A stretch of 64,000 nt of DNA from Methylocystaceae bacterium (GTDB lineage Bacteria > Pseudomonadota > Alphaproteobacteria > Rhodospirillales > Terasakiellaceae): positions 682,001-746,000 of the forward strand of contig JABXIG010000003.1 of the NCBI GenBank assembly GCA_013373205.1, written 5' to 3'. The notes under the pieces are model-generated. The model worked only from the letters and a program-made list of their open reading frames with translations, ran no database searches and was not told the DNA's origin. Shown here piece after piece: positions 1 through 64,000 of the stretch. The translations under genes and the position numbers were made by a program. Every line of letters begins with the position of its first letter. Positions within the stretch are counted from its first letter, which is position 1.

Positions 1-1
1 A

Positions 2-412
2 CGGATGGTGATTGATGCGGATGAAGGACAGGATGCGCGTTCGCTCTATCGCACCATCGAAAGCACAGGCAATGTGGCTGCCTGGGTGGCGTTGGAACCG
101 CGCACCGGGCGCACACATCAACTGAGGGTGCATTGTGCGTACCTTAAGACCCCGATCCAAGGCGATGGCAAATATGGCGGACAAGACGCTTATTTGACCG
201 GAGATGGGGTTTCCAAGAAAATGCACCTCCATGCCCGTCGTTTGCAAATCCCGTCCCCCGATGGTATTGGCGTGATCGATGTCACCGCCCCCATGCCGGA
301 TCATATGAAAAAATCTTGGGATTTCTTCGGTTTTGATGAAAAGCAGGAAGATGCGGATGAGCTATTTGATCTGAGCCAAAAAGTGACAGCAACCTATAAA
401 CGTCACGACTAA
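2..412 (+). CDS. rluC: RluC/RluD-type 23S rRNA pseudouridine synthase, C-terminal part
   Basis: This is the 3' end of a gene that begins before the window; the reading frame is open back to base 2, so the first internal Met is not the start. The visible 136 residues carry the RluA-family C-terminal catalytic-fold motif, LEPRTGRTHQLRVH, followed by GDGKYGG. These enzymes isomerise uridines in 23S rRNA to pseudouridine in the cytoplasm. The catalytic Asp motif lies upstream of the window, so which subfamily member this is (RluC rather than RluD) is only likely. The stop codon overlaps that of the convergent gene at 409..1014. Confidence 0.85.
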   Translation, partial: RMVIDADEGQDARSLYRTIESTGNVAAWVALEPRTGRTHQLRVHCAYLKTPIQGDGKYGGQDAYLTGDGVSKKMHLHARRLQIPSPDGIGVIDVTAPMPDHMKKSWDFFGFDEKQEDADELFDLSQKVTATYKRHD

Positions 413-1014
413 GCGTAAATATCAAGACGGTTCTGACTTAAGAGCGTATCGGCATAAGGGATGGTCCCCGCAGTGGTATAGCTAGAACGCAGTTTTTCTT
501 CCAGCAGGTCAGAGACACTGGTGGAATTTGTACGACTGTCGTCATCTGTGCGGGTTTCATCTTGTGAGGCATCATAGGTCTGAACGGAAACCTGCCCCCC
601 ATCCGCGTAAGTCGTTGTTGTGGTCACCCAGCCCCGTTGGGAAACAGTTGTTTCTACATTGGTGACTTCGGTACTGACGACGGTGGTGGTTTGCTCGCTG
701 GTGCCGGAAGAGGCGCTATTGCCGGTTTGTAGTTCCTGATCCAGTTCATTTAAGGCGGTTGTCAGACGGTCTGCGTCTTCTTGCGTGATCCGTCCATTTT
801 CCACATCTGTTGCGATTTGATCATCAATAGCCTGACGGATAACCGTCGGGTCAGCCAAAGCCGGATTGGTGGAATAATTGTTCTGACGAACATTGGAAAC
901 GGCTGTGGTGACGCTTCGGGTTTGATTTGCATTTAGGTCAGCACGATCCAGCCCCGCGAGTCGTGCAGGTTGCTGTGTGTTAAAAAGTGATGTTCCGATG
1001 GCATCAATAGCCAT
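409..1014 (-). CDS. Hypothetical Thr/Ser-rich protein
   Basis: A 201-residue protein that I do not recognise. It has no signal peptide or membrane segment. It starts MAIDAIGTSLFNTQQ, has a middle rich in Asp, Glu, Gln and Asn with a likely helix (about residues 60-100), then a Thr/Ser/Val-rich stretch (about 100-165) that includes runs of Thr such as WVTTTTTYADGG. The composition resembles small flagellar or surface-associated accessory proteins, but no domain is identifiable and that is only a resemblance. The stop codon overlaps the stop of the convergent rluC-type gene by a few bases. No ribosome binding site of note was seen. Confidence 0.65.
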   Translation of the reverse strand: MAIDAIGTSLFNTQQPARLAGLDRADLNANQTRSVTTAVSNVRQNNYSTNPALADPTVIRQAIDDQIATDVENGRITQEDADRLTTALNELDQELQTGNSASSGTSEQTTTVVSTEVTNVETTVSQRGWVTTTTTYADGGQVSVQTYDASQDETRTDDDSRTNSTSVSDLLEEKLRSSYTTAGTIPYADTLLSQNRLDIYA

Positions 1015-1233
1015 AACTAAACCCTACTCACCATAGACTTAAAGCGCAAACCCAGAAGGCTTACGTTAGAAACCGGATCCCATGGTCAAGATTCTTCTTG
1101 GCGTTTAAAAGGGGAAAGTTGTCTTCATTCTCAGACAACAGATAATATTATAAGGCTTTTTGTTGAAAAGTCTATGTGTCCCTTAAGGGGAGAAAGGGGA
1201 CCTGACTTTTTGTTCTGATTGTGGCTTTGTGCT

Positions 1234-1509
1234 TTAAACAGTCTTTTCCTGTGCAAAACCGGTTTTAACTTTTTCGTCGGTATCACTGACTTCAACCAGA
1301 TCAACGCGTGCAGCAGTTGGTCCGTCCCAACATTTCTTTATCAGTTGATCGACAGCAGTCTCATCACCTTGAACAACTGCTTCAACACTACCATCCAGTC
1401 GATTGCGCACCCAGCCTGCAAGGCCAAGGGAAAGGGCTGTTTCGCGGGTCCAGGCACGATACCAGACGCCTTGGACGCGTCCTGTAATTTTTAAGTGAAC
1501 TGTTTTCAT
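1234..1509 (-). CDS. acyP: Acylphosphatase
   Basis: A 91-residue protein of normal family length. It shows both acylphosphatase signatures: GRVQGVWYRAW near residue 10, with the phosphate-binding Arg, and GWVRNRLDGSVEAVVQG near residue 30-46, with the catalytic Asn. The usual Gly-Phe before the Arg is Trp-Tyr here. It hydrolyses carboxyl-phosphate bonds such as those in acetyl phosphate and carbamoyl phosphate in the cytosol. The open frame continues 37 codons upstream, but the start at MKTVHLKITG is chosen because it matches the family N terminus and the upstream part runs through the terminator of the preceding chemoreceptor gene. Confidence 0.88.
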   Translation of the reverse strand: MKTVHLKITGRVQGVWYRAWTRETALSLGLAGWVRNRLDGSVEAVVQGDETAVDQLIKKCWDGPTAARVDLVEVSDTDEKVKTGFAQEKTV

Positions 1510-1510
1510 C

Positions 1511-1550
1511 AATAAAAGGGGCCGAAGGTTGTTAACACATCCTTCGACCC
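1511..1550 (-). terminator. Rho-independent terminator of the hemerythrin chemoreceptor gene
   Basis: Read on the minus strand, GGGTCGAAGG pairs with CCTTCGGCCC over ten bases (one G-T pair) around a 12-base loop, followed by CTTTTATT. It sits in the 49-base gap between the chemoreceptor stop and the acylphosphatase start, so it should separate the two transcripts. Confidence 0.7.
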
Positions 1551-1558
1551 TATCATAC

Positions 1559-3667
1559 TCAGGCCGCGTTTTGCCCTTGATTTTGCATAAACTGGGCAAA
1601 TTTCTTATCGGTGCTGCCAATATGCTTTTGCCACAGGCTGGCCAAAAGGCCGATTAATTCAACAGAGGCATATTCGCCAGGTGAATTGATATAGTCTTCA
1701 TACGATTTATCAACGCGTTGAACAAACATCGCATGTTCCTCCTTATGGGCTTCCAGGTCGGGGTAATTGACCTTGGCCATAAAGACTTCTTCATCGTTAA
1801 AGTGCTGGATTGTATAATCTTTTAACTCTTTATACATGCCTGCAACCACGTTGGATTCTGAATTATTTTTGATCTCATTATAAAGCGCGTTAATGCGTTT
1901 TAGCATTTGTTTGTGGTCGTTATCTACACTTTCATTCCCACAAGACAAATCATCAGACCAGCTAAAGAGGGTTTGCTCATCCACATCTTCTAACTGTACC
2001 TGTTTCAAGAAGCGCGAAACCTGCTTGCGTAGAATATTAGATTCACGGGCAAGATCATCAGATGTACTCATGAGGATTTGGGCGGATTCATCTGCGGACT
2101 CAGCTGATTTCTGCACCTGCAGGATAGAGGTGGAAACTTCCTGCGTCCCGGCCGAAGCCTGATCCACATTCATGGCAATTTCCTGTGTGGCGGCACCTTG
2201 TTGTTCAACAGCGGAAGCAATGGTGGAAGAAATATGGTTAATTTCCCCGATGACACTGGAAATGGCTTTAATGGCAGTGACAGAACGATCTGTCGAACTT
2301 TGAATTTCACCGATTTGCTGGGTGATGTCTTCAGTGGCTCGCGTTGTTTGATTGGCAAGGTTTTTAACTTCGCTTGCGACAACAGCAAAACCTTTTCCCG
2401 CTTCGCCTGCGCGCGCGGCTTCAATGGTTGCGTTCAGGGCCAGCATATTGGTTTGTTCGGCAATATTGTTAATCAGGTCAACAATTTCTCCGATTTTGGA
2501 AACTGCAGCGGCCAGTTCGCTCATTTGTTCAGATGTGCTTTGGGATTGTTCGACCGCGCGGGAGGTAACCTGTGTCGCCTGATTAACCTGGCGTCCAATC
2601 TCAGAAATAGAACTGGATAGTTCTTCAGCGGCAGCGGCAACGGTTTGCACGTTTGATGTGGCTTCTTCGGCTGCACTGGCAACTGTCGTGGCTTGTAGTT
2701 TGGTTTCTGTTGATTCTGCGGACACATCGTTGGAAGCGGTGCGCACAGATGTATCTGCCGCATTCAAGCCATCCAAAACGTTAATCATGGTGACTTCGAA
2801 TTCACGGATATAGCTGTTGATCAATTGACGTTGCTGATCTTTAATTTCCTGATCGCGTTTTTGAGTGCGCGTCAGTTCTTCGGCTTTGATCATATTGTCT
2901 TTAAAAATCTGAACGGCGTCTGCCATATCACCTATTTCATCGCCACGTTCCCGCCCTTTAATTTCAGTTGAGAGGTCACCTGAAGCAAGTGCGGCCATAT
3001 TGTGTGTCATGATGCTTAGTGGTTTTGAAATATCTCGACCAATATAGAAAGAACCAACGAATACAGCTGCAATGATGACTAAAACGATGAGGGCGATAAT
3101 CATCATTTGATTATAAAAAGCGGCATCAACATCATCTATATATATTCCGGAGCCGATCGCCCATTGCCAAGGCGCATAGCCCTTGACAAAGGATAGCTTT
3201 TCGATTGGATCATTATGGCCTGCTTTGGGCCAATGATAAGACACAAACCCTTCACCACCTTTGGCTGTTTGCGAAACCAAACGAAAGAGGGGAACACCGT
3301 TTGGATCGGTTGTATCAGCCAAATTCTTACCATTCAGGTCGGGGTTTATAGGATGCATGATGATGCCCGAATTGAAATCGGTGATGAAGATATATTCATT
3401 TCCTTCATAACGCATGCTTTCTAAAATAGCGGCAGCTTGTTTTTGTGCTTCTTCTGTTGTGAGTTCACCGGCTTTGGCACGCTCGGCAAAGTTTTCAACG
3501 ACACTGAAGGCCGTTTCCACAATGTTGCGTGTCTTGATTTCCCGATCTTCAATCATCGTTGCTTTGAATTGTTGCAGGTTAATCGCAACTAAAACGAATA
3601 TTCCGATGAAAGCAATGAGCGACAGCATCAGGATTTTTTTAGAAATTGATATATTGTGCAATGACAT
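1559..3667 (-). CDS. Methyl-accepting chemotaxis protein with C-terminal hemerythrin domain
   Basis: A 702-residue transmembrane chemoreceptor. TM1 covers about residues 11-30, a periplasmic single-Cache domain about 35-185 (with the typical [17 protein letters not shown] stretch), TM2 about 187-210, HAMP 210-262, and the signalling domain about 320-545 with the hairpin-tip motif around [16 protein letters not shown] (403-418). A bacteriohemerythrin domain follows at 566-700. All seven di-iron ligands can be placed: His585, His622, Glu626, His641, His645, His682 and Asp687. A complete site suggests oxygen (or NO) sensing at the cytoplasmic end, as in DcrH-type receptors, in addition to a ligand bound outside by Cache. 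Start supported by GGAGGGG upstream of ATG 3667. Monocistronic, with its own terminator. Confidence 0.95.
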
Positions 3668-3824
3668 ACTTTTTTCCCCTCCATGTCTTTATGGTCGATT
3701 ATTAGCATGAATTTATAGCTCAGTAATGAGCTGCTTCAGGGCGGGGTGTGTCTTTTTCGGGCTCTTATGGGTAATGGCCTATCTAAACGCATATATGGTA
3801 TTATACTATAGAAATACAAGTTAT

Positions 3825-3863
3825 AAAAAAGGGTGAAAAGCACGATGCCTTTCACCCTTTTTT
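3825..3863 (-). terminator. Rho-independent terminator after pccA
   Basis: A long near-perfect hairpin, AAAAAGGGTGAAA with TTTCACCCTTTTTT around an 11-base loop, lies 22 bases past the pccA stop. It has A/T tracts on both sides, so it could work in either direction. The rest of the gap up to the chemoreceptor start at 3667 shows nothing else clear. Confidence 0.8.
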
Positions 3864-3884
3864 CAAGTCCTGTTAAAACTTGCC

Positions 3885-5885
3885 TTATTCGTCAGCTTCA
3901 AACTCGATGATTTTTTCATCTACGCTGAGGCTGCCCCCTGCAGAAGCGTGGATTTTCTTAATGACCACATCTTTTTCTGCGCGCATGATGTTTTCCATTT
4001 TCATGGCTTCGATCACACAAAGTTCTTCACCAGCTTTGACTTCCTGGCCTTCTTCCACCGCAACGGACAATAACAGGCCCGGCATCGGTGACATCAAGAA
4101 TGCAGACAAATCTGGCGGCGCTTTAAATGGCATCAGATCGTTCAGGGCTGCGTGGGTTGCACTCATGACCTTAACGGTTGCTTGTGCCCCTGCATGGAAC
4201 AGGCTGTAGCCCACTGCCAGTCGGTCGACCTGAACACACATTTCATGGCCATTGATATCGGCAAAGAACAGTGGTTCGCCAAAGGTCCATTCTGAACGGA
4301 TGTGCAAAGTTGCACCATCAACTTTAACGTCATAGCCTTCTGTTTCGTTGGGTGAAACCGTGACTTCGAATTTGTCGTCGTTATAAAGAACAACCCAGTC
4401 TTCGTTGATGTTACGACCACGGCCGCCTTCCATCTGACCAGAGATCATGGTTTCGCGTTCTGTTTCCATACGTTTCATGAAACAGGCGACTGCAACCAAG
4501 TTTTTCGGGTCTTTCTGAGGCACCATAGACGCATCAAAGCCGTCGGGATATTCTTCGGCAATAAAGTTTGTGGTCAGGTTCCCATCGATGAAACGTTGTT
4601 TGGACATAACAGCGTTCAGGAACGAGATGTTATGACCCACACCGCGGATATAATATTCGTCCAAAGCACGTTTCATATTTTCGGTACATTCTTCACGGTC
4701 TTTGCCCCATGTGATCAGCTTTGCGATCATCGGGTCATAGAACATGGAGATTTCGCCGCCTTCATACACACCTGTATCCACACGCACGGTATCGCTTTCA
4801 ACGGGCGGGCGGTATTTGGTCAGACGGCCTGTGGATGGCAGGAAGTTACGGAACGGGTCTTCCGCATAAACACGGCTTTCCATAGCCCAACCATTGATCG
4901 GAATGTCTTCCTGTTTCAGAGTGAGTTCCTGACCATCTGCGATCTTGATCATCCATTCAACCAAGTCAACGCCTGTAATCAGTTCTGTCACCGGGTGTTC
5001 CACCTGCAAGCGAGTGTTCATTTCCAGGAAGTAGAAGTTCTGGTCTTTATCGACGATAAATTCCACGGTACCGGCTGAACGGTAATCTACAGCTTTTGCC
5101 AAAGCAACAGCCTGTTCACCCATTTTCTTGCGTGTCTCTGGGGTCAGGAAGGGCGAGGGCGCTTCTTCAATAACCTTTTGGTGACGACGCTGGATAGAAC
5201 ATTCACGTTCCTGCAGATAAACGGCGTTCCCGTGTTTATCGGCAAGAACCTGGATTTCAATGTGACGCGGTTCTTCGATAAATTTCTCAATGAAGACACG
5301 CCCATCACCAAAGGAAGAAATCGCTTCAGATGTCGCACGTTCAAATCCGTCACGACATTCGTCTTCGTTAAAGGCAACGCGCATCCCTTTACCACCACCA
5401 CCGGCAGAGGCTTTCAGCATGACGGGGTAGCCGATTTTTGTCGCAATTTCGACCGCATGGTCTGTGTCTTTGATGACTTCCGTGTAACCCGGTACCGTGC
5501 TGACACCGGCTTTTTGTGCCAACAGTTTTGACTCAATCTTGTCACCCATGGCTTGGATGGCAAGTTTTTCAGGACCGATGAATTCCACACCAGCTTCATT
5601 CAACGCATCAAAGAAATGTGCGTTTTCTGACAGGAAGCCGTAACCCGGGTGCACAGCCTGTGCACCCGTTTGTTTAATGGCGTCCAGAATGTTTTCCATA
5701 ACCAGATAAGACTGGTTGCTTTGGGCTGGACCTATATGGACGGCTTCATCTGCCATTTGCACATGAAGAGCATCTTTATCGGCTTCGGAATAGACCGCAA
5801 CGGTCTTAATACCCATCTTCTGGGCTGATTTCATGACGCGACAAGCAATCTCACCGCGGTTTGCAATCAGGATTTTATCGAACAT
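3885..5885 (-). CDS. pccA: Propionyl-CoA carboxylase, alpha (biotin carboxylase/BCCP) subunit
   Basis: A 666-residue biotin-dependent subunit of the usual length. The biotin carboxylase N terminus (KILIANRGEIACRV), the ATP-grasp glycine loop GGGGKGM at 162-168, and the C-terminal biotinyl domain with EAMKMEN (biotinyl Lys629) are all present. With PccB it carboxylates propionyl-CoA to (S)-methylmalonyl-CoA, the route for propionyl-CoA from valine, isoleucine and odd-chain fatty acids. It lies 51 bases after pccB on the same strand, so the two form an operon. Assignment to PCC rather than methylcrotonyl-CoA carboxylase rests on its partner gene and on the separate mcc pair at 28.9-33.3 kb. Confidence 0.93.
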   Translation of the reverse strand: MFDKILIANRGEIACRVMKSAQKMGIKTVAVYSEADKDALHVQMADEAVHIGPAQSNQSYLVMENILDAIKQTGAQAVHPGYGFLSENAHFFDALNEAGVEFIGPEKLAIQAMGDKIESKLLAQKAGVSTVPGYTEVIKDTDHAVEIATKIGYPVMLKASAGGGGKGMRVAFNEDECRDGFERATSEAISSFGDGRVFIEKFIEEPRHIEIQVLADKHGNAVYLQERECSIQRRHQKVIEEAPSPFLTPETRKKMGEQAVALAKAVDYRSAGTVEFIVDKDQNFYFLEMNTRLQVEHPVTELITGVDLVEWMIKIADGQELTLKQEDIPINGWAMESRVYAEDPFRNFLPSTGRLTKYRPPVESDTVRVDTGVYEGGEISMFYDPMIAKLITWGKDREECTENMKRALDEYYIRGVGHNISFLNAVMSKQRFIDGNLTTNFIAEEYPDGFDASMVPQKDPKNLVAVACFMKRMETERETMISGQMEGGRGRNINEDWVVLYNDDKFEVTVSPNETEGYDVKVDGATLHIRSEWTFGEPLFFADINGHEMCVQVDRLAVGYSLFHAGAQATVKVMSATHAALNDLMPFKAPPDLSAFLMSPMPGLLLSVAVEEGQEVKAGEELCVIEAMKMENIMRAEKDVVIKKIHASAGGSLSVDEKIIEFEADE

Positions 5886-5936
5886 GTGTCCGTTTCCTTA
5901 TCTTGAGCTTTAAACAATAAATGAAGAGGTGAGAAC

Positions 5937-7469
5937 TTAAAGCGGGATGTTTCCGTGCTTACGTTCCGGGTTCTTCAGGTCTTTGTTTTTCAGCATTGCG
6001 AGAGATTGACAGATACGACGACGTGTACCATGCGGCATGATCACATCATCAATGAACCCACGTGCACCAGCCTTGAACGGGTTGGTGAAGTTGGTTGCAT
6101 ATTCGTCAGTACGTTTTTGAATTTTTTCGTCATCGCCAATGTCGGACCGGAAAATAATTTCTACTGCACCTTTGGCACCCATAACGGCGATTTCCGCAGA
6201 TGGCCAAGCGAAGTTGACGTCCCCGCGCAAGTGCTTGGAGCTCATAACGTCATAAGCACCACCGTAAGCTTTACGGGTAATGACAGTCACTTTCGGGACA
6301 GTTGCTTCAGCAAACGCGTAAAGCAGTTTTGCACCATGGGTGATGATACCGTTATATTCCTGGTCTGTGCCCGGCATAAAGCCCGGTACGTCAACAAAGG
6401 TGACGATCGGAATATTGAACGCATCACAGAAACGAACAAAACGTGCTGCTTTGATGGAGCTATCGATATCCAGACAGCCTGCCAGAACCATAGGCTGATT
6501 GGCAACAAAACCAACCGTTTGACCGTTCATGCGGCCAAAGCCGATGAGGATGTTTTTGGCGAATTCGGGCATAATTTCAAAGAAATCGCCTTCATCAACA
6601 ACTTTGTGGATTAGTTCCAACATGTCGTAAGGCTTGTTGGCATTATCGGGAACCAATGTGTCCAAAGATGCATCGTCACGGTCCGCCGGGTCAGTTGTCG
6701 GGCGAACGGGGGCTTGTTCTTTGTTGTTGCTTGGCAGGAAGTCAACGAAGTCGCGCAGCTTCAAGAGCGCTTCAACATCGTTTTCAAAAGCAAGGTGAGA
6801 GACACCGGATTTGGTGGTGTGTGTGATCGCGCCACCGAGTTCTTCTTGCGTTACTTCTTCGTGGGTTACGGTTTTAACAACGTCAGGACCCGTCACGAAC
6901 ATGAAGGATGTGTCTTTTACCATGAAGATAAAATCGGTCATGGCAGGGGAATAAACCGCCCCACCTGCACATGGACCCATGATCATGGAAATTTGCGGGA
7001 TCACGCCGGAAGCTTCAACATTACGTTGGAACACGTCAGCATAACCACCCAGCGATGCGATGCCTTCTTGAATACGCGCCCCGCCAGAGTCGTTCAAGCC
7101 GATGCAAGGGGCACCGACTTTCATCGCCTGATCCATGATCTTACAGATTTTTTCAGCATGGGTTTCAGACAGTGAACCACCATAAACTGTAAAGTCTTGG
7201 GAGAAAACGAAAACCAGACGGCCGTTTACAGTCCCGTAACCAGTCACAACACCATCCCCGGGTGTGTGGTCGTTTTCCATACCGAAATCGGTACAGCGGT
7301 GTTCAACAAACATGTCCCATTCTTCAAATGAACCTTCATCCAAGAACAGATCAATTCTTTCGCGGGCTGTCAGCTTCCCTTTTTTATGCTGAGAATCAAT
7401 ACGGCGCTGACCACCGCCAAGACGTGCTTTCGCGCGCTTTTCTTCCAGCATTTCGATAATGTCGTGCAT
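5937..7469 (-). CDS. pccB: Propionyl-CoA carboxylase, beta (carboxyltransferase) subunit
   Basis: A 510-residue carboxyltransferase subunit. The family N terminus ([17 protein letters not shown]), [13 protein letters not shown] for acyl-CoA binding, and the C-terminal [18 protein letters not shown] are typical of PCC beta chains. It transfers CO2 from biotin on PccA to propionyl-CoA. It is the first gene of the pccBA pair. The 151-base upstream gap contains two inverted repeats (7531-7546 and 7602-7619) that could be regulatory. No methylmalonyl-CoA epimerase or mutase gene is in the window. Confidence 0.94.
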
Positions 7470-7530
7470 CTATATATGTCCCCTTAGCCCGTATGGGCAG
7501 TCGATATATGAGAAAGACTAAAAGCCTTTC

Positions 7531-7546
7531 GGTATGATTTGATACC
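7531..7546. promoter_or_regulatory. Inverted repeat upstream of pccB, candidate operator
   Basis: GGTATGATTTGATACC has five-base arms around a six-base centre and lies about 60 bases upstream of the pccB start. A second inverted repeat, TTACCA-N6-TGGTAA, lies at 7602-7619, next to the stop of the 7TM gene. Neither matches the LiuR-type palindromes found elsewhere in the window, so a different regulator would be needed. The assignment is only by position and symmetry. Confidence 0.3.
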
Positions 7547-7620
7547 ATAATCGACCTATCGGTTCCAGAAAAAATACGCACTCTAATACCGAATTACCGA
7601 TTTACCACAAGGTTGGTAAC

Positions 7621-8283
7621 TTATTTACTGATTCTATTGAATTTTTTATCAAATAGCTGAAGCACAAAGAACGGTGTGGCTGTGAAAATAAAAAGGGTAA
7701 TGGTGAGGAAATCATAAAAAGAAAATTCCCCGGGGGAGAGAATCGTCACCCGCTGCGTATCCAGCCAACAGACCAGTGAAAACACGAAACGCATAAAAGC
7801 CTGGAAGCCGAATAAAATACCCAAGGCTAAAGAGCTGAAATGGGTTTGGTCATCATAGCTGAAAAAGATATAGGCAAGCATGCTGCTTAAGGTGCCATGC
7901 AGCAGATAGTTGATTGAGATCAGTTCATGAACAGCAATATAATCGTCTAAGATAATGTTAATAGCCAAATAGAACAGGACAATATAGGGCAGGGACCGTT
8001 TTTTATATTTTCGCGAATCATTAAAAAAATACAGGCAGCCAACCCACAAAAAATAATAGCCTAAAAAGATGGTTAGATTGACCTGAGTAATATTAAAACG
8101 AATGTTGATGTCGCTGACATTAGGAAGAAAACAAAAGCTTAGCCCCAGGCTGAACAAACAAAAGGCCAAGGACCAATAGGCAAGTCCCCAGCCTTTCATA
8201 GAACGGTTTCGGATCACAATCAGAAAGACAGAAGCGGACGTCAGTAGCAGTATGTTCAAAATGACAAGCTGGGGCGTATCCAT
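7621..8283 (-). CDS. Seven-helix membrane protein resembling sensor-only N-terminal domains
   Basis: A 220-residue very hydrophobic protein with about seven predicted membrane helices and short charged loops. The stretch NRSMKGWGLAYWSLAFCLF, with a helix on each side, is like the membrane sensor modules placed before GGDEF domains in many proteobacterial diguanylate cyclases. No output domain follows; the protein ends FDKKFNRISK. It may be a sensor module that works with a separate partner, or an unrelated membrane protein. Its start lies four bases after the ATP12 stop, so it is probably translationally coupled to that gene. Confidence 0.6.
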   Translation of the reverse strand: MDTPQLVILNILLLTSASVFLIVIRNRSMKGWGLAYWSLAFCLFSLGLSFCFLPNVSDINIRFNITQVNLTIFLGYYFLWVGCLYFFNDSRKYKKRSLPYIVLFYLAINIILDDYIAVHELISINYLLHGTLSSMLAYIFFSYDDQTHFSSLALGILFGFQAFMRFVFSLVCWLDTQRVTILSPGEFSFYDFLTITLFIFTATPFFVLQLFDKKFNRISK

Positions 8284-8287
8284 GAGA

Positions 8288-9001
8288 TCAATCGTTTAAA
8301 AGGGAAATCCATGTGCTGACGGACGCCAGATCTTTACGCAGGACTTCGCGGCGTTCAGTGGCTTCCCAATCCTCGCCCCATTGTTCTATCTGATAGGTTT
8401 CGTCAACTTGTGAATCTTCGAAGGCTTTATGACTATCGATATGACCTTCGATTAAAGCTAGGCCCAATACCAATGATCCGGTGCAATGGGTTGCGCTGGA
8501 CAGACCTGCCAGTTCCCAGTCATTGAAATTAGTGATGATATCTGTAAAGCGTATAATGCTTTCTTTGGGTTGTTGAACGTGTAAGATCCCGGTTTGGGTT
8601 TTCAGTTCTACATTCACACGCTGTTTCACCCACTCAAGATAGGGTGTCCAGGTCTCGGCCTGACGTTGGGCCAAGTCTTCCGGGGTGTCTGTCCAATAAC
8701 AGATCAGATCAGTTTCAGCATATTTTGCGATTTGTTCAATGACACCATCGCGCAATTGACCTATACGATCCACAGCTGTTGAGGCCAGCCCCATCATGGG
8801 CATTGTCAGGGGGTAGATATGTTCTTCCTGTGCATCCCATTCTTCAGCCAGTTTTTCGGCCAAAGATTTTGTTGGCAAAAGCAAAGAACGTTTTGCCGGG
8901 CTTTTCAGTTGGCGACCATCAAGGGTGACGCGAAACCCCCCTTTGTCTTCCATGATATCGACGGATTTATAAAAACGTTTTAAGGCGGCAGAAAGGTCCA
9001 T
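8288..9001 (-). CDS. ATP12-family F1-ATPase assembly chaperone
   Basis: A 237-residue protein matching the ATP12 family of alphaproteobacteria and mitochondria, with RFYKSVDIMEDKGGFRVTLD at the N terminus and the PLTMPMMGLASTAVDRI stretch. It binds the F1 alpha subunit before assembly of the ATP synthase. It has GGGGAA seven bases before ATG 9001. It follows the asmA-type gene after a 67-base gap containing a hairpin, and precedes the 7TM gene by four bases. In many alphaproteobacteria this gene lies next to the HAD phosphatase and rluC; here an AsmA gene intervenes and rluC is about 8 kb away. Confidence 0.9.
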   Translation of the reverse strand: MDLSAALKRFYKSVDIMEDKGGFRVTLDGRQLKSPAKRSLLLPTKSLAEKLAEEWDAQEEHIYPLTMPMMGLASTAVDRIGQLRDGVIEQIAKYAETDLICYWTDTPEDLAQRQAETWTPYLEWVKQRVNVELKTQTGILHVQQPKESIIRFTDIITNFNDWELAGLSSATHCTGSLVLGLALIEGHIDSHKAFEDSQVDETYQIEQWGEDWEATERREVLRKDLASVSTWISLLND

Positions 9002-9021
9002 TTATATTCCCCAAAAAGGTG

Positions 9022-9048
9022 CCCCTTCCCGAATGGATCAGGAAGGGG
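9022..9048 (-). terminator. Possible terminator or processing hairpin after the asmA-type gene
   Basis: CCCCTTCC pairs with GGAAGGGG around an 11-base loop. On the minus strand the T-run (CTTTTT) begins only four bases after the stem, so termination may be partial, and read-through to the ATP12 gene is possible. Confidence 0.45.
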
Positions 9049-9068
9049 TTAAAAAATCATTTAGGAGA

Positions 9069-11132
9069 TTAATTATTCCCTCCGAGGGCATTTAGCAAGC
9101 CGCCAATTGGATTGCTTGATTTTTCCTGCTTTTTCTCTGTGCTGCCAGATGAAGATTCCTTGGCTGCAGATTTTTTACCCAGTGCGGTGTCACAAGGGGA
9201 ACTATCGGACATAACTTTGTCAGCTAATCCACTAATCAGTAAGGAAACGCCACCGGTTGCGATCGCTGCACCAACACCCATGGCAGCTTTGGCCGTGCCC
9301 ATGGCATCAATGCCCACACCAGGGGAGGAAAGCGGACCTGTTAAACGGACCATGCCAGCCAGACCACCTGCGTTAATGCCCAAATCTGCGGCATCTCCAC
9401 GTGGTTCGGGTTTAATTCCAATGTTCAGTGTTTCTTTTGCCAGATTGATGACGCCGGAACTTGTCACATTCATTTTATCAGTTTGAACGGCAATGTTTTT
9501 ATCGTAATCAGCAACACCATTTTCGAAGTTCAGGTTCACGACCATACAGGCCAGTGGTGTGAATTTCTCTTTTTTGGCAAAGGGGTTCAGGGCACCTGTC
9601 AATTCTGAAACCAGATCGCCACCGGCCAGATTGATGTATTTTGAATTGATTTTACCTTCACCGACATTCAACAGGGTTTGTCCATTCAGAGATGCCATCA
9701 GTTCTGCAACGGATTTACCACTAGCTTTCAGTTTGATGACGCTTTGGGTTTTTGCTCCGTCAATCAGGTCGGTAATGCCATTGTCTTTTAAGCTTTTACC
9801 CAGACCCAAATCTTTCCCCACAAGATTAATGTCAAGCTTTGCAGGCAGACGGCTACCGTCAAAATTGATATGGCCATTAAAGTTACCGTCGCCCATGCCA
9901 AACCCGTGTTTACCCGTCATTTTTCCGCCTTTCAGCGAGATGACATCCGATACATTGGTCAAGGCAAAATCGCCCAGAATAAAGTCTTTGGCTTTATAGG
10001 ATATATCCGCATTAACTGCTTTTAAGCCATCAACAGGCAAGGGGTCTGACGGGAAGATTTTATCAGACTTTTTGGCTTCTTCCTTCACCGGCTCAGCAGA
10101 AGCTTCTGTTTCTTCACTTTGTGGCAAAACTTCTTTTAGGGATAGACGGTTGGATGCCAAATCGATCTTAATATAAGGCGTTTTGTTTGCAAGGCTGACC
10201 ATTACATCGCCACTTACGTCACTTTGACCGATTTTAATATTCAAACCTGCAAGTTTATAGCTGTCTTGACCATCAGAAACAGTGCCGGTCATTTCAAATG
10301 GGCCAACCTTGCCAACTTTAGCCCCACCAAGTTCTGCAAGTTTGGCAATGTTTTCACTTTTGGCAGAAAGGGCAAGGTTCAGGCCTTTACCCGACATAGG
10401 TTCATTAATATTGCCAGTGACCTTGGCGGTTGTGCCCGCGGCTTCAAGCGTCAAATCCACATCAATGGCTTCACCCAGCATCAAGGCTTCTGGTGTGCCA
10501 AGTACACCCGTAAGCGAGACAATATGATCGTTGAAGGCACCTTTAAAGGTCAGGTTAAGCGGATCACCAATGTCATCGGCAGTGGCAATCATTTGGTCAA
10601 TGACGACGGAGGTTTGTTCGCCTTTTTGACCATCTTTATAAATGAATTTAGCTTTTTCGATTCGAATGGCATTGACGGCCGGGAGGGTTGGACTTCCGGC
10701 ATTGTCCACTGCTTCTTCCTTAACCGGGGCACCATCAGTTCCCATAACCCAGTTGCCTTTACCGTTTTTGTCAGTTTCAAGCAGGATTTCCGGTTTGATC
10801 AGAATGATTTCAGAGATATGAATTTCCCCAAACAGCAAGGGCAGAAGCTGCATTTCTGCGGCGAAACTGTCGACCTTGACCATATAGGGACTGGAGCCCC
10901 ACTTGGCATTTGTCAGGCTCACCCCGTCTACACGGACTTTGGGGGATAGCGAGATATTCAGATCGAGGTCACCTTCAATTACCAGGTCGCGGCCCGTAGC
11001 GGCTTTGGCCTGGGCTGCAATTTCACCTTTGTACTGGTTGAAATCCATCGAGCTTAAAATGGCAACACCGGCGACCACAAGGCCTGCGATGACGACGACG
11101 ACACCGCCGATTATGAGTTTCATACGTCTCAT
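9069..11132 (-). CDS. AsmA-family inner-membrane protein
   Basis: A 687-residue protein with one N-terminal membrane anchor (about residues 5-28, KLIIGGVVVVIAGLVVAGVA), then a large periplasmic region in the AsmA pattern: SSMDFNQYKGEIAAQAKAAT after the anchor, RVDGVSLTNAKWG, and the C-terminal AsmA block around 500-600. A low-complexity Ser/Lys/Gly tail follows. AsmA-type proteins belong to the bridge-like lipid transfer superfamily and affect outer-membrane lipid balance. The start has a strong GGAGGAA and lies three bases after the HAD gene stop, so the two are co-translated. Confidence 0.87.
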   Translation of the reverse strand: MRRMKLIIGGVVVVIAGLVVAGVAILSSMDFNQYKGEIAAQAKAATGRDLVIEGDLDLNISLSPKVRVDGVSLTNAKWGSSPYMVKVDSFAAEMQLLPLLFGEIHISEIILIKPEILLETDKNGKGNWVMGTDGAPVKEEAVDNAGSPTLPAVNAIRIEKAKFIYKDGQKGEQTSVVIDQMIATADDIGDPLNLTFKGAFNDHIVSLTGVLGTPEALMLGEAIDVDLTLEAAGTTAKVTGNINEPMSGKGLNLALSAKSENIAKLAELGGAKVGKVGPFEMTGTVSDGQDSYKLAGLNIKIGQSDVSGDVMVSLANKTPYIKIDLASNRLSLKEVLPQSEETEASAEPVKEEAKKSDKIFPSDPLPVDGLKAVNADISYKAKDFILGDFALTNVSDVISLKGGKMTGKHGFGMGDGNFNGHINFDGSRLPAKLDINLVGKDLGLGKSLKDNGITDLIDGAKTQSVIKLKASGKSVAELMASLNGQTLLNVGEGKINSKYINLAGGDLVSELTGALNPFAKKEKFTPLACMVVNLNFENGVADYDKNIAVQTDKMNVTSSGVINLAKETLNIGIKPEPRGDAADLGINAGGLAGMVRLTGPLSSPGVGIDAMGTAKAAMGVGAAIATGGVSLLISGLADKVMSDSSPCDTALGKKSAAKESSSGSTEKKQEKSSNPIGGLLNALGGNN

Positions 11133-11135
11133 TAA

Positions 11136-11816
11136 CTATTCCTCCATTGCTTTATATACGGCCTCTGCGAGTTCAGAGTATTCATGGACGACTGATTTCG
11201 CCCCTGCTGCCAAAAGTTCATCTGCATCATGATAACCCCATGATACACCAATTGATTTTACATTTGCGTTACAAGCCATATGAATATCATATGTCGTATC
11301 GCCAATAACGATTGCATTGTGCGCGTCTACACCCGTTTCGGCTAGTGCTTTTTCAACCATTTCCGGATGAGGCTTGCCCCTCGCGCGGCAGGCGGTCTGC
11401 AAGGTTGAAAACCTTTTTTCCAGATTATGGGTTTCTAAGGTTGGTATCAATCCGCGCATAGCTTTGCCTGTCGCAACACCCAGTAACCATCCGTCACCTT
11501 CAAGTTTATCCAACGCTTCTAGCACACCGGGGAAGAGGGGTTCTTCAACATCCTCTGCCCGGCGCATGATACGAAAATGGTTTCGATAACATTCTGCCAT
11601 GTCATTGTAGGTTGATTGTGCTTGTCCTTCAAATAGTTTTGCCATCGCGATTTCAAGCGGTAATCCGACGATCCGGCGTATCGAGTCGCGCTGTAACTTA
11701 TCGATTCCATAGGTTTTACAGGTTAAGTCCATGGCCTTGATGATAGAATATTGGCTATCAACCAGAGTTCCGTCACAGTCGAAAATCGCCAGTTGTAAAG
11801 GGCTCTCGCGGGTCAA
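11136..11816 (-). CDS. HAD-superfamily phosphatase (phosphoglycolate phosphatase-like)
   Basis: A 226-residue HAD-IA hydrolase. Motif I is FDCDGT, with nucleophile Asp13 and acid/base Asp15. The cap domain covers about 20-90, motif II is VATGKA, and motif IV is GDTTYDIHMA. The substrate cannot be told from sequence; Gph/PPase-like enzymes are the closest in pattern. The start codon is probably TTG at 11816, preceded by GGAG eight bases upstream. This is the first gene of a probable operon with asmA, ATP12 and the 7TM gene. Confidence 0.85.
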   Translation of the reverse strand: MTRESPLQLAIFDCDGTLVDSQYSIIKAMDLTCKTYGIDKLQRDSIRRIVGLPLEIAMAKLFEGQAQSTYNDMAECYRNHFRIMRRAEDVEEPLFPGVLEALDKLEGDGWLLGVATGKAMRGLIPTLETHNLEKRFSTLQTACRARGKPHPEMVEKALAETGVDAHNAIVIGDTTYDIHMACNANVKSIGVSWGYHDADELLAAGAKSVVHEYSELAEAVYKAMEE

Positions 11817-11912
11817 AGGGGGCTCCGTTTATATAAAATATTAAAATAACAAATATTTAGCTTGCACTCATCGGCGTGCCACACAATCATTTTGGTTATC
11901 TGAATTTCTAAG

Positions 11913-12002
11913 ATGCTTCTACAAATGTAGAAAGTTTGCAAGATATAAGGCAAACTTTTAGAAAAACAAAAGGTGTTGAAAATACATTCTATCTAGAAGC
12001 AT
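11913..12002 (+). promoter_or_regulatory. Nested inverted repeats in the leader of the first ompA-type gene
   Basis: Three pairings are visible in the 281-base gap before the gene at 12098. TTCTACA pairs with TGTAGAA (11917-11932). AAAGTTTGC pairs with GCAAACTTT around a 10-base loop (11931-11958). ATGCTTCTA (11913-11921) pairs with TAGAAGCAT (11994-12002). The first and third compete for the same TTCTA bases, so they are mutually exclusive if the region is transcribed. Alternatively they are binding sites in the promoter. No -35/-10 pair is clear enough to decide. Confidence 0.45.
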
Positions 12003-12097
12003 AGGGATTTTGAAAGGGTCGGGCGAGGGAACTTAACGTTCGTTTATTCCTTTCAGTTTGAGCGAATGGCATAATTTAAAGTCTAGGAGGCTAGTAT

Positions 12098-12910
12098 ATG
12101 AAATTTTTAAAAACAGCAGTTGCATTGAGTGCGTTACCACTTTTGGCCGCTTGTGCAGCAAATTGGGATGTGGATGGTGCCAAGATGGCCCAAAATGACG
12201 GCAGCGCTTTCCAAAAAGAACTGCAAAGCGAATATGCTCGTCTGGCTGGTCTGGAGCGTGATGAAGGCGACTGGGCTGATGCACGTTTGTTTGTGAACAA
12301 GGCGCTGGCCACGACTAAAGGCGAAATTGACCCGCAAATGGTTTCTGAGCGTAGCATTCCAGAAGACAAAGTTGCTGAAATGTCAGCGGCTCGTGAAAAG
12401 CTGATGGCTGCTTTTGCTGCTGGCGGTAAAGAAGCGACACCAAATGCAGCTGCCCGTGCGCAAGCTGGTTTTGATTGCTGGATGCAGGAACAGGAAGAAA
12501 ACTTCCAACCTGACGATATTGAAGCTTGTAAAAAGTACTTCATGGCTGGCCTGAACGATATGGGTGCTAAACCGGTGGCACCAAAAATGGATGACATTGT
12601 TGTCTATTTTGACTTCAACAGCGCTGATCTGACGGACGAAGCTAAAGGCTTGTTGGTTAAAGCCTCTATGATGGGGCGTGGTGCGGACGCGTTGATGGTT
12701 GATGGTCACACAGATACTAAAGGTGATGCAGCCTACAATGAAGCTTTGGCGCTTTCTCGTGCGCAAGCAGTTTCTGAATTCCTCAAAGCACATGGCATTG
12801 CTGCGAAATCTATTCGCGTTGGTGCAAGCGGTGAGAAAGTGAACGCTGTGACAACTGGTGATGGTGTGGAAGAAGCACGTAACCGCCGTGTGACGGTTAA
12901 GTTCAAATAA
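12098..12910 (+). CDS. OmpA-family peptidoglycan-associated lipoprotein
   Basis: A 270-residue lipoprotein. The signal peptide ends in lipobox LLAAC (Cys19). A helical region follows, with a conserved-looking pair of cysteines in AGFDCWMQEQEENF and EACKKYF, then an OmpA C-terminal domain from about 160. That domain contains VDGHTDTKGDAAYNEAL and ends EARNRRVTVKFK, the peptidoglycan-binding pattern. It should sit in the outer membrane, facing the periplasm, and hold the envelope together. It is a paralogue of the protein at 16472..17362. The start has CTAGGAGG nine bases upstream. It is monocistronic, with a terminator at 12941. Confidence 0.9.
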   Translation: MKFLKTAVALSALPLLAACAANWDVDGAKMAQNDGSAFQKELQSEYARLAGLERDEGDWADARLFVNKALATTKGEIDPQMVSERSIPEDKVAEMSAAREKLMAAFAAGGKEATPNAAARAQAGFDCWMQEQEENFQPDDIEACKKYFMAGLNDMGAKPVAPKMDDIVVYFDFNSADLTDEAKGLLVKASMMGRGADALMVDGHTDTKGDAAYNEALALSRAQAVSEFLKAHGIAAKSIRVGASGEKVNAVTTGDGVEEARNRRVTVKFK

Positions 12911-12940
12911 GGTACGTCATTATCTTATAAAGACAAGAAG

Positions 12941-12973
12941 GGGCGATGCAGTGTTTTGCATCGCCCTTTTTTC
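12941..12973 (+). terminator. Rho-independent terminator of the ompA-type gene
   Basis: GGGCGATGCA pairs perfectly with TGCATCGCCC around a six-base loop and is followed by TTTTTTCTTTT. It sits 30 bases after the stop and directly before the convergent lipB stop. Confidence 0.9.
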
Positions 12974-12975
12974 TT

Positions 12976-13653
12976 TTATAAAATGTCCTGATCCTCTTCG
13001 AAGATTGCATCAAAACAGGTCATTAACAGGCTGTCGACTTCCTGCATGGTGATCCAGATGCCCAAATCTTGCAGGCTGGTCACACCATGTTCTGAAATGC
13101 CACAAGGGACGATTCCACCAAAATGGGACAGGTCCGGTTCTACATTCAAGGATATCCCGTGGAATGTGACCCATTTGCGCACACGAACACCAATCGCTCC
13201 GATCTTATCTTCCTGCCCCATACCGCGGTCAACCCAGATTCCAACACGACCTTCGCGGCGTTCCCCGGTGATGTTAAACGTGGCAAGGGTTTGAATGACC
13301 CATTCTTCAAGGTTGTGAACAAATTTGCGTATATCGCGCCCGCGTTTGGCCAGATCCAACATGACATACGCAATGCGTTGTCCGGGGCCATGATATGTAT
13401 ATTGTCCTCCCCGACCCGCTTCATAAACCGGGAACCGTTCAGGGTCGATCAGGTCTTTTGGGTCAGCACTTGTGCCAGCAGTGTAAAGAGGCGGGTGTTC
13501 CAAGAGCCAGATACATTCTTTTGCAGTTCCAGCACGTATATCGCTAACGCGTTGTTCCATAAAGGAAAGTGCGTCTTTATACGGAATTTCATCATCGCTG
13601 AAACGCCACTCAATGTCATTTCTTATCAAAGATGTAAAATTTTTATCATTCAT
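12976..13653 (-). CDS. lipB: Lipoyl(octanoyl) transferase
   Basis: A 225-residue LipB. The family motif [12 protein letters not shown], the Lys in DKIGAIGVR and the nucleophile Cys in GIVPCGI are all present. It moves octanoate from acyl carrier protein to lipoyl domains of keto-acid dehydrogenases and the glycine cleavage system, in the cytosol. The open frame extends 15 codons upstream, but MNDKNFTSL is the better start because the family begins just before the conserved core and the extension adds nothing. No lipA is adjacent. Confidence 0.93.
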
Positions 13654-13757
13654 GTCTTGATCTATTTGAAGAGTTTGTTTATACCCACGCCCACACAAGA
13701 TGGTTTACGGTTTGAAACCTCATACACCGTTCAAACATCTTTTGCCACAAATTCTAA

Positions 13758-13844
13758 GCGGTCGTGGCGGAATTGGTAGACGCGCAACGTTGAGGTCGTT
13801 GTTCTTTAACCGGAGTGGAAGTTCGAGTCTTCTCGACCGCACCA
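13758..13844 (+). tRNA. tRNA-Leu(GAG)
   Basis: An 87-base tRNA with acceptor stem GCGGTCG pairing CGACCGC, a D-arm with GGTAGACGCG, anticodon stem CAACG/CGTTG around loop TTGAGGT (anticodon GAG), a long variable arm typical of leucine tRNA, T-loop GTTCGAGTC, and an encoded CCA end. It reads CUC and CUU leucine codons. No integrase or attachment-site repeat was seen next to it. Confidence 0.96.
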
Positions 13845-13848
13845 TAAA

Positions 13849-13880
13849 AAAACCTGCTTCTTTTGGACGCGGGTTTTTTT
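13849..13880 (+). terminator. Terminator after tRNA-Leu
   Basis: AAACCTGC pairs with GCGGGTTT (one mismatch) around an 11-base loop and ends in seven T residues. It begins five bases after the tRNA CCA end. Confidence 0.75.
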
Positions 13881-14034
13881 ATTGTTTGATAATAAATTCA
13901 ATCAACCATAAGTCATACGCCGTTTGAACATTTCGGGTTGAGGGTATCTTTCATTATTCGTTTATCTGTTTCTGAAGTGGTGTTTTTAATTGCAGAAACA
14001 TAAATTTTTGCGCTTTTTTCTACCATTTGGCGTT

Positions 14035-14054
14035 TTTAAGTATCATTACTTAAA
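14035..14054. promoter_or_regulatory. Palindrome upstream of the PAS chemoreceptor gene
   Basis: TTTAAGTA-TCAT-TACTTAAA is an 8-base inverted repeat about 95 bases upstream of the GTG start at 14148. It lies in the otherwise featureless, A/T-rich 267-base gap after the tRNA terminator. It may be an operator; no T-run follows, so it is not a terminator. Confidence 0.35.
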
Positions 14055-14147
14055 CTTTAGATTTTTGATGTTTGTTTTGTAGAATTGTGTAAATCTACCT
14101 GTGAGGTGAAAAATAACAACAACTGTACATTATAAATGGAGAGACAA

Positions 14148-15674
14148 GTGTCATTTTTTTCAGGATTAGGCAATGCGAATGGAAGAGCATCTTCAGAGAT
14201 GCGTTTTATTTTAGATGCGTTAGATAAATCTCAGGCGAGTATTGAGTTTAAAATGGATGGCACGATTATCACCGCAAATGATAATTTCTTGCGGGCTATG
14301 GGATATGAACTCAGTGAAGTTAAAGGCAAGCATCACAGCATGTTTGTTGATCCTGAATATGCACAGAGCCAAGAATACAAAGATTTTTGGCGTAGATTAA
14401 GGGCAGGCGAATATCAGGCGGCGGAGTTTAAACGGTTTGGCAAGGGCAGAAAGGAAGTCTGGATTGAGGCTTCTTATAATCCTGTCCTAAACAGTAACGG
14501 TGAACCTTTTAAAGTTATTAAATATGCCACAGATGTTACGGATAAAGTGAAGAAGAATGCCGAGTTTGAAAGCATGGTGGAGGCAATCAACCGGTCACAG
14601 GCTGTTATTCATTTTGAACTGGATGGCACAATTGTTGATGCAAATGAAAACTTTTTATCTGTTATGGGCTACAGACTGGAAGAAATTAAAGGAAAGCATC
14701 ACAGTATATTTGTGGAACCTGATTTTGCCACCAGTTCAGAATACCAAGAGTTTTGGAAAACTTTAAACCGTGGTGAATATCAAGCGGCACAATTTAAACG
14801 ACTGGGTAAAGGGGGGAAGGAAGTCTGGATTGAGGCCTCTTACAATCCGATCCTGGACGCGGATGGAAAGCCGTTTAAAGTCACCAAATTTGCAAGTGAC
14901 CTTACGCCGCGAAAAGAAGAAAATGCACGTTTAGCTGATGAATTTGAAATAAATGTGCAGTCTTTGGTTCATGTTGTGGCTTCATCTGCAACTCAGATGC
15001 ATGGGGTGTCACAAACCATGGCAGCAGCGTCAGAAGAAACCAGCAACCAGGCAAATACGGTGGCAAGTGCAACGGAGCAATTATCTGCGTCTGTTAATGA
15101 AATCTCCAGCCAGGTGACGAATTCTGTTTACATTGTTAGTGAAGCTGTAGAAGAAGCACGAAAATCTGAAGAACTTGTGTCGAATTTAGTTGAGGCTGCG
15201 GCAAAGATTGGTGAAGTGACATCTTTAATTTCGGGGATTGCGGAACAAACGAATCTTCTAGCTTTGAATGCAACAATTGAAGCAGCCCGTGCGGGCGAAG
15301 CGGGCAAGGGGTTTGCTGTTGTTGCAAGCGAAGTGAAAAATCTGGCTCAACAGACAGCAAAAGCAACAGAAGAAATTACAATACAAATTGACGATATTCA
15401 GAAAGTGAGTGGGACAACCGCTGAAGCTATTCGTAATATTACCGACGTGATTGCCAAAGTCAGTGAAATCAGCACCATGATCTCTGGCGCTGTTGAGGAA
15501 CAATCGGCGGCAACGGATGAGGTGTCTTCAAATATCACGGGTGTCCAAACCGCTGCCAATGAAACAGGTGAATCTGCAACAAGCATGCTTGAGGTTTCCA
15601 ATGAATTGTCTTCACGGTCTGAAGAGCTTCAGATGCAGGTGACAAACTTCCTGGAAAATGTCAGGGCTATGTAA
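14148..15674 (+). CDS. Soluble chemoreceptor with two tandem PAS domains
   Basis: A 508-residue cytoplasmic methyl-accepting protein without membrane segments. Two PAS/PAC domains (about 24-125 and 146-247) are close copies: both contain GKHHS, GEYQAA, FKR, GKG and [11 protein letters not shown]. The signalling domain (about 270-508) has the hairpin tip [19 protein letters not shown] domains of this type sense redox, oxygen or small ligands; no FAD or haem contact can be assigned from sequence alone. The GTG at 14148, preceded by GGAGAG at four bases, is a better start than the ATG at 14136, which has no ribosome binding site and whose own bases overlap the GGAGAG. It is separate from any che genes in the window. 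Confidence 0.9.
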
Positions 15675-15768
15675 ATTCATTCAATTCTAAATTGGCAAGT
15701 TCAGAAAAAAATGATATGTAGGGTCCCCATATCCCATCAGAGAAATTAGGTCAGGAAAGGATGTACAT

Positions 15769-16392
15769 ATGTTTAAACACATTTTCTGTGTCGTGACACT
15801 TTTTGCCGTTTCTGTTGTGATGGGACATCCGGCCGAGGCTGGGGCGAAGAAGACCTATTTGCCGACTTTGCCATATGAAAGCTACTTTGCGAAATATCGC
15901 GGTGATCGTGCCGTGCTTAAATTCAATGATTTTTCCGGTAAAATTAAAGCTCAACGTATTAAAAAGCTGTTGCGCTCAGGTCCTGTATTAGGGGACCGGG
16001 TCTTGTTAGATAACAATCTGGCGGTTTATTTTCCGGAAGGCTATATCGTATCCAGCACTTTGCGACTGGATGCGTTTCGACCGAAAAATGGTGTTACTGC
16101 AAAGCGTATAAAATCATCACATGATTTGGAAGAAAATCCTGATTATCAACTCGTTGAACAGATGGATCAGCATTTGGGCAAGGTCTGCGCTGAAATTAAC
16201 TTACCAAACCAAATCAAAGCGCGACTTCGTAAATCACCGGATGGGATTCTGTCCTTGGTGAAACATACCCCGGGACGGTTTGACCGACTGGTGGGGACGC
16301 AAAGCCGAGCGTATGAAATTACAAGTGCGCTGAAACCTTCTTATCTATCGAAAGAACGTGAAGTTATTATTGCAGCCATGCGTTGTATTTAA
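15769..16392 (+). CDS. Hypothetical secreted protein
   Basis: A 207-residue protein with a clear signal peptide (MFKHIFCVVTLFAVSVVMG, cleavage after AEA near 25). The mature part is basic, with repeated Lys/Arg/Leu, and has two late cysteines (KVCAEIN and AMRCI at the C terminus) that could form a disulfide. I recognise no domain. The start follows AGGAAAGG by about seven bases. It lies between the PAS chemoreceptor and the second ompA-type gene, with a 79-base gap downstream, and appears to have its own promoter. Confidence 0.72.
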   Translation: MFKHIFCVVTLFAVSVVMGHPAEAGAKKTYLPTLPYESYFAKYRGDRAVLKFNDFSGKIKAQRIKKLLRSGPVLGDRVLLDNNLAVYFPEGYIVSSTLRLDAFRPKNGVTAKRIKSSHDLEENPDYQLVEQMDQHLGKVCAEINLPNQIKARLRKSPDGILSLVKHTPGRFDRLVGTQSRAYEITSALKPSYLSKEREVIIAAMRCI

Positions 16393-16441
16393 CTTAAATT
16401 GTGAAAAACTCTTGTCAGGACGACATTCTCTACATACCTTT

Positions 16442-16459
16442 TAATACAGTAATGTATTA
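16442..16459. promoter_or_regulatory. Palindrome just upstream of the second ompA-type gene
   Basis: TAATACA-GTAA-TGTATTA, a seven-base inverted repeat, ends 12 bases before the ATG at 16472. It could be an operator or a hairpin that covers the start of translation. It is not followed by a T-run at terminator distance. Confidence 0.4.
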
Positions 16460-16471
16460 GAAGGTTTTTTT

Positions 16472-17362
16472 ATGATGATTAAACGACTGACTTCGCCCCT
16501 TGCTGCTGTCATGTCGGCAACGATTTTAGCAGGTTGTGCTAACTTTCCAACGGCAATTCAGCATGGCGGTAACCCTTTCACGCAACCGTTTACTTATGAG
16601 GAAGCCCAAGGGCTCCAAGCCTCAGGTACGGACTTTAAAAGTGCTTTGATCAAAGAGTACCAGGCACTTGCAACCAAAGAAGGGGTTGTCTGGTCCGATT
16701 GGTTTGATTCGGACTTTTTTGCCAGAAAAGCGATTAAAATTTCTGAAGCAGACGGTATTATTGGTCCGGAAGATCCGGCAAACTGGCGCTTTACAACTGA
16801 GGAATTGACGCAATTTGCGGAGTCGCGCCAACAATTGCTTGCCGCACTGAATGAAGGTGTTGGTGACTTCCCGATGGAAGCTGCGAAAGCTCAAGCCAGT
16901 TTTGATTGCTGGGTGGAAGAAGAAGAAGAAGGCTGGCAAAATGACGAGATCGCAAAATGTAAAGATCAGTTTGCAGCGGCTTTGAAGGTTTTGCAGGGCG
17001 TGATTGCTGAAAAACCAACAGCTGAGCTGGATATGGCTAAACTGTATACGGTTTTCTTCGATTTTGATTCCGCAGAAATCACATCGGTTGGTCGTCTGGT
17101 TCTTCAGGCGCTTGTCGAAGATTGGGGCAAAGAAGCGGTGACTTTTGAACTGACAGGTCATACCGATTCAGCAGGGTCCAAGTCCTATAACGAAAAATTG
17201 TCACTTCGTCGTGCACAGGCTGTAAAAAGCTTTGTCGCTGGTATGAGTGTCGCAGAATCCAAAATGACAACGGCTGGTGTGGGTGAAACTTCATTGGCGG
17301 TACCGACTGCTGATGGTGTGCGTGAAGCCAAAAACCGTCGTGTGGTTATTGAAGTAAAATAA
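16472..17362 (+). CDS. OmpA-family lipoprotein, paralogue of 12098..12910
   Basis: A 296-residue lipoprotein with lipobox ILAGC (Cys22), an N-terminal helical region and an OmpA C-terminal domain from about 190 (TGHTDSAGSKSYNEKLS; end REAKNRRVVIEVK). The middle repeats the paired-cysteine segment of its paralogue: ASFDCWVEEEEEGW then AKCKDQF. Expected in the outer membrane, bound to peptidoglycan. AAGG lies seven bases before ATG 16472; an ATG three bases later is also possible. A strong terminator follows, so the gene is monocistronic. Confidence 0.9.
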   Translation: MMIKRLTSPLAAVMSATILAGCANFPTAIQHGGNPFTQPFTYEEAQGLQASGTDFKSALIKEYQALATKEGVVWSDWFDSDFFARKAIKISEADGIIGPEDPANWRFTTEELTQFAESRQQLLAALNEGVGDFPMEAAKAQASFDCWVEEEEEGWQNDEIAKCKDQFAAALKVLQGVIAEKPTAELDMAKLYTVFFDFDSAEITSVGRLVLQALVEDWGKEAVTFELTGHTDSAGSKSYNEKLSLRRAQAVKSFVAGMSVAESKMTTAGVGETSLAVPTADGVREAKNRRVVIEVK

Positions 17363-17385
17363 AAATAACTTCCAATAACTTTTTA

Positions 17386-17418
17386 AAGCCTCAAAGGTTC
17401 GCCTTTGGGGCTTTTTTT
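17386..17418 (+). terminator. Rho-independent terminator of the second ompA-type gene
   Basis: AAGCCTCAAAGG pairs with CCTTTGGGGCTT around loop TTCG (one mismatch) and runs into TTTTTTT. The following 200 bases up to the malic enzyme gene contain no other clear feature. Confidence 0.88.
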
Positions 17419-17618
17419 ATTGTGCTTTTTGTCGGGGAAGCTATTGTTGCACAAGGAAACGTCCTTCCTGTGAAATCGTAAATTACAAAAAACAGATGCG
17501 AAGTCACAGGAGTTTAATGCTTCAGGAGAGGGAAGTATTAAAACCCATAATGATGAAAATTCGAATCGCTGTCGAAATTTTGGGCCAATAAGCCCAGCCA
17601 AAACAAGGGGACGAGTGT

Positions 17619-19925
17619 ATGGCAGATGAAGAAAAGAAAAACACTGAAGCAAAATTCCGTCAGGGGGCGCTGGATTACCATCGTTATCCTGTTCCGGGCA
17701 AGATCAGTGTGAATGCGACAAAACCATTGGCAAACCAACGCGACCTTGCTTTGGCCTATTCACCGGGCGTGGCCTTTGCCTGTGAAGAAATTGTACGCGA
17801 CGAAAAAGAAGCTGCCAGCATGACGGCCCGCGGCAACCTTGTGGGTGTTATTTCCAACGGTACGGCTGTTTTGGGGCTGGGGGCCATTGGCCCGTTGGCG
17901 TCCAAGCCGGTGATGGAAGGGAAGGGCGTTCTCTTTAAGAAATTTGCGGATATTGATGTATTCGATATTGAAGTTGAAGAACGCGATCCTGAAAAACTGG
18001 TTAATATTATTGCCGCATTGGAGCCCACCTTTGGGGGGATCAACCTTGAAGATATCAAGGCACCAGAATGTTTTTATGTAGAACGCGAACTTAAAGAACG
18101 CTGCAACATCCCTGTCTTCCATGATGATCAGCACGGCACAGCGATTATTGTTGGCGCGGCCATGAAAAATGCACTGCGCATCATTGGTAAAGATATCAAG
18201 AATATCAAACTGGTGGCCTCCGGGGCTGGGGCTGCTGCTTTATCCTGTCTGAATGTTCTGCGCCATATGGGATTGCCGAAAGAAAACATTACGGTCTGCG
18301 ATATTGTAGGTGTGGTCTATAAGGGCCGGACTGAGGAAATGGACGAATATAAAGACGTCTTTGCACAGGAAACCGATCATCGTACCATGGCTGAAGCCAT
18401 TGAAGGGGCGGATGTGTTCCTCGGGCTTTCTGCACCGGGTGTGTTAAAACAGGATATGGTTGCCAAGATGGCAGAGCAGCCGATTATCTTTGCACTGGCT
18501 AATCCGGAACCCGAGATCCGCCCGGAATTGGCTAAGGAAGTCCGACCAGATTGTATTATGGCGACAGGGCGTTCGGATTACCCAAACCAGGTAAATAATG
18601 TTCTCTGTTTCCCCTATATCTTTAGGGGGGCGCTGGATGTGGGCGCAACCACAATTAATGCGGAAATGAAAATGGCGTGTGTTGAAGCTTTGGCAGATCT
18701 TGCCTTGGCTGAAGCAGATGAACGGGTCACCAAAGCTTATGGGGAAGAATCCTTGCGCTTTGGGCCGGAATATCTCATCCCCAAACCATTTGATCCACGT
18801 TTGATTTTGAATGTGACGCTGGCGGTTGCCAAAGCGGCGATGGATAGTGGTGTTGCAACCCGTCCTATTCATGACTTCCGTGCCTATCGTGAACGTCTGT
18901 CCCAGTTTGTTTACCGTTCCGGGATGATGATGAAGCCTGTCTTTGAACAAGCCAAACGTAACCCGAAAAAAATTGTCTATGCCGAAGGTGAAGATGATCG
19001 TGTGTTACGTGCAGTTCAAATTGTGGTGGATGATGGGATTGCCCAACCGATCCTGATCGGGCGTCGTGAAACCATTGAAAAGAAAATCAAAGATTTGGGT
19101 CTGCGTCTGGAAGTCGACAAGGATGTTGAGATTGTCGAGATTATGCGCGATTACCGCCTGCATAGTTATGCTGACTATTATCATCGTTTGATGGGGCGTC
19201 GTGGCGTATCTCCCACCGCTGCGCTTAGCATCGTTCGCACCCGGGCTACTGTTTTGGCTTCCCTGATGGTGCGTCGGGGCGAAGCCGATGCCGTTATCTG
19301 TGGTACATCTGGGCGTTATGGGAAACATCTGGAACAGCTTGAAGGCGTAATCGGCCTGCGCGAAGGTCAATCTGTCATGGCCAGTATGAACCTGGTTATC
19401 ATGGAGAAAGACACGCTCTTTATGTGTGATACTTATGTCAACTATGACCCGACAGCCGAACAATTGGCCGAGATTACCTTGATGGCGGCTGAGGAAGTCA
19501 GAAGATTTGGCATTACACCGAAAGTGGCTTTGACCTGTCATTCCAACTTCGGCAACCGCGATAGCTTGTCGTCCGTTAAAATGCGCAGGGTACGTGAACT
19601 TGTCTTGGAAAAAGATCCGAATTTGGAAATTGAGGGTGAGATGCATTCCGATGCGGCTCTGTCTGAACAAATTCGTAACAATATTTTCCCCAATTCGCGC
19701 TTGCGTGGGTCTGCCAATCTGTTGATTATGCCGAACTTGGATTCAGCAAACATCGCTTATAACCTTGTGAAGATGACAGCGGATGGTTTACCGGTTGGTC
19801 CTTTATTGTTGGGGGCCGCCAAACCGGGTCATATTTTGTCACCATCGGCAACGGTTCGTGCGGTGGTTAATGTAAGCGCGGTTGCGGTTGTGGATGCACA
19901 AATCCATGCTGGTGAAGCGGAGTAA
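17619..19925 (+). CDS. maeB: NADP-type malic enzyme with C-terminal phosphotransacetylase domain
   Basis: A 768-residue MaeB-type protein of usual length. The malic enzyme part covers about 1-430 ([21 protein letters not shown] for metal and substrate; [14 protein letters not shown] for nucleotide binding). The C-terminal part (about 445-768) matches phosphate acetyltransferase folds ([31 protein letters not shown]), which in this family is regulatory rather than catalytic. It decarboxylates malate to pyruvate and makes NADPH. GGGGACGAG precedes the start. mgtE follows after eight bases. Confidence 0.94.
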
Positions 19926-19933
19926 ATAATCAA

Positions 19934-21349
19934 GTGACTGAACAGTCTGATAAACAAATGGAAGAAGAAAGCAAAAATCACACCGATGTGGACATCGAAG
20001 AAGGTGATGCTTTTGGTACGGGGGAAGAACATCTCTCCCAATTGCAAGACCATTTGCGTGAAGGTGATGAAGCTGCTGTAAAGGAACTGTTTGAAGATCT
20101 GCATTATGCCGATGCCGCAGATATCTTGCAGCAGCTGAAGTCTGATGACCGTACACAGGTTTATCAGATTGTCGGGGATGAACTTGACCCCGATATCATG
20201 TCAGAACTTGATGACGATATTCTTGAAGAAGTCGTTGAAGAAATGGGCGCCACACAGGTTGCCCAAGCCATCATCGAGATGGATACCGACGATGCTCTGG
20301 CTGTTATCGAAGAGCTGGACGAAGAAGACCAGAAAGAAGTTCTGGAAGCGCTGCCCCATGGGGAGCGTACAGTCCTTTTGGAAGGTCTGTCTTTCCCGGA
20401 AGATTCAGCCGGGCGCTTGATGCAGCGTGATCTAGTGAGTGTACCTGCCTTTTGGACGGTGGGCGAGACACTGGATTATTTGCGAAGCGACGTGGATTTA
20501 CCCGATGATTTCTATGAAATTTTTGTAGTCGATGCCAAATATAACCCGCTTGGGACGGTGCAGTTAAGCAAACTCATGCGTAATAAACGCCCGGTCCGAC
20601 TGGGCAATCTGATGGAAGAACAGTTGACCACCATTCCGGTTGAAACCGATCAGGAAGACGTGGCCTTTATCTTCCGGGACCGTGACCTTGTTTCTGCTCC
20701 GGTTGTGGATGACGATGCCCGGCTTTTGGGTGTCATTACAGTCGATGACGTCTTGGACGTTATTGATGAAGAACATGAAGAAGATATCATGCGCATGGGC
20801 GGGGTTACGCAGGATGAATTCTACAGTTCAGCCATGGATGCGGCCAAGTCTCGCGTCTGGTGGCTGGTTGTGAATTTGGGGACCGCGATTTTAGCATCTA
20901 TCGTGATTGGCTTGTTTAGTGGAACGATTGAACAACTTGTCGCGCTGGCCGTTTTGATGCCGATTGTGGCCTCCATGGGTGGAAATGCGGGGACACAAAC
21001 CCTGACCATTGCTGTGCGTGCAATTGCAATGAATGAACTGACACCGGCAAACACCATTCGTGTTGTCGGTAAAGAAGTTACAGTGGGATGTGTGAACGGT
21101 GTGATCTTTGCCGTCCTCATCGGGGTTGCCACATGGGCATGGTTTGGTGACGGGGCACTTGCGGGGGTTATTGCCGTAGCCATGGTCGTCAACATGGTGG
21201 TTGCTGGTTTAGCAGGCGCTTTGATCCCGGTGGCACTTGATCGATTTGGTGCAGACCCGGCCATTTCATCTTCTGTCTTTTTGACAACAGTGACGGATGT
21301 GGTTGGTTTCTTTGCTTTTTTGGGGTTGGCAGCGCTTGTTTTGCTTTGA
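19934..21349 (+). CDS. mgtE: Magnesium transporter, MgtE family
   Basis: A 471-residue MgtE. It contains an acidic N-terminal helical domain (about 20-150), two CBS domains (about 155-280), and a C-terminal membrane domain with five helices (about 310-471) that contains the PIVASMGGNAGTQTL pore motif. It carries Mg2+ into the cell and is gated by Mg2+ on the cytosolic domains. It is read from GTG 19934, eight bases after maeB, which implies co-transcription; an ATG eight codons downstream is a possible alternative. Confidence 0.93.
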   Translation: MTEQSDKQMEEESKNHTDVDIEEGDAFGTGEEHLSQLQDHLREGDEAAVKELFEDLHYADAADILQQLKSDDRTQVYQIVGDELDPDIMSELDDDILEEVVEEMGATQVAQAIIEMDTDDALAVIEELDEEDQKEVLEALPHGERTVLLEGLSFPEDSAGRLMQRDLVSVPAFWTVGETLDYLRSDVDLPDDFYEIFVVDAKYNPLGTVQLSKLMRNKRPVRLGNLMEEQLTTIPVETDQEDVAFIFRDRDLVSAPVVDDDARLLGVITVDDVLDVIDEEHEEDIMRMGGVTQDEFYSSAMDAAKSRVWWLVVNLGTAILASIVIGLFSGTIEQLVALAVLMPIVASMGGNAGTQTLTIAVRAIAMNELTPANTIRVVGKEVTVGCVNGVIFAVLIGVATWAWFGDGALAGVIAVAMVVNMVVAGLAGALIPVALDRFGADPAISSSVFLTTVTDVVGFFAFLGLAALVLL

Positions 21350-21381
21350 TAAAAAAGCGTTATAAATTAGAAAGAAAAGGC

Positions 21382-21397
21382 TTTACGTTTACGTAAA
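21382..21397. promoter_or_regulatory. LiuR-type operator upstream of the MerR gene
   Basis: TTTACGTTTACGTAAA, containing the palindrome TTTACGTAAA and followed by a further GGTAAAG, lies 21 bases before the MerR start. It matches the site upstream of the isovaleryl-CoA dehydrogenase gene (24377-24392) and the A/T-flanked TTACG-CGTAA pattern known for LiuR regulators. It is placed where autoregulation would be expected. Confidence 0.75.
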
Positions 21398-21417
21398 GGT
21401 AAAGTAATCTTTTCCCC

Positions 21418-21810
21418 ATGAGCATACAAAAGAAAAATACGTTCAGTATTACGGATCTGTCAAAAGAGTTTGATATTACGACGCGAACAATCCGTTTTTA
21501 TGAAGATAAGGGCCTTATCACGCCAAAGCGCGAAGGGCAGCGCCGGATTTATTCGCAGCGTGATCGTGTGCGACTGCGCCTGATTATGCGTGGGAAACGT
21601 TTGGGGTTTGCCTTATCTGAGATTCAGGAACTGATTGACCTTTATGATACAGACCGGTCTGAAGTGACGCAGCTTCAGGTCTTTTTGGACCGTATTCAGG
21701 AACGCCGCCTTGCCTTGTCGCAGCAGCAGCAGGACATCAATGCCATGCTGGGTGAGTTAGAGACATTGGAAGAACAGTGCTCAAGCCTGCTGCAAAAGAA
21801 ACAAAGCTGA
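21418..21810 (+). CDS. liuR: MerR-family regulator of the leucine/isovalerate (liu) genes
   Basis: A 130-residue MerR regulator. The N-terminal winged helix (about 10-75) includes FDITTRTIRFYEDKGLI and the wing motif QRRIYSQRDRVRL. A coiled-coil dimer helix (about 85-125) follows, with no metal-binding cysteine cluster; the one Cys near the end is not in a MerR metal pattern. This form without a ligand domain matches LiuR, which controls leucine and isovalerate catabolism in proteobacteria. Palindromes sharing TTTACGTAAA lie in its own promoter and upstream of the liu operon. The thioesterase follows after 62 bases. Confidence 0.85.
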   Translation: MSIQKKNTFSITDLSKEFDITTRTIRFYEDKGLITPKREGQRRIYSQRDRVRLRLIMRGKRLGFALSEIQELIDLYDTDRSEVTQLQVFLDRIQERRLALSQQQQDINAMLGELETLEEQCSSLLQKKQS

Positions 21811-21872
21811 AACACTGTAAACCATATCGCAAAAGTGCTCCTCATTATTTTAGGTAGAGAGCAAACCAAAAA

Positions 21873-22310
21873 ATGACCGACTATTCTCCCCAAAGCGACA
21901 ACTACATCCAGCTTGTGCAAGAGGCTTTTTCAAAGCAGGGCTTTATGCAATATCTGGGTGTTGAGATCGCGGACATAAAACCGGGCTATTGCGAACTTCA
22001 TTTACCTTTTAAGCCGGAACTGGATCAGCATCATGGTTATTTCCATGGTGGGGTTATTGGAAGTCTGGCGGATGTTTCTGGTGGTTTCGCTGGTTATAGT
22101 TTACTGCCCGAAGGTAAAGCTGTACTGACGGTTGAGTATAAGCTGAATATCATTTCGCCCGGTGTCGGGGATTATCTAAAAGGGGTCGGACGGGTCGTCA
22201 AGCAGGGCAAAACATTGATTGTCACCCATATCGATGTGTTTGGTGTAAGCAAAGACAATGAAGTTCATTGTGCAACGGCTATTCAAACCCTTATCGCTGT
22301 AACATCCTGA
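21873..22310 (+). CDS. PaaI-type hotdog-fold thioesterase
   Basis: A 145-residue hotdog protein with the family motif HHGYFHGGVIGSLADVSGG (about residues 50-68), where the HGG and nearby Asp form the acyl-CoA thioesterase site. These enzymes release free acids from CoA thioesters. Located directly after liuR on the same strand, it could rescue CoA from stalled branched-chain acyl-CoA intermediates; that role is inferred only from position. Start preceded by TAGAGAG. Confidence 0.85.
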   Translation: MTDYSPQSDNYIQLVQEAFSKQGFMQYLGVEIADIKPGYCELHLPFKPELDQHHGYFHGGVIGSLADVSGGFAGYSLLPEGKAVLTVEYKLNIISPGVGDYLKGVGRVVKQGKTLIVTHIDVFGVSKDNEVHCATAIQTLIAVTS

Positions 22311-22561
22311 TTTTTTGATTTCGATTCTGTGCAATTGGTCAGGAATTATGCGTTGCAAAACTCAAGGGTGATTTTTATTTGCCTTATTTGTTCTTTGATT
22401 GGGGCGCATTCTTTATCTGATTGCATTGAAGATAACCTTATCTATTTGTGTAATATTTCTTTTTTACATTTCTGTGCTTCATTGACTTATGTCGTATCTT
22501 TACAGACATACCATTGCTAGGTTTCCAGAAATTTTCGCCGTCCCTTATTAAAGAAATTTGG

Positions 22562-24310
22562 ATGAAACCGATGACTATCCGTACAAAATTGATTGGCGCG
22601 TTTGCGTTGATGCTTGTTTTTATGTTGGTGAACAGTGCTTTACTTCTGTTCAATGCGAATTCAAGCTCACATTCTTTTGCAGAAATTTCAAAATCCTCTG
22701 AAAAAATTAACAAACAGGTTTTGCCTCTCATTACGGTTACTCAGGACCTGAAGGTAAATGTCATTCAGGTTCAGCAATGGCTGACGGATATTTCAGCTAC
22801 ACGGGCACAAGATGGTCTGAATGACGGTTTTGATGAAGCTGAAGCAAATGCCAAAGCATTTAAACGTAATTTGCAAGCTGCTCTTGTCTTGACCAAAGCG
22901 CTGAATAAGACGGATTTGACAGAAGCACTTCTTAAAACGGGTGAGGCTTTTGACCCCTATTATCAAACTGGGATCAAGATGGCGCAAGCTTACATTGATG
23001 AAGGACCTGCGGGCGGAAATAAGATGATGGGCAGCTTCGATGAAGTTGCTGCCAACATTCAAGAAGGGGTTGCCCAGGTCAGTAATAAGGTAAAAGCCTA
23101 TGTTTCAGAAACCTTGAATGACGGTGAGGTGATGCTGAGCAATCATGCTGCACAAAATGATACATTGGCTGATATCGCCTTGCTACCCATTGGCATTTCA
23201 ATTCTGATTGCTTTGGTGACGATTGGAACGGTGCTCGGCATTTGTAGAAATATTTCATTCATGACCCGGACCATGGAAACGCTTTCGGACGGTGATCTTG
23301 ATATAACGGTTCCCGGGTTGGATCGTAAAGATGAGCTGGGACAAATGGCTGAGTCTGTTGAGGTGTTCAAACAAAGTGCAATTGAAAATAGACGTTTAAC
23401 GCAGGAACAGGCAGAACAAGAAGGAAAAGCCCAACAAGAGCGTATGCATACCATGATGAAGATGGCTGATGAGCTTGAAGGTCGCGTCACCGGGAGCATG
23501 AAAGAAATTTCAGCTATTCTTGTGGAACTGGAAGGAATGGCAACAGAAATGTCTGCTGCAGCAGATCAAACCAGTGTGCAAAGTCAGGCAGTTTGTAGCG
23601 CAGCAGAAGAATCAACAGCTAATATGGAGGCTGTTTCTGCATCAGGGGCGCAATTGTCGGCATCCATCAACGAAATTTCACAAAAAGTGACTGAATCTTC
23701 TGATATCTCGGCTGAAGCTGTGAAGGAAGCGAAAGAGACAACACAACGTATTTCAGCCTTGGCAAGCGAAGTCGGTCAGATTGATGAGATCGTTAAACTG
23801 ATCACTGGTATTGCAGAACAAACGAACCTGTTGGCCCTGAATGCGACAATTGAAGCCGCGCGTGCAGGCGATGCGGGCAAAGGATTTGCCGTTGTTGCAA
23901 GCGAAGTTAAAAACCTTGCCCAGCAAACGGCAAAAGCAACAGAAGATATCAGTCAGCAAATTGGTAAAATTCAGGAAGAAACTTCTGGATCTGTTGACGC
24001 AACAGAGGGTATTGCCAGAATTATTTCAAGGCTTAATGAATACGCCTCTTCTATTGCCGCAGCCGTGGAAGAACAAAGTGCGGCCACCGGAGAAATTGCC
24101 CATAATGTCAACGAAGCTGCGCAAGGTAATGAAGATGTTTCTTCCAATATTTCGGGGGTCGCACAAGCGGCACAGAATACGGGAAGGCTTGCCCACCGTG
24201 TGTCAGATTCTGCGAATAGCTTGAAAGAATCCAGCCAGAATTTACGCAATTCTGTTCAAGGGTTTTTGGACGATGTGCGTGATGGAAGCTCTGGAAACAT
24301 AAGGTTCTAG
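22562..24310 (+). CDS. Transmembrane methyl-accepting chemotaxis protein
   Basis: A 582-residue chemoreceptor with TM1 at about 10-30, a periplasmic helical ligand-binding region (about 31-200, low in cysteine, four-helix-like), TM2 about 203-225 ([20 protein letters not shown]), HAMP about 225-280 and a signalling domain to the C terminus. The tip motif is [16 protein letters not shown]. The ligand is unknown. The frame is open 16 codons upstream with a TTG, but the Met at 22562 ([14 protein letters not shown]) fits the normal start of TM1; ribosome binding is weak either way. It sits between liuR-thioesterase and the liu operon, so its ligand may be a branched-chain compound, which is conjecture. 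Confidence 0.88.
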
Positions 24311-24325
24311 CGGCGTTTAAAGATA

Positions 24326-24359
24326 AAAGGTGGGCGCGTCAGGACGGGCTCACTTTTTT
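24326..24359 (+). terminator. Probable terminator after the chemoreceptor gene
   Basis: AAGGTGGGC can pair imperfectly with GGCTCACTT, followed by a run of eight T residues, 15 bases past the stop. Stem quality is modest. Confidence 0.45.
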
Positions 24360-24376
24360 TTACAATTTATAAGTTG

Positions 24377-24392
24377 ACGTTTACGTAAACGT
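24377..24392. promoter_or_regulatory. LiuR-type operator upstream of the liu operon
   Basis: ACGTTTACGTAAACGT is a perfect 16-base palindrome flanked by TTG and AAA. It lies 67 bases before the isovaleryl-CoA dehydrogenase start. It shares the core TTTACGTAAA with the site in the liuR promoter at 21382-21397. Confidence 0.8.
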
Positions 24393-24458
24393 AAAATAGG
24401 GTTGGGGCAGATTTTAAAACGCATAATATTGCACCGATAGGGAAATGGGACATAAGTC

Positions 24459-25631
24459 ATGAGCTTCGTAGAATATCCTTCTTTGAACTTTAATCTTGGT
24501 GAAACAGCGGACATGATCCGTGATATGGTGAGTTCTTTCGCACAGGAAGAAATTGCACCGATCGCAGCGAAAACGGATGAGGAAAATGCTTTTCCAAATG
24601 AGATGTGGCCGCGTTTTGGGGAGCTGGGCTTGCTCGGCATCACCGTTTCTGAAGAGTTTGGTGGTGCGGGTATGTCTTACCTTGAGCATATCATCGCGAT
24701 GGAAGAAATCAGCCGGGCTTCTGCTTCTATCGGTCTGTCTTATGGCGCGCATTCTAACCTGTGTGTAAACCAGATTTATCGTAACGGCTCACAAGCGCAA
24801 AAAGAAAAATATCTGCCGAAACTGATCTCTGGTGAACATATCGGCTCGCTGGCTATGTCTGAGCCGGGTGCTGGTTCAGACGTTGTTTCTATGAAGCTGA
24901 AGGCAGAGAAAAAGGGTGATCGTTATATCCTGAACGGCAACAAAATGTGGATCACGAACGGCCCGGATGCCGACACGTTGGTGGTTTATGCAAAAACAGA
25001 TGTGGAAGCAGGCCCGAAAGGCATCACGACTTTCATCATCGAAAAAGATTTTAAAGGTTTCTCCACCGCGCAAAAGCTGGACAAGCTTGGGATGCGTGGG
25101 TCCAACACCTGTGAGCTGGTTTTCCAGGACTGTGAAGTGCCGGAAGAAAACGTGCTGGGTGAAGTGAACAAAGGTGTTCGCGTTTTGATGTCCGGTCTGG
25201 ACTATGAACGCGCTGTTCTTGCAGGTGGACCGACCGGGATTATGCAGGCATGTATGGATGTTGTTGTCCCCTACATCCACGAACGCAAGCAATTCGGTCA
25301 GTCCATCGGCGAGTTCCAGTTGATCCAGGGTAAAGTCGCAGACATGTATTCCACTATGAATGCGTGCCGTGCGTATGTATATGCTGTTGGTGCGGCATGT
25401 TCACGCGGGGAAACAACCCGTAAGGATGCTGCGGGCGTTATTTTGTACGCTGCAGAAAAAGCTACACAAATGGCACTTGATGCTATTCAAATCCTGGGTG
25501 GTAATGGTTACATCAATGAATATCCGACAGGTCGTCTGCTGCGTGATGCCAAGCTGTATGAAATCGGTGCTGGTACATCTGAAATTCGCCGCATGCTGAT
25601 TGGTCGTGAGTTGTTTAACGAAACCAAGTAA
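24459..25631 (+). CDS. liuA: Isovaleryl-CoA dehydrogenase
   Basis: A 390-residue acyl-CoA dehydrogenase. The segment [20 protein letters not shown] places the catalytic Glu at residue 250, the position peculiar to isovaleryl-CoA dehydrogenase, and the usual C-terminal catalytic Glu of short-chain enzymes is replaced ([11 protein letters not shown]). FAD-binding blocks [11 protein letters not shown] and [12 protein letters not shown] are intact. It converts isovaleryl-CoA to 3-methylcrotonyl-CoA and passes electrons to ETF. It is the first gene after the LiuR-type operator. A hairpin at 25638 separates it from the thiolase. Confidence 0.95.
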
Positions 25632-25637
25632 GTCTGT

Positions 25638-25664
25638 GTCCCTGTGAAAACAGGGACTTCTTTT
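25638..25664 (+). terminator. Hairpin between liuA and the thiolase gene
   Basis: GTCCCTGT-GAAA-ACAGGGAC, a perfect eight-base stem with a stable GAAA loop, is followed by TTCTTTTG. It starts seven bases after the liuA stop. It may end part of the transcription or protect the liuA 3' end, giving a higher liuA level than the downstream genes. Confidence 0.6.
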
Positions 25665-25675
25665 GCAAAGAATAA

Positions 25676-25700
25676 AAGATCCCTGCTTTACGCAGGAAAA
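25676..25700. repeat. Short REP-like element
   Basis: AGATCCCTGCTTTACGCAGGAAAA contains the hairpin CCTGC-TTTAC-GCAGG. It resembles the first half of the longer repeats at 33343 and 41471, so it is probably a short member of a dispersed repeat family. Confidence 0.5.
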
Positions 25701-25718
25701 AATTGAGGTGAAGATATT

Positions 25719-26909
25719 ATGTCTAACAATGATCCTATCGTAATCGTCGGTTCTGCCCGTACGCCCATGGGCGGTATGCAAGGTGCTTTTTCTGATCTGA
25801 CAGCTGCTCAGTTGGGTGGGGATGCGATCAAGGCAGCTGTTGAACGTGCTGGTATCGAAGCTGGCGACGTTAAAGAAGTGATCTTTGGGAACGTTCTTGG
25901 CGCAGGTCAAGGCCAAGCTCCGGCACGTCAAGCCGCCCTTGGTGGCGGTTTGGAGTTGAAGACTGGCGCGACGACTATTAACAAAATGTGTGGCTCTGGC
26001 ATGAAAGCAACGATGCTGGCGCATGACCTGATTAAAGCAGGTGTTAATGATGTGATGGTTTCCGGCGGGATGGAAAGCATGACGAATGCACCTTACTTGC
26101 TGCAAAAAGCCCGTGGCGGTATGCGTCTGGGGCATGGTGAAGTCAAAGACCATATGTTCTTGGATGGTTTGGAAGATGCTTATGACAAAGGTCGCCTGAT
26201 GGGCACCTTTGCAGAAGAAACGGCAACCGTTTATCAATTCACCCGTGAAGAACAGGACGAATTTGCCATTCGTTCTTTAAGTCGTGCCAATGCTGCGATT
26301 AATGATGGGTCATTTAAGGGTGAGATTACGCCTGTAACCATTAAATCTCGCAAAGGGGAGCATGTTGTTGATACGGATGAACAACCGGGTAATGCGCGTC
26401 CAGACAAAATTCCGTCTTTGCGCCCAGCCTTTGCCAAGGATGGGACTGTGACAGCAGCGAATTCATCTTCTATCTCTGACGGGGCGGCAGCTCTTGTCCT
26501 AATGCGTGAATCTGAGGCTGAAAAACGCGGTTTGAAGCCATTGGCACGTATTTTGGGACATACAACGTTTGCGCAGGAACCAAACCTGTTCACGACAGCT
26601 CCTGTTTTTGCCATGAAAGACTTGCTGGAACAAGTGGGTTGGACAAAGGATGATGTGGACCTTTGGGAAATTAACGAAGCCTTTGCTATCGTAACAATGG
26701 CCGCTATGCGTGACATGGATCTGGATGCAGATAAAGTCAATGTCCATGGTGGGGCTTGTGCCTTGGGTCACCCGATCGGTGCCAGTGGCGCGCGTATCAT
26801 CGTGACACTTCTTGCTGCGTTGGAAAAATACGGCAAGAAAAATGGTGTGGCATCGCTCTGCATCGGGGGTGGAGAAGCCACCGCCATGGCGTTTGAACGC
26901 ATCGTTTAA
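25719..26909 (+). CDS. Acetyl-CoA C-acetyltransferase (thiolase)
   Basis: A 396-residue thiolase II-type enzyme. The acyl-carrying Cys91 is in NKMCGSGMKA; NEAFA, GGACALGHPIGASGAR (His) and SLCIGGGEA (second Cys) complete the active site. It can cleave acetoacetyl-CoA to two acetyl-CoA, which would finish leucine degradation once acetoacetate is activated, or run the other way for polyhydroxybutyrate or ketone synthesis. The acetoacetate-activating enzyme is not in the window. Preceded by TTGAGGTG at about 10 bases. Confidence 0.93.
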   Translation: MSNNDPIVIVGSARTPMGGMQGAFSDLTAAQLGGDAIKAAVERAGIEAGDVKEVIFGNVLGAGQGQAPARQAALGGGLELKTGATTINKMCGSGMKATMLAHDLIKAGVNDVMVSGGMESMTNAPYLLQKARGGMRLGHGEVKDHMFLDGLEDAYDKGRLMGTFAEETATVYQFTREEQDEFAIRSLSRANAAINDGSFKGEITPVTIKSRKGEHVVDTDEQPGNARPDKIPSLRPAFAKDGTVTAANSSSISDGAAALVLMRESEAEKRGLKPLARILGHTTFAQEPNLFTTAPVFAMKDLLEQVGWTKDDVDLWEINEAFAIVTMAAMRDMDLDADKVNVHGGACALGHPIGASGARIIVTLLAALEKYGKKNGVASLCIGGGEATAMAFERIV

Positions 26910-26945
26910 TCTCAGTACTGATATGTGGAAAATAGAGTCAAACAA

Positions 26946-28082
26946 ATGATTCTGAACGAAGAACAGATTTTGATCCGCGATATGGTGCGCAACTTTGCCA
27001 CCGATCGCATCGCGCCTAACGCCAGGCAGTGGGAGGCCGATGCGGCCTTCCCGAAAGAGATTTTTGCCGAGATGGCAGAGCTTGGTTTGATGGGCATGGT
27101 TGCACCAGCTGACTACAACGGTTCCGAAATCGGCTATGTCGGACTGGCTTTGGCCTTGGAAGAAATTGCAGCTGGAGATGGTGCTTTAAGTACAGTTCTT
27201 TCTGTACATAATTCAGTGGGTTATGGTCCAATCTTAAAGTTTGGAAACGAGGTGCAGAAAGAGAAATATTTAAAGCCAATGGCCGCAGGTGAACATATTG
27301 GATGTTTTGCTTTAACTGAACCGCACACGGGTTCTGATGCGTCTGCTTTGAAGTGTCGGGCCAAGCGTGACGGGGATCATTATGTGCTTAATGGCACCAA
27401 GCAATTCATCACCTCTGGCAAGATTGGCGATACGCTCATTGCATTTGCCGTAACTGATCCGGATGCAGGCGCAAAAGGTATTTCTGCCTTCATCGTGCCA
27501 ACGGATACGCCCGGTTACATCGTTTCCAGTTTGGAACATAAGATGGGGCAGAAGGCTTCTGACACCGCGCAAATCGTTTTTGAAGATATGCGTATTCCAG
27601 CTGAAAACCTTCTGGGTGAAGAAGGCATGGGCTACAAGATTGCGCTTTCAAATCTGGAAAGTGGTCGCATCGGGATTGCCTCGCAATGTGTCGGCATGGC
27701 ACGTGCGGCACTGGATGCTGCAATTGAATATGCCAAAGAACGCGAAGCTTTTGGTAAGCCGATTGCGCATCATCAGGCCATTTCTTTTAAATTGGCAGAT
27801 ATGGCAACGCAGGTTCATGCTGCCCGTCAGATGGTTTTGCATGCCGCTGCGTTACGTGATGCGGAAATGCCCTGCTTGAAAGAAGCAAGTATGGCAAAAG
27901 TCTTTGCGTCCGAAATGGCAGAAAAAGTTTGTTCGGATGCCATTCAGGTTTTTGGCGGCTATGGCTATTCATCTGAATTTCCGGTGGAAAAATATTACCG
28001 TGATGTGCGTATTTGCCAGATTTATGAAGGTACAAGCGAGGTGCAGAAAATTGTCATTTCACGCGCGGTTCTAAATGGTTAA
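26946..28082 (+). CDS. Acyl-CoA dehydrogenase, short-chain type
   Basis: A 378-residue acyl-CoA dehydrogenase distinct from liuA. The catalytic base is in the standard C-terminal place, Glu361 in [11 protein letters not shown], as in butyryl-, isobutyryl- and 2-methylbutyryl-CoA dehydrogenases. FAD-binding stretches [12 protein letters not shown] and [11 protein letters not shown] are intact. The substrate cannot be fixed by reading; position within a leucine operon suggests a short branched chain. MILNEEQ is taken as the start; the open frame reaches seven codons further to a GTG. There is no good ribosome binding site, and the gap from the thiolase is 36 bases. Confidence 0.88.
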
Positions 28083-28170
28083 TTTGACCGTCTACTAGGT
28101 TTTTAATACACTGTTTTTAAAGTAATAAAGTTTTAACTTTTTGGGTTTGAAAACGATAAAAAAGACAGGG

Positions 28171-28209
28171 TTTTGAAGGGTGGATTCAGTAGAAAATCAG
28201 CCTTCAAAA
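28171..28209. repeat. Inverted repeat before the DsbA-like isomerase gene
   Basis: TTTTGAAGG and CCTTCAAAA form a nine-base inverted repeat with a 21-base centre in a 220-base gap. No T-run follows on the plus strand. It may be an operator or a transcript-processing stem in the operon; the rest of the gap shows nothing clear. Confidence 0.35.
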
Positions 28210-28302
28210 TCCATCTGCACATGTAGTTAGTATGTTAGGTTTTAATTAGGTTGCATCAAGTGACCTTAACGGCAATGATCACAAGATAGGGAAGGGCAGG
28301 AT

Positions 28303-28914
28303 ATGACAGATAAAATCATTGAATTTTATTTTGAATTTGGCAGTCCTTACGGCTATTTCGCTGCGAATGAGATCGAAGCTCTCGCCAGTGAAATGGGCCG
28401 CACTGTCGTGTGGAAACCTTTTATGCTGGGCAGTGCCTTTGCCAAAACAGGTTCTGTTCCGTTGCGTGAGGTGCCTTTAAAGGGTGATTATTGTTTGCAG
28501 GACTGGGAACGTATCAGTGACTATACAGGTACGCCATGGTCCTTGCCGAAAAAATTCCCCACAGCGATTTTAGCAGCACCACGCGGGTTTTACTGGTTGG
28601 TGGATCAAGGTAAAGACGATCTGGCTGTTACCTATGCCAAGGCCGCCTATAAAGCCTATTTTGCAGATAATCGTCCCTTGTGGACGGATCAAGAAGCCGC
28701 AGATGTCGCCAAAGAGTGCGGCATCGACAGAGAAGAATTCCTGAGCGCAGTTCAGGATAAACATGTTAAATCCAGATTAATTGAAGAAGGCCAAAAAGCG
28801 ATTGATCGCGGTGTGTTCGGTTCCCCATTCATTATCATTGATGATGAAGCCTTTTGGGGATGGGACCGGATCGCCATGATCCGTGATTGGCACAAACAGG
28901 GAAAGTGGTCATAA
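28303..28914 (+). CDS. 2-hydroxychromene-2-carboxylate isomerase-like protein (DsbA superfamily)
   Basis: A 203-residue thioredoxin-fold protein of the HCCA isomerase / kappa-class GST family. It has FYFEFGSPYGYFAANEIEAL at the start, with the catalytic-type Ser, and GVFGSPFIIIDDEAFWGWDR near the C terminus. It lacks a CxxC motif. Known members isomerise 2-hydroxychromene-2-carboxylate with glutathione in naphthalene degradation, but many are found in other contexts. Here it is three bases before liuB, so a role in leucine catabolism or CoA-thioester detoxification is possible. Confidence 0.82.
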   Translation: MTDKIIEFYFEFGSPYGYFAANEIEALASEMGRTVVWKPFMLGSAFAKTGSVPLREVPLKGDYCLQDWERISDYTGTPWSLPKKFPTAILAAPRGFYWLVDQGKDDLAVTYAKAAYKAYFADNRPLWTDQEAADVAKECGIDREEFLSAVQDKHVKSRLIEEGQKAIDRGVFGSPFIIIDDEAFWGWDRIAMIRDWHKQGKWS

Positions 28915-28917
28915 ACC

Positions 28918-30531
28918 ATGAGCGTTTTAAAAAGTTCGATTAACACACGGTCTGACGATTTCAAGACCAATGCAGAAGCCATGCAAAAACAAGTCAATGA
29001 CTTGCGCGAGGTAATTGCAACTGTCAAACAAGGTGGCGGGACGACGGCAAATGAACGTCATATCCGACGTGGTAAATTGCTGGCGCGTGAACGTATTCGC
29101 CGTTTGCTGGACGTGGGCTCACCTTTCTTAGAGCTGTCCCAGCTTGCCGGATGGGATCTGTACCCCGAAGACGGTGTAGTTGCCGCAGGTGGCGTCATCA
29201 CTGGGATTGGCCGGATCGAAGGTCAGGAATGTATGATCGTTGCCAATGATCCGACAGTTAAAGGTGGGTCTTACTATCCGATTACGGTGAAAAAGCACCT
29301 TCGTGCCCAAGAAATCGCCATGCAAAACCATCTGCCGTGTGTCTATCTGGTGGAATCTGGGGGGGCGAACCTGCCACGTCAGGACGATGTTTTCCCGGAC
29401 CGCGATCACTTTGGTCGTATTTTCTATAACCAAGCCAATATGTCAGGCCAGAACATCCCGCAGGTTGCTGTTGTTCACGGGTCCTGTACGGCAGGCGGGG
29501 CCTATGTGCCTGCCATGTCTGATGAAAGCATTATCGTAAAAGAACAAGGCACCATCTTCTTGGGTGGTCCACCTTTGGTGAAAGCTGCAACAGGCGAAGT
29601 TGTTTCAGCCGAAGATCTGGGTGGGGCAGATGTTCACTGTAAAACATCCGGTGTGGCAGATCATTATGCGCAGGATGACGGCCACGCGCTTGCACTGGCT
29701 CGTCAGGTTGTTCGCAACCTAAACCGCGTGAAAAACCCGAACCTTGATATTCGCGAACCGATTGATCCCCTTTATCCGGCAGAAGAACTATACGGCATCA
29801 TCCCGGCTGATACCAAAAAGCCATTTGATATCCGTGAAGTCATCGCCCGTATTGTTGATGGGTCACGCTTTGACGAATTTAAGGCCCTTTACGGTACAAC
29901 ACTGGTCTGCGGTTTTGCTCATCTTTACGGCTATCCTGTCGGGATTGTGGCAAACAACGGTATTCTGTTCTCTGAAAGTGCCCAAAAAGGTGCGCACTTT
30001 ATTGAATTGTGTGCGCAGCGCGGCATTCCGCTTCTGTATTTACAAAACATCACCGGCTTTATGGTTGGTCGCAAATATGAATCTGAAGGGATTGCCAAGC
30101 ATGGCGCCAAGATGGTGACTGCAACGGCTTGTGCGAATGTACCGAAAATCACTTGTGTCATTGGTGGTTCTTTTGGTGCCGGCAACTACGCCATGTGTGG
30201 TCGTGGGTATAGCCCGAACTTTATGTTCATGTGGCCGAACTCCCGTATTTCTGTGATGGGTGGGGAACAGGCGGCAGGCGTGCTTGCCACGATCAAACGT
30301 GATGGTATGGAACGCAAAGGCGAAGAATGGTCGGCAGAAGAAGAAGCCGCCTTTAAAGACCCGATCCTGCAAAAATACGAAAAAGAAGGTCATCCTTATT
30401 ATGCCTCTGCCCGTTTGTGGGACGATGGTATCTTTGATCCGGTTGATACCCGCATGATGTTGGGCTTATCTTTGTCCGCTTCTCTTAACAAACCGATTGC
30501 GCCGACCAAGTTCGGCGTCTTCAGAATGTAA
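28918..30531 (+). CDS. liuB: Methylcrotonyl-CoA carboxylase, beta (carboxyltransferase) subunit
   Basis: A 537-residue carboxyltransferase subunit. The sequence [16 protein letters not shown], the acyl-CoA site [18 protein letters not shown], and [14 protein letters not shown] are typical of MCC and geranyl-CoA carboxylase beta subunits and differ from the PccB at 5937..7469. With LiuD it carboxylates 3-methylcrotonyl-CoA to 3-methylglutaconyl-CoA. Tight spacing (3 bases upstream, 10 downstream) shows an operon. Confidence 0.95.
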
Positions 30532-30541
30532 GGGATGGATC

Positions 30542-31333
30542 ATGACTGAAACTTCAAAAATTGAAATCGACGCCCGTGGTGTCGCAACCCTGACCATGAT
30601 CCGTGCCGAAATGCACAACGCTTTTGACGATGTGATGATCGCGGATTTGACGGCCAAGCTGAAAGAGCTGGAAAGCAATGAGGCTGTGCGCGTCGTTGTG
30701 CTGGCCGCAGAAGGGAAAAGCTTTTCTGCTGGTGCGGACCTGAACTGGATGAAGCGCATGGCCTCTTATTCTTACGAAGAAAACTTCGAAGACGCCATGG
30801 GGCTGGGTGGTTTGCTGGAAACACTGAATTTCCTGACAAAACCAACTATCGCCAAAGTTCAGGGCACGGCCTTTGGGGGTGGTGTCGGGTTGGTTGCGGC
30901 TTGTGATATGGCTGTGGGCTCAGAATATGCCAGTTTCTGCCTGTCCGAAGTGAAACTGGGCCTGATCCCGGCGGTGATTTCACCTTACGTAGTCAACGCC
31001 ATGGGACAACGTGCAAGTCGTCGTTATATGCTGACAGCGGAACGGTTTAAGGCTGATGAAGCTTTACGTTTTGGCCTGTTGCATGAGGTCGTCGCAGCAG
31101 ATGAACTGGACGGAGCTGTTGAAAAACTGATCGACAGCCTGATGGTCAATGGTCCGGCATCGGTTACGGCTTGTAAAGATTTGATCTTTGCCGTTTATAA
31201 CCGTCCGGTCGATGAAACCGTCATTAAAGATACTGCAGAACGGATTGCCACACAACGCGCATCTGTCGAAGGAAAAGAAGGCCTTGGCGCTTTTCTTGAA
31301 AAAAGAAAACCGTCCTGGGTTATGGGGAGCTAA
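30542..31333 (+). CDS. liuC: Methylglutaconyl-CoA hydratase (enoyl-CoA hydratase family)
   Basis: A 263-residue crotonase-fold protein. The oxyanion-hole segments FSAGADLNWMKRM and GTAFGGGVGLVAACD and the SEVKLGLIPAVISPYV block fit LiuC/AUH-type hydratases. It hydrates 3-methylglutaconyl-CoA to HMG-CoA. The open frame reaches into liuB, but the ATG at 30542 with AAGGGATGGA in front is the better start and leaves a 10-base gap. The gene lies between the two MCC subunit genes, as is usual in liu operons. Confidence 0.93.
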   Translation: MTETSKIEIDARGVATLTMIRAEMHNAFDDVMIADLTAKLKELESNEAVRVVVLAAEGKSFSAGADLNWMKRMASYSYEENFEDAMGLGGLLETLNFLTKPTIAKVQGTAFGGGVGLVAACDMAVGSEYASFCLSEVKLGLIPAVISPYVVNAMGQRASRRYMLTAERFKADEALRFGLLHEVVAADELDGAVEKLIDSLMVNGPASVTACKDLIFAVYNRPVDETVIKDTAERIATQRASVEGKEGLGAFLEKRKPSWVMGS

Positions 31334-31336
31334 AGA

Positions 31337-33334
31337 ATGTTTAATAAAATCCTGATTGCCAACCGTGGCGAAATCGCTTGCCGTGTCATTAAAACGGCGC
31401 GTCGCATGGGTGTCAAAACCGTGGCCGTTTATTCTGATGCCGATGCAAGCGCTATGCATGTTGCCATGGCCGATGAAGCCTATCATATCGGTGGGGCTGC
31501 TGCGGCAGAAAGCTATCTTGTCTATGATAAGATCATTGATGTTTGTAAAAAGTCTGGCGCCCAAGCGGTTCACCCCGGTTATGGGTTCCTATCGGAAAAC
31601 GCGGCCTTCTGTAAAGCACTGGCTAAAAATGACATTATCTTTATCGGCCCACCTGTGGGCGCGATTGAAGCGATGGGGTCAAAATCTGCGGCCAAAGCGA
31701 TTATGGAAGAAGCTGACGTTCCACTCGTGCCGGGGTATCACGGTGATGAACAATCTGTAGACCTGATGCGCGCCGAAGCCGAAAAAATGGGCTATCCGGT
31801 GATCCTGAAAGCGGCTGCCGGCGGTGGCGGGAAAGGCATGCGCATTGTCTGGAAAGCCGAAGAGATTGAAGACGCTTACGAAGCGGCCAAACGCGAAGCC
31901 ATGAAAGGCTTTGGTGATGACCATATGCTGATCGAAAAATACCTGACAAAGCCACGCCATGTGGAAATTCAGGTCTTTGCGGATCAACATGACAATGTGG
32001 TTTATCTGTTTGAGCGTGATTGTTCTGTCCAACGTCGCCACCAAAAAGTCTTTGAAGAAGCTCCGGCACCTTTGATGACGCACGACCTTCGTCACAAGAT
32101 GGGTGAAGCCGCCTGTAATGCCGCGCGTGCCATTGGCTATGAAGGGGCGGGGACAGTTGAATTCCTGCTTGATGAAGACGGGTCCTTCTATTTTATGGAA
32201 ATGAATACCCGCCTTCAGGTGGAACATCCGGTCACAGAAATGATCACGGGTGAAGATCTGGTGGAATGGCAGTTACGTGTGGCCGCAGGTCAAAAATTGC
32301 CGCGCAAACAGGATGATCTCACCATCAACGGTCATGCGATCGAAGTACGTGTCTATGCCGAAGACCCGGACAATGACTTCCTGCCGGCAACAGGTAAGCT
32401 GACACATCTGCGCCCACCGCAGGAAAGTGCTCATGTGCGTATCGATACAGGCGTGCGTGAAGGTGATGAAGTTTCCATACATTATGATCCGATGATTTCA
32501 AAATTGATTGTCTGGGCCAATACGCGTGATGGTGCCTTGCGTCATTTGCGCAAAGCCTTGAACGAATATCAGGTGGTCGGCGTCACAACGAATATCGAGT
32601 TTCTGGCAACGGTTGCGGCACATCCGGCATTTGTTAATTTTGATGTGGATACAGGCTTTATTGCACGTCATGAAAATGACCTGTTCCCGGATCGTGAGCA
32701 TGTGACAGACGATGCCTTGGCTTTGGCTTGTCTTGATGTGTTCCTTACCCGCGAAGAAGAAGCCCAAGCCAGTGCTGACTGGTCAGGTGATCCGTTTAGC
32801 CCTTGGCATTCGACAAGTGGCTTCCGCATGAATGATGATAACCATCACGAACTGTATTTTGTGAATAACGAAGATATCATCACAGTGACCTGTCATTATC
32901 GCGACGATGGTTTCTTAATGGAACTGCCAAATGACGATATTCTTGTGCGCGGGGATCGTGATGCCAATGGTGATTTGCTGGCTGATTTAGGTGGGCGTCG
33001 TATGAAGGCAACCGTGGTACGTCATGGCGATGATCTGGACATTCTGGTTCATGGTCGTGCACATGCGCTGAAAATGTTCGACCCCTTGGCAGCTGCGGAA
33101 GGGATGGATGAAGTCAGCGGGTCGTTGACCTCACCTATGCCGGGCAAGGTGGTTTCTGTTCTGGTTGACAAAGATCAGGAAGTCTCAGAAGGCACAGCCT
33201 TGATGATTTTGGAAGCGATGAAGATGGAACACACCATCTATGCACCGATGGATGGTGTGGTTCAGGATATCTTCTTCCGTGCAGGCGATCAGCTTGAAGA
33301 AGGTGTGGAACTGTTGAAGCTTCATAGTGAGTAA
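31337..33334 (+). CDS. liuD: Methylcrotonyl-CoA carboxylase, alpha (biotin) subunit
   Basis: A 665-residue biotin carboxylase/BCCP protein of the same layout as PccA: KILIANRGEIACRV at the start, the ATP-grasp AGGGGKGMRI, and the biotinyl motif EAMKMEH (Lys629). Its pairing with LiuB and position three bases after liuC identify it as the MCC alpha chain. It uses ATP and bicarbonate to carboxylate biotin. A 78-base gap with a REP-like repeat separates it from the HMG-CoA lyase gene. Confidence 0.95.
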   Translation: MFNKILIANRGEIACRVIKTARRMGVKTVAVYSDADASAMHVAMADEAYHIGGAAAAESYLVYDKIIDVCKKSGAQAVHPGYGFLSENAAFCKALAKNDIIFIGPPVGAIEAMGSKSAAKAIMEEADVPLVPGYHGDEQSVDLMRAEAEKMGYPVILKAAAGGGGKGMRIVWKAEEIEDAYEAAKREAMKGFGDDHMLIEKYLTKPRHVEIQVFADQHDNVVYLFERDCSVQRRHQKVFEEAPAPLMTHDLRHKMGEAACNAARAIGYEGAGTVEFLLDEDGSFYFMEMNTRLQVEHPVTEMITGEDLVEWQLRVAAGQKLPRKQDDLTINGHAIEVRVYAEDPDNDFLPATGKLTHLRPPQESAHVRIDTGVREGDEVSIHYDPMISKLIVWANTRDGALRHLRKALNEYQVVGVTTNIEFLATVAAHPAFVNFDVDTGFIARHENDLFPDREHVTDDALALACLDVFLTREEEAQASADWSGDPFSPWHSTSGFRMNDDNHHELYFVNNEDIITVTCHYRDDGFLMELPNDDILVRGDRDANGDLLADLGGRRMKATVVRHGDDLDILVHGRAHALKMFDPLAAAEGMDEVSGSLTSPMPGKVVSVLVDKDQEVSEGTALMILEAMKMEHTIYAPMDGVVQDIFFRAGDQLEEGVELLKLHSE

Positions 33335-33342
33335 ATAATCAA

Positions 33343-33400
33343 AGAGATTCCTGCTTTCGCAGGAAAACATATGTGCCCTCGCGAAAGCGGGGGCCTCTTT
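33343..33400. repeat. REP-like dispersed repeat, copy 1
   Basis: About 58 bases beginning AGAGATTCCTGCTTTCGCAG, holding two hairpins: CCTGC-TTTC-GCAGG and a CCTCGC/GCGGGGG type. It aligns with the element at 41471-41530, and its first half with 25676-25700. It fills the gap between liuD and liuE. Confidence 0.7.
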
Positions 33401-33412
33401 AAGGAAAGAAAT

Positions 33413-34312
33413 ATGTCCTTACCCAAGAAAGTTAAAATCGTTGACGTTGGCCCACGCGATGGCCTGCAAAACGAAAAAGAAATTGTCCCCACTGAAGCCA
33501 AGATTAATTTGATCCATCAATTGGGTGAGGCGGGACTGTCGGTGATTGAAGCAGGCAGTTTTGTCTCTCCCAAATGGGTGCCACAGATGGCCGATAGTGC
33601 CGAGATCATGCAGAAAATTACCCGCAAGGATGGTGTGTCATACCCTGTTCTGACCCCAAACCTAAAAGGTTTTGAAGGGGCTTTGGCCGTTGGGGCGACA
33701 GAAGTTGCTATCTTTGGGGCGGCGTCTGAAAGCTTTTCCCAAAAGAACATCAACTGTTCAATTGATGAAAGTCTGGATCGTTTCAAACCTGTGATCGAAG
33801 CCGCTGGTAAAGAAAAGATCGCCGTACGTGGTTATGTCTCTTGCGTGGTCGGTTGCCCTTATGAAGGCGATATTTCGCCGGATCAGGTGGCCGATGTGGC
33901 AGCTAAACTTTATGACATGGGCTGTTATGAAATCTCCCTTGGGGATACGGTCGGTGTTGGTACACCGGGCAAGGTTCAAAAGATGGTTGAACTTGTTTCC
34001 CGGCAAGTTCCGATGGACAAGCTTGCCGTTCATTTCCATGACACCTATGGTCAGGCCCTGGCCAATATTTATGCAGCACTGGAAATGGGTGTGTCCGTGG
34101 TTGACTCATCTGTTGCCGGGCTGGGCGGCTGTCCCTATGCCAAGGGCGCATCCGGTAACGTGGCAACCGAAGATGTGGTTTATATGCTCGATGGATTAGG
34201 TATTGAAACGGGCATCGATCTTGAAAAATTATGTGAAGCCGGACGTTACATTAGTCATGTGATTGGCCGTGCACCCGCATCCAAGGTTTCGTTAGCGATG
34301 GCAGCCAAGTAA
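33413..34312 (+). CDS. liuE: Hydroxymethylglutaryl-CoA lyase
   Basis: A 299-residue HMG-CoA lyase. The N-terminal [14 protein letters not shown] carries the metal/substrate Asp, and the signature [14 protein letters not shown] includes the catalytic Cys. It splits HMG-CoA to acetoacetate and acetyl-CoA, the last dedicated step of leucine breakdown. The longer frame begins 14 codons earlier inside the repeat; MSLPKKVKI, with AAGGAAAG in front, is the correct start. Last gene of the liu operon. Confidence 0.95.
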
Positions 34313-34327
34313 GTATAAAAGAGTATT

Positions 34328-34439
34328 GTCATTCATCTATGTATCATCCCGGATTTATTCTGGGACAATCTGATTATGTAAACAGGGTTTTCAATCGTAC
34401 ATGCTTCAATGGATTGTCCCGCAACATGTGCGGGATGAC
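34328..34439. repeat. REP-like element between liuE and pgl
   Basis: The region begins GTCATTC, contains GGGACAAT (34362) and its reverse ATTGTCCC (34413), and ends with the hairpin TCCCGCA-ACATG-TGCGGGA (34417-34435) followed by TGACACGTTTT. It lies between convergent genes, so it may also help termination. Its GTCAT/GGGATGACA ends are like the element at 62507. Confidence 0.55.
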
Positions 34440-34454
34440 ACGTTTTATGAGCAT

Positions 34455-35162
34455 TCAAGCCGCCCAATAAATATTAACAGGGCGTAGACTGCGCCGCAAC
34501 ACTGCGCGGATCGGAAGTGCTGTTTCTTCCCCCTCTTTCATTGCCTGTTCCAACACCTTCCATTTATCCTCGCCATAAATGAAAAGGGCAATGTGATCAC
34601 TGTTCAGGATGGTGGGCAGGGTTAGGGTAATGCGTGCCTCCGGCTGGCTTTTTGGGTGAATGGCACAGACCTTTTCACCATGGTCCGGGGCGAAGCTATA
34701 GGCCAGTTCATCGGCGGGTGCGCATGGAAACAGGCTGGCCGTATGACCATCTTCGCCCAATCCTAAAAAAAGGGTGCTAAAGGGTAGGGGAAGGTCTTTG
34801 AGGCGGGATTCAACCTCGCTCAACCCTGCCTTTGGTGTTGAGTGGTTGGTTGTGAGGCCGAAAAATGTCGCGGCTTTAGCCTTATTTTTCAAAAGGTGCG
34901 TGCGTACCAACGCTTCATTGGAGCGTTCAGAACCGAGGGGGACCCAGCGGTCATCAACCAATGTGATGGTGACTTTGGACCAATCAAGGTCTTTCCCTGA
35001 TAAAGCTTCTAATAAGGGGGCCGGGGAGCGCCCACCGCTTAAAGCCATGGATGCCAAATCATTTTGGTCAATGGATTTTGCGAGCTGATCAGCCATTTTG
35101 TCAGCCAGTGCATTTGCCCATTGTTGGCGATTATCGAACCTGTTGATCTGGACGTTTGGCAT
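34455..35162 (-). CDS. pgl: 6-phosphogluconolactonase
   Basis: A 235-residue DevB/Pgl-type protein. Characteristic blocks are MALSGGRSPAPLLEALS, VTLVDDRWVP-like (ITLVDDRWVPLGSERSNE) and FLGLGEDGHTASLFP. It hydrolyses 6-phosphogluconolactone in the pentose phosphate or Entner-Doudoroff route. No zwf or edd gene is beside it. MPNVQINRF, with AAGGGGAAG in front, is the likely start; eight further codons upstream are open but less suitable. Confidence 0.92.
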   Translation of the reverse strand: MPNVQINRFDNRQQWANALADKMADQLAKSIDQNDLASMALSGGRSPAPLLEALSGKDLDWSKVTITLVDDRWVPLGSERSNEALVRTHLLKNKAKAATFFGLTTNHSTPKAGLSEVESRLKDLPLPFSTLFLGLGEDGHTASLFPCAPADELAYSFAPDHGEKVCAIHPKSQPEARITLTLPTILNSDHIALFIYGEDKWKVLEQAMKEGEETALPIRAVLRRSLRPVNIYWAA

Positions 35163-35242
35163 AAACTTCCCCTTGAGAGCTTGCAAAATTACGCGAAGGA
35201 TTATACCTAGTGATCATCGTTTCGCAATTGGCTTAGAGAAAA

Positions 35243-35920
35243 ATGAATAAATCGGTTTTGACTAATCTCATCGCATTAATCGTGATCATCGTTGGCTACA
35301 TGCTGCCTGAATATGGCGAGCTTGTTATGATGGTCGGCTTATTTGCTCTTTCCGGCGGGATTACAAATTGGCTGGCGATCCATATGCTGTTTGAAAAAGT
35401 TCCGTTTCTTTATGGGTCCGGGGTGATCCCAAACCGCTTTGAAGACTTCAAGGCGGGGATCAAGCATCTGATCATTCAGGAATTTTTCTCCCATGAACAT
35501 ATTGAACGGTTCTTTCAGGATAATAAATCGGGGCTTGGGGGAAATATCGTTGAAAAAGTGGATTTTGACCGGGTCTTTAATGGTTTAAGTGATGCGATTG
35601 AAGAGTCCAGCCTAGGCGGTATGCTGTCCATGGTTGGGGGTAAAAAAGCGTTGGAGCCTTTGCGAGAACCTGTCACACGCAAGTTGGAAAGTATCATTTC
35701 TGAACTGGCAGATGGAAATGTGGGGGATGGCATCGGACAGGATATCACCACCGGGCTGATTTCCAAAATTGAAGAGATCATTGACCGGCGACTGAACGAA
35801 CTGACCCCTGAAAATGTCAAAGAAATCGTACAAAAAATGATCCGTGAACATCTCGGTTGGTTGGTCGTCTGGGGCGGTGTCTTTGGCGGGCTGATCGGTC
35901 TGGTGGTGGGTTTGCTATGA
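35243..35920 (+). CDS. DUF445-family membrane protein
   Basis: A 225-residue protein with two N-terminal helices (about 7-22 and 26-48), a cytoplasmic or periplasmic helical middle, and a C-terminal helix (WLVVWGGVFGGLIGLVVGLL). The stretch ALSGGITNWLAIHMLFEKVP with GVIPNRFEDFK is the DUF445 signature. Its function is unknown. The stop overlaps the next gene's start by four bases (ATGA), so they are translationally coupled. Confidence 0.85.
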   Translation: MNKSVLTNLIALIVIIVGYMLPEYGELVMMVGLFALSGGITNWLAIHMLFEKVPFLYGSGVIPNRFEDFKAGIKHLIIQEFFSHEHIERFFQDNKSGLGGNIVEKVDFDRVFNGLSDAIEESSLGGMLSMVGGKKALEPLREPVTRKLESIISELADGNVGDGIGQDITTGLISKIEEIIDRRLNELTPENVKEIVQKMIREHLGWLVVWGGVFGGLIGLVVGLL

Positions 35921-36354
35921 CCGTTCATTTACGCAAACTGTCCGTCGGCATTGAATCTGTCGAACACCTGGAAGAGGTGCAGGCCCAACGAATGGCCCAA
36001 GCCCGTGCCAACGGTCATGGCGATGTACTTTATGCCTATACCCGCAATACGCCGCGACGCGATAAAGAAGTGTTGGACGGCGGCTGCATGTACTGGGTGA
36101 TTAAGGGCCAGTTTCGCTGCCGTCAGGAAATCATCGGTTTTGAAAGCGGGGTGGATGAAGAGGGGCGTAAATTCTGCCTGATCCTGTTGAAACCCGGCTT
36201 GATCCGCACCGAATTAAAAGCACAGAAAGCCTTTCAGGGCTGGCGCTATTTTGAAGTAAAAGACGTGCCTGCCGACCTTGGTGATAATACGGCCAAAGGT
36301 GATGATCTACCCGAAGATATGCAGGCTGAACTGCGTGACCTTGGCCTGTTATAA
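35917..36354 (+). CDS. DUF1489-family protein
   Basis: A 145-residue cytoplasmic protein matching DUF1489, common in alphaproteobacteria (MTVHLRKLSVGIESVEHLEE; GGCMYWVIKGQFRCRQEIIGF). Its function is unknown. The longer frame from 35857 overlaps the DUF445 coding region and is rejected in favour of the ATGA overlap start. Its stop overlaps that of the convergent methyltransferase gene by six bases. Confidence 0.87.
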   Translation: MTVHLRKLSVGIESVEHLEEVQAQRMAQARANGHGDVLYAYTRNTPRRDKEVLDGGCMYWVIKGQFRCRQEIIGFESGVDEEGRKFCLILLKPGLIRTELKAQKAFQGWRYFEVKDVPADLGDNTAKGDDLPEDMQAELRDLGLL

Positions 36355-37458
36355 TTGCGCCTGATAAAGCTTTACCTTGATCCCCCCATGGGAGAAGGCA
36401 AGCGTGTTGTCATCGAAGGCAAGCCCGGTTGATTTGGCAAGCTTGTCCGCGCTCGTTACAAGACCGACGCGCCAGCCTGTAAATTCATCTTTTAAAACTT
36501 GACCTAAGCTTTGATAGAGGTTGGACAGCTTCTTAATCTCGCCAATGCGTACGCCATAAGGTGGGTTGATGATGATCAGACCTGTTGGGCCATTAGGGGC
36601 TTTCAGCGCGCTGATGGGTTGATTTGTGAAGGTGCAATCGTCCAGAACATCGGCGCGTTCTGCATTGGCGCGGCTGCGATCAATGGCGCCGGGGTCGCGA
36701 TCAAAGCCATAAAAATGGGGTTCTGGTTTAATGCTAATGTCTTTGGCTTTCATCCGTGCCCAAAGGTCTGCATCAAAGGTGATTAATTGTTCAAAGGCAA
36801 AATGGCGATGTCTCCCGGCTTTTTTCTTAGCGGCAATCTCTGCTGCTTCAATGACAAAGGTGCCTGATCCACACATGGGGTCCACAACAGGTTCGCTCCC
36901 TTGATAACCGCAGGAACGCAGCAACAAGGCAGCCAGCGTTTCGCGCATGGGGGCTTTGTTTAAGGCTTCTTTGGACCCGCGTTTATGAAGGGCGGTGCCT
37001 GATGTATCAATGCTGATGGTGCAGTGGTCTTCAAAAATACGGGCTTTGATGACAAGTTCCCCATCATCGCTGATTTTTGCACCTGTTGTGTCACTAATGG
37101 CTTTGGCGATCCGTTCAGCAGCCGCTTTTTGATGATAGATTTTGGATTTCTTGCAGCTGGCTTCTACACGTACAGTCCCTTCCGGTTGCAGTAGAGCTTG
37201 CCAGTCAACATCATGGGCGCGTCTATCCAGTTGGGAAAGATGCTGGACTTTGAATGTTGCGATACGAACCAGAACCTTACTTGCCCCGCGCAGTTCCAGA
37301 TTTGCGCGCCAAGCTACGGACCAGCCGCCACGGATAGTGACGCCACCTTGGCTACACGTTGGTTTTTTAAAGCCTTTTTCAATAGCTTCGGCGCGCAAAA
37401 CGGTTTCAAAACCGGGAACGCAAACGAGGAATATTTCAAGTTCTGTTTCTGTCTTCAT
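36349..37458 (-). CDS. THUMP-domain class I RNA methyltransferase (RlmL/UPF0020 family)
   Basis: A 369-residue enzyme with an N-terminal ferredoxin-like and THUMP region (about 1-165) and a methyltransferase domain with PVVDPMCGSGTFVIEAAEIA for S-adenosylmethionine and IIINPPYGVRIG as the catalytic NPPY. Such enzymes make m2G in 23S rRNA (RlmL N-terminal half) or tRNA. Substrate not certain. Start on ATG 37458; the upstream gap of 77 bases separates it from a divergent gene. Confidence 0.87.
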   Translation of the reverse strand: MKTETELEIFLVCVPGFETVLRAEAIEKGFKKPTCSQGGVTIRGGWSVAWRANLELRGASKVLVRIATFKVQHLSQLDRRAHDVDWQALLQPEGTVRVEASCKKSKIYHQKAAAERIAKAISDTTGAKISDDGELVIKARIFEDHCTISIDTSGTALHKRGSKEALNKAPMRETLAALLLRSCGYQGSEPVVDPMCGSGTFVIEAAEIAAKKKAGRHRHFAFEQLITFDADLWARMKAKDISIKPEPHFYGFDRDPGAIDRSRANAERADVLDDCTFTNQPISALKAPNGPTGLIIINPPYGVRIGEIKKLSNLYQSLGQVLKDEFTGWRVGLVTSADKLAKSTGLAFDDNTLAFSHGGIKVKLYQAQL

Positions 37459-37535
37459 AGGCCCATCTTTACTCTGATTAATCTGAAAGGTCGACAGGTT
37501 TATGAGATGGCGCAGAAATTGCTGTTCTTAAAGCG

Positions 37536-37898
37536 ATGATAGATTTTTGTTTGCTTTGTGACAAAGGATGCCTTGTGGATCATATTCTCCCATTAAGCCC
37601 CCAGCACGTAGATTGCGCGATTGCCGTGATGCTGAAAATTCTGGATGGTAAATGTAAGATGATTGAAGATGAAAAAATCATTATGGCGGCTTTATATGAA
37701 CGGGTGAAAGGTGATCCTTCTTTAAGGTTGGGCAAAACCCATCATGATTTGATTGCACAGGCTCAAAAAACTGGGCTGTCTGAAGAGATGCGTGGCAGGA
37801 TTTATGAACAACGCCTTTATGCCGAAACCATGATTTCCCGGCCTGTCATGAAAGCATTCAAGGCCATGCTCCGAGCTGAAGGGGTGCTGGATCAATGA
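37536..37898 (+). CDS. Hypothetical protein, first gene of a redox gene set
   Basis: A 120-residue protein of no recognised family. It begins with a Cys-rich patch, MIDFCLLCDKGCLVDH, has another Cys near residue 27 and 40, then a charged helical C-terminal half. The N-terminal CxxCxxxC could bind metal, but the pattern is not diagnostic. Its stop overlaps the next gene's start (ATGA), so they are co-translated. Confidence 0.65.
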   Translation: MIDFCLLCDKGCLVDHILPLSPQHVDCAIAVMLKILDGKCKMIEDEKIIMAALYERVKGDPSLRLGKTHHDLIAQAQKTGLSEEMRGRIYEQRLYAETMISRPVMKAFKAMLRAEGVLDQ

Positions 37899-39394
37899 GT
37901 GCGTTAAAAGAGATTTATCGCTATCACGAAATCACCAAACACCGCCTGAACGCCTATGCGCCGGCACCGGGATTCCTGGATTGGGACAGCCAGCCGAACC
38001 CGTTTCGTCGCTATGATGATTGTGAAGAAATTTTGTTGCCGATTGTGGATCATCCTGCAGAAAGTACCGATTGGAATGAAGAAAATATCGCACGTTTTTT
38101 AGGTTTAAGTATGGGCTTAAGCGGCTGGAAAGTCATGGGGCCGGATCGCTGGTCTTTACGTATGACCCCCAGCAGCGGCAACCTGCATCCAACCGAATGT
38201 TATCTGGCGTCTTTTTTAGAAGGCAGGCTTTATCATTATAATGTGCTGAACCATAGTCTGGAACTGCGCGCATCGGATATGTGCGGGGACCATGATGGGG
38301 CCTTTGGCGCGGTGGGCCTAAGCAGCATTACCTGGCGGGAAGAATGGAAATATGGGGAACGGGCGTACCGTTATTGCCAGTTGGATGTAGGGCATGCCAT
38401 TGGCACGATGCTCTATAGTGCTCACTTGTTGGGCTGGACGGTGACGCCCTTGCTAGATTTAAGCGATGATCAACTGTCCGGATTTTTGGGGCTGAACCAA
38501 CTGGAAGATTTTGACGGCGTAGAACAAGAAGAACCGGATATTTTGCTTTTGATCGGCCCTAAAGGCTGTGGGGTAAAGGAGCCTTTATTCTTTCAAAACT
38601 GGTACGGAAAACCCAATAAACTCAGCCCGGAAAAAGTCGCTTGGCCGGAAATCTGTCGCCTGAAAAAATATGTGGAAAAACAGGCTCATATGTCGGCAAA
38701 GACTGTGGATGTTCAGCCCGACTGGATGAGTGATCGACAGAAAGCCATCTCGTTCATTCAAAACCGTCGCTCTGCACAGAGGATGTTAAAAGAAGACTCC
38801 GTGATCGGTTATGACGATTTTAAAAGGATGCTTGAAAACCTTAAAACTGTTCAGTTGTTTGATCCGGCCATCAGTCTTGTCTTCTTTATCCATAACGTGG
38901 AAGGGCTTGCACCGGGACTTTATTTTTATGAAAGAAAAGACGGGCATCAGGATGAAATTTCCCATTTATGTGCCGTTGATTTTTCATGGCAGCCGGAAGG
39001 AAAGATTGCAGGACTTTATCAGCTGCAAACGAATGTTGATGTCAGAAAAATCGCCTCCCAACTATCCTGCCATCAAGGTATTGCAGGGCATGGGGCTTTT
39101 GCGGTTTCGATGTTGGCAGATTTCAAGGTGATGGATGAATGGGGCGCATGGGTCTATCGCAGACTTCATTGGGAAGCGGGGCTGCTTGGACAGGCGCTTT
39201 ATCTGGAAGCGGAAGCTTGTGGGCTAAACGGTACAGGGATTGGTTGTTTCTTTGATGATGAAGTCCATGGGCTTTTGGGATTGTCCACAACAGAAGGCCC
39301 CTGGCAGGTGATCTATCATTTTACAGTAGGGAAGGCGCGTATTGATCCGCGTTTGCAGGATGAACCTGCTTTTTCCCATTTGTCGTATAGGTAA
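37895..39394 (+). CDS. SagB/ThcOx-family nitroreductase-like oxidoreductase
   Basis: A 499-residue protein with two nitroreductase-like halves. The first (about 60-270) holds the FMN-binding pattern LRMTPSSGNLHPTECYLAS; the second (about 290-490) has QNRRSAQRMLKEDS and GLNGTGIGCFFDDEVHGLLG. SagB/ThcOx proteins oxidise azolines in peptide natural products, but many members lie outside such clusters, and no YcaO cyclodehydratase or precursor peptide is present here, so the substrate is unknown. Translationally coupled to the upstream small protein; the GST gene follows after 93 bases. Confidence 0.87.
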   Translation: MSALKEIYRYHEITKHRLNAYAPAPGFLDWDSQPNPFRRYDDCEEILLPIVDHPAESTDWNEENIARFLGLSMGLSGWKVMGPDRWSLRMTPSSGNLHPTECYLASFLEGRLYHYNVLNHSLELRASDMCGDHDGAFGAVGLSSITWREEWKYGERAYRYCQLDVGHAIGTMLYSAHLLGWTVTPLLDLSDDQLSGFLGLNQLEDFDGVEQEEPDILLLIGPKGCGVKEPLFFQNWYGKPNKLSPEKVAWPEICRLKKYVEKQAHMSAKTVDVQPDWMSDRQKAISFIQNRRSAQRMLKEDSVIGYDDFKRMLENLKTVQLFDPAISLVFFIHNVEGLAPGLYFYERKDGHQDEISHLCAVDFSWQPEGKIAGLYQLQTNVDVRKIASQLSCHQGIAGHGAFAVSMLADFKVMDEWGAWVYRRLHWEAGLLGQALYLEAEACGLNGTGIGCFFDDEVHGLLGLSTTEGPWQVIYHFTVGKARIDPRLQDEPAFSHLSYR

Positions 39395-39487
39395 CAAGGT
39401 TAAATCATTAATTTCAATATGTTAAATATGGCTCACCCTTTGCATGCATGGATATATTCAAGCGACTTGCAGGGAAAAGAAGAAGCC

Positions 39488-40132
39488 ATGATGGAATTTT
39501 ATATGACGCCGGGGTCCTGTTCGACCGGGATTCATATTTTGTTGGAAGAATTGGAACAGGTCTTTGCGGCCAATATCATCAATATGCCAAAGGGTGATCA
39601 TCTCACAACTGAATATAAAGCCATTAACCCCAAGGGCACCATTCCGGCATTGAAACTGGATAGCGGCGATGTGTTGACTGATTTTTCAGCTATTGCCTGG
39701 TGGCTGGCTTCGCGCCATCCGAAAAAACGGTTATTGCCACAAAATCAGGTGGATCAGGCGCGTTGTCTGGAGATCATGAATTTCGTCACATCAACCCTGC
39801 ATGGTCAAGGCTATACCCGAATCTTTGCCCCTGAAAAATATATGCTGCGCGATGATGACCTGGGTCAGGTCAAGGCAAAGGGACTGGAACGGGTTAAAAG
39901 CAGTTTTGATGTCGTCGCACAGTATCTAACGGGTTGTGACGGGTTGGTGTTTGATCATTTGACCATCGCAGATGCAGCCTTGTTTTATGTGGAATTCTGG
40001 GCAGATCGTAGTGATATCCAAATGCCTGTTGTGTGCGAACAACATTATCAGACCATGTGCACCCGTCCTATCGTACAACAAGTGCTGGCCGAAGAAGGTT
40101 ATCGCCTTAATCAAGGGGCACAAAGCTTATGA
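39488..40132 (+). CDS. Glutathione S-transferase family protein
   Basis: A 214-residue GST. The N-terminal thioredoxin-like domain (YMTPGSCSTGIHILLEELE; NPKGTIPALKLDSG; LTDFSAIAWWLA) and helical C-terminal domain (FDHLTIADAALFYVEFW) are intact. The Ser/Cys in PGSCS is at the catalytic position, as in beta-class enzymes. Two adjacent ATGs (39488, 39491) follow AAGAAG; the upstream in-frame extension from 39419 is not family-like. Its last four bases overlap the next gene's ATG. Confidence 0.87.
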   Translation: MMEFYMTPGSCSTGIHILLEELEQVFAANIINMPKGDHLTTEYKAINPKGTIPALKLDSGDVLTDFSAIAWWLASRHPKKRLLPQNQVDQARCLEIMNFVTSTLHGQGYTRIFAPEKYMLRDDDLGQVKAKGLERVKSSFDVVAQYLTGCDGLVFDHLTIADAALFYVEFWADRSDIQMPVVCEQHYQTMCTRPIVQQVLAEEGYRLNQGAQSL

Positions 40133-41457
40133 AGCATTTTCTTGACTGGTCTAAATATCAGGATGCGGGTATGGGGGATGCTTACGCTGATATCCCCAAA
40201 CACGGGGGTGATTTTGCTAAGGCAATCGCGGTTTGTATCAATAGTCGCCAGTGTGAAACCCAAAATAAACTGGTTATGTGCCCAAGCTATAAAGTCACAG
40301 GCAATGCAAACCTGTCTACAGGTGGGCGTGTGCGCATGTTGAAAGCAGCACTTGGGAACGATCATTATGAAGATGCATTATCCCAAGTAGACCTGCAAGA
40401 AGCCATGGATTTGTGCGTGGCCTGTAAAGGATGTAAGCGTGAATGTGAAAATAACGTGGATATGCCGCTTATCAAGGCAGAATATCTTGCACAGAAAGGT
40501 CATAAAAAAGGCTATAGTCTGCGCGCGAAATTGCTGGCAAATACGCCCAAATATGTCTCGGCCTCCGGTTGGTTTTCTACGATGATCAAACTTCGTAATC
40601 GAAATAAACTGCTTGCGCGATTGATGGAGAAAACGGTTGGGATTGCAGCAGACGTGCCTTTGCCGGAACCTGTGAAGAATAATTTCCAGGACCGCCCTTT
40701 GCATCAAGAAAATGACAAGCCGGAAGTGGTTCTGTTTATCGATACCTTTGCGCGATATTTTGAACCTAAGATTGTCGAAGCGGCGCAAGATATTCTGCAC
40801 ATAACGGGCTATCGGTGCAACCTGGTCCAAGCCCCCAAAGGGGAAAAGCCCTTGTGTTGCGGACGGACTTATCTGGCACAAGGGATGATCGATCAAGCGC
40901 GGACTGAAGTAAAACGCTTATGTGAAAGTTTGTTGGGTCATGTGGAAGCCGGACGGGTCATCATCGGGTTGGAAGCATCTTGCGTGTTGGGTTTACGTGA
41001 TGATGCGAAGGCACTGGGACTGGGGGAACTGGTTGAAAAGGTCGCGGCCCAGACTGTCTTGTTTGAAGAGTTTATTTCCAAAGAAATTCGAGCCAAACGC
41101 TTTGATGCGGAATTTGTTTCTCAAGCAGGGAAGAAAACTCTGATCCATGGTCATTGTCATCAAAAGGCCGTCGGGGCGATGAAGGCCATGCGCCGGGTGT
41201 TAAAGCTGATCCCGGATCATGATTTTGAAATTATTGAATCTGGATGTTGCGGCATGGCAGGAAGTTTCGGGATTGAGGCGGAACATGTCGAAGTCGCTGA
41301 TAAGATGGCCGAAGCGGCGCTAATGCCGCGCCTGCGTGAAAATCCAGATGCGCGTGTGGTCGCCAATGGTTTTTCCTGTCGATCGCAGATGCGTGCGAAA
41401 AAGGATGAGCGTGCGCAACACCTCGCGATTTTCCTGAGAGACTGTATGAAGATGTAA
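40129..41457 (+). CDS. Stand-alone Fe-S oxidoreductase (GlpC/HdrD-like, CCG domains)
   Basis: A 442-residue protein. It has a ferredoxin-like dicluster region: Cys36 and Cys42 followed by CPSY at 51, then C96-x2-C99-x2-C102-x3-C106. Two CCG domains follow (PLCCGRTYLAQG; ESGCCGMAGSFG). This order and the CPSYKVTGNANLSTGGRVRML stretch match the C-terminal half of large FAD/Fe-S 2-hydroxyacid dehydrogenases (the D-2-hydroxyglutarate/D-lactate class), but the FAD half is missing, so it needs a partner. It overlaps the GST gene by four bases. Confidence 0.85.
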   Translation: MKHFLDWSKYQDAGMGDAYADIPKHGGDFAKAIAVCINSRQCETQNKLVMCPSYKVTGNANLSTGGRVRMLKAALGNDHYEDALSQVDLQEAMDLCVACKGCKRECENNVDMPLIKAEYLAQKGHKKGYSLRAKLLANTPKYVSASGWFSTMIKLRNRNKLLARLMEKTVGIAADVPLPEPVKNNFQDRPLHQENDKPEVVLFIDTFARYFEPKIVEAAQDILHITGYRCNLVQAPKGEKPLCCGRTYLAQGMIDQARTEVKRLCESLLGHVEAGRVIIGLEASCVLGLRDDAKALGLGELVEKVAAQTVLFEEFISKEIRAKRFDAEFVSQAGKKTLIHGHCHQKAVGAMKAMRRVLKLIPDHDFEIIESGCCGMAGSFGIEAEHVEVADKMAEAALMPRLRENPDARVVANGFSCRSQMRAKKDERAQHLAIFLRDCMKM

Positions 41458-41470
41458 TTATTGGCGTCAG

Positions 41471-41530
41471 AGAGATTCCTTTTTTTGCAGGAAAACAGTT
41501 TTATATTTTTGCGTAAGCGGGGACCTATTT
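41471..41530. repeat. REP-like dispersed repeat, copy 2
   Basis: AGAGATTCCTTTTTTTGCAG, then GAAAACAG and GCGTAAGCGGGGACCT, aligns with 33343-33400 and has the same two-part structure with a degraded first stem. It fills the gap between the convergent Fe-S and Amt-GGDEF genes. Confidence 0.65.
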
Positions 41531-41533
41531 TCC

Positions 41534-43444
41534 TTAAGAATTAGCAGCTTTAGCAACAGGAGCTTCGTTTAAACGCCATGTGCCTTTACCAGCCAGCTTG
41601 GCTTTATACATGGCTTCATCAGCACGGTGAATAACGGCTTCGGGTTCTTCAGCCATAGCTTTGGTGCCACCAAAAACAGCAATCCCGATAGAGGCGCCGA
41701 TCTCGGCGGTGCCATGGGGCAGGGTGAAATCATCGCACAAGGTATCGATTAAACGGTTGGCAAGTGTTTTCAAGCCTTCAAGGCTTTCAAGCTCGCTAAC
41801 CAGCAGAGCAAATTCATCCCCCCCAAGTCGCGCAGGAATATCATTGTCACGCACGACTTCACGTAGGCGTGACGCCACCATTTTTAATAATTCGTCACCC
41901 GCTTCATGTCCTAGGTTGTCATTAACGGCCTTGAAGCCATCAAGATCCATAAACAGGATGGCCCCTTGGCGCAAATTGCGTTGACTGGCCGACAAAGCAC
42001 GGTGCACACTATCAAAGAAACTGCGGCGATTGGGAAGGCCGGTTAGCGCATCAGTACTGGCAAGCTTGGTCAGTTGATCCATGGCTTCCTGACGGCGATG
42101 GGTTTCTGTGCGGACTTTATGAAGAACCGCATTATAGAAGGTGGCAATTTCAGAAGCTTCGGTTTCGCGTTCGGTATCCACGTCGCGGTCAAAATTACCT
42201 GTACGTGCCTGAAAATCCATTTGTGTGATGAGATCAAGAAGGGAAGAAGACGCATTATGTTCAGCGATATTAAGGCCTAAACGTTCTTCTTCGGGGGTGA
42301 CGCGAAAGGGGATAAGCTTATCGACAAGTCGAAAGAGGATATAACTGCTTGGCAGAGAAAATAAACCGATAACAGCAATACCTAAAAGCTGTACGCCAAG
42401 CTGGGTCAAGGTATCACCTGTAGGTAGGTTTTCGGCAGGGACAAATAATGCAACGGAAACGGTTCCCCATATCCCGGCACAAAGATGGGCGGGTACGGCA
42501 CCGATGACATCATCAATTTCCCATATTTCCAACAGGCGCATGCTGCCCAGGGTCAACGCGCCGGCCACAAAACCAATAATGATTGAATCCATAGCGCCAA
42601 TCAGATGGGCGCCTGCACAACTGGCAACGAGCCCGGCAACTGTTCCGTTTACGATGCCGTGGACCGTGGGGCGTTTTGTTGCAATCCAGCTATAGGTAAT
42701 GCCGCCAAGGCCACCCAAGGCACCTGCAAGGGCGGTGTTGGCGATGATCAGCGGGACCTGATTGTTGATGGCAAGGGTAGACCCGCCGTTAAAGCCGAAA
42801 AAGCCGAACAATAATAGAAAGACGCCTAAAACAGCCATGGGCAGGTTATGGCCTTCGATTTCGTGACCATTTACGCCAAAGCGACCAATGCGTGGGCCGA
42901 TGACCAGAATGGCAGACAATGCAATCCAGCCGCCAACTCCATGGACAACGGTAGAGCCTGCAAAATCTACAAAACCCAGCTTACCAAGCCAGCCGTTGAC
43001 TTCGCCGATATGGGCGCCATTCCAGACCCAATGGCCGACGATGGGATAGATAAATCCAGCAATGACGACGGTGACAAAAATATAGCCGACAAAGCGCATA
43101 CGTTCTGACACAGCACCGGAAATAATAGTTGCCGCCGTTCCGCAGAACATAATCTGAAAAATAAAGAAACTAATATCGTGGGGGGAGAGGTTTTCATAGG
43201 TCGCAATACTAGGGATCCCGATGACCCCACCGTAGGACGGACCAAACATTATGCCAAAGCCAAACAAGGTAAACAGCAGGCAAGAGATACAAAAATCCAT
43301 CAGGTTTTTGATGGCCACGTGAATGGAGTTTTTTGCGCGGACAAAACCACTTTCAAGACAGGTGAACCCTGCTTGCATGACCGCGACAAGAAAGGCGGCA
43401 ATCAACACCCAGGTAACATGTGGTGAAAGCAGTTCTGATTCCAT
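41534..43444 (-). CDS. Ammonium transporter fused to a GGDEF diguanylate cyclase domain
   Basis: A 636-residue fusion. Residues 1-385 form an Amt/Rh channel with about 11 helices. Asp160, His168 (in STVVHGVGG) and His320 correspond to the ammonium-site Asp160 and pore twin-His of E. coli AmtB. A linker helix (about 430-460) leads to a GGDEF domain (461-625) with intact GGDEF at 541-545 and an RxxD inhibitory site (RDND, 532-535) five residues before it. It may couple ammonium binding or transport to cyclic-di-GMP synthesis. AAGGGA lies eight bases before ATG 43444; the longer frame to 43636 is rejected. No glnK gene is adjacent. Confidence 0.93.
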   Translation of the reverse strand: MESELLSPHVTWVLIAAFLVAVMQAGFTCLESGFVRAKNSIHVAIKNLMDFCISCLLFTLFGFGIMFGPSYGGVIGIPSIATYENLSPHDISFFIFQIMFCGTAATIISGAVSERMRFVGYIFVTVVIAGFIYPIVGHWVWNGAHIGEVNGWLGKLGFVDFAGSTVVHGVGGWIALSAILVIGPRIGRFGVNGHEIEGHNLPMAVLGVFLLLFGFFGFNGGSTLAINNQVPLIIANTALAGALGGLGGITYSWIATKRPTVHGIVNGTVAGLVASCAGAHLIGAMDSIIIGFVAGALTLGSMRLLEIWEIDDVIGAVPAHLCAGIWGTVSVALFVPAENLPTGDTLTQLGVQLLGIAVIGLFSLPSSYILFRLVDKLIPFRVTPEEERLGLNIAEHNASSSLLDLITQMDFQARTGNFDRDVDTERETEASEIATFYNAVLHKVRTETHRRQEAMDQLTKLASTDALTGLPNRRSFFDSVHRALSASQRNLRQGAILFMDLDGFKAVNDNLGHEAGDELLKMVASRLREVVRDNDIPARLGGDEFALLVSELESLEGLKTLANRLIDTLCDDFTLPHGTAEIGASIGIAVFGGTKAMAEEPEAVIHRADEAMYKAKLAGKGTWRLNEAPVAKAANS

Positions 43445-43532
43445 TTTCGATCCCTTAAGAGATGAGCTTGAATTCATTCTAATCAGGGATTTACAGTTGA
43501 GTCTAGAAAAATTGTGCGTTGCGCAAATTGTG

Positions 43533-44495
43533 TTATGTTTGCTTAAATAATAGGCGGTCAAATGCCTGTTTTGGCATCTTTTTGACGAGTAATCCCATAA
43601 AAAAGAGAATAATAAATGAGAAAATAAACCGTCCAATTAGAATGCCGCTTAAATCTGCACCTAGGGCAAAAATCAATAAAGTATCTTCGATCATACTGTG
43701 AAAGAGGCACATAAAACTGAGCGAGAGGAAGATATCCTGACTCGACATTTTGCCTTCTTTAGCTTCGCGAATGATTAAGGCCCCCCCGTACCCTAGCCCG
43801 AGCATGACACCGATCATGGTGACCGGTATGGCGTGTTTGGAAATACCCATTAGTCCCAATACAGGGGCTAAGCCTTTAGAGATAAAATCTGTGACTTTTA
43901 AGGCTTCCAATATTTTTAAGGCGAGGATTAAAACAAGGATGACCCAAAAGATGGAGAAGAGCGAAATGGCGCTGTCTTGTGTCCATTGCAGCCATCCTGC
44001 GTCCACTGCTGTAGAAGGCAGCCAGTCAATGGTTGCGTTTTCTTGTAGAACTTGAAAGCCCTGATAAATCAGGTTCAGGATTGCCCCATAAACCAAAGCT
44101 CCGACAATACGTAGCAAGGTCGTGGCAATCAGGCTGGGTCCGGCTTTTTGCACGATACGTTGTTCAATGGGAAGACTGTGGGCAATCAGGATCATGGACC
44201 CAAGTACAGTGATTTGAGCTACACTCATGGGGGCTTCGGGCAAAAGGGCAACCAGGGTGACCATGCCGGCATAGATATTGACCAACATGGCCGTTGTCCA
44301 GATAATCCCGGCTTCTGGGGGCAGGCCGACCACATCCATGAAAGGTGTAAACATCAGGCTGATATGGTCAATCAGACCAAATTCTACCCCCAGGCGCACA
44401 ATAACCATGATTGGCACCATAACTTTTAAAAGTTCCCAATAGAGGAAAATACTGTCGCGTACAGGTTTTTTAAGCCAATCAATAAAATGCTGCAT
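43533..44495 (-). CDS. Gate-domain (nucleoside recognition) membrane protein
   Basis: A 320-residue membrane protein with about eight helices in two repeats, typical of the Gate/nucleoside-recognition and YjiG/SpmA group (IIWTTAMLVNIYAGMVTLVAL; GVMLGLGYGGALIIREAKEG). Substrate unknown. MQHFIDWLKKP after AAAGG is the likely start; 37 upstream in-frame codons run through the shared promoter. Divergent from the Lrp/AsnC gene with a palindrome between, so probably controlled by it. Confidence 0.83.
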   Translation of the reverse strand: MQHFIDWLKKPVRDSIFLYWELLKVMVPIMVIVRLGVEFGLIDHISLMFTPFMDVVGLPPEAGIIWTTAMLVNIYAGMVTLVALLPEAPMSVAQITVLGSMILIAHSLPIEQRIVQKAGPSLIATTLLRIVGALVYGAILNLIYQGFQVLQENATIDWLPSTAVDAGWLQWTQDSAISLFSIFWVILVLILALKILEALKVTDFISKGLAPVLGLMGISKHAIPVTMIGVMLGLGYGGALIIREAKEGKMSSQDIFLSLSFMCLFHSMIEDTLLIFALGADLSGILIGRFIFSFIILFFMGLLVKKMPKQAFDRLLFKQT

Positions 44496-44562
44496 GGGTG
44501 GGCCTTTGTTTTGAAAATTTGCGTAGACCTTAACGCAAAAGACCTGAAATATGTGGTCAAAT

Positions 44563-44580
44563 ATTGCATATATATGCAAT
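44563..44580. promoter_or_regulatory. Lrp/AsnC operator between divergent genes
   Basis: ATTGCATATATATGCAAT is a perfect 18-base palindrome in the 93-base gap between the Gate-domain gene and the Lrp/AsnC gene. A further half-site, ATTGCAT, lies at 44584-44590 and runs into the regulator's ATG. A symmetrical A/T-rich site of this length fits Lrp-family binding. Confidence 0.7.
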
Positions 44581-44588
44581 AATATTGC

Positions 44589-45023
44589 ATGGATAAGATT
44601 GATCATAAGATAATCGGCATTCTGAGGCAGGATGCTGAACTGACAAATGCGGCTTTGGCTGAACAGGTCAACTTGTCGCCCAGCAGCTGTTTACGCCGGG
44701 TTCAGAAGTTGAAACAGCAAGGTATCATCAGAAAGATGATTTGTGTGATTGATGATAAGGCCCTTGGTCGAAACTTGCAGGCCATCGTGGAAGTGGATCT
44801 GGACCGCCACGGCCATGCCAGCTTTGTCGCCTTTCAGGAAAAGGTCAAAAACGAAGATGCCATCATCAAGGCGTTTGGCATTACAGGGGACAGTGATGTG
44901 GTATTGTTTCTAAACCTGACTGATATGGATGAATATCAGGATTTATGTGATCGTTTTTTTGATCGAGATAAAAACATTATCCGCTTTCGCACCAGTTTTG
45001 TCATGCGTCAGATCAAGGATTAG
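44589..45023 (+). CDS. Lrp/AsnC-family transcriptional regulator
   Basis: A 144-residue regulator with the winged helix at about 1-55 (DHKIIGILRQDAELTNAALAE; LSPSSCLRRVQKLKQQG) and an AsnC/RAM ligand domain (about 68-144; GITGDSDVVLFLNLTDMDEY). It forms octamers or dimers and senses amino acids in known relatives. The divergent membrane protein is its likely target. Its stop overlaps the convergent PilZ-like gene by four bases. Confidence 0.92.
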   Translation: MDKIDHKIIGILRQDAELTNAALAEQVNLSPSSCLRRVQKLKQQGIIRKMICVIDDKALGRNLQAIVEVDLDRHGHASFVAFQEKVKNEDAIIKAFGITGDSDVVLFLNLTDMDEYQDLCDRFFDRDKNIIRFRTSFVMRQIKD

Positions 45024-45250
45024 GCTGTTCCGTAAATAGCCAGATTATAAAGGAATTCGCTCAAGCAATCCTGATCATCATTAAACTGTAGTCCGCAGTC
45101 TTTACCATGGACCCAAACAACCTTGGCCCCACCTGTTGATATGTCCAGAACAGTGGCTTCATGTGTGTCTTCACCAAAAAACAGAATGGCTTTGACATTG
45201 GTTTGATGATGTCTTGTTCTTCTGTTTTCGATAGTTGCTTGTTTTAACAT
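45020..45250 (-). CDS. Short PilZ-like protein
   Basis: A 76-residue protein with the two PilZ motifs in order: RRTRHH (RxxxR-type) near residue 9 and DISTGGAKV (DxSxxG) near 37. Full PilZ domains are about 95-110 residues, so this form lacks the last strands. It may still bind cyclic di-GMP, or be a degenerate copy. The frame is open 15 codons upstream, with a TTG; MLKQATIENRR, after AGAGAAAGAACG, is preferred. The Amt-GGDEF gene lies about 1.6 kb away. Confidence 0.65.
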   Translation of the reverse strand: MLKQATIENRRTRHHQTNVKAILFFGEDTHEATVLDISTGGAKVVWVHGKDCGLQFNDDQDCLSEFLYNLAIYGTA

Positions 45251-45310
45251 CGTTCTTTCTCTGTCCCCCTTGCGTATAGAAGTATAACGAAACAAGCAAC
45301 TTGGAGGGAG

Positions 45311-45346
45311 GAAAACAAAACCCTGCGCGGGTAAGGCGCAGGGTTT
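45311..45346 (-). terminator. Terminator after the iron-binding protein gene
   Basis: AAACCCTGCGC pairs with GCGCAGGGTTT over eleven bases around a seven-base loop; on the minus strand it is followed by TGTTTTCC. It begins 30 bases past the gene at 45376. Confidence 0.8.
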
Positions 45347-45375
45347 GATGTTCGGATTGTTTTTATTCTTTGATA

Positions 45376-46416
45376 TTAGCGCCAGCCCGCCTTATCGAAA
45401 ATACGAACGGCTTCGGCCTGATGTTCAGCAAAGTCAGACAGTTTAATCTGATCAGCTTTAAATTCACCCCAGGAAGCGAGCGTGTCTGAGACATCAATGC
45501 CATCACGCAATGGATATTCATAGACTTCTTCTGTATAGACTTTTTGGGCTTCGTCAGAGGCAAGGAATTCAATCAATTTGATCGCATTTTCTTTGTGCTT
45601 TGCGGATTTGGTGACACCTGCCCCAGAAATATTGACGTGGGAGCCACGACCTTTCTGGTTCGGCCAAATAATAAAGACTTTTTCAGCTGCGGCTTTTTGA
45701 CTTTCGTCTTTTCCTGTCAGCATTTTACCAAGGTAATACGTATTTCCGACAGCAATATCGCATTGCCCTGCGGCAACGGCTTTGATCTGGTCACGGTCAC
45801 CGCCTTGTGGTTTACGCGCCATATTGGCAACAACGGCATCGGCCCAGCTTTGTGCTTTTTCTGCACCGTTGTGAACGATCAGGGAACCCAGCAGGGATTG
45901 GTTATAGATGTTGCTGGAAGAACGGATGCAGATACGTCCCTCCCACTTCGGGTCGGCAAGGTCTTCATAGGTGCTGATCTCGCCTTCTTTGACCACACCT
46001 TTGGCAGCAAAGATTACGCGGGACCGTAATGATAGACCAAACCATTGACCGTCCGGATCACGATATTGTGCAGGGATCAATTTAGACAGTTCATCAGACG
46101 TAACAGACTGCATCACACCAGCTTTTTTTGCACGGATCAAACGTCCGACATCCGCCGTCAGCAGGACATCGGCGGGGCTGTTCATCCCTTCGCTTTTCAA
46201 GCGTTCTAGCAGCACATCGGCTTTACCATTTACAAGATTAACATCGATCCCAGTCTTGGCCGTAAAACGATCCAGCAAGGGACGGATCAGAACTTCTTGG
46301 CGATAAGAGTAAACGTTTACTTCTTCAGCAGATGCCGTTGCAACCTGAACTCCAGTGAGCGCACAGGCCCCGGCAATAAGGGAAAGAAAGCTATTACGCA
46401 GAACCATTTTTTTCAT
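45376..46416 (-). CDS. Ferric-iron ABC transporter substrate-binding protein
   Basis: A 346-residue periplasmic protein. A signal peptide (cleavage near ASA, about residue 30) precedes the FutA/FbpA-type fold. VNVYSYRQEVLIRPLLDRF opens the mature part, and GNTYYLGKML contains the two iron-binding Tyr residues. It binds Fe3+ in the periplasm. The permease and ATPase genes are not adjacent. A Fur-box-like site lies upstream at 46511-46529, so it should be induced by iron limitation. Confidence 0.9.
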   Translation of the reverse strand: MKKMVLRNSFLSLIAGACALTGVQVATASAEEVNVYSYRQEVLIRPLLDRFTAKTGIDVNLVNGKADVLLERLKSEGMNSPADVLLTADVGRLIRAKKAGVMQSVTSDELSKLIPAQYRDPDGQWFGLSLRSRVIFAAKGVVKEGEISTYEDLADPKWEGRICIRSSSNIYNQSLLGSLIVHNGAEKAQSWADAVVANMARKPQGGDRDQIKAVAAGQCDIAVGNTYYLGKMLTGKDESQKAAAEKVFIIWPNQKGRGSHVNISGAGVTKSAKHKENAIKLIEFLASDEAQKVYTEEVYEYPLRDGIDVSDTLASWGEFKADQIKLSDFAEHQAEAVRIFDKAGWR

Positions 46417-46510
46417 TGATTAAACCTTCGTTGGCAAAACTATAAGTACGAGTGATTCACTTAATCTGAAACTTTAATATCGCAACTAAGAACGAGTTGC
46501 AAGGGAAAAT

Positions 46511-46529
46511 AAGAATGATTTGCATTATT
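46511..46529 (-). promoter_or_regulatory. Fur-box-like site upstream of the ferric-iron binding protein
   Basis: Read on the minus strand, AATAATGCAAATCATTCTT agrees with the 19-base Fur consensus (GATAATGATAATCATTATC) at 14 of 19 positions by my count. It is 95 bases upstream of the start codon. Confidence 0.65.
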
Positions 46530-46540
46530 TGAACAGTTCT

Positions 46541-46575
46541 AAAAAAAGACCGTGCAACATGAGCTGCACGGCCTA
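46541..46575 (-). terminator. Terminator after leucine dehydrogenase
   Basis: CCGTGCA pairs with TGCACGG around an eight-base loop and on the minus strand runs into CTTTTTTT. It begins about 30 bases past the stop at 46603. Confidence 0.8.
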
Positions 46576-46602
46576 AGTTTGAGGGAATGATTTTTACGTT
46601 TC

Positions 46603-47652
46603 TTATTCAGCGGCTGCACTCATGGGTGTTTGAAAACGTTCTTGTGCCATGATGTCAGCGACGGTGGAGGTGGGTTTGTTTTCAGTATCCGCGCGGGTGA
46701 AAATTTCCAGCAGGGTATCGTAGATTTTTTCGACCTTGGTTTTGACGACAGCTGGGTCGTAGTCATCGGTTTCGCTGGCGACGTTGATTAGGCCACCGGC
46801 GTTGATGACGTAATCTGGTGCATATAAGATGCCTTTGTCTTTTAGCGCTTGGCCGTGATGGGCTTTGGCCAGCTGGTTGTTGGCGGCTCCGGCAACGATA
46901 CTGACGTTCAATTGATCCAGTGTTTGATCATTGATGGTCGCTCCCAAGGCGCAAGGGGCGTAGATGTCGACGCTCTGGGCGTAAACCTCATCCAGCCCCA
47001 CGGCTGTGGCGCTAAATTCGTCAACCACGCGCCTGATGGCATCGGTGTTAATGTCGCTGACCACCAGTTTTGCGCCCGCTTCATGCAAGTCCTTACAGAG
47101 GTAATAACCCACATTGCCCACACCCTGAATCATGACGCGCAAGTCTGTCAGGTCATCTGTTTTCAGTTGATGTTTTACAGCTGCTTTTAACCCCATAAAA
47201 GTTCCGTATGCAGTGACGGGGGATGGATTACCTGTGCCAGTGGATTTACCGCGCACATGAGTTGTGCTTTCGCGAATATAGTCCATGTCCTGAACGGTTG
47301 TGCCAACATCTTCGGCGGTGATGTAAGCGCCATTTAGGCGTTCAATCACACGACCAAAGGCGCGCATCAGGTCCGGGGTTTTGATTTTTTTGGGATCGCC
47401 AATAATTACGGATTTACCACCACCAAGATCAAGGCCCGTGATCGCCGCTTTGTAGGTCATGCCTTTTGAGAGGCGAAGCACATCGGTGATTGCTTCTTGT
47501 TCACTGGTATAATTCCAGAAACGGGAACCGCCAAGGGCCGGACCCCGGTTTGTGTTGTGAATACCGATGATACATTTCAAACCGGTTTTTTCGTCATGGC
47601 CGAACACGACATTTTCATGATTATCAAAATCGGTTGCCTCAAATACGGACAT
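46603..47652 (-). CDS. ldh: Leucine dehydrogenase (Glu/Leu/Phe/Val family)
   Basis: A 349-residue amino acid dehydrogenase of the leucine/valine type. GGSRFWNYTSEQEAITDVLR, the catalytic Lys region GMTYKAAITGLDLGGGKSVI and the NAD-binding GVGNVGYYL (about residue 180) are present. It reversibly deaminates leucine, valine and isoleucine to their 2-keto acids with NAD. This would feed the liu operon, though it is about 12 kb from it, and no LiuR-type site was seen upstream. The 294-base gap to cobD carries the divergent promoters; no riboswitch was recognised. Confidence 0.92.
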   Translation of the reverse strand: MSVFEATDFDNHENVVFGHDEKTGLKCIIGIHNTNRGPALGGSRFWNYTSEQEAITDVLRLSKGMTYKAAITGLDLGGGKSVIIGDPKKIKTPDLMRAFGRVIERLNGAYITAEDVGTTVQDMDYIRESTTHVRGKSTGTGNPSPVTAYGTFMGLKAAVKHQLKTDDLTDLRVMIQGVGNVGYYLCKDLHEAGAKLVVSDINTDAIRRVVDEFSATAVGLDEVYAQSVDIYAPCALGATINDQTLDQLNVSIVAGAANNQLAKAHHGQALKDKGILYAPDYVINAGGLINVASETDDYDPAVVKTKVEKIYDTLLEIFTRADTENKPTSTVADIMAQERFQTPMSAAAE

Positions 47653-47946
47653 AATCCACTCCTGTTGTTGGGATGTTGTTCCTCTTTTATGTGTGAACGA
47701 TCAGGCAAAATACAAGGCTAAATATAAGTTAAGTTGTTGTTTTTAAGGTAATTTTTTGCAATGCAAAAATCATTCTAAATCTTTCGTAAAACTTCAGTTA
47801 TAAAGTGTGAATGCTACAACTTGGAAGTAGGGTTTGTAATATTGTTTCAATTTTGAAAATCGCTTGTCAGAGCCGCTTTTTTGGGCATGCTAGGCGTTGC
47901 GTAAGATATGCGAGAATGAGTAATAATATTTCACGGAGTTTTGCCC

Positions 47947-48948
47947 TTGTCTGTCTACCATGGCGGTAATTTAGCGGGTGCAGCAGCCGAATTTGGCATC
48001 CCAAGGGACAAATGGATCGATTTGTCGACGGGCATTAACCCGAATCCATATCCGGTCGTGAATATTTCGGATGATCTTTGGGCGCGCCTACCCGATCAAA
48101 ACCGATTGGTGAAACTGAAAGAAGCGGCTGCCACTTATTATCAGGTTCAAAATCCCGAGCTGGTCATTCCGGTTTCTGGCACCCAAACCCTGTTACAGAT
48201 TTTACCGCATTTGTTTGAGAAGCCCAAACAGGTACGCATTCTGGAACCAACTTATAAAGAGCATGCCCATTGCTGGGCCTTGGCCGGACACAATGTAAAA
48301 GGTGTTGTGGATTTGGAGGCGGCAGAAAAAGAGGCTGATATTATTATTGTGGTAAACCCGAATAATCCAACGGGTCAGACCTATCAACCGAATAATTTGA
48401 TCGCACTTGCAAAACGTCAGCATAAAAAAGGAGGCCTGTTAATTGTGGATGGGGCCTTTGTTGATTGCATGGCAGATGCAGATATTTCATCTCATGCTGG
48501 GATGGATGGGTTATTGATCTTGCGATCTTTTGGTAAGTTTTTTGGCCTTGCAGGTATTCGTCTCGGTTTTGTTTTAGCGGGCGGCGCATTGGCGGAGCGG
48601 TTAAAGGAAGGGGTTGGACCCTGGGCCGTTAATGGTCCTGCACTTGAAATTGCCAGACAGGCCTTTCTGGATCAGCAATGGATTGACGAGACAAAAATTC
48701 AGTTGCATAACCAAGCCAAACGGCTGGATCAGCTGTTGACGCAAAATGGCTATACTGTTAGAGGCGGTACGTCTTTGTTTCGCTTTGTTCAGTGTCAGAA
48801 TGGACAAGACCTTTATCATAAGCTGGGGCAGCAAGGCATTTTGATTCGACCCTTTGCAGATATTGCGGATTGTGTACGCATGGGGTTGCCAAAAGACGAG
48901 AGTGAATGGCAGAAGTTGAAAAAAATATTCAAGTTGATTAGTGTGTGA
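47947..48948 (+). CDS. cobD: Threonine-phosphate decarboxylase (CobD/CobC, B12 synthesis)
   Basis: A 333-residue fold-type I PLP enzyme. VYHGGNLAGAAAEFGIPRD and WIDLSTGINPNPYP open the protein; the PLP Lys is in LRSFGKFFGLAGIRLGF. It makes (R)-1-aminopropan-2-ol phosphate for the cobalamin side chain. The start is a TTG: the one at 47947, eight bases after GGAG, is better spaced than the TTG at 47941. No other cobalamin genes or B12 riboswitch are nearby. Confidence 0.87.
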   Translation: MSVYHGGNLAGAAAEFGIPRDKWIDLSTGINPNPYPVVNISDDLWARLPDQNRLVKLKEAAATYYQVQNPELVIPVSGTQTLLQILPHLFEKPKQVRILEPTYKEHAHCWALAGHNVKGVVDLEAAEKEADIIIVVNPNNPTGQTYQPNNLIALAKRQHKKGGLLIVDGAFVDCMADADISSHAGMDGLLILRSFGKFFGLAGIRLGFVLAGGALAERLKEGVGPWAVNGPALEIARQAFLDQQWIDETKIQLHNQAKRLDQLLTQNGYTVRGGTSLFRFVQCQNGQDLYHKLGQQGILIRPFADIADCVRMGLPKDESEWQKLKKIFKLISV

Positions 48949-49014
48949 TGAAAATCACATTCCTTGTTTGAGTAATTTGTTATTGCTGCCCAATAAAATC
49001 TTGAGGATAAAAAA

Positions 49015-49218
49015 ATGGCATTATACGAAGTCGCGATCTATAACGAACTGGTTAAGCAAGCTGTCAAAAATGGTGAACACTCACAATATAGTGATGATTG
49101 GGCAGATACCCATTATATTGAAGTAAGCGCGCGCGATGAATCGGATGCCCGTCGTAAAATCCTGACGAAATACCCAAAAGAAAAAGGGTTCATGATTACG
49201 GGCATTATGCCTGCTTGA
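49015..49218 (+). CDS. Small protein of an unrecognised family, copy 1
   Basis: A 67-residue acidic protein: MALYEVAIYNELV at the start, then DDWADTHYIEV, and YPKEKGFMITGI at the end. It has no signal peptide or cysteine. It is homologous end to end with the protein encoded directly downstream (49285..49530). GAGGAT seven bases before ATG supports translation. Function unknown. Confidence 0.72.
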   Translation: MALYEVAIYNELVKQAVKNGEHSQYSDDWADTHYIEVSARDESDARRKILTKYPKEKGFMITGIMPA

Positions 49219-49284
49219 TAAATATTTCTTAATAAAATGGTATTACCATCCTTTCTTGGTTTAATGACTAGGGAAGGTAAAGCC

Positions 49285-49530
49285 ATGTTTGCTATCGCAA
49301 CTGGAAATCAAAAAACATATGAAGTGGGCATCTATAATCAAGAAGTCCGTAGTCTGGTAAAAGAAAACAACAGCCATATTGATTATGGTGACGAATGGGC
49401 CGATGTGCATTATCAAAATGTGGTCGCCTATAACGAGGCAGAGGCCCTGACTTTGATAACGGACCGTTATCCTGCGGATCAGGGGTTTGTTGTTACCTCA
49501 TTATCTGAAACACTTAATTGCCGTTTTTAG
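49285..49530 (+). CDS. Small protein of an unrecognised family, copy 2
   Basis: An 81-residue paralogue of the preceding protein: YEVGIYNQEV, DEWADVHYQNV and YPADQGFVVTSL align with copy 1, so the shared pattern is YEVxIYN, DxWADxHY, an Ala/Glu-rich helix, then YPxxxGF. It has an N-terminal extension of about ten residues and a C-terminal extension including one Cys. The start at 49285 has GGAAGG in front; 16 upstream codons are open but unlikely. Its stop overlaps the convergent acyl-CoA synthetase stop by four bases. Confidence 0.7.
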   Translation: MFAIATGNQKTYEVGIYNQEVRSLVKENNSHIDYGDEWADVHYQNVVAYNEAEALTLITDRYPADQGFVVTSLSETLNCRF

Positions 49531-51164
49531 GTTGTTTTTTGTTTTTCAATTTCCTGTGCACGTAAATCCTTGCGACGAATTTTACCCGTTTCTGTCAGGG
49601 GCAGCTTTTCAACAAATTCGATTGCCCGGGGATATTCGTGCGGGGAAAGTTTGTCTTTTACGAAATTGCGCAAGGTTGTTTCCAGTTGCGTGCTGGGACT
49701 AAAACCATCGCGTAAGATAATAAAGGCTTTGACGGATTCTGTGCGAATGGGGTCGGGCACACCGATCACTGCAGCCATCGCAACCGCTTCATGCTTGGTT
49801 AGGCAATCCTCAATCTCTGAAGGGCCAATGCGGTATCCGGCCGACGTAATTAGATCGTCGTCACGTCCGACAAAGAATATATAGCCATCTTCGTCCATAT
49901 AACCCTGATCCCCCATAATAAGCCAGTCGTTGCGGTATTTCTTTTCCGTTGCTTGCGGGTTATCCCAATAATGCAGCAATTGTACAGGGTCATCTTTGTG
50001 AACGGCAATATCACCAACTTCTCCACGGGGGACTTCTTTGCCTTCCTGATTAACAATGGCGACATGATGGCCCGGTACGGGGCGCCCCATGGAACCCGGT
50101 TTTACAGGCATGATCTTAGCGCAATTAGACGCGACCAGATTACATTCAGTTTGGCCGAAAAATTCATTTATGGTGACGCCAAAGGCCTTTCTTCCCCATT
50201 GGAGCAGCTCTTCCCCCATTGGTTCACCGCCAACGGTGACAGTGCGTAGTTTCAGGTCATAGCGTTCGGCGATATCGTCAAGCTGGCGCATGATCTTAAG
50301 GGCGGTGGGGGGCATAAAAATATTGCGCACCCCATGGCGTTCCATCAGGCTTAACGCCGCTTCTGGGTCGAATTTACGCGCACGATACGCCAGAACAGGA
50401 ATGCCAAGATACAACGCCGCCATCAGGATATTCATCAATCCCCCGATCCAGGCCCATTCTGCTGGTGTCCAGAACAAGTCATTTTCGACGGGTGCAAATT
50501 CATGGCACATTTGAACGCAGGGAATGTGACCCAGCAAGACGCGATGGCCATGAAGGGCACCTTTGGGATTACCCGTGGTGCCGGAGGTGTAAATAATAAG
50601 GGCCGGATCATCTGGTTTGGTCGTAATTGGGGTAAACTCCTCAGATACCCCTTCCAATTCCTTATAAAGGTCAAGGGCACCTTCATCCTCCCCATCAATC
50701 AGGAAGACGAATTCCAATGCAGGCAGGTGTGCACGCAATGGTTTGATCTTTTGATAGTTTTCCTTATCAGTTACTAAAACGCGTGCAGTACTGTTGTTCA
50801 GGCGAAATTCCAGTGCATCCTGTTGAAAGAGCGTGAAAAGCGGGATGGTAATAAATCCGGCTTTCCAGCTTGCGACATGGCTAGCCGCTGTTTCCATGGA
50901 CTGGGTCAGAAGGACGGAGACACGATTTTCACGTTTTACACCTTTGGAAACAAGCAAGTTTGCTAGTTTATTGGTGAAACGACGTAACTCTTCAAAGCTG
51001 TAGCGTTCAATGAAGCCGTCGGCCTGTTCAACAATCAGGGCAACTTTGTCAGGTGTTAGATCTGCATGGTGATCGCAGACGGATACCCCCATATTAAAGT
51101 ATTTTGGCACATCCCATTGAAAGGATTCATAAATATCTTCGTAATTGTTGTTTTTTTTGAGCAT
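49527..51164 (-). CDS. AMP-forming acyl-CoA synthetase
   Basis: A 545-residue ANL-superfamily ligase with YTSGTTGNPKGALHGHR (P-loop-like AMP motif), NEFFGQTECN and the C-terminal GYRIGPSEIEDCL and TGKIRRKDLR (Lys). The FWTPAEWAWIGGLMNILMAA region is like acetyl/propionyl- and medium-chain acid ligases. It activates a carboxylic acid to its CoA thioester. GGAGGAAG two bases before ATG marks the start. Substrate not fixed; a short or branched fatty acid is plausible given the gene set of the window. Confidence 0.9.
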   Translation of the reverse strand: MLKKNNNYEDIYESFQWDVPKYFNMGVSVCDHHADLTPDKVALIVEQADGFIERYSFEELRRFTNKLANLLVSKGVKRENRVSVLLTQSMETAASHVASWKAGFITIPLFTLFQQDALEFRLNNSTARVLVTDKENYQKIKPLRAHLPALEFVFLIDGEDEGALDLYKELEGVSEEFTPITTKPDDPALIIYTSGTTGNPKGALHGHRVLLGHIPCVQMCHEFAPVENDLFWTPAEWAWIGGLMNILMAALYLGIPVLAYRARKFDPEAALSLMERHGVRNIFMPPTALKIMRQLDDIAERYDLKLRTVTVGGEPMGEELLQWGRKAFGVTINEFFGQTECNLVASNCAKIMPVKPGSMGRPVPGHHVAIVNQEGKEVPRGEVGDIAVHKDDPVQLLHYWDNPQATEKKYRNDWLIMGDQGYMDEDGYIFFVGRDDDLITSAGYRIGPSEIEDCLTKHEAVAMAAVIGVPDPIRTESVKAFIILRDGFSPSTQLETTLRNFVKDKLSPHEYPRAIEFVEKLPLTETGKIRRKDLRAQEIEKQKTT

Positions 51165-51244
51165 CTCTTCCTCCCGAATTGTGGCCTAATTGTAGGGAGG
51201 CAGAACAAAAGTGCAATAGCAATTACTACGTATGAAAAAGAGTG

Positions 51245-52315
51245 TTATTCAGGGTTTGCAAAAATTTCGTAAGCATTAACACCGTCAAGTACAACCCCGT
51301 CATAGCCTTCACGAATAATGCCGTAAATATAGGACATGGTATGCCCGTACATCACCTGATGCCAGCCCGGGTGCCAATATTGAACAAGGTGTTTGTCCGA
51401 ACTTGTTGGTGCGGTTTCCAGGATAAAAGGAGGATTGCCTTGACGCCAGTCCTCTTTCCAGTAATAGGCCCCACGGCTGGCGGTTCCGATATCAATAATA
51501 GCCAGAACCGGACGGCGAGCGCCGAGTTTTTTAAACTGCATTTTCCGGACATTATCGCGTCCCAATGTTTGGGAACGGTGATGAAAAACCGGGGTCGCGA
51601 TCAGGTCATAATTGGTATTATGCATTTTCATAGCATATTCTTCACGCGATCCCATACGCGATGAATCTTCAATCAAAACATAGTTTTGAACCAAATTTAT
51701 ATTACTGATTGTGTGTGAGTTTTCATGTAAAGGCCGTCGGGGCCAGTTTGGGAGTTTGTTGTTAAAGAACCCTTTTCCTGGTGCAACGTAGGGCACAAAC
51801 TTATGCTTCATTGCATAGCGCATGGCCTTGTCCACATCGGATGGTTTGGACGCATAATCCAGCGTGAAGACCTTTAGGCCGACATCGGTTGCTACCTTTA
51901 ATTCTTCCATCGTATCTTTTTGGTCTTTTTCACTGGAAGCTTCGCCAAATTCTTCCTTGCCAAAGGAAAGCCCGGGTTCAATCAACCCGTCGATAGAATT
52001 CAGATAAACCGAACTGGGGGCAGACAAAAGCAAGTCGACATCCACAATCTGTGTCATCAGACCTTTGGCATCTCGCACCAGAACCAGAAAGTTGGGTTTA
52101 AATTTACGGCCATATTTCGCGATGTTTTGAACCAGCGTGCGCATCTCTTCGGCGTAATCTACGCTTGGTCCCTGAAAATAACTTTGTGATTGGTCATCTT
52201 CACCAAAGTTAAGCTCCTTACCTTGTGAACGCAATTGCGCATTGGCCGATGGTATGCTTAGGCTCAGGCTAACGATCAGGGCGCTACAAAATCCAAAGAG
52301 TTTTCTTTTCATCAT
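51245..52315 (-). CDS. Secreted GH114-like (MJ1477/TM1410) glycoside hydrolase family protein
   Basis: A 356-residue protein with a signal peptide (MMKRKLFGFCSALIVSLSLS, cleavage after ANA). The mature domain has the pattern of the GH114-like/endo-alpha-1,4-polygalactosaminidase group: FTLDYASKPS, VLAIIDIGTASRGAYYWKED, LVQYWHPGWHQVM and GYDGVVLDGVNAYE with acidic residues at the expected barrel ends. It probably acts in the periplasm or outside on an exopolysaccharide. The frame is open to 52540, but this overlaps the oxidase gene; the first Met of MMKRKL is taken. It is eight bases downstream of that gene, so co-transcribed. Confidence 0.82.
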   Translation of the reverse strand: MMKRKLFGFCSALIVSLSLSIPSANAQLRSQGKELNFGEDDQSQSYFQGPSVDYAEEMRTLVQNIAKYGRKFKPNFLVLVRDAKGLMTQIVDVDLLLSAPSSVYLNSIDGLIEPGLSFGKEEFGEASSEKDQKDTMEELKVATDVGLKVFTLDYASKPSDVDKAMRYAMKHKFVPYVAPGKGFFNNKLPNWPRRPLHENSHTISNINLVQNYVLIEDSSRMGSREEYAMKMHNTNYDLIATPVFHHRSQTLGRDNVRKMQFKKLGARRPVLAIIDIGTASRGAYYWKEDWRQGNPPFILETAPTSSDKHLVQYWHPGWHQVMYGHTMSYIYGIIREGYDGVVLDGVNAYEIFANPE

Positions 52316-52323
52316 CACAGATA

Positions 52324-53442
52324 CTATGTTGTTTCCAGTTTCCTTATAACCTCGTCCGCGATGGCGAGGCTTGCCGTCAATCCCGGTGATTCTATACCAA
52401 ACAAGTTTATAAATCCTAAAATTCCGTGATCCGCCGGACCCTGGATCATAAAATCGCGTGCATCTTCGCCGGGGGCTTGAATTTTGGGGCGCACGCCAGC
52501 GTAATCGGCATTCAGGTCCCCATCTTTCAGACCCGGCCAATATTGACGTATGGCATCATAAAAAAGGTCCCCTCTTTTTTCATCAACCGCATAATCAATA
52601 TTGTTGCCATTTTCCAGCCATTCCACATCAGGGCCAAAGCGCGCTTGTGCTCCCATATCCAGCGTCAGGTGAACGCCAAGGCCTGCTTTTTGCGGGACGG
52701 GATAGATCAGATGAGAAAAAGGCGCTTTTCGTCCTAATGAAAAATAGTTTCCTTTACAGAAATAGGCCGTTGGAATGAACTTGTCATCAAGCCCCTTGAT
52801 TTTTCTGGCAAGGTCAATGGCATCAAGACCTGCGGCATTGACAACGATCTTGGCCTCGATCTCCATCGGCATATCACCGCCAACGTTCAGATAAATGCCA
52901 TTATCTGTCACTTGTCCCGCAAGAACAGGGCTGTTTAGGGCCAACATAGCTCCGTCCTCTTCGGCGTCACCTTGTAGGGCTAACATGTAAGCATGAGTAT
53001 CAATAATGCCTGTTGACGGTGATAAAAGGGCAGCCACGCAAGCAAGTTCAGGTTCGCGTTTTTGCACTTCTTCTTTTTTCAGCCAGACCAAATCATCCAC
53101 ACCATTGTCGGCTGCTTTTTTCTGAATAGCTTTCAGGTTTTCAACTTGGTCCGGCGAGGTTGCGACAATCAGTTTACCCAACTTTTTATAAGGTACCCCA
53201 TGGCTGTCGCAAAAATCATACAGCATGTTCTTACCTGTGACGCACAGGCGGGCTTTTAGGCTGTCTTTGGGGTAATAGATCCCGGCATGGATGACTTCGC
53301 TATTTCGTGAACTGGTGCCCATGCCAATGGCTTTGTCAGCTTCAACAATGATGACTTCTTTGCCTGATTGTGACAGGCCACGGGCAACAGCAAGGCCGAC
53401 AACACCGGCCCCGATGACAATCGCATCAACGCGTTCACTCAT
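52324..53442 (-). CDS. FAD-dependent oxidoreductase, L-2-hydroxyglutarate oxidase-like
   Basis: A 372-residue DAO-fold flavoprotein. The Rossmann motif VIGAGVVGLAVARGL is at residues 10-24, and TSSRNSEVIHAGIYYPKDSL with VVNAAGLDAIDLAR matches the LhgO/L2HGDH family. It should oxidise a 2-hydroxy acid and pass electrons to quinone or oxygen. Close members act on L-2-hydroxyglutarate, so that is the best guess. Located 16 bases after the small membrane protein gene and 8 bases before the GH114-like gene. Confidence 0.87.
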   Translation of the reverse strand: MSERVDAIVIGAGVVGLAVARGLSQSGKEVIIVEADKAIGMGTSSRNSEVIHAGIYYPKDSLKARLCVTGKNMLYDFCDSHGVPYKKLGKLIVATSPDQVENLKAIQKKAADNGVDDLVWLKKEEVQKREPELACVAALLSPSTGIIDTHAYMLALQGDAEEDGAMLALNSPVLAGQVTDNGIYLNVGGDMPMEIEAKIVVNAAGLDAIDLARKIKGLDDKFIPTAYFCKGNYFSLGRKAPFSHLIYPVPQKAGLGVHLTLDMGAQARFGPDVEWLENGNNIDYAVDEKRGDLFYDAIRQYWPGLKDGDLNADYAGVRPKIQAPGEDARDFMIQGPADHGILGFINLFGIESPGLTASLAIADEVIRKLETT

Positions 53443-53458
53443 TCTTGTTATTCTCTTT

Positions 53459-53926
53459 TTAATTTTGCTTCAGTTGTTTTTCTTCAATCACCCGCATGGC
53501 TTTTTCGGTGGCAGTTTCCTTTTTATTGCTATTCAAATCTGCCAGATATTCGACCACGCTTAGTGCGACTTTATTATAGCTTTCTGGCTTTTCTTCCTTT
53601 TCAGCCATAGCATAGATGCCGTCGCAATTTTTCTTGGCGACATCATTTTCCTTTTCCCATTTTTTCTCAACCAGCTTGATGAAACGGCTCATATAGCCGG
53701 GCTTGATCTCATCAATATTTTGTTTTTCGCTGAACGAATGGACCAGATTTAAGACGACCTCGGCCTTATCTTGTCGGTCCAGTTTTTTATAGACACTAAT
53801 GCAGCCGATGGCGCTGTAGAGGAAGCCTTCTTCCTTGTTCATCTCTTCGCCCATAAAGTTAATGATGGAGGAAATGGAGATAAAAAGAGCGATAAAGACA
53901 ATAGAAAATAGAACTGCTTTTTTCAT
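53459..53926 (-). CDS. Hypothetical membrane-anchored protein
   Basis: A 155-residue protein with one N-terminal helix (MKKAVLFSIVFIALFISISS) that could be a signal peptide or an anchor, followed by a charged helical part rich in Lys and Glu with two Cys (GCISVYKK; KKNCDGIY). I recognise no family. It is the first gene before the LhgO-like and GH114-like genes on this strand and may share their transcript. Confidence 0.65.
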   Translation of the reverse strand: MKKAVLFSIVFIALFISISSIINFMGEEMNKEEGFLYSAIGCISVYKKLDRQDKAEVVLNLVHSFSEKQNIDEIKPGYMSRFIKLVEKKWEKENDVAKKNCDGIYAMAEKEEKPESYNKVALSVVEYLADLNSNKKETATEKAMRVIEEKQLKQN

Positions 53927-54037
53927 GATGAAGGGTCCAAGTTGAAAATTTATGCGACCCTACTGCGATCCTTGCAAAAAGGCAAGTAATGGCACTACAT
54001 TGTCGCTAAGGAAATCTTTTGCAGAAAGAACAAATAG

Positions 54038-56095
54038 ATGTGCTCTGAAATCGTAAAATCCGTCTGTCCCCATGACTGTCCTAGCGTCTGTCCGGTTGAG
54101 GTGGAAAAGCTCAATTCACAGATGATCGGCAAGGTCAATGGCAGCAAGGATAATCCTTTTACGAACGGATTGGTTTGCGGCAAGGTCGCACGATATGCAG
54201 AACGCATCCATCATGAAGATCGTTTGCTGTACCCCTTAAAACGCGTCGGTGCTAAAGGACGTGGTAAATTTGAACGCATTAGCTGGGATGATGCCTACAG
54301 GGAAATAGCCGAACGTCTGAACCAAACCGAACAAGTATTTGGTGCCGAAGCGATTTGGCCATTTTATTATGCCGGGACCATGGGGCACGTGATGCGCGAC
54401 GGGATCAATCGATTAACCCATGCTAAAGGCTACTCCCAAATGCAGGGTACTTATTGCGTGGCTTTGTCCGGACCAGGTTGGGAAGCCGGCATCGGGTCAA
54501 AGCGCGGGCCGAATGTGCTGGAGATGGAAAAATCAGACCTGATCGTGATTTGGGGATTAAATGCGGTTTCCAGTCAAATTCATCTGATGACGCATGCTTT
54601 AAAGGGGGTGAAAAACGGTGCCAAGCTGGTCGTTGTTGATCCCTATAAAAACAAGACGGCCGACAAAGCCCATCTTCATTTGGCGGTGCGCCCCGGCACG
54701 GATGGGGCTTTGGCCTGTGCGGTGATGCATGTTTTGTTTAAAGAAGGCTTTGCTGATTTTGACTACCTGGAAAAATATACAGACTGTCCGACGGAATTTG
54801 AACAACATCTAAAAGACAAAACACCTGAATGGGCAGAAGAAATCACAGGCGTTCCCGCCCATACTATTGAAGCCTTTGCTAGACTTTATGGCAGCACAAA
54901 GAAAAGTTTCTTAAGGGTCGGCCATGGTATGACACGATCCAGAAATGGTGCGCATAACATGCATGCGGTTTCGTGTCTTCCTGCGATTACAGGGGCTTGG
55001 GCCCATGAAGGAGGCGGTGCGCTTTATGGACAGGGTGATCTTGCCAAGTTGGATATGACGATGATTAAAGGCACTGATGTCGCTAAGCCCGATGTGCGTA
55101 CCCTCGATCAATCACGCATTGGTGAGATTTTATGTGGTCGAACTGAGGCCTTGGCAGGTGGTCCGCAAGTCAAAGCCCTGTTTATTCAGAATACTAACCC
55201 GTTAAGTGTCGCGCCCAATAGCGAAGCAGTGCGTCAAGGTTTTGCACGTGATGATTTGTTCACTATCGTTCATGAGCAATTTATGACGGAAACGGCGAAA
55301 TATGCCGATATCGTTTTGCCCGCGACCATGTTTTTAGAACATGATGACCTTTATACTGCCAGTGCCCATGGCACGCTACAGGTCGGTAAAAAAGTTGTGG
55401 ATGCCCCGGGGGAATGTAAATCTAATCACGAGGTTTTGTGCGAACTGGCAAAACGTTTAGGGGCCGACCATGAAGGCTTTGACCAAACGGCGCTGGAACT
55501 GGTGGAAGAAACGTTGCAGGTTTCAGGCTATCCAACGGTTGATGACTTGGTGGAAAAGACCGGACATGATCTTTATCCGGATTTTGAAACGTCACATTTC
55601 ATCAATGGTTTTGATACGCCGGATAAGAAATTCCACTTTAAGCCGGACTGGGCAGCCCTTGGTCCCAAAGGTAAAGATATGCCCATTTTCCCCGATCATT
55701 GGGATGTGATTGATGAAAAAACGGATGAAAAACCTTTCCGACTGATTACACCGCCGTCACAGAACTTCCTGAATTCAACTTTCACGGAAACCAAAACCTC
55801 GCGCATTAAAGAACGATGTCCTGAGGTTCTGATCCATACCCGCATCATGCGTAAAATGGGTCTGGTCGATGGTGACCTGATCCGTATCGGCAATGAACGT
55901 GGCAGTGTCCTGCTAAATGCCATTGGGGTAAAAGGACAGCATGAAGATACGGTCGTTATTGAAGGCATCTGGCCTGCGGACAGTTTTATTGAAGGCCGTG
56001 GGATCAATAGTTTGACCTCAAGCGAGCCGGGCTATCCCAACAATGGTGCGGTTTTTCATGATACTTCGGTTTGGTTACGGGTGGATGAAGTATGA
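54038..56095 (+). CDS. Molybdopterin oxidoreductase (DMSO reductase superfamily)
   Basis: A 685-residue molybdoenzyme. Cys10, Cys14, Cys18 and Cys47 hold a [4Fe-4S] cluster. The cofactor-binding core has GYSQMQGTYCVALSGPG, where Cys140 is a candidate metal ligand, VVDPYKNKTADKA, RVGHGMTRSRNGAH, and a C-terminal dinucleotide-binding domain (TPPSQNFLNSTF). No twin-arginine signal is visible, so it is cytoplasmic. The reaction is unknown. Its last four bases overlap the mipZ ATG. No electron-transfer partner subunit is next to it. Confidence 0.88.
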   Translation: MCSEIVKSVCPHDCPSVCPVEVEKLNSQMIGKVNGSKDNPFTNGLVCGKVARYAERIHHEDRLLYPLKRVGAKGRGKFERISWDDAYREIAERLNQTEQVFGAEAIWPFYYAGTMGHVMRDGINRLTHAKGYSQMQGTYCVALSGPGWEAGIGSKRGPNVLEMEKSDLIVIWGLNAVSSQIHLMTHALKGVKNGAKLVVVDPYKNKTADKAHLHLAVRPGTDGALACAVMHVLFKEGFADFDYLEKYTDCPTEFEQHLKDKTPEWAEEITGVPAHTIEAFARLYGSTKKSFLRVGHGMTRSRNGAHNMHAVSCLPAITGAWAHEGGGALYGQGDLAKLDMTMIKGTDVAKPDVRTLDQSRIGEILCGRTEALAGGPQVKALFIQNTNPLSVAPNSEAVRQGFARDDLFTIVHEQFMTETAKYADIVLPATMFLEHDDLYTASAHGTLQVGKKVVDAPGECKSNHEVLCELAKRLGADHEGFDQTALELVEETLQVSGYPTVDDLVEKTGHDLYPDFETSHFINGFDTPDKKFHFKPDWAALGPKGKDMPIFPDHWDVIDEKTDEKPFRLITPPSQNFLNSTFTETKTSRIKERCPEVLIHTRIMRKMGLVDGDLIRIGNERGSVLLNAIGVKGQHEDTVVIEGIWPADSFIEGRGINSLTSSEPGYPNNGAVFHDTSVWLRVDEV

Positions 56096-56844
56096 CGGCT
56101 CATGTCATTGTCTTAGGCAACGAAAAGGGTGGGACGGGTAAATCCACCGCAGCTATGCATATTATCGCTGGATTGTTGGATCATGGCTTGAACGTAGGCA
56201 GCCTTGATCTGGATTTACGCCAAGGCACCTTGTCACGCTATATTGAAAACCGCAGCAAATCGGATCGGTTGCTCAAATCTCCAGACCATGTGAGGATCAT
56301 TGAAGATAACGGTCATTTTCAGGATGCGTTTGACAGATTAAAAGAGGCTGAAGATGTGGTGGTGATTGATACGCCGGGTCATCACACGGATTTGGGTGTG
56401 TTGGCCCATTCCTTGGCTGATACATTGATTACACCGTTAAATGACAGCTTTATTGATCTGGATGTGCTTGCCCGTGTGGATGGGGAAAAAATGAAAATTC
56501 AAAGCCCAAGCCATTATGCTGAAACAGTCTGGAAACAACGCCAGCAAAAAATGTTAAATCAAAAAGGTGCCCATATAGACTGGATCGTGATGCGTAATCG
56601 TCTCAGCCATTTGGATGCGCGCAACAAGCGCGATATGGAAATATTGCTGGATGAAATGTCCAAACGACTTGGGTGTCGCATTGTACCCGGTTTTGGGGAA
56701 CGGGTGATTTATCGTGAACTATTCCTCAAAGGCCTGACCATGATGGATTTATCCGGTGCTGAATTATCCATGTCCCACTTGGCAGCACGTCAAGAGGTGC
56801 GTACCTTAATCGAAGCAATGAATTTAAGCTGTCTGGATAAATGA
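56092..56844 (+). CDS. mipZ: Division-plane positioning ATPase MipZ
   Basis: A 250-residue ParA-superfamily ATPase with the deviant Walker A motif GNEKGGTGKST near residue 8, the second-switch region VVIDTPGHHTDLGVLAH, and the C-terminal pattern of MipZ (VMRNRLSHLDARNKRDME). In Caulobacter and relatives MipZ forms gradients from the chromosome origin and blocks FtsZ near the poles. Here it is translated with a molybdoenzyme gene upstream and a J-protein downstream (overlaps of four bases each), an unusual neighbourhood. Confidence 0.92.
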   Translation: MTAHVIVLGNEKGGTGKSTAAMHIIAGLLDHGLNVGSLDLDLRQGTLSRYIENRSKSDRLLKSPDHVRIIEDNGHFQDAFDRLKEAEDVVVIDTPGHHTDLGVLAHSLADTLITPLNDSFIDLDVLARVDGEKMKIQSPSHYAETVWKQRQQKMLNQKGAHIDWIVMRNRLSHLDARNKRDMEILLDEMSKRLGCRIVPGFGERVIYRELFLKGLTMMDLSGAELSMSHLAARQEVRTLIEAMNLSCLDK

Positions 56845-57308
56845 TTTTTTACCTGATCCTTGGTCTGTTTTTAGTGATTGCGGGTTATGCTCTGTTGCAT
56901 TGGTATGTGCGCGCGGACCCCAAGGACGTGCTGTATCTGATCAAATGGGGCGGGGCTATTATCATATTGCTGCTTTTCGCTTGGCTGGCTCTAAGCGGCA
57001 AACTGGCCTTTGCCTTTGGGACGTTGCCCGTTCTGTTTATCTGGTTTCAACGCTTTCGGACGGTCTTTCAGATTGTCAAAGGGGTTCGTCGTTTTTTTGG
57101 GAAGACACAACAATCACCCAAGAGATCAGGCCAGAATATGACCCGCGAAGAAGCCTTGTCCATTCTTGGACTGGAAGAAGGCGCAAGCAAGGCTGAGATA
57201 AAAGCAGCTTACCATCGGGTGATTAAAGAAGCCCACCCGGATCATGGCGGCAGTGATGACTGGGCCGCGACAGTCAATCGGGCAAAGGATGTGTTATTGA
57301 ATGATTAG
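56841..57308 (+). CDS. Membrane-anchored J-domain protein
   Basis: A 155-residue protein with about two or three N-terminal membrane helices (residues 1-22, 32-52 and 55-75) and a C-terminal J domain from about 100. The HPD motif is at 132-134. This type III layout, like Pam18/DjlC, should recruit Hsp70 at the inner membrane. It overlaps mipZ by four bases and the next gene by eight. Confidence 0.87.
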   Translation: MIFYLILGLFLVIAGYALLHWYVRADPKDVLYLIKWGGAIIILLLFAWLALSGKLAFAFGTLPVLFIWFQRFRTVFQIVKGVRRFFGKTQQSPKRSGQNMTREEALSILGLEEGASKAEIKAAYHRVIKEAHPDHGGSDDWAATVNRAKDVLLND

Positions 57309-58731
57309 GCTATTGTGCTTGCTTTTGATCTTGTCCGTCTTTCTTTCCCCTAAGGCACGGGCGATTGAATTGTGTGATATGCAAACGGCCTTGTCGTCTT
57401 ATAAAGCGGCCTTAAAGCGTAAGAATTTGGGGGATGAAGAAACGGCCTTCAAGAATTTCCTTGCCTTGGCAAAAGCCGGAATTGCACCTGCTCAGCGGCA
57501 TGTCGCGCAATTTTATTTGGAAGAATCCCATGATGATATGGCGATTGAAAAAGGTATCATGTGGGCCCAGCTGGCGGCGTGGGGTGGGGACAGTGATGCG
57601 GTGAAAATTTTTAAAAGTGCGGTTCAGGCCTCACGCTATGCGGTTGTGGATACGGCCAAGGCATGGGCGAATGGTTGGCGCCCGACAAAGCCTGCGTGCC
57701 AAGTCGCCCCTTCAGAAAAAACGGCTGGCGATGATAGTTTTAAGCTCATCGGGCGATATCCGGTGATCCGGGCTGAAAATTTAGATGAAGATATCTTTGT
57801 CCAATTTGGCTTGCGTCTGGAAGAAGCTTTGTTAATTACAGAACAGGTTAATCCCTATTTTTATCCCCTGGTGGAATTGATCCCGGCATTGGAAGTGATT
57901 GCAGGGCAAAATACGGATCGCTTGATCCAATGGGATGAAGAAAAAGGCTGGATTCAAGTTTCCGCAGGATATCGTGGGGATGAAACGGCACGTCAGCTTA
58001 GTTATAGCCTGATTCTTGCCACACAACGTTATCTTTTCGATCAGATTGAGGATGCGGAATTTGCCGACCCCATTGCAGGTCATTACGGCGCGATCAAGCT
58101 TTATGGCTCACTTTATGGCGATGCCAAAAATGCACGCTTTATCGGCTTACTACAGGAAGCCATTAAAAAGGCACGCACACTTCCGGTGGTGATGCGCGAT
58201 AAGGTGAACTTGATCAATGAAGTCCATTATATGCCCACATCACGCTATCATCTGACGCGGCTAAATGACCTAAACCGTTTAACCTATTATGACTGGAAAA
58301 GAAGCCGACCCGACAAACGGATGGTTAAGCTGGTAAAAAAAGTCGGCTTTGAAGAACCTGATGATGTGTTGGTGGAACTGGTGCGCATGGGCACGCAAAT
58401 TCAACAGCATATTCAAATCGAAGGTATGAAAGGTAAGGTCGATAGTAAAAAACGCGAGGATGCGATTCTTAAGGCGCTTCAGGGAGATTTATCGGCAGCT
58501 CGCGATGCCTTTACAAATCGAACAGCCCAGGAAAAGGGGCTGGTGGATGAGTGGGAAGAAAAAGGTCCGGACGGGGTTCGTAAACTCAATTGCGAGGCTG
58601 TCTATTGGCAGGCAAAGGCCGCCAGTCTCCTAGAAATGTCACAAATTCGCGCCACACGGATTATTAAATTTGATGGTTGCAAGAAAGCAAGGCAAGTCTG
58701 GGCTGAATACCGTAATAAAAAAGCGAAATAA
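57301..58731 (+). CDS. Secreted Sel1-like repeat protein
   Basis: A 476-residue protein with a signal peptide (cleavage near ARA, about residue 21). The next part (about 40-110) has two or three Sel1-like helical repeats (GIAPAQRHVAQFYLEES; GIMWAQLAAWGGDSDAVKI). The remaining 350 residues are predominantly helical, contain a few cysteines, and are not recognised. It may be a periplasmic scaffold or envelope factor. Its ATG lies within the end of the J-protein gene, so it is in the same operon. Confidence 0.75.
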   Translation: MIRLLCLLLILSVFLSPKARAIELCDMQTALSSYKAALKRKNLGDEETAFKNFLALAKAGIAPAQRHVAQFYLEESHDDMAIEKGIMWAQLAAWGGDSDAVKIFKSAVQASRYAVVDTAKAWANGWRPTKPACQVAPSEKTAGDDSFKLIGRYPVIRAENLDEDIFVQFGLRLEEALLITEQVNPYFYPLVELIPALEVIAGQNTDRLIQWDEEKGWIQVSAGYRGDETARQLSYSLILATQRYLFDQIEDAEFADPIAGHYGAIKLYGSLYGDAKNARFIGLLQEAIKKARTLPVVMRDKVNLINEVHYMPTSRYHLTRLNDLNRLTYYDWKRSRPDKRMVKLVKKVGFEEPDDVLVELVRMGTQIQQHIQIEGMKGKVDSKKREDAILKALQGDLSAARDAFTNRTAQEKGLVDEWEEKGPDGVRKLNCEAVYWQAKAASLLEMSQIRATRIIKFDGCKKARQVWAEYRNKKAK

Positions 58732-58829
58732 TCTTAGTTCACGTTTCACAAACCCGTCACTTGTGCTAAACATTTCGCTGTGGCACAAATTAGTGTTCGA
58801 AAATAGAAATGAAGTTCTAGGGGAATAAT

Positions 58830-59705
58830 ATGACTAAGCCTGTCAGGAAAGCGGTGTTCCCGGTTGGGGGATTAGGTACACGCTTTCTTCCCGCAACAAA
58901 AGCAATGCCGAAAGAAATGCTGCCTGTTGTGGATAAGCCGTTGATTCAATACGCGGTTGAAGAAGCCATTGAAGCCGGAATTGAACAATTTATCTTTGTT
59001 ACAGGTCGCGGTAAGACGGCGTTGGAAGATCATTTCGACCATTCCCATGAACTCGAAGAAACCTTGCTGGATAAAGGCAAGACGGAAACCCATAAAATCG
59101 TTTTGGATATTTTGCCTAAGCCGGGTTCTGTTTTTTATACCCGTCAGATGAAACCAAGCGGCTTAGGGCATGCGGTTTGGTGTGCGAAAGAATTAATTGG
59201 CGATGAGCCGTTTGCCGTTTTGCTGGCCGATGATCTGGTTCTGGCGCAGGATAAATGCTGCCTGAAACAGATGATTGATGTTTATAACGAAAACGGTGGT
59301 AATGTGGTGGCGATTGAAGAAGTCCCGCGCGAAGAAACATATAAGTACGGTGTCTTAAACGTCACACATGACGATGGCCGTATTGCCCAAGCTGATGGTT
59401 TGGTGGAAAAGCCAAAACCAGAAGATGCACCAAGCAATCTGTCTATTATCGGGCGCTACATCTTACAGCCGGAAGTCTTTAAGGAATTGGATAAGCAGGA
59501 GCGTGGCGCAGGTAACGAAGTTCAGTTAACCGATGCGATGGCAAGAACCATGGATCGTGTTGATTTTCGTGGTCTTCGTTTTGATGGGACACGTTATGAC
59601 TGTGGTTCCAAGCTTGGCTTTATCGAAGCGAATTTAGCCTTTGCGCTGGCGCGTGATGATTTACACGACGGCGTTCAGGAAATTTTGAAAAAACTCTCAC
59701 AATAA
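58830..59705 (+). CDS. galU: UTP-glucose-1-phosphate uridylyltransferase
   Basis: A 291-residue GalU with the nucleotidyltransferase start GGLGTRFLPATKAMPKEMLP, the UTP-binding region LADDLVLAQDK and VEKPKPEDAPSNLS. It makes UDP-glucose from UTP and glucose 1-phosphate, for exopolysaccharide and, through Ugd, UDP-glucuronate. AGGGGAA lies seven bases before ATG. First gene of a galU-ugd-pgm set. Confidence 0.95.
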   Translation: MTKPVRKAVFPVGGLGTRFLPATKAMPKEMLPVVDKPLIQYAVEEAIEAGIEQFIFVTGRGKTALEDHFDHSHELEETLLDKGKTETHKIVLDILPKPGSVFYTRQMKPSGLGHAVWCAKELIGDEPFAVLLADDLVLAQDKCCLKQMIDVYNENGGNVVAIEEVPREETYKYGVLNVTHDDGRIAQADGLVEKPKPEDAPSNLSIIGRYILQPEVFKELDKQERGAGNEVQLTDAMARTMDRVDFRGLRFDGTRYDCGSKLGFIEANLAFALARDDLHDGVQEILKKLSQ

Positions 59706-59734
59706 TTTTTACTACAACGCGTTAAGGAAAACCC

Positions 59735-61051
59735 ATGCGTATTGCAATGATCGGCACTGGATATGTTGGACTTGTATCCGGTGCTTGTTTCTCTGAATTT
59801 GGAACAAATGTTGTGTGCGTCGATAAAGACGTAACAAAAATTGAAAAATTGCACGAAAACATTATGCCGATTTTCGAGCCCGGCCTCGATAAATTGGTGG
59901 AAAATAACGTTTCTGGCGGTCGTCTTGAATTTACAACTGATTTGAAAGAGGCTGTTAAAAGTGCCGATGCAGTATTTATCGCCGTGGGGACACCGACACG
60001 TCGTGGTGATGGACATGCGGACCTTTCCTATGTCTATGCGGCGGCAAAAGAAATTGCAGAAGCCATGGATGGTTATACTGTCGTTGTAACGAAATCCACT
60101 GTGCCGGTTGGTACAGGGGATGAGGTGGAGAAAATCATCCGCGAAACCCGCCCGGATGCTGATTTTGATGTGGTGTCTAACCCGGAATTTTTGCGTGAAG
60201 GCTCAGCCATTGAAGATTTCATGCGTCCTGATCGTGTTGTGATTGGTACTGAAAGCGAGCGTGCACAAGACGTTATGCGCCAGCTTTATCGTCCATTGTT
60301 CCTGATCGAAACACCGATCCTGTTTACAGAACGCCGCACATCTGAGCTGATCAAATATGCTGCCAACACATTCCTGGCTGCCAAGATTACCTTTATTAAC
60401 GAAATTGCTGATCTTTGTGAAAAGGTAGGGGCGGATGTTCAACAGGTATCAAAAGGCATTGGTTTGGATGGCCGTATTGGCAAAAAATTTCTGCATGCCG
60501 GTCCTGGTTATGGCGGGTCCTGTTTCCCGAAAGATACATTGGCTTTGGTGAAGACAGCGCAGCAATATGAAAGCCCGCTTAAAATCATCGAAACTGTGGT
60601 GGAAGTGAACAAAACCCGCAAGCAACAAATGGCAACCAAGGTGATCGACGCCTGTGGGGGCAATGTTGAAGGTAAGAAAATTGCCGTCCTGGGTGTGGCC
60701 TTTAAGCCGAATACCGATGATATGCGCGATTCACCCAGCCTTGATATTATTCCGGCTTTGCAAAAAGCAGGCGCAAGCGTTGCCGCTTTTGACCCCGAAG
60801 CTATGGAAGAAGCAGCAGAAATGCTTCCCGGTGTTGAATGGACAGAAAACTCCTATGATACTATGGATGGTGCAGATGCGTTGGTTATTATTACGGAATG
60901 GAACGAATTCCGCATGCTGGATAAAGACCGTATGAAGGAGCTGTTGAAAGCCCCTGTCATGGTTGACCTACGCAACATCTATAACCGTCAGGAAATGAAA
61001 GATGCAGGGTTCGATTATACCTGTATCGGTCGCCCCAAGCTGGTTGACTAA
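59735..61051 (+). CDS. ugd: UDP-glucose 6-dehydrogenase
   Basis: A 438-residue dehydrogenase with the NAD-binding motif GTGYVGLVSGACFSEFG and the active-site Cys in GPGYGGSCFPKDTLAL (about residue 262). It oxidises UDP-glucose to UDP-glucuronate. It follows galU after 29 bases. A hairpin before the next gene may give partial termination. Confidence 0.95.
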   Translation: MRIAMIGTGYVGLVSGACFSEFGTNVVCVDKDVTKIEKLHENIMPIFEPGLDKLVENNVSGGRLEFTTDLKEAVKSADAVFIAVGTPTRRGDGHADLSYVYAAAKEIAEAMDGYTVVVTKSTVPVGTGDEVEKIIRETRPDADFDVVSNPEFLREGSAIEDFMRPDRVVIGTESERAQDVMRQLYRPLFLIETPILFTERRTSELIKYAANTFLAAKITFINEIADLCEKVGADVQQVSKGIGLDGRIGKKFLHAGPGYGGSCFPKDTLALVKTAQQYESPLKIIETVVEVNKTRKQQMATKVIDACGGNVEGKKIAVLGVAFKPNTDDMRDSPSLDIIPALQKAGASVAAFDPEAMEEAAEMLPGVEWTENSYDTMDGADALVIITEWNEFRMLDKDRMKELLKAPVMVDLRNIYNRQEMKDAGFDYTCIGRPKLVD

Positions 61052-61071
61052 TTTATAAGACAAGACGATCA

Positions 61072-61101
61072 GGGCTTCTGTTTATAGCAGAAGTCCTTTT
61101 T
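61072..61101 (+). terminator. Hairpin between ugd and the phosphomannomutase gene
   Basis: GGGCTTCTG pairs with CAGAAGTCC (one G-T pair) around a seven-base loop and is followed by TTTTTA. It starts 20 bases after the ugd stop and ends 17 before the next start, so it could end or attenuate transcription. Confidence 0.65.
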
Positions 61102-61117
61102 ACTAAGGACTGAGACT

Positions 61118-62497
61118 ATGAGCACATCGATCAACCCCACCATCCTTCGCGAATATGATATCCGTGGCATTGTCGGCGACACCTTCACTGAAGAAGTCGT
61201 TGAAACCTTGGGCCGGGCCTTTGGGACACGGATAAAGCGGGCAGGGGGGGAATCGGTTTGTGTCGGTTATGACGGACGCTTAAGTTCCCCGGGGTTGGCC
61301 GCTGCTGCGGTGCGTGGTCTGAGTTCCTGTGGTTTGAACGTTTATGAAGTTGGGCGTGGTCCGACACCTATGCTGTATTACGCCACCTATGCTTTGGACA
61401 GTGATGCGGGTTTGATGATCACAGGCTCACATAATCCACCTGATTATAACGGCATGAAGATGATGATGTCTGGCCTGTCTTTCTTTGGTGCGGATATTCA
61501 GGACTTAGGCCGCATTGCTGAAGAAGAAGATTTTGAAGCAGGTGAAGGCACGACTGAACAACGTCCCATGCTAGATGAATACGTCGCGCGTATCTTCAAC
61601 GATTTCAAACCGGGTAAAGATTTAAAAATTGCTTGGGATGCGGGCAATGGGGTGGCGGGTGAAGCCATGACCATGATGTGTGACAAGTTGCCGGGTAAGC
61701 ATTTTTTACTCTATGCCGATATTGACGGTAATTTTCCCAACCATCACCCGGACCCAACCGTTGAAAAGAACTTGGCGGATTTGAAAGAAGCCGTGCGTTC
61801 TAAGGGCTGTGACCTCGGTATTGCCTTTGATGGCGATGGGGATCGCATTGGTGTGGTCGATAGCCAAGGCCGTGTGCTGTGGGGCGATCAGTTGATGGTC
61901 ATTTGGGCGAAGGAAATTTTATCGCGCAAACCCGGTTCTACCATCATTGCGGATGTGAAAGCCTCACAAGTGCTGTTTGACGAAATCGCACGTATGGGCG
62001 GCGAGCCCATGATGTGGAAGACTGGACATTCTTTGATCAAATCCAAGATGAAAGAACTGCAATCCCCATTTGCCGGGGAAATGAGCGGTCATATCTTCTT
62101 TAAAGATGGTTATTACGGTTTTGATGATGCTCTCTATGCCGCCATCCGCCTTGTTTCTATCCTGACGCAGACGGATGAGAAACTGGACGATATGCTGGAC
62201 GCGATGCCCAAAATGGTGAACACGCCGGAAATTCGTTTTGACTGCCCCGAAGATCGCAAATTCGCAGTCGCTGAAGAAGTCAAAGTCCGTTTGGCTGGTG
62301 ACGATAGCGTTGAAGTTATCGCAGTAGACGGCGTTCGTGTGGTCACCGCTGATGGCTGGTGGCTCTTGCGTGCCTCCAACACCCAACCTGTCTTGGTGGC
62401 ACGTTGTGAAGCCAAAGATGAAACTGGATTGGAGCGGTTGAAAGCGAACCTCTGTGAACAGCTGGCTTTAAGCAATATCGATGCGCCAGAGTTTTAA
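61118..62497 (+). CDS. Phosphomannomutase/phosphoglucomutase
   Basis: A 459-residue alpha-D-phosphohexomutase. The phosphoserine loop is in MITGSHNPPDYNGMKM, the Mg-binding loop is AFDGDGDRIGVVD, and GEMSGHIFF binds sugar. It interconverts glucose or mannose 1- and 6-phosphates and supplies glucose 1-phosphate to GalU or mannose 1-phosphate for polysaccharides. Start preceded by CTAAGGAC. Confidence 0.93.
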   Translation: MSTSINPTILREYDIRGIVGDTFTEEVVETLGRAFGTRIKRAGGESVCVGYDGRLSSPGLAAAAVRGLSSCGLNVYEVGRGPTPMLYYATYALDSDAGLMITGSHNPPDYNGMKMMMSGLSFFGADIQDLGRIAEEEDFEAGEGTTEQRPMLDEYVARIFNDFKPGKDLKIAWDAGNGVAGEAMTMMCDKLPGKHFLLYADIDGNFPNHHPDPTVEKNLADLKEAVRSKGCDLGIAFDGDGDRIGVVDSQGRVLWGDQLMVIWAKEILSRKPGSTIIADVKASQVLFDEIARMGGEPMMWKTGHSLIKSKMKELQSPFAGEMSGHIFFKDGYYGFDDALYAAIRLVSILTQTDEKLDDMLDAMPKMVNTPEIRFDCPEDRKFAVAEEVKVRLAGDDSVEVIAVDGVRVVTADGWWLLRASNTQPVLVARCEAKDETGLERLKANLCEQLALSNIDAPEF

Positions 62498-62506
62498 GAA
62501 TAACCT

Positions 62507-62578
62507 GTCATTCCCGCGTTTGCGCGAAACGAGAAACCTCGTGTGAATCTGGATCCTTGTTTTTACAGGGATGGCAGA
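62507..62578. repeat. REP-like element with CATTCCCGCG
   Basis: GTCATTCCCGCG-TTTG-CGCG forms a short stem at the start; CCTTGTTTTTACAGGG forms a second. It resembles the dispersed repeat at 34328 (GTCATTC start) and lies between the mutase gene and the convergent DD-carboxypeptidase gene. Confidence 0.5.
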
Positions 62579-62596
62579 GGCTTTATGCCCTTTCCA

Positions 62597-62626
62597 TAAA
62601 AAAAGGCCCCTGTTTACACAGGGGCG
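62597..62626 (-). terminator. Terminator after the DD-carboxypeptidase gene
   Basis: GCCCCTGT pairs with ACAGGGGC around loop GTAA or TTAC and on the minus strand runs into CTTTTTTTATGG. It lies 30 bases past the stop at 62656. Confidence 0.85.
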
Positions 62627-62655
62627 CATCATAAAAATCGTTTAGAAAATAAGCC

Positions 62656-63843
62656 TTAACGTTTCATAGCCACTTGGGTTTTATCCCGAAAGACCATGCA
62701 AGGCTGGCGCAGGCGCTTTAAGGCTTTACAGGCACGATAAGCTTCGCGTTTTTCAACACCAACAACGCGGGCGCGATAGACTTTTTTATTGCCAGTCTTA
62801 AGCGGAACCACTTTTGTTTTTGCTCCGGTCAAATAGCTCGGGGCACGTTTGATCGCAGCGATTGCCTGAACGCGAGCTGTCTTGATAGAGGTATAAGCCC
62901 CAACCTGAACACCCCAGGCCGTAGAGCGGCGCTGTGAGGCAATGGCATATGCTTTTTTAGCCTGTTCGGCTTTTTTGTTGCTTTTATAGGCCGCCATCAT
63001 TTGTGGATCGATCTTGGTGAAGGCATTGTCTAGAATGCGTGCCATGATGTTATTTCGGTGTTTGGATGTTTTACCACCAAAGACCACACCAATCAGACGA
63101 TGACCACCGCGGTTTACCGATGTTACAAGGTTAAAGCCGGAGGCGCGGATATAGCCCGTCTTAATACCATCCATACCGTCATAGGTCTTCATTAGCTTGT
63201 TGTGGTTGCCGTAGGTGCGACCTTTGTATTTCCATTTTTGTGTTTTGAAATAGCCGTAATATTTTGGAAAACGTTTCCAAAGTTCATTACCCAACAGGGC
63301 CATGTCACGTGCCGTGGACAGCTGGCGGCGGTTCGGCAGGCCGGAAGCATTTCGGAAATTGGTGCTTTTCATACCAATTTGATGGGCACGCTTTGTCATG
63401 GCTTTGGCAAATTCCCATTCGGTTCCACCGAGAGCTTCTGCCACAACCGTGGCGACATCGTTAGCAGATTTTGTAACAAGCGCGTAAATCGCATCTTCAA
63501 CGCTGATGGTGGCGCCAAGTTTCAGGCCAAGGCGTGATGGGGGTTGCCAAGTGGCGCGGCGCGATACACGCATCTTTGTATTTAAGCTGACTTTCTTTTG
63601 TTCAATCGCTTCAAATAGCATGAACAGGGTCATCATCTTGGTTAAGGACGCCGGATAGTTACGCGTATCGGCGTTAACTGAATGCAGCACACGGCCCGTA
63701 TCTGCGTCCATCACAAAAGACGCATATTTCGCAAATGCAGGCGTAGAGATCGCCAACGTCATCGACAATACGAATGCTATCCCGAAAAAGGACAGGTGCA
63801 TTCGCGTTTTGCGCAACGTATTTATGAGTAAATTTTTCATCAT
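62656..63843 (-). CDS. D-alanyl-D-alanine carboxypeptidase with SPOR domain
   Basis: A 395-residue periplasmic enzyme of the DacA/PBP5 type. A signal peptide ends near AFA (residue 38). The three active-site motifs are present: Ser66-LTK69, SAN at 126-128 and KTG at 228-230. A C-terminal SPOR domain (about 312-390; WGVQVGAYTSIKTARVQA) should bind denuded glycan strands at the septum. It trims the terminal D-Ala of peptidoglycan stem peptides. Internal Mets at 15 and later are possible starts; the family signal peptide supports one of the first two. Confidence 0.93.
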   Translation of the reverse strand: MMKNLLINTLRKTRMHLSFFGIAFVLSMTLAISTPAFAKYASFVMDADTGRVLHSVNADTRNYPASLTKMMTLFMLFEAIEQKKVSLNTKMRVSRRATWQPPSRLGLKLGATISVEDAIYALVTKSANDVATVVAEALGGTEWEFAKAMTKRAHQIGMKSTNFRNASGLPNRRQLSTARDMALLGNELWKRFPKYYGYFKTQKWKYKGRTYGNHNKLMKTYDGMDGIKTGYIRASGFNLVTSVNRGGHRLIGVVFGGKTSKHRNNIMARILDNAFTKIDPQMMAAYKSNKKAEQAKKAYAIASQRRSTAWGVQVGAYTSIKTARVQAIAAIKRAPSYLTGAKTKVVPLKTGNKKVYRARVVGVEKREAYRACKALKRLRQPCMVFRDKTQVAMKR

Positions 63844-63952
63844 CTGCTTGCAGCCTATGTCATCTTGAGCTTAAGGTCGAGTTCAAATTATCAGATTCAG
63901 TGTGCCCTGAGTTTGATAAAAAAGTGTTAAACAAGACGGTGGAATTTTAAAA

Positions 63953-64000
63953 ATGTTTGTCCTGAGATCCCTTTTTGCCGGCCTGATGGTCATTTTTGCC
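63953..64000 (+). CDS. Start of an unidentified gene (cut by window end)
   Basis: ATG at 63953 opens 16 codons to the window edge: MFVLRSLFAGLMVIFA, which is typical of a signal peptide or a first membrane helix. GGTGGAA about ten bases upstream could be its ribosome binding site. Too short to identify. Confidence 0.45.
   Translation, partial: MFVLRSLFAGLMVIFA

Follow-up and report, generated by a model that had tools for sequence, protein, structure and literature searches.

An alphaproteobacterial Amt-GGDEF gene, probably for an ammonium-receptor diguanylate cyclase, and its relatives with other outputs

Described ammonium receptors and the gene in the window

Ks-Amt5 of Ca. Kuenenia stuttgartiensis (PDB 6eu6), an ammonium transporter (Amt) fused to a histidine kinase, has been described as a receptor; in its structure, two NH4+ ions occupy an intramembrane site made of Q24, E31, N47, D50, T51, T109, and T112, and, according to the published account, all known pore residues are kept, yet ammonium is not transported efficiently (PMC5764959). 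An earlier note on the DNA analysed here rightly named this fusion as known. Its view that Amt proteins carrying a GGDEF domain are less studied did not hold, since OFF- and ON-state structures of such a protein, Sd-Amt1 of Shewanella denitrificans, have been deposited, and AmtE of Azoarcus olearius BH72, in which Amt is joined to GGDEF/EAL domains, has been published as a likely transceptor, 36-fold up in N2-fixing growth (PMC8467165). Thus, the Amt-GGDEF architecture is already known, and the gene reported here adds an alphaproteobacterial clade to it.

In the window, that is, the whole 64,000-nucleotide stretch of DNA analysed, the minus strand at 41534..43444 holds an open reading frame for 636 residues from ATG to stop, preceded by an AAGGGA-like ribosome site; plus-strand frames across the same interval reach at most 107 residues. 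The Pfam domains, the intact frame, and the orthologs agree that an Amt and a complete GGDEF domain lie in one protein, as the earlier note had it. Full-length orthologs with 87% and 80% identity occur in the genus Terasakiella, so the frame is not a chance one; that of T. pusilla DSM 6293 (87% over 631 residues) is the closest named protein among the matches listed, which makes a Terasakiella species the most likely source of the window. Codon differences from the T. pusilla ortholog at positions 1/2/3 number 50/18/218 in the Amt part, 5/2/26 in the linker, and 20/12/94 in the GGDEF part, and this third-position excess shows that every part has been selected as protein; the Amt and GGDEF halves are under purifying selection.

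Database searches for Amt + GGDEF architectures, as the note had suggested, returned Sd-Amt1 from the PDB and further Amt-GGDEF relatives. Entries 8qj3, 8qj4, and 8qpf (released 2024-06-12; titles 'Receptor Sd-Amt1 (OFF-state)', '(ON-state)', and 'Ammonium Transporter Amt1 from Shewanella denitrificans') align with residues 11-621 of the fusion, 8qj3 with 481.6 bits; in the Sd-Amt1 chains that were compared, about 400 residues are present, which make up the Amt half. Sd-Amt1 shares with the fusion Amt, linker, and GGDEF over the full length, the residues of the NH4+ site, and Phe51; it has GGEEF instead of GGDEF and, in both domain trees, belongs to a gammaproteobacterial clade that is separate from that of Terasakiella, although a single origin was not rejected. 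AmtE, likened to the fusion by its published description, also joins Amt to c-di-GMP domains but has a GGDEF/EAL output rather than GGDEF alone.

Putative ammonium site, linker, and cyclase of the fusion

The Amt domain (PF00909; residues 12-399, 42248..43411, minus strand) scored 376.8 bits in Pfam (cut-off 23.2), covering profile positions 2-397 of 399, and 391.1 with the NCBIfam amt model (cut-off 343.3). D160 and the twin His pair H168/H320 of the pore, like the GGDEF motif at 541-545 and the RxxD site, are present as the earlier note had stated. The Amt part also has the Phe gate F100/F218, W141, and S222, which we take to be the counterparts of F107/F215, W148, and S219 of E. coli AmtB. 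Five of the seven NH4+-site residues of Ks-Amt5 are identical (Q24, E31, N47, D50, and T106) and one is similar, with S109 replacing T112; the remaining position is F51, which is Phe also in Sd-Amt1, where Ks-Amt5 has its Thr ligand. At the pore-plug positions, F27 and F34 are kept, but the pore-blocking Tyr30 is replaced by Leu. Ks-Amt5 resembles the fusion as an Amt receptor with an intramembrane NH4+ site, a fused output, and retained pore residues, and differs from it in its histidine kinase output and at Tyr30, Thr51, and Thr112.

Among 130 aligned sensor-type sequences including the window protein (128 distinct, two pairs being identical over residues 21-380), Q24, E31, and N47 never vary, D50 and T106 (T109 in Ks-Amt5) are each present in 129, and position 109 (T112 in Ks-Amt5) holds Ser in 126 sequences and Ala in the other four. 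This count takes in L142, which is cut before its output, and L159, which has no recognised output, and leaves out duplicates of the window or named loci (L005-L007) and sequences cut by a contig or locus end (L016, L019-L024, and L082). E. coli AmtB and A. fulgidus Amt1 share the fold and the pore residues but are stand-alone transporters and, in the alignment, have none of Q24, E31, N47, and D50. Of 13 stand-alone Amts, sampled with a bias towards relatives of the query, all 13 have E31, 12 have N47, eight D50, and seven Q24; the whole Q24/E31/N47/D50/T106 set occurs in seven. Therefore, the site marks a wider subfamily and by itself proves neither sensing nor loss of transport. Nevertheless, because the Ks-Amt5-type site is present and Ks-Amt5 itself keeps its pore residues while transporting poorly, the Amt half is probably better read as a receptor than as the ammonium channel originally proposed, of which the Amt domain and the pore residues stand. 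As a separate observation, the position equivalent to residue 34, where Ks-Amt5 has a pore-plug residue, is Arg in 22 and Lys in 10 of 64 Amt-GGDEF-EAL sequences, so that these carry a positively charged side chain close to the cation site.

The GGDEF domain (PF00990; residues 462-620, 41585..42061, minus strand) scored 141.3 bits (cut-off 23.8). In all 24 Amt-GGDEF sequences, including Sd-Amt1, D500, D502, F504, K505, N508, D509, H513, D517, R539, G541, G542, E544, F545, D609, K616, and G619, which take in the metal-binding Asp and residues of the GTP site, are identical, and position 543 is Asp in seven and Glu in 17. Five residues before the GGDEF motif lies R532-x-x-D535, which, by its motif and spacing, we take to be the inhibitory (I) site. 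R532 and D535 occur together in 14 of the 24 sequences, namely, in all seven alphaproteobacterial ones, four of Vibrio, two of Enterovibrio, and Sd-Amt1, and in none of the 10 from Pseudoalteromonas.

Between the two domains, residues ~400-455 (42080..42247, minus strand; ~55 residues) form a HAMP-like linker, as judged from the alignment and an AlphaFold model (mean pLDDT 88, pTM 0.65), in which a helix (401-415), a loop, and a second helix (429-463) continuing into the GGDEF domain are predicted. In a 37-sequence set, residues ~385-455 can be aligned across kinase, GGDEF, and GGDEF-EAL fusions with the pattern GLNxxEH...GDFSxxVxVExxTExxxIAxxYNxVL, the chemoreceptor fusions being more divergent; presumably, this region resembles the second half of the HAMP consensus. 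The NCBIfam DgcN/YfiN model, which aligns from residue 412 and so includes most of the linker, scored 178.6, under its cut-off of 325. Pfam HAMP (PF00672) gave no match to the fusion's own linker even at E 10, matched six of nine related linkers with scores of 13.7-18.5 bits, short of the 25-bit cut-off, and gave no match at E 0.001 in L012, L061, and L085 or in ten other Amt-fusion proteins. It was found directly after Amt in two fusions to a methyl-accepting chemotaxis protein (MCP) domain, with 29.8 bits in L178 (902-3361, minus strand), over the cut-off, and 22.7 bits in L177, under it. A HAMP origin of the fusion's linker is thus likely from these comparisons. Ks-Amt5 is described in its paper as being without a typical transducer such as HAMP (PMC5764959); despite this, the linkers of two planctomycete Amt-kinases (L110 and L113) match HAMP below the cut-off.

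The domains, the residues, their conservation, the homology to solved receptors, and the predicted linker shape are what the reading of this gene is built on. With a probability of about 80%, we consider it to encode a membrane ammonium receptor of the same kind as Sd-Amt1, in control of its own diguanylate cyclase; the gene appears genuine and conserved, and its cyclase is probably active. Known Amts are trimers, and the receptor would presumably be one as well. External NH4+ would enter the Amt vestibule and be held at the intramembrane site (Q24, E31, N47, D50, T106, and S109) rather than being efficiently passed on, and its binding would cause a conformational change that moves the cytoplasmic C-terminal segment of Amt. 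This movement may then be relayed through the helix-loop-helix of the linker and helix 429-463 into the cyclase, where an altered pairing of GGDEF domains would change c-di-GMP synthesis, with product feedback exerted through the I-site. That ammonium activates rather than inhibits the cyclase is a guess, to which we give only a slight preference. Thus, the direct link from ammonium to c-di-GMP put forward in the earlier note stands as the best reading, backed by close homologs, with the changes that its Amt is probably a receptor and that the PilZ effector is unsupported. The genome has 45 GGDEF matches, 44 of them over the cut-off, so the effect of the fusion on total c-di-GMP could be small.

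A conducting ammonium transporter that drives the cyclase by cycling through transport, and not by static binding, would equally well keep all the pore residues checked, would fit the plug residues F27 and F34 with Leu in place of Tyr30, and would be at home in a subfamily whose NH4+ site is common in stand-alone relatives. We regard such a transceptor as unlikely, since Ks-Amt5, with all pore residues kept, is reported not to be an efficient transporter (PMC5764959), and the genome encodes, besides the fusion and an Amt-MCP protein, two non-fused Amts (both on contig C56) that could serve uptake. A far smaller chance is left to the idea that the signal is the nitrogen state of the cell, conveyed by PII docking on the Amt face and thereby setting the cyclase. 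PII proteins of Azospirillum are described as interacting with AmtB and with c-di-GMP enzymes, and the present genome has a PII gene; however, that gene (P-II, 112.8 bits) adjoins one of the contig C56 Amts, none was found among the neighbours examined at the fusion, and the C-terminal face of Amt would be taken up by the linker and the GGDEF domain.

It might also be asked whether the fusion is a degenerate, inactive relic. It is missing from three of the six genus genomes and is therefore dispensable, but both halves are strongly constrained, the catalytic and I-site residues of the GGDEF domain are intact, and full-length relatives occur in at least six further alphaproteobacterial assemblies, which leaves a relic scarcely credible. 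A receptor controlling its own cyclase remains our preferred reading.

Distribution and origin of the fused outputs

The full-length fusion was found in three of six genus genomes searched (G000, G003, and G005); among 385 genomes of the class (E ≤1e-60) and 398 of the phylum (E ≤1e-85), a survey in which at most three candidates were scored per genome, the window's own genome alone had a full-length match. In a named collection, 300 stretches matched the search pattern and 211 of them encode relatives, of which the best 80 were analysed, with output classes assigned by motif and length and checked by Pfam for some only. Among these 80, there are 21 Amt-GGDEF proteins of 629-647 residues, six of them alphaproteobacterial (61-87% identity) and 15 from Vibrio, Pseudoalteromonas, or Enterovibrio (39-41%); a further 49, of ~1,010-1,030 residues, have GGDEF and EAL motifs, six are kinase fusions, and four are other or cut off. 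Pfam identified Amt-PAS-GGDEF-EAL in L107, HisKA_2 kinases in L110 and L113, and terminal PAS domains in L144, and did not recognise the output domain of L159. Judged from the sequences, the related fusions share an Amt and a HAMP-like linker joined to kinase, GGDEF-EAL, chemoreceptor, or nucleotide cyclase outputs. A further output is seen in the cyanobacterium Okeania (L154, 1683-5306, plus strand), where Amt is followed by PAS repeats and a guanylate/adenylate cyclase. Two other proteins have no recognised catalytic output domain: L159 (4974-6551, plus strand; 526 residues), in which only Amt is recognised, and L069 (733-2862, minus strand), which has PAS only.

The Amt tree was built from 87 of 147 aligned sequences, 44 of 64 GGDEF-EAL sequences and 16 near relatives of those kept being omitted. 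All 75 sensor-type sequences, including Ks-Amt5 and Sd-Amt1, cluster apart from the sampled stand-alone Amts (support 98/93; 984 of 1000 bootstraps). The seven alphaproteobacterial Amt-GGDEF proteins are monophyletic (100/100) and group with seven alphaproteobacterial Amt-kinases (94/89; 935 of 1000), and Sd-Amt1 forms its own clade with the gammaproteobacterial Amt-GGDEF proteins (100/100). Counting Sd-Amt1 as Amt-GGDEF, the alpha- and gammaproteobacterial proteins were united in 0 of 1000 bootstrap trees for Amt and likewise in 0 of 1000 for the GGDEF domain alone, the latter recounted without two generic PDB sequences. Approximately unbiased (AU) tests of a single origin gave p values of 0.108 for Amt, 0.108 for GGDEF, 0.174 for Amt plus linker, and 0.069 for the concatenated alignment, which had a smaller set of sequences. 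Two origins of Amt-GGDEF are thus favoured over one by these phylogenies, although the AU tests do not reject one.

These trees would fit a scenario in which one chassis, made of Amt with its NH4+ site and a HAMP-derived linker that domain models mostly overlook, has repeatedly had its outputs swapped. Amt-GGDEF would have been built at least twice, from an Amt-kinase in the alphaproteobacteria and, separately, in the gammaproteobacterial line of Sd-Amt1, and Terasakiella would use two receptors side by side, with c-di-GMP as the output of one and chemotaxis as that of the other, whereby ammonium sets both swimming and settling. We put this scenario forward tentatively, at somewhat less than even odds. 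What the locus would add, beside one solved gammaproteobacterial example, is a further clade of ammonium-receptor cyclases, alphaproteobacterial and with their product-feedback sites intact, together with output swapping on one chassis and a paired chemoreceptor; the residue-level signs in the fusion are open to mutational testing. If the HAMP-like linker is common across the outputs, it would be relevant to the question of how output domains that work as dimers can be driven by a trimeric transporter fold.

Gene neighbourhood and a probable second ammonium receptor

A gene for a Gate/nucleoside-recognition membrane protein (43533..44606, minus strand) lies 88 bp upstream of the fusion on the same strand and adjoins Amt-GGDEF in all three Terasakiella-group loci with the fusion (the window, L088, and L089); the two genes are possibly co-transcribed, as suggested by this arrangement. 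An Lrp/AsnC regulator gene (44589..45023, plus strand) diverges from the Gate gene. The order in Terasakiella is leucine dehydrogenase (LeuDH), solute-binding protein, PilZ, Lrp, and Gate, then Amt-GGDEF where present; at this site, no solute-binding protein was found in G002 and G004. The three genus genomes that lack the fusion do have the Gate gene, followed ~1 kb further on by RlmL in two; a 14-kb stretch of the third showed no RlmL. NtrC/sigma-54 sites of the -24/-12 type (≤2 mismatches) were not in excess in the window (33 found against 46.5 expected from shuffling), and neither the 88-bp gap ahead of the fusion nor the 100 bp preceding the Gate gene holds one. A sigma-70-like match at 43505-43476, inside the 88-bp gap, does not rise above noise (8 in the region against 5.1 expected). 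Ten flanking genes were looked for around L090-L093, and the available flanks, which on one side of L092 extend for just 254 bp, contained none of them; Pfam searches of eight neighbour frames of L090, L091, and L093 gave no common gene. On the other side of the fusion, genes for nitroreductase-like, GST-like, and Fe-S proteins lie at 37895-41457 (plus strand) and in the same place in L089; L088 and the stretches taken from the three fusion-lacking genus genomes showed none of them.

The PilZ-like frame that had been suggested as a possible effector (45020..45250, minus strand) does lie 1.6 kb away and encodes 76 residues from its ATG, but it scored 21.6 bits against the Pfam PilZ cut-off of 22.5 and is 27 residues shorter than its T. 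pusilla counterpart (48 bits). It keeps DISTGG, and the second Arg of RxxxR is His, where we take RxxxR and DxSxxG to be the PilZ motifs; the product is probably no longer a c-di-GMP binder, to judge from these features. At the same site, PilZ genes of the three fusion-lacking genus genomes scored 34.7, 42.1, and 46.1 bits, all over the cut-off, whereas none was found at the L089 locus, which has Amt-GGDEF; a PilZ search of the own genome listed one match, elsewhere than in the window. With the window copy shortened, none in L089, and full PilZ genes without the fusion, PilZ and Amt-GGDEF do not travel together. The PilZ neighbour was accordingly rejected as a dedicated effector and is not judged part of the system.

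The same genome carries an Amt-MCP fusion (L002, 1210-3825; L011, 1438-3828; plus strand) of up to 871 residues, with Ammonium_transp at 344.7 bits and MCPsignal at 98.8 bits, which is probably an ammonium chemoreceptor, judged by its domains. With both genes in one genome, it can be asked whether motility and surface life are steered by a single nutrient cue. No publication on an Amt-MCP fusion was found by title or abstract start in the literature searched, which covers a minority of subscription journals. Amt-MCP frames were found by motif in five of the six genus genomes, with Pfam in agreement in the two checked; G003 has such a frame as well as the Amt-GGDEF. Moreover, pairs of receptors occur elsewhere: G525 and G129 each have an Amt-GGDEF-EAL protein (that of G525 by motif) together with an Amt-MCP protein, and G040 has an Amt-kinase together with an Amt-MCP protein.
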